Shown one piece after another: positions 1 to 10,005 of a DNA stretch of 10,005 nucleotides (the stretch's first letter is position 1; the number at the start of each line of letters is the position of its first letter). Origin of the DNA: Betaproteobacteria bacterium UBA7395 (GTDB lineage Bacteria > Pseudomonadota > Gammaproteobacteria > Burkholderiales > Rhodocyclaceae); assembly GCA_002470165.1 (NCBI GenBank), contig DKNF01000274.1, positions 6,763-16,767 on the forward strand. Direction: 5' to 3'. A program made the translations under genes and the position numbers. The notes beneath the pieces were generated by a model. The model saw nothing but the letters and a program-made list of their open reading frames with translations. It did no database searches and was not told the DNA's origin.

Positions 1-242
1 GCGTCCATGTCGGCGCGCAGGCCGATCATCCGCGACGAGTTGCCGGCCTTGAGCACGCCGACCACGCCGGTACGGGCCAGACCGCGATGCACCGCCAGGC
101 CGTAGCGCTCAAGTTCGCGGGCGACGATGTCGGCGGTACGGTATTCGTCGAAAGCCAGTTCCGGATGCGCGTGGATGTCGCGGCGCAGGGCCGTCAGTTC
201 GGCGAGAAAGGGCAAATCGGGAAGGGGGATGGTGGGGGTCAT
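1..242 (-). CDS. M20-family amidohydrolase (hippurate hydrolase-like), N-terminal part only
   Basis: The first 80 codons are present and the gene runs out of the window at its 3' end. The protein opens with the segment LRRDIHAHPELAFDEY (residues 19-34) and later has GLRADMD (residues 74-80), the start of the metal-binding GLRADMDALP motif of M20 peptidases/amidohydrolases such as hippurate hydrolase and N-acyl-amino-acid amidohydrolase. Known members are cytosolic, metal-dependent enzymes that hydrolyse N-acylated amino acids; the substrate here cannot be told. The ATG at 242 follows a clear AGGAGAC ribosome binding site, which fixes the start. It is divergent from rapZ with about 70 bp between them. 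Confidence 0.85.
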   Translation of the reverse strand, partial: MTPTIPLPDLPFLAELTALRRDIHAHPELAFDEYRTADIVARELERYGLAVHRGLARTGVVGVLKAGNSSRMIGLRADMD

Positions 243-312
243 GCCTGTCTCCTTTTTTTCCTATTATGCCGCGGCTTGCCGGCTGCCGCCCCGTTGATTA
301 TGCTCTGCCTCC

Positions 313-1155
313 ATGGAACTCATTCTCATCAGCGGCCTGTCCGGTTCAGGCAAGTCCGTCGCCCTGCACCTGCTCGAGGACGCCGGTTACTACTGTGTGG
401 ACAACCTGCCGGTGGTGATGCTCACGGTGCTCGCCGGCATGTTGCGTGAGGAGAAGGTGTGCAAGGTGGCGGTGGCCATCGATGCCCGCTCCGGCGGCGG
501 CATCAGCCTGCTCCCGGAGAAGCTGAAGAAACTCACCGAGGACGGCGTTCGTCACAATTTCCTGTTCCTGCACGCCAGCGAGGAAACGCTGCTCAAGCGC
601 TATTCGGAGACCCGCCGCCGCCATCCACTGGCCGGCGACAACCGCACGCTGGCCGAGTCGATCCGCCTGGAAAGCGAGATGCTGGCCCCGATTTCGGATC
701 TCGGCCACCGCATCGACACCAGCAACCTCAAGGCCAATGCGCTGCGCGAATGGGTGCGCCAGTTCATCGAGACCGAACCCGGCCAGGGCCTGACGCTGAT
801 GTTCCAGTCCTTCGGCTTCAAGCACGGGCTGCCGCTCGACGCCGACCTGGTCTACGACGTACGCTGCCTGCCCAACCCGCACTACGATCCCGAGTTGCGC
901 CCGCTGACCGGGCGCGACCGTCCGGTCATCGAATTCCTTGAGGCTCAGCCCGAAGTGGCCCGCATGCGCGACGACATCGCCCGCTTCGTCGGCGACTGGC
1001 TGCCCAGCTACGTGCGCGACAACCGCAATTACCTGACCGTCGCCATCGGCTGCACCGGCGGTCAACACCGTTCGGTCTACCTGGCAGAGACCCTGGCCCG
1101 GCAGTTCGCCGGCCAGGCCCGCGTCCTGGTCCGCCACCGCACCCTGGCCGGCTGA
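313..1155 (+). CDS. rapZ: RapZ, RNase adapter / P-loop nucleotide-binding protein
   Basis: The 280-residue protein has the usual family length. A Walker A motif, GLSGSGKS, lies at residues 8-15, followed by the family-typical YYCVDNLP. The C-terminal domain carries the conserved segments [18 protein letters not shown] and [15 protein letters not shown]. In E. coli RapZ senses glucosamine-6-phosphate and hands the sRNA GlmZ to RNase E; outside enterobacteria the role is less clear and it often sits near PTS genes, which are not visible here. There is no obvious Shine-Dalgarno before the ATG. The stop overlaps the next start by one base (TGATG), so it is very likely the first gene of a five-gene operon running to 3282. 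Confidence 0.95.
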
Positions 1156-1529
1156 TGCGCTGGCTGGCGCTGCTGCTGCCCGGCGACTGGCTGATCATCG
1201 GACTGGCCGCCGCGCTGGTCGGACTGAGCATCCCGATGTTCTGGCAAGGCGGCATGGCCGACCGGGCGATCGTCCGCCAGGAAGGCCAGGTCTTCGCCGA
1301 CATCGACCTCAAAGCCAGGAAGCAGATCGAAGTCCCCGGTCCGCTCGGCACCACCTTGATCGCCGTCGAGCCCGGCCGCGCCCGCGTCGTTTCCGACCCC
1401 GGCCCGCGCCAGTACTGCGTCAAGCAAGGCTGGCTGATGCGCCCCGGCGAAATCGCCATCTGCGCCCCCAATCGCGTCAGCCTGCAGATCACCGGCCGGA
1501 CCCGTGTCTATGACTCGATCAGCTATTGA
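1155..1529 (+). CDS. NusG domain II-containing membrane-anchored protein
   Basis: The protein has 124 residues: a single hydrophobic segment at about residues 12-29, then a small domain ending in QYCVKQGWLMRPGEIAIC followed by APNRVSLQI. That Cys-containing, beta-rich tail is typical of the NusG_II family (Pfam PF07009). This family is distinct from the transcription factor NusG and its biochemical role is not established. The protein is probably anchored in the inner membrane with its domain outside the cytoplasm (inferred from topology). In many bacteria this family is encoded beside Gx-transporter/PF07456 proteins, as here, which suggests the two act together. It overlaps rapZ by 1 nt and the next gene by 20 nt, implying translational coupling. 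Confidence 0.8.
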   Translation: MRWLALLLPGDWLIIGLAAALVGLSIPMFWQGGMADRAIVRQEGQVFADIDLKARKQIEVPGPLGTTLIAVEPGRARVVSDPGPRQYCVKQGWLMRPGEIAICAPNRVSLQITGRTRVYDSISY

Positions 1530-2043
1530 ACTGACCGTCACCGCCGAGGACCGGCGCGTCGCCTGGCTGGCCACGGCCGCCGTCGGCCTGTCGCTGGTCG
1601 ATGCGGCGATTCCCTCGCCGCTGCCCGGCGTCAAGCCGGGGCTGGCCAATATCGTCACACTGGTCGTGCTGTTGCGCTACGGCTGGGGCACCGCGGTCTG
1701 GGTCAGCGTCCTGCGCGTGCTGGCCGGCAGCCTGCTGCTCGGCTACTTCCTCGCCCCCGGCTTCTTCCTGTCGCTGACCGGGACCACGCTCAGCCTGCTC
1801 ACGCTCGGTCTGGCCCGCCATTTACCGGCCCGCTGGTTCGGCCCGGTCAGCCTGTCCATCCTCGCCGCCTTTGCCCACATCGGCGGCCAGTTGCTGCTTG
1901 CCCGCGCCTGGCTGATCCCGCACGACGGCGTCTTCCTGCTCACCCCGGTGTTTGCCGGCGCGGCGCTGGTATTCGGCACCATCAACGGCCTGATCGCGGC
2001 TAAACTGCTGGCTGATACGCCTGCCACGGATTCCCCACGATGA
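1510..2043 (+). CDS. Gx transporter family protein (formerly 'heptaprenyl diphosphate synthase component I')
   Basis: This is a hydrophobic protein of about 177 residues with around five predicted membrane segments. It contains the family signature SPLPGVKPGLANIVTLVVLL near the N-terminus, a following VWVSVLRVLAGSLLLGYF segment, and a GTINGLIAAKLL end. These match PF07456 (Hpre_diP_synt_I/Gx transporter). Despite the old name, no prenyl synthase chemistry is visible; the fold resembles small ECF-type substrate-binding membrane subunits. An in-frame GTG two codons upstream (1504) is an alternative start, and neither start has a strong Shine-Dalgarno. The gene sits between the NusG_II protein (20-nt overlap) and ubiX (ATGA overlap, 4 nt). 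I recall that the paired families also occur in Firmicutes flavin/quinone-linked extracellular electron transfer loci, but cannot check this here. Confidence 0.8.
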   Translation: MTRSAIELTVTAEDRRVAWLATAAVGLSLVDAAIPSPLPGVKPGLANIVTLVVLLRYGWGTAVWVSVLRVLAGSLLLGYFLAPGFFLSLTGTTLSLLTLGLARHLPARWFGPVSLSILAAFAHIGGQLLLARAWLIPHDGVFLLTPVFAGAALVFGTINGLIAAKLLADTPATDSPR

Positions 2044-2651
2044 GCCAAACCGTCTGCCTTGCCCTGACCGGCGCCTCGGGCATGCCCTACGGCCTGCGCC
2101 TGCTCGAATGCCTGCTCGCCGCCGGTTGTCGCGTGCAGTTACTGTATTCGCAAGCGGCGCAGATCGTGGCCCGGCAGGAAATGAATTTCGAGCTGCCATC
2201 GCGGCCGGCCGAGGCACGTACTGCCCTGCTCGCCCGCTTCAACGTTGCCCACCCGGAGAATCTGCAGGTCTACGGCCGCGAAGAATGGTTTGCGCCAGTC
2301 GCCTCCGGCTCCAACCCGCCCGACGCAATGATCGTCTGTCCGTGCACGATGGGCACGCTGGCCTCGATTGCCCAGGGCCTTTCCGACAACCTGATCGAAC
2401 GCGCCGCCGACGTCGTCCTCAAGGAAGGGCGCAAACTGGTGCTGGTTCCACGTGAAACCCCGTTCTCGGCGATCCATCTGGAAAACATGTTACGTCTGTC
2501 GCGCGCCGGTGCCGTCATCCTGCCGCCCAGCCCCGGCTTCTACCAGCACCCGCAGAGCGTGCAGGACATCGTCGATTTCGTCGTCGCCCGCGTCCTCGAC
2601 CAAATTGGCGTCGGCCACACGCTGATGCGGCGCTGGGGCGAGACCGACTGA
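2040..2651 (+). CDS. ubiX: UbiX, flavin prenyltransferase
   Basis: The 203-residue protein has the family's usual length. The N-terminal ALTGASGMPYG (residues 8-18) is the FMN-binding loop. CPCTMGTLASIA and SDNLIERAADVVLKEGRKLVLVPRETP are near-invariant UbiX segments, including the PRE arginine/glutamate that contacts the prenyl phosphate. UbiX joins dimethylallyl phosphate to FMN to make prenylated FMN, the cofactor of UbiD-type decarboxylases, including the one in ubiquinone synthesis. The start overlaps the Gx-transporter stop by ATGA, so translation is probably coupled. No ubiD is visible in the window. Confidence 0.95.
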   Translation: MSQTVCLALTGASGMPYGLRLLECLLAAGCRVQLLYSQAAQIVARQEMNFELPSRPAEARTALLARFNVAHPENLQVYGREEWFAPVASGSNPPDAMIVCPCTMGTLASIAQGLSDNLIERAADVVLKEGRKLVLVPRETPFSAIHLENMLRLSRAGAVILPPSPGFYQHPQSVQDIVDFVVARVLDQIGVGHTLMRRWGETD

Positions 2652-2652
2652 C

Positions 2653-3282
2653 ATGGGCTGGTTCGATTTCATGCGTTCGCCCGACGGCGCCGCCATCGAA
2701 ACCCTGCGCATCCCGCTGTTCCCGCTCAACACCGTGCTCTTCCCCGGTGGCGTGCAGCCGCTGAAGATCTTCGAACAGCGCTATCTGGACATGGCCGCCG
2801 CCTGCCTCAAGGAAGACACGCCCTTCGGCATCTGCCTGATCGACGCCGGCGCCGAAGTCGGCGAGGCCGCCGTGCCGCACACCGTCGGTACCCTGGCCCG
2901 CATTGCCAACTGGGAAATGGAACAGCTCGGCATCCTGATGATCGATGCCCTCGGCGGCCGGCGTTTCCGCATCCTCGACCACGAGGTCGGCGCCGACAAG
3001 CTGCTGATCGCCAGCGTCGAATTGATCGCCGAGCCGGAGGTGCCGCTGCCACAGCATCGCGAGCGCCTGCTGCCTTTACTCCAGCGCGTGATCGGCGATC
3101 TCGGCCCGGCGCGCATGCCGGAACCGCACCGTTACGACGACGCAGCCTGGGTCGGCTACCGCCTGACCGAAGTGCTGCCGGTGCAGAACCTGGCCAAGCA
3201 GAAGCTGCTGGAACTCGAAGACCCGCTGAGCCGGCTGGAAATCCTCGAAAAATTCCTCGATCAGCGCAAGCTGCTGGGCTAG
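2653..3282 (+). CDS. Stand-alone LON substrate-binding domain protein
   Basis: The 209-residue protein consists of the LON N-terminal (substrate-binding, PF02190) domain alone. It begins LRIPLFPLNTVLFPGGVQPLKIFEQRY at about residues 17-43, the hallmark of this domain, and ends with a helical segment (LAKQKLLELEDPLSRLEILEKFL). There is no AAA+ ATPase or Ser/Lys protease domain, so it is not a Lon protease. Proteins of this size are common in proteobacteria and their function is unknown; some are loosely annotated as 'peptidase S16'. It starts 1 nt after the ubiX stop and is the last gene of the operon. Its stop lies in a CTAG shared with the opposing gene. Confidence 0.9.
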   Translation: MGWFDFMRSPDGAAIETLRIPLFPLNTVLFPGGVQPLKIFEQRYLDMAAACLKEDTPFGICLIDAGAEVGEAAVPHTVGTLARIANWEMEQLGILMIDALGGRRFRILDHEVGADKLLIASVELIAEPEVPLPQHRERLLPLLQRVIGDLGPARMPEPHRYDDAAWVGYRLTEVLPVQNLAKQKLLELEDPLSRLEILEKFLDQRKLLG

Positions 3283-3587
3283 AACTTCTCCGCCCGCAAC
3301 ACCTGCACGTCCGACAGGAAGACAACCAGCTGGTAGCTGGTGAAATACTGCGCTTCCAGGTGGCGGATGACGGCTTCGGCCACCGCCTCGTCGCACAGCA
3401 CCTCGACCCGGATGTTGGCGCTGGCCGGCCAGGCCGCGTCGCGCCGACCATGGGCGCCGCTGCCGCGGGCGTCGGAAATCGTGTAGCCGTGCGCGCCGAA
3501 CTGCGGCAGTTCCTTCTCCAGGCGCTTTTCCAGCGCGGCCTCGCAGACGATGGTCAGCAGCTTGCGGGTTTGCAGCGGGCGGTTCAT
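3279..3587 (-). CDS. SbtB-like PII-family regulator of the bicarbonate transporter
   Basis: The 102-residue protein has a PII-like layout. It has a beta strand LLTIVCEAALEKRLEKELPQ, a T-loop-like glycine-rich stretch (YTISDARGSGAHGRR), then strand-helix-strand (NIRVEVLCDEAVAEAVIRHLEAQYF and YQLVVFLSDVQVL). SbtB proteins bind adenine nucleotides, including cAMP in cyanobacteria, and clamp SbtA shut. The call rests on this layout plus the gene's position directly after an sbtA homologue (ATGA overlap with 3584). The protein ends soon after the last strand and lacks the Cys-containing C-terminal loop found in many cyanobacterial SbtBs, so any redox control of that type is absent. The ATG at 3587 is chosen because it overlaps the sbtA stop; a longer in-frame start at 3620 would lie inside sbtA. 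Confidence 0.8.
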   Translation of the reverse strand: MNRPLQTRKLLTIVCEAALEKRLEKELPQFGAHGYTISDARGSGAHGRRDAAWPASANIRVEVLCDEAVAEAVIRHLEAQYFTSYQLVVFLSDVQVLRAEKF

Positions 3588-4528
3588 GCGAAAACTCCAT
3601 GCAGGGTGGTGGCCAGCCAATGATAGGCCGGAATGCCGACCAGCAGGTTGAACGGGAAGGTGATGCCGAGCGCGGCGCCGATCGACAGGCCGGGATTGGC
3701 TTCCGGCACGGCGATGCGCATCGCCGCCGGCGCCGCGATGTAGGAGGCGCTGGCGTACAGCGTTGCCAGCAAGGTCGTGCCACCGACCGACAGGCCGAGC
3801 AGCAGGCCGGTGGCGATGCCGATGCCGGCCGACACCAGGGGCATGACGATGGCGAAGCCGGCCAGGAACCAGCCGGCCCGGCGCAGGTCGCCGATGCGGC
3901 TGGCAGCCACCAGGCCCATTTCGAGCAGGAAGATCGCCAGCATGCCCTTGAACAGCTCGAAGAACAGCTTGTCGAGCGGCTTCAAGCCCTCGCTGCCGGC
4001 AACCCAGCCGATCACCAGGCCACCCAGCAGGAGGACGATGCTCTTGCCGGCAAAAACCTCGTGCAGCACCTTACCCCAGTCACCGCCACCCTCGCCCCGG
4101 CGGGCCAGCCAGATACCGATCATCAGCGCCGGGAATTCGAGCAGGACCAGAAAAACCGTCAGGTAGCCCTCGGCCTCGACGCCCTGCCCGGCCAGGAAGG
4201 TACTGCCGACGGCGAAGGTGACGACGCTCACCGAACCGTAGTGGGCAGCAATCGACGCCGCGTCGGCACGCGCCATCTTGCCGGCGCGCAGCAACACCGG
4301 AAAGGCGATCAGCGGAATCAGCGCCCCGGCCAGCACCACGCAGGCGGCCGCGAAAACCAGGTCGCCCAGCGGATAGCGCGCCAGTTCGACACCACCTTTC
4401 AGGCCGATCGCCAGCAGCAGGAAGATGCTCAGCGATTCGTAGAGGACGGCGGGAATGCGCAGGTCGGAGCGGATCAGGCCGGCCAGTGCGCCGAGCAGGA
4501 AGAAGAGGATGACGGGTTCGAAGGGCAT
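3584..4528 (-). CDS. SbtA-type sodium-dependent bicarbonate permease
   Basis: This is an integral membrane protein of 314 residues with about ten hydrophobic segments, opening with PVILFFLLGALAGLIRSDLRIP. It shows the SbtA (DUF897) landmarks: YESLSIFLLLAIGLKGGVEL near residue 35, AAHYGSVSVVTFAVG in the first half, and the matching ASASYIAAPAAMRIAVPEANPGLSIG in the second half, in keeping with an inverted-repeat transporter. Known SbtA proteins import bicarbonate with sodium across the inner membrane. The downstream SbtB-like gene overlaps by 4 nt, and a CbbR/CmpR-like LysR gene lies divergently upstream. The substrate is inferred from the family. Confidence 0.88.
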   Translation of the reverse strand: MPFEPVILFFLLGALAGLIRSDLRIPAVLYESLSIFLLLAIGLKGGVELARYPLGDLVFAAACVVLAGALIPLIAFPVLLRAGKMARADAASIAAHYGSVSVVTFAVGSTFLAGQGVEAEGYLTVFLVLLEFPALMIGIWLARRGEGGGDWGKVLHEVFAGKSIVLLLGGLVIGWVAGSEGLKPLDKLFFELFKGMLAIFLLEMGLVAASRIGDLRRAGWFLAGFAIVMPLVSAGIGIATGLLLGLSVGGTTLLATLYASASYIAAPAAMRIAVPEANPGLSIGAALGITFPFNLLVGIPAYHWLATTLHGVFA

Positions 4529-4585
4529 GGAAACATTCCGGCAGGCGGCTGGGCCGCGACGGCGCGACTATCCCTTTTTCGATCG

Positions 4586-4613
4586 ATTAAATCCAATTAA
4601 ACTTTATCGTCAA
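4586..4613 (-). promoter_or_regulatory. Predicted sigma70 promoter of the sbtA-sbtB unit
   Basis: Reading the minus strand, TTGACG (4613-4608) and TTTAAT (4591-4586) are separated by 16 bases. This AT-rich patch stands out in the otherwise GC-rich 104-bp gap between sbtA and lysR. It lies about 57 bp upstream of the sbtA start. Prediction from sequence only. Confidence 0.5.
4587..4599 (+). promoter_or_regulatory. Candidate LysR/CbbR operator (TNA-N7-TNA, also T-N11-A)
   Basis: TTA-N7-TTA (4587-4589 and 4597-4599) fits the TNA-N7-TNA pattern known for CbbR-type regulators and the general T-N11-A LysR box. A third TTA at 4604-4606 is out of phase. The site lies 34 bp before the lysR start and overlaps the predicted -10 and spacer of the sbtA promoter, consistent with control of both genes. 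Function is inferred. Confidence 0.5.
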
Positions 4614-4632
4614 ACCATTTGCCCGGACTTAT

Positions 4633-5586
4633 ATGAACCGCCGCCACATTACCCAGCGCCAGCTCGAAACCTTTGCCAGCGTCGCCCGTCTCGGCAGCTT
4701 TTCGCGTGCGGCGGAGACGCTGCACCTGACCCAGCCGGCGGTCTCGATCCAGATCAAGCAGTTGAGCGAAACGATCGGCCTGCCGCTGTTCGAGCAGATC
4801 GGCCGCGACATCCGCCTGACCGCTGCCGGCGAGGAACTGCAGGCAACGGTGCGGGCACTCGACGACGAATGGGCGCGTTTCGACTCGGCCATCGGCGCCC
4901 TGCAGGGCATGCACAGCGGTCGTCTGCGCGTCGCCCTGGTGACCACCGCCAAGTACTTCCTGCCCCGCATGCTCGGCGCCTTCTGCCGCCGCTATCCGGA
5001 AATCGACGTCCAGCTGGAAATCACCAACCGCGCCGGCGTCGTCGCCCGCATGCGCGGCAACGAGGACGACCTCTACATCATGTCGCTGCCGCCGGCCGAC
5101 ATGGACATCGTCGTCCGCCCCTTCCTCGACAATCCGCTGGTCGTCATCGCCCCACTCGACCACCCCGCCGCCGGCCGGCGCTGCACGGCGGCCGAACTGG
5201 CCGGCGAATCCTTCCTGTTGCGCGAACCCGGCTCCGGCTCGCGCGCCGCCGTCGACCGTCACCTGCAGCAACTCGGCCTGACACCGACCGTCCGCCTCAC
5301 CGTCGCCAGCAACGAAGCCATCCGCGACCTCGTCGCCAGCGGCCTCGGCCTGGCCATCCTGTCGCGGCATTCGCTGGCCGCCGACCCCGCCGAACAAGGG
5401 CTGGCCATCCTCGACGTCGAACATTTCCCGATCCGCCAGCCGTGGTCCATCGTCCATCTGAAAGGAAAAGTGCTGTCACTGCCGGCACAGGCCTTCATCC
5501 GGGAATTGCTGGAAGCCGCCGGCGAATCCCGCGCTCCCGGGCTTCCGGAAACAAAAAAGCCCTCCGCGAAGCAGGGGGCTGATTGA
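4633..5586 (+). CDS. LysR-family regulator, CbbR/CmpR-like
   Basis: The 317-residue protein has a winged helix-turn-helix in the first 60 residues (ITQRQLETFASVARLGSFSR, then AAETLHLTQPAVSIQIKQLSE) and a periplasmic-binding-protein-like effector domain from about residue 90. The segment LRVALVTTAKYFLPRMLGAF resembles CbbR and CmpR, which control CO2-fixation and bicarbonate-uptake genes in response to metabolites such as RuBP, 2-phosphoglycolate or NADPH. Its divergent placement next to sbtA-sbtB supports that role. The last dozen or so residues (TKKPSAKQGAD) are encoded by the inverted terminator of the opposing tRNA gene, so this tail is unlikely to be a conserved part of the protein. Confidence 0.88.
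   Translation: MNRRHITQRQLETFASVARLGSFSRAAETLHLTQPAVSIQIKQLSETIGLPLFEQIGRDIRLTAAGEELQATVRALDDEWARFDSAIGALQGMHSGRLRVALVTTAKYFLPRMLGAFCRRYPEIDVQLEITNRAGVVARMRGNEDDLYIMSLPPADMDIVVRPFLDNPLVVIAPLDHPAAGRRCTAAELAGESFLLREPGSGSRAAVDRHLQQLGLTPTVRLTVASNEAIRDLVASGLGLAILSRHSLAADPAEQGLAILDVEHFPIRQPWSIVHLKGKVLSLPAQAFIRELLEAAGESRAPGLPETKKPSAKQGAD
5553..5580 (-). terminator. Rho-independent terminator of the split tRNA-Gly gene
   Basis: On the minus strand, AGCCC and GGGCT (5580-5576 and 5562-5558) close a GC-rich hairpin that continues, after one mismatch, towards a TTCG-containing loop. It runs straight into six Ts (5558-5553). It starts about 15 nt past the tRNA CCA end. The plus strand has no T-run after the hairpin, so it serves the tRNA and not lysR. 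It lies inside the 3' end of the lysR reading frame. Confidence 0.75.
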
Positions 5587-5595
5587 ACCGGTGAC

Positions 5596-5630
5596 TGGAG
5601 CGGGCGAAGGGAATCGAACCCTCCTCATGA
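5596..5630 (-). tRNA. Exon 2 of the split tRNA-Gly(CCC)
   Basis: This exon starts with TCA, which completes the anticodon stem, followed by a 4-nt variable region, the T-arm, the 3' acceptor strand CGCCCGC, U73 and an encoded CCA. Confidence 0.92.
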
Positions 5631-5671
5631 GGCGGGTAAGGAGGTGACCTCGCGGCCACCCCCTCCCCTAA
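5631..5671 (-). ncRNA. Group II intron domain VI with branch-point A
   Basis: GGGG-A-GGGG (from 5668) pairs with CTCC-TT-(A)-CCC through two G-U pairs, and the helix continues as GTGGCC/GGTCAC capped by GCGA. This leaves one unpaired A at 5637, seven bases from the intron's last base. That is the standard position for the branch-point adenosine that makes the lariat. Confidence 0.85.
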
Positions 5672-5705
5672 GAACCGTACGTGCAAGTTTCCCTGCATAC
5701 GGCTC
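5672..5705 (-). ncRNA. Group II intron domain V (catalytic core)
   Basis: This is a 34-nt hairpin, the canonical domain V length. It opens GAGCCGTATGC and closes with GTACGGTTC, contains the catalytic AGC triad near its 5' end, a GAAA tetraloop region and the expected two-base bulge. It sits 19 nt after the stop codon of the intron protein. Confidence 0.93.
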
Positions 5706-5724
5706 AAGCAACCCTTAAGCATCC

Positions 5725-7392
5725 CTACTTGAACATAGAGGTGCCGGCAGGGCCGTACTTCTCAAGAACATGGTGCTGCCTGTGGCAATTCGGATGCAGC
5801 AGGACCAGATTGGTCAGCTTGTCCGAACCTCGCTCAGATCGCTTGATTATGTGGTGCAAATTCCACCCAGTTTCTCTCGTGATCTTTTGCTTGCATATGG
5901 GGCATAGACCTTCCTGCCACCACCACAAGAAACGAAGCTTGCGGCGCCCCTCGAGCGTCTTGTCCATCCGCTGTGCCAGCCGTTTGGAAAAGTACTCGTC
6001 ATACGTTGGGTCGTAAGGATTCGCTTCGCCCTTGATCTTGGTGTGTGGCCGTTTCCGGTATTCCACCAAGTTGGGTAGCAGCTTGTCCTTGTCCGCAAAT
6101 CGCCAGTCGCGCCCCTTGAGGCACTTGAAGTAACGCTGTTTGATCCACCGTTTCCCCTTTTCAGGGTGACGGCGGCACGCCCAACGCCACAGTGCTTGCC
6201 AGATTTGATGATCGCATCTTGCAAACGTCTGGGATGCCATCTGACTTCGATGATAGTTGGCCCATCCCCGAACAACCGGGCTTAGCTTCTCGATCACCTC
6301 CATCTGTGAGGCAGCCTTCCTTTCGCGTAGCAGGTCGCGGATTTTCCCCAGGAACGCTTTGACATTCTTTTTCGACGGCTGAGTAACCAGCATTCGATTG
6401 AAATGTCTGACGTTCCACCCCAGGAAGTCGAACCCCTCTGTCACATGCGTGATTTTGGTTTTCTTCTCCGAAAGGATGAGGCCTCGGGTGGCCAGGAATT
6501 TCTCCACCAGAGGTTTGACCTTCTCTTCCAGGTACTCCTTCGAGCTACCCGTAATGATGAAGTCGTCCGCGTAGCGCACTAAATTGACCTTGGCAGCTCG
6601 TTCGTCCCGCACTGTTCTGAACAGTGTGGTTAGTTCGCGCTGTAAGCCGTCCAGTGCAAGGTTTGCCAATACCGGGGAAATAATGCCTCCCTGTGGCGTA
6701 CCTGCGTGCGTCGGGAAAAGCCTTCCCATTTCTATGAACCCAGCTTTCAACCACTTCCGAAGGATGCCTTTGTCCATGCAGACATTGGCAACCAGCCAGT
6801 CGTGACTGATGTTGTCAAAACAACCTTTGATGTCCCCTTCCAACACCCATTTCGGCGAAGCTTTTCTCCCAAGTACATTGCGTACTTGTTCGATGGCATC
6901 CGCTGTAGAGCGCTCACGTCTGAAACCGTAGGAATGGGGATCGCCAATCGTCTCGGCGACGGGGTCCAGCGCCAGTAAATGCAGCGCTTGCATCGCACGA
7001 TCGCGCATGGTTGGTATGCCCAGGGGGCGTTTATCACCATTTGCTTTCGGGATGTAGATGCGACGTAGCGGTAACGGCTTGTATCTCTTGTTGCCAAGAT
7101 CAACCACCGCTTTCCACTTCGCCTCCGGCGTATCCCAGGTTTGCTTATCCACCCCTGGAGTTTTCCGGCCTTGATTCTCCGTCACTCGCCTCACAGCCAA
7201 CGCTTTCGCGCTGGTGGATTTGGTCAGGAGCCTCTGCAGGGCGCGAACCTTCCGCCACTCCCCTGCTTTTGCTGCCTTCGCAATTCTTGCCTGTAGCCTC
7301 GCAACAACTTGATAAACCTTGACCCACGAAACATCGTGCCAAGACTGCCAAGTTGCGGAGGCGACATCACAATCATGCTGACTTGCGTCCAT
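5725..7392 (-). CDS. Group II intron-encoded protein: reverse transcriptase, maturase and HNH endonuclease
   Basis: The 555-residue protein is full length. An N-terminal RT-0-like region ends in QGRKTPGVD (residues 74-82). The RT palm has EGDIKGCFD (D187), TPQGGIISP (232-240) and the catalytic YADD at 274-277. Domain X (maturase) includes SPVVRGWANYHRSQ at 371-384. A C-terminal HNH nuclease follows, with CPIC at 497-500, HHI at 513-515 and NCHRQHH at 535-541. Such proteins help the intron RNA splice, cut the second DNA strand and copy the intron into new sites. The ATG at 7392 is chosen because GGAGG sits 5 nt upstream; the frame stays open further up, but only through the tRNA gene. No disabling change is visible. 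The family resembles chloroplast-like (CL) intron proteins. Confidence 0.93.
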   Translation of the reverse strand: MDASQHDCDVASATWQSWHDVSWVKVYQVVARLQARIAKAAKAGEWRKVRALQRLLTKSTSAKALAVRRVTENQGRKTPGVDKQTWDTPEAKWKAVVDLGNKRYKPLPLRRIYIPKANGDKRPLGIPTMRDRAMQALHLLALDPVAETIGDPHSYGFRRERSTADAIEQVRNVLGRKASPKWVLEGDIKGCFDNISHDWLVANVCMDKGILRKWLKAGFIEMGRLFPTHAGTPQGGIISPVLANLALDGLQRELTTLFRTVRDERAAKVNLVRYADDFIITGSSKEYLEEKVKPLVEKFLATRGLILSEKKTKITHVTEGFDFLGWNVRHFNRMLVTQPSKKNVKAFLGKIRDLLRERKAASQMEVIEKLSPVVRGWANYHRSQMASQTFARCDHQIWQALWRWACRRHPEKGKRWIKQRYFKCLKGRDWRFADKDKLLPNLVEYRKRPHTKIKGEANPYDPTYDEYFSKRLAQRMDKTLEGRRKLRFLWWWQEGLCPICKQKITRETGWNLHHIIKRSERGSDKLTNLVLLHPNCHRQHHVLEKYGPAGTSMFK

Positions 7393-7393
7393 A

Positions 7394-7408
7394 TCAACCT
7401 CCGGTTGA
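7394..7408 (-). promoter_or_regulatory. Ribosome binding site of the intron protein inside a small hairpin
   Basis: On the minus strand TCAACC-GGA-GGTTGA forms a 6-bp stem with a 3-base loop that contains the Shine-Dalgarno GGAGG. It begins 1 nt after the CCA end of the carried tRNA and ends 1 nt before the ATG. It could make translation depend on RNA folding or on 3' processing of the tRNA (inferred). Confidence 0.6.
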
Positions 7409-7409
7409 A

Positions 7410-7483
7410 TGGAGCGGGTGATGGGAATCGAACCCACGTTATCTGGTTGGGAACCAGGAGTTCTACCATTGAACTACACCCGC
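7410..7483 (-). tRNA. Complete tRNA-Gly(CCC) carried inside intron domain IV
   Basis: This is a 74-nt cloverleaf with encoded CCA. The acceptor stem is GCGGGTG/CACCCGC, the D-stem GTTC/GAAC, and the anticodon arm CCTGG-TTCCCAA-CCAGA (four pairs plus a C-A at the outer end). The T-arm is GTGGG-TTCGATT-CCCAT and the discriminator is U73. The anticodon is CCC, the same as the interrupted host gene, but the stems differ, so it is not a copy of the host gene. It lies between intron domain III and the intron protein, in the sense orientation, so it is part of the intron transcript. The anticodon-stem differences remove the intron's own target sequence. It may be expressed from the intron transcript or from an upstream -10-like element. 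Confidence 0.94.
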
Positions 7484-7516
7484 TCTATCCCGGGAGGGAA
7501 GACGCACTCGCCCCGC

Positions 7517-7540
7517 GCGGGGATTGTACATCATCCCCGC
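7517..7540 (-). promoter_or_regulatory. Inverted repeat with a TACAAT box upstream of the carried tRNA
   Basis: GCGGGGAT and ATCCCCGC form a perfect 8-bp inverted repeat around an 8-nt loop. On the minus strand TACAAT (7528-7523) lies at its downstream side, 39 nt before the tRNA 5' end, and is followed by the palindrome CCCCGCGCGGGG (7522-7511). It could be the -10 of the tRNA's original promoter with a GC-rich discriminator, but no good -35 is found 16-18 bp upstream. It could equally be a domain IV RNA hairpin. Confidence 0.35.
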
Positions 7541-7813
7541 CGGATGCGATTTACAGACCTGTCTTGCGACAGATCACCAGATGGAAGTCTGCACGCTTTC
7601 GCGTCAGGGAATTTCTCCCCTATCCCCTCCATTACAGAGAGGCATTCGCTTTTTCCACCATCCTCTACCCACTACGGCATCAGATGACCTTGCGGTCATC
7701 CTTGTCCGCCAAACAGGCCGGACGCCACGTTGGGCTTACCGTGTTCCGCATAAGTAACAGAGTTGGGAAGGTTCCGCCTTTTCGCCGGTGACCATCATGT
7801 CAGCGTATCCGCA

Positions 7814-7819
7814 CCAAGC
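7814..7819 (-). other. EBS1 of the intron
   Basis: GCUUGG is the exact reverse complement of the last six bases of exon 1 (CCAAGC). It sits in a 9-nt loop closed by a 6-bp stem (ATCCGC/GCGGAT, 7827-7822 and 7812-7807), as expected for an EBS1 loop. Confidence 0.85.
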
Positions 7820-7884
7820 AAGCGGATAACCGGTCACATGCCTTTTTGGCCAGAGCCCGATACTGCAAGTTGCCTTTGGCTCTT

Positions 7885-7891
7885 CAAGCTT
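7885..7891 (-). other. Candidate EBS2 of the intron
   Basis: AAGCUUG can pair with exon bases UGAGCUU, just upstream of IBS1, through seven pairs (five Watson-Crick, two G-U). It lies about 65 nt before EBS1, a typical distance, but the wobble pairs leave room for doubt. Confidence 0.55.
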
Positions 7892-8266
7892 TACGACGTT
7901 TAATAGCGGTTCACTTGCGTTAACCATCCAACCCAGCCCAGCGCCTCATTCGGGTGCAACTCCCGAAATCATGCCAGACCCCTCACGGGATATGACATAC
8001 CCCGTAAGGTGGCTACATTTTCAGAGCGCTTAGCACCCCACCGTTACCAGTGACGCACCGCTCCTAGACTACCGGGGGCTGAACCCCGGGTTCTGTCACC
8101 TCCTTTCGGAGGGCAGAACAATTACTTATACGGCTTACGCCGTTCCATGCCGTGAGGCACAGTTTAGATACGGCTGTGTTAATGCACTACCCACCGCAAT
8201 GGTGGTGATCCCGCAATGGGATCAGCGTGGTGCAAGGTTACAGCTAACCTACGACTCACGTCGCAC

Positions 8267-8305
8267 GCTTGGGAAGCTCAGGTAATGCCACTATACGACG
8301 CCCGC
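8267..8305 (-). tRNA. Exon 1 of the split tRNA-Gly(CCC)
   Basis: This exon holds the 5' acceptor strand, D-arm, 5' anticodon-stem arm, the anticodon loop and two bases (GC) of the 3' anticodon-stem arm. Its last six bases, CCAAGC, are the IBS1 recognised by the intron's EBS1. TGAGCTT, one base further upstream, can serve as IBS2. Confidence 0.92.
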
Positions 8306-8323
8306 TCGGGCGGTGAAGGCAAG

Positions 8324-8352
8324 ATTCTAGTCCTGGATCACCGGCAATTCAA
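8324..8352 (-). promoter_or_regulatory. Sigma70 promoter of the split tRNA-Gly gene
   Basis: On the minus strand TTGAAT (8352-8347), 17 bases, then TAGAAT (8329-8324). The tRNA 5' end is 19 nt further on, leaving a leader of about a dozen bases, typical of a bacterial tRNA gene. Confidence 0.75.
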
Positions 8353-8370
8353 TGCAGACCAGAGGATTTC

Positions 8371-8385
8371 CGTCAGTCGCTGACG
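8371..8385. repeat. Inverted repeat upstream of the tRNA promoter
   Basis: CGTCAG-TCG-CTGACG, a perfect 6-bp inverted repeat about 19 bp upstream of the -35 box. It could be a protein-binding site, or simply chance. The rest of the 8353-8548 gap shows a CATAAT box (8493-8498) that may serve the terB-like gene, and nothing else I can support. Confidence 0.3.
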
Positions 8386-8548
8386 CAGCACCAGACAGTC
8401 CGATTTTGTTTGAATTGCTTGCGATCTGTAACGATCTGATCAGGAATGGTAGCCAATCGTGCTGACCAGCACATTTCTTCCGGCAAGCACAGCATAATCA
8501 GCCGGACCGGAACCCCCGGCAGGATCCAACCATTCCCAGGAGACAAAA

Positions 8549-9010
8549 ATGCGCCACTACCCACACAACAGCCCCAAGGCCATTGCCCGCATTCTCGCCC
8601 TCGGCATGCTGATCGACGGCGTGGCCGAACCGGAAGAGTACAAACTGATCGAACAGGACGACATCCTGCGCGCCCTGGGTATCGACAGCCTGCTGCTCGA
8701 CGCGGTGATCCGCGAGTTTTACGAAGACCTCGAACTCGGTCAGTCGATGACCCGTACCCTCGACCAGCGCCTGACGGCCGGCGACCTGTCCCGGGTGCTG
8801 GAAGAGGTCAGCCATCCCTTCCTGCAGCAGACCCTGCTGCGCGGAATGATGCGGATCGCCCTGGCCAACGACGAATTGAGCGCCGGCGAGGCACGGCTGA
8901 TCAGGGAAGCACTGATCCAATGGACCAGCGACAACGGCGTGGGCGGCCTGCCCATCTCCGGCAATCACCCCCGCCGACGCGAATCGGACCGGGCAGGACT
9001 GCCTAACTGA
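8549..9010 (+). CDS. TerB-like helical protein
   Basis: The 153-residue protein is all helical by appearance. The segment ARILALGMLIDGVAEPEEYKLIEQ near the start and the later LLRGMMRIALANDELSAGEARLIREALIQW match the pattern of TerB/tellurite-resistance and related acidic metal-binding domains. No other ter genes are nearby, so a tellurite role should not be assumed; members of this fold are found in many stress- and membrane-linked contexts. An AGGAGA ribosome binding site precedes the ATG. The last 20 or so residues are polar and arginine-rich and probably disordered. It is divergent from the tRNA promoter and convergent with the flavin reductase (9-bp gap). Confidence 0.7.
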   Translation: MRHYPHNSPKAIARILALGMLIDGVAEPEEYKLIEQDDILRALGIDSLLLDAVIREFYEDLELGQSMTRTLDQRLTAGDLSRVLEEVSHPFLQQTLLRGMMRIALANDELSAGEARLIREALIQWTSDNGVGGLPISGNHPRRRESDRAGLPN

Positions 9011-9019
9011 ACTGCCGGA

Positions 9020-9511
9020 TCAGACCCCGGCCAGTTTGCGGTACTGGCCGGCGTGGAACAGCAGTGGCGCCAGTTCCGGGGCCTCGCTGAACTTCTCGAC
9101 GCGGCCGACGAAGACCGTGTGATCGCCGCCCGGCAGCGCGCTCTCGTTGGCGACTTCGAAACTGGCGCAGCAACCGGGGAATACCGGTGCGCCACCGACG
9201 CCGGCTTGCCAGGGCAGTCCGACGAAGCGGTCGGCCGGCCAGGTGGCAAAGCGGTTGGAGAGATCCTGCTGTTCGGCTGAGAGGATGTTGATCGCGTGGT
9301 GGCTGGCCTTGCGGAAGGCTTCCAGATTGTGCGAGCCGTTGTCGAGACACCACAGCACCAGCGCCGGCTGCAGGGAAACCGCCGAGAAGGAATTGACCGT
9401 CAGCCCGATCGGATGGCCGTCCGGATCGATCGCCGTGACGATGGCGATGCCGGTGGCAAAGCGGCCAAGGGCATTGCGCAGGGCGCGGGTATCGGTTTGC
9501 GGCTGGGTCAT
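9020..9511 (-). CDS. Flavin reductase-like, FMN-binding split-barrel protein
   Basis: The protein of about 163 residues has the order of motifs of the flavin reductase domain (PF01613). These are LGRFATGIAIVTA, then GLTVNSFSAVSLQPALVLWCL (flavin-binding strand and loop), HHAINILSAEQQDLSNRFA, and DHTVFVGRVEKF near the C-terminus. Relatives such as HpaC supply reduced FMN/FAD to a partner monooxygenase or carry FMN themselves; no partner is visible here. The ATG at 9511 is preferred; a GTG at 9520 is possible but would leave a leader of only about ten bases from the predicted promoter. Neither has a strong Shine-Dalgarno. Confidence 0.88.
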   Translation of the reverse strand: MTQPQTDTRALRNALGRFATGIAIVTAIDPDGHPIGLTVNSFSAVSLQPALVLWCLDNGSHNLEAFRKASHHAINILSAEQQDLSNRFATWPADRFVGLPWQAGVGGAPVFPGCCASFEVANESALPGGDHTVFVGRVEKFSEAPELAPLLFHAGQYRKLAGV

Positions 9512-9537
9512 GGCATTCACTGCGGAAAAAACGCCGT

Positions 9538-9566
9538 ATTATCCCGGCTCCCGCTTCCCGCGTCGA
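9538..9566 (-). promoter_or_regulatory. Possible promoter of the flavin reductase gene
   Basis: On the minus strand TCGACG (9566-9561), 17 bases, GATAAT (9543-9538). The -10 is good and the -35 is fair. It lies in the short divergent gap between the flavin reductase gene and mutY. Confidence 0.4.
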
Positions 9567-9574
9567 GACGAAAT

Positions 9575-10005
9575 TTGCCGAAAGAACAAAGCTTTGCCCA
9601 ACGACTGATCGCCTGGCAACAGGCTGCCGGCCGCCACGACCTGCCCTGGCAGGGCAGCCGCGACCCCTACCGGGTCTGGCTGTCGGAGATCATGCTGCAG
9701 CAGACTCAGGTCGCCACGGTGATCCCCTATTACCAGCGTTTCCTGAGCAGCTTTCCCGATGTCGTGGCGCTGGCGGCGGCGCCGATCGAGCGCGTCGTCG
9801 AACACTGGGCCGGACTCGGTTACTACGCCCGGGCGCGCAACCTGCACCGTTGCGCCCAGCAGATCGTCGCACAGCATGGCGGGGCTTTCCCGAGAACTGC
9901 GGCCGAACTCGCCGAACTTCCCGGCATCGGCCGGTCGACGGCCGCCGCCATCGCCGCCTTCAGTTTCGGCGAGCGGGCGGCAATCCTCGACGGCAACGTC
10001 AAGCG
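9575..10005 (+). CDS. mutY: MutY, A/G-specific adenine DNA glycosylase (5' part)
   Basis: 143 codons are visible and the gene leaves the window. The protein reads LPWQ near residue 25, SEIMLQQTQVATVIPYY at 37-53 with the catalytic glutamate at 38, WAGLGYYARARNLH at 78-91, the helix-hairpin-helix ELPGIGRSTAAAI at 114-126 and ILDGNVK with the catalytic aspartate at 139. Spacing matches E. coli MutY. MutY removes adenine mispaired with 8-oxoguanine; the iron-sulfur cluster and the C-terminal NUDIX-like domain would lie beyond the window. The start is TTG at 9575: it puts both catalytic residues within one position of E. coli numbering, and no in-frame ATG lies close by. Confidence 0.93.
   Translation, partial: MPKEQSFAQRLIAWQQAAGRHDLPWQGSRDPYRVWLSEIMLQQTQVATVIPYYQRFLSSFPDVVALAAAPIERVVEHWAGLGYYARARNLHRCAQQIVAQHGGAFPRTAAELAELPGIGRSTAAAIAAFSFGERAAILDGNVK

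What the first reader, a model, noticed from the sequence alone, without database searches (positions are those of the whole stretch)
7410..8305. Group II intron that breaks a tRNA-Gly(CCC) gene and carries an intact tRNA-Gly(CCC) inside itself
The intron interrupts tRNA-Gly(CCC) and, within its own domain IV, encodes a complete tRNA with the same anticodon. The inner tRNA is not a duplicate of the broken one: acceptor, D, anticodon and T stems all differ. This looks like a self-mobile RNA that damages a translation gene and supplies a replacement, a natural parallel to 'home and rescue'. I know of no described group II intron with a tRNA cargo matching its own target. The structure is seen in the sequence; the rescue role is inference.
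Basis: partly seen in the sequence, partly recalled or inferred. Interest (0 to 1): 0.95.

Follow-up and report, generated by a model that had tools for sequence, protein, structure and literature searches.

The report
Jumping intron with spare target tRNA
A predicted mobile group II intron splits a bacterium's tRNA-Gly(CCC) gene and carries inside itself a second, complete tRNA-Gly(CCC) that differs at the base pair flanking the insertion point, so it likely breaks a translation gene and supplies an attack-resistant replacement, a natural parallel to engineered 'home and rescue' gene drives.

Summary
Confirmed. A 2,636-nt group II intron (8266-5631, minus strand) splits a tRNA-Gly(CCC) after position 40 and carries a complete, different tRNA-Gly(CCC) (7483-7410) 17 nt before its reverse transcriptase. 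It is a lineage trait: of 81 introns (window plus 80 relatives), 52 lie at this tRNA site; 46 hold a complete inner tRNA, all CCC; four hold it gapped or split by an island; two are cut off. None of 29 relatives at other sites has one. Pair 29:41, beside the insertion point, departs from A:T in 41 of 46 inner copies, 3 of 42 outer copies and 10 of 96 contiguous genes elsewhere in the order; in three loci it is the only inner-outer difference. In genome G088 (listed 100% complete) the intron is broken up and the outer tRNA decayed, yet the inner tRNA is intact and the only contiguous match. Rescue, resistance and mobility are inferred; no expression or homing data exist. Against full protection: 40 of 46 inner copies keep the core EBS1/EBS2 match, four keep the whole target core, and no covariation supports EBS3. 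Eight full-text searches found no description of such an intron; one likely key paper was not held.

The parts
8267..8305 (-). 5' half of the interrupted (outer) tRNA-Gly(CCC), positions 1-40
   Evidence: GCGGG... to CCCAAGC, directly before GTGCGAC; joined to the 3' half it is tRNA-Gly(ccc) by ARAGORN
8324..8352 (-). sigma-70-like promoter (TTGAAT, 17 nt, TAGAAT) upstream of the outer tRNA
   Evidence: consensus match only (9 of 12); 3 sites in the region on both strands against 0.6 (sd 0.8) in shuffles
5631..8266 (-). group II intron, 2,636 nt, GTGCGAC start, inserted after tRNA position 40
   Evidence: Rfam D1D4-7 and D5/D6 matches; both ends fixed by the tRNA halves
7942..8090 (-). Rfam RF02012 group-II-D1D4-7 match
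   Evidence: 106.3 bits, E 4e-22
7887..7891 (-). EBS2 (AAGCT), complementary to AGCTT of the outer tRNA anticodon arm
   Evidence: AAGC invariant in 44 of 44 aligned introns, fifth base variable; assignment by complementarity, not tested
7814..7819 (-). EBS1 (GCTTGG), complementary to CCAAGC at the 5' exon end
   Evidence: GCTTGG invariant in 44 of 44 aligned introns; assignment by complementarity
7410..7483 (-). inner tRNA-Gly(CCC), complete with CCA, in the domain IV region; 29:41 is T:A and 31:39 is G:C
   Evidence: 21 differences from the joined outer tRNA
7398..7402 (-). Shine-Dalgarno-like GGAGG between inner tRNA and ORF
   Evidence: sequence
5725..7392 (-). intron-encoded protein, 555 aa: RT, maturase (GIIM), HNH; YADD present
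   Evidence: TIGR04416 377 bits; RVT_1, RVT_N, GIIM, HNH
5631..5707 (-). group II domains V and VI
   Evidence: RF00029 67.0 bits, E 8.4e-12
5596..5630 (-). 3' half of the interrupted (outer) tRNA-Gly(CCC), from position 41, with CCA

Best explanation
A predicted mobile group II intron splits the tRNA-Gly(CCC) gene and carries a complete second tRNA-Gly(CCC) in its domain IV region that likely keeps the host supplied with this tRNA, and that differs at the base pair flanking the insertion point so that it would resist attack by the intron. Shown by sequence: the layout, its restriction to one branch of the protein tree, anticodon CCC in all 46 complete inner tRNAs, the shifted 29:41 pair, and no inner tRNA at other insertion sites. 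Inferred: (1) the intron homes by retrohoming into the tRNA-Gly(CCC) gene; (2) the transcript from the outer promoter can take two routes: splicing, giving the outer tRNA and the lariat RNP, or RNase P and 3' processing, giving the inner tRNA and a short-leader mRNA for the protein; either way one tRNA-Gly(CCC) is made; (3) because the inner copy covers the loss, the outer copy can fail or decay, as in G088; (4) the inner slot is refilled now and then by recombination with other tRNA-Gly(CCC) genes, under selection to stay CCC, intact and mostly unlike the target.
For: Of 81 introns (window included) 52 are at the tRNA site: 46 complete inner tRNAs, all CCC; L010 has both ends with scaffold Ns between; L017, L034 and L047 keep the last 18-27 nt beside an inserted island; L035 and L039 are cut off. 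ARAGORN at default settings finds no tRNA in any of the 29 loci at other sites. tRNA-site proteins are one side of one branch, 46 of 75 rows, support 100/99. Own family: pattern in 12 of 150 genomes, 11 real introns, 4 of them new: 3 with a complete inner CCC tRNA, 1 split by an island. 29:41 is not A:T in 41 of 46 inner and 3 of 42 outer; position 41 is not T in 10 of 96 contiguous genes from genomes of the order (inner vs these p 1e-20; rows are related, so p is only a guide). Of 38 loci compared at equal length, in L015, L043 and L046 inner and own outer differ ONLY at 29 and 41, as a compensated double change; in L048 only at 28:42 and 29:41. Pairing is kept under change in the 24 (of 27 distinct) inner sequences given to the count: 98.0% of cells paired (85.4 in shuffles), 61 double-change cells (21.0). 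In 31 of 43 host genomes tested the only contiguous match to a tRNA-Gly(CCC) pattern is the inner tRNA. G088 (listed 100% complete, 40 contigs): mutated 5' outer half with about ten intron nt on one contig; a domain-IV piece with intact inner tRNA and first ORF codons on another, beside an inverted, mutated 3' outer half; no intron protein found; inner is the single contiguous match. Protein frame interrupted but inner tRNA intact in L018, L024, L043, L073 and L110.
Against: No expression, charging, splicing or homing data exist here. 40 of 46 inner tRNAs keep the full EBS1 (6 nt) and core EBS2 (4 nt) complement; L003, L006, L023 and L036, and L110, also keep A29:T41 and C31:G39, so protection cannot rest on base pairing alone and is not universal. 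No intron base covaries with the first 3'-exon base as an EBS3 should. The fifth EBS2 base does not follow base 29: it is A in L004, L006, L026 and L048, whose outers have A29, and T in L008, L044 and L071, whose outers have T29. So introns do sit in T29:A41 outers. Joined outer tRNAs are intact in 41 of 41 gap-free loci, so splicing may suffice. No sigma-70 consensus directly before the inner tRNA in the window or in G088. Two of five covariation measures do not clearly beat shuffles (pairs with double change 42/500, further pair types 410/500). The protein search of G088 had no positive control in that call. Alleles like the inner ones exist in about a tenth of other genomes of the order, so borrowing rather than recoding may explain many inner copies. 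Some interrupted frames may be sequencing errors.
Confidence: 0.78

Rival explanations
1. The inner tRNA serves the intron, not the host: a tRNA fold just before the start codon marks a processing site that frees the mRNA for the intron protein, or stands in for the maturase-binding stem of domain IV. Any rescue is a by-product.
For: Nearly constant place before the ORF (-91 to -18 in 27 of 46, the others within about 30 nt of that), with a Shine-Dalgarno just after it in the window. No sigma-70 consensus before the inner tRNA.
Against: Anticodon CCC in 46 of 46 although any tRNA would be cut by RNase P (recalled); changes at 29:41 have no evident bearing on processing; the inner tRNA is intact where the protein frame is interrupted or gone (L018, L024, L043, L073, L110, G088). 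Sister introns at other sites do without a tRNA there.
Confidence: 0.1
2. Neutral passenger: a host tRNA was caught once in domain IV and is inherited; splicing restores the outer tRNA, and the inner one is merely tolerated.
For: Joined outer tRNAs intact in 41 of 41 gap-free loci; tRNA-site introns on one branch.
Against: Inner distances do not follow protein distances (rho 0.01, 630 pairs), so the inner tRNA is not just inherited, yet all 46 are intact and CCC. Compensated changes limited to the insertion-site pair. G088 kept the inner tRNA after the intron died.
Confidence: 0.08
3. The inner tRNA diverged to avoid recombination with the outer copy (direct repeats would delete intron parts), not to avoid homing.
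For: Inner and outer differ by up to 21 nt in the same locus.
Against: In L015, L043 and L046 only two bases differ, which would hardly hinder recombination but hit exactly the pair flanking the insertion point.
Confidence: 0.04

Closest known systems
Bacterial group II introns at the groEL stop codon (Azotobacter vinelandii and others; lineage of Michel et al. 2007, cited in PMC4465626, passages read)
   Same: Nearest relatives by protein outside the tRNA site in this sample (56-59% identity); same GTGCGAC start and similar D5/D6.
   Different: Site read here from the flank GGCATGATGTA and the A. vinelandii report, not from a gene call; insertion at a stop codon should leave the coding frame readable unspliced (inference). 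None of the 22 found carries a tRNA. The 2007 paper itself is not held, so whether it mentions tRNA-site members is unknown.
Engineered home-and-rescue gene drives (recalled, no call)
   Same: Element that breaks a needed gene and carries a recoded copy resistant to the same targeting.
   Different: Natural and RNA-based; resistance and rescue untested; 4 of 46 inner copies keep the target core.
Integrative elements at tRNA genes (ICEclc family; ICEPni2 at CCC tRNA-Gly, PMC7466150, passages read)
   Same: Target tRNA-Gly genes and keep the 3' end of the tRNA; islands with the corresponding 18-bp repeat (identical or 1-2 bases off) sit in this intron's inner tRNA in L034 and L047, apparently also L107.
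   Different: They repeat only the 3' 18 bp through site-specific recombination; they do not carry a whole altered second gene.
Group I introns in bacterial tRNA genes (Azoarcus tRNA-Ile, cyanobacterial tRNA-fMet; titles seen in reference lists; rest recalled)
   Same: Self-splicing intron in a bacterial tRNA gene.
   Different: Other ribozyme class; no inner tRNA known to me.
Host genes carried in mobile introns, such as fungal mitochondrial rps3 (recalled, no call)
   Same: A host gene lodged in an intron.
   Different: As far as I recall, the carried gene is not a copy of the interrupted target and is not altered against homing.

Membership tests
Mobile group II intron | Catalytic RNA with domains I and V/VI and GUGYG-type 5' end | tested here: met
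   RF02012 106.3 bits and RF00029 67.0 bits; GTGCGAC start
Mobile group II intron | Intron-encoded RT with maturase domain, YADD present, no frame break | tested here: met
   TIGR04416 377 bits over cut-off 300; RVT_1, RVT_N, GIIM, HNH; 555 aa open frame
Mobile group II intron | EBS1/EBS2 complementary to 5' exon | tested here: met
   GCTTGG to CCAAGC and AAGCT to AGCTT in the window; EBS1 GCTTGG and EBS2 AAGC invariant in 44 of 44
Mobile group II intron | 3' end AY (recalled rule) | tested here: not met
   Window intron ends CC; several relatives end AC. A minor departure shared with its near relatives; the boundary is fixed by the tRNA 3' half
Mobile group II intron | Splicing and retrohoming activity | not testable with these tools
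   needs RNA and mating assays
Home-and-rescue type element (works like) | Inserts into and interrupts a host gene | tested here: met
   52 of 81 introns, window included, at the same tRNA-Gly(CCC) site; L027, L033, L035 and L039 placed by the 3' exon alone, L014, L016, L047 and L050 by the 5' exon alone
Home-and-rescue type element (works like) | Carries a complete copy of the same gene | tested here: met
   46 of 46 complete inner tRNAs are tRNA-Gly(CCC) with CCA; 4 more gapped or split
Home-and-rescue type element (works like) | Carried copy differs at the target site | tested here: met
   42 of 46 differ from A29:T41 or C31:G39; only-difference cases L015, L043, L046; 4 of 46 do not differ
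Home-and-rescue type element (works like) | Difference blocks homing | tested here: inconclusive
   core EBS1/EBS2 match kept in 40 of 46 inners; no EBS3 covariation; fifth EBS2 base does not follow base 29
Home-and-rescue type element (works like) | Carried copy restores function | tested here: inconclusive
   Comparative only: the one contiguous match in 31 of 43 genomes; G088

The most novel reading that the evidence does not exclude
A natural home-and-rescue retroelement: a group II intron lineage that survives by breaking a single-copy tRNA gene while handing the host a recoded, attack-resistant replacement, so that every transcript yields one tRNA-Gly(CCC) either by splicing (outer) or by tRNA processing (inner), and the host becomes dependent on the intruder's copy.
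Probability: 0.65. Interest if true: 0.97.

Novelty: new variant of a known kind. Interest (0 to 1): 0.92.

Why it matters
Selfish introns are thought to stay harmless by splicing well. This lineage points to a second solution: carry a spare of the gene you break, altered where you would cut. It would be a natural counterpart of a strategy invented for gene drives, in bacteria and made of RNA. It also offers a test bed for how host dependence on a mobile element arises: G088 looks like the end state, where the intruder is dead and its tRNA has taken the place of the host's.

Tried and rejected
Assembly artefact: rejected, same layout in many independent assemblies. EBS3 covariation with the first 3'-exon base: sought, not found. 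Conserved promoter before the inner tRNA: TA(C/G)(A/T)AT-like hexamers in some Rhodocyclales lie in a hairpin (for the window) and are missing in other clades (by eye); no consensus hit. Inner tRNA following protein phylogeny: rejected (rho 0.01). Weak host tracking: inner is slightly nearer its own outer than other outers (9.2 vs 10.6 differences, permutation p 0.0016, 41 loci, target pairs masked). A lax ARAGORN scan of the upstream 300 nt, shown for 11 loci without a default call, gave two overlapping tRNAs (Leu, Lys, opposite strands) in L075 only; taken as noise. Plasmid search: capped at 5,000 records, only 3 at 60-80% identity, none followed. IMG/VR: 6 relatives at 41-56% identity, not examined. 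Paper searches: eight aimed at the finding, one at groEL introns, one at ICEclc. I saw listings and abstract starts; only 25 of 30, 25 of 132 and 15 of 38 papers were listed. Passages were read in PMC8919778, PMC4390854, PMC4465626, PMC3073962 and PMC7466150. None seen describes a tRNA inside a bacterial group II intron. Most subscription papers are not held.

Full report
WHAT IS THERE. On the minus strand of the window a tRNA-Gly(CCC) gene is split after position 40, in the 3' strand of the anticodon stem. The 5' half is 8305-8267, the 3' half 5630-5596; joined, ARAGORN reads them as tRNA-Gly(ccc). Between them lies a 2,636-nt group II intron (Rfam D1D4-7 and D5/D6; RT, maturase and HNH domains). 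Seventeen nt before the start codon of the intron protein ends a complete tRNA-Gly(CCC), 7483-7410. It differs from the joined outer tRNA at 21 of 74 positions. In the own genome (83.6% complete) it is the only contiguous match to a tRNA-Gly(CCC) pattern.

IT IS A LINEAGE TRAIT. A scan of one genome per species found 430 relatives and kept the best 80, with 54-95% protein identity. With the window, 52 of 81 lie in tRNA-Gly(CCC) at the same position; eight of these are placed by one exon alone (3' only: L027, L033, L035, L039; 5' only: L014, L016, L047, L050). By their 5' flank 22 lie at the groEL stop codon, and 7 elsewhere or unclassified (L065, counted as other, is by its flank a near-variant of the groEL site). 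Of the 52, 46 have a complete inner tRNA, all with anticodon CCC. L010 has both ends of it with scaffold Ns between. L017, L034 and L047 keep its last 18-27 nt. L035 and L039 cannot tell. ARAGORN at default settings finds no tRNA anywhere in the 29 loci at other sites (L075 has only 256 nt upstream of its ORF in hand, and a lax scan gave two weak overlapping calls there). In a protein tree of 75 rows the 46 tRNA-site rows form one side of one branch, support 100/99, rooted at the midpoint (L007 with Xs, L018, L024, L043 and L073 with internal stops, and the short L039 left out). In the own family 12 of 150 genomes matched an ORF-start pattern; one was chance, seven were already in hand (window included), and four were new: three with a complete inner CCC tRNA, one split by an island. 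In a draw of 399 genomes of the order, 3 have the exact junction, the own genome included.

THE INNER COPY DIFFERS WHERE THE INTRON INSERTS. EBS1 GCTTGG and EBS2 AAGC are invariant in 44 of 44 aligned introns and complement the 5' exon CCAAGC and GCTT. The insertion lies between positions 40 and 41, so 41 is the first 3'-exon base; its partner 29 lies just beyond the invariant IBS2 core. The 29:41 pair is A:T in 39 of 42 outers, but in only 5 of 46 inners (T:A 26, G:C 15). Six inners, the window's among them, have 31:39 swapped, inside IBS1. As background, 97 of 120 genomes of the order have a contiguous tRNA-Gly(CCC) match, 98 matches in all; leaving out the own genome and G088, position 41 is not T in 10 of 96 (my count from the list; the exact intron junction was not found in these genomes). 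The Fisher p for inner against this background is 1e-20, inner against outer 1e-15, and outer against background not significant; rows are related, so these are guides only. Of 38 loci compared at equal length, in L015 and L043 (A:T to G:C) and L046 (A:T to T:A) the inner differs from its own outer at these two bases and nowhere else; in L048 only 28:42 and 29:41 differ. These are compensated double changes at the pair that flanks the insertion point.

LIMITS OF THAT READING. 40 of 46 inners still match EBS1 and the core of EBS2. L003, L006, L023 and L036 (and L110) keep the whole target core. No intron base covaries with the first 3'-exon base as an EBS3 should. The fifth EBS2 base does not follow base 29 (A in L004, L006, L026, L048 with A29 outers; T in L008, L044, L071 with T29 outers), and those last three show that the intron can live in T29:A41 genes. 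Such alleles also occur where no intron protein lies within about 2.5 kb (ten loci). So the enrichment is firm, but resistance is inferred.

THE INNER COPY LOOKS LIKE A WORKING TRNA GENE. 24 of the 27 distinct inner sequences were given to a pair count: 98.0% of cells paired (85.4% in shuffles), 61 double-change cells (21.0), covariation score 0.323 (0.100); two of the five measures, pairs with a double change and further pair types, do not clearly beat the shuffles. All 46 are CCC although the cargo does not follow the intron: inner and protein distances are uncorrelated (rho 0.01, 630 pairs). L018, L024, L043, L073 and L110 have an interrupted protein frame but an intact inner tRNA; sequencing errors cannot be excluded. 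Among 43 host genomes, 32 have exactly one contiguous match to the tRNA-Gly(CCC) pattern: by its letters the inner one in 31, and an island's copy in Thauera propionica. Ten have none, because their inner T-arm (GATCCCC) falls outside the pattern, so extra copies of that kind would be missed too; one, L040's, has a second match that was not examined.

NATURAL EXPERIMENTS. (a) Islands: in Solimonas fluminis (L047/L085/L087) and a Burkholderiales MAG (L034/L086) foreign DNA lies at the 3' end of the inner tRNA. An integrase-like frame (read by eye, no search run; likeness to P4-type integrases recalled) follows the complete inner tRNA, and the last 18 nt recur before the intron protein, about 89 kb away in S. 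fluminis and on another contig in the MAG. ICEPni2 of Pseudomonas uses the corresponding 18 bp of a CCC tRNA-Gly, identical or one to two bases off (PMC7466150, passages). In T. propionica an element of about 21-22 kb cuts the inner tRNA and brings a whole tRNA-Gly(CCC) that, by eye, equals the joined outer one apart from its last bases. L107 shows an 18-nt remnant; its far end was not fetched. In these genomes cis-splicing of the outer tRNA should be blocked (inference). (b) Fossil: in G088 (3.6 Mb, 40 contigs, listed 100% complete) the outer 5' half with about ten aligned intron nt lies on one contig (L099), with several substitutions. On another (L098) a piece of about 160 nt, 83% identical to the window's domain-IV region, holds an intact inner tRNA and the first codons of the ORF. 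Just upstream, inverted, lies a D6-like stretch with a mutated outer 3' half (by eye). No intron protein was found in the genome (no positive control in that call) or in these two loci (where L101 served as a positive). The inner tRNA is the only contiguous match.

MECHANISM. The best account: the intron interrupts the gene, and the inner copy, made from the same transcript by tRNA processing, covers for it. The outer tRNA has a sigma-70-like promoter (8352-8324); none was found before the inner one, nor before the G088 copy. So processing from the outer transcript is the likelier route in the window, while G088 must use some other start. This step is inferred.

WHAT IS KNOWN. The groEL-site introns belong to a lineage described by Michel et al. 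2007 (known here only through a passage of PMC4465626; the paper is not held). Eight full-text searches aimed at the finding (listings, some capped) showed no description of a tRNA inside a bacterial group II intron. Home-and-rescue drives, group I introns in tRNAs and fungal rps3 introns are recalled parallels. The element is a group II intron by tested features, save its CC end. It works like a home-and-rescue element on layout and on the changed pair, while rescue and resistance await experiment.

Noticed in passing
L085, L086, L087 (S. fluminis; Burkholderiales MAG Ga0077547): Foreign DNA with an integrase-like frame (by eye) lies at the 3' end of the inner tRNA and splits the intron, by about 89 kb in S. 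fluminis; the inner tRNA seems to serve as an attachment site.
   Followed up: partly
L084 1840-2020 (Thauera propionica): An element with two large frames (487 and 1,122 aa; recombinase-like by eye) cut the inner tRNA and carries a whole tRNA-Gly(CCC) like the joined outer one: a second case of an intruder bringing its own replacement.
   Followed up: partly
L107: Further case of an 18-nt inner tRNA remnant with unrelated DNA upstream, in the window's own family; far end not fetched.
   Followed up: no
L044 vs L071; L010 vs L011: Identical intron proteins in MAGs labelled as different phyla or orders (Planctomycetota vs Proteobacteria; Lysobacterales vs Rhodocyclaceae), likely binning errors.
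   Followed up: no
L029/L040; L019/L020; L004/L038: Close intron proteins (2-3% apart) with quite different inner tRNAs: the cargo seems to be exchanged faster than the intron diverges.
   Followed up: partly
window 5631-5632: Intron ends CC rather than the usual AY (recalled rule); several relatives in other clades end AC.
   Followed up: no
L088-L097: About a tenth of the contiguous tRNA-Gly(CCC) genes in the order are not A:T at 29:41, some identical in the anticodon arm to inner copies; possibly naturally resistant alleles or domesticated inner tRNAs.
   Followed up: partly
genome of L040 (G431:C3:736216-736243): A second, two bases shorter match to the contiguous tRNA-Gly(CCC) pattern; not examined.
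   Followed up: no
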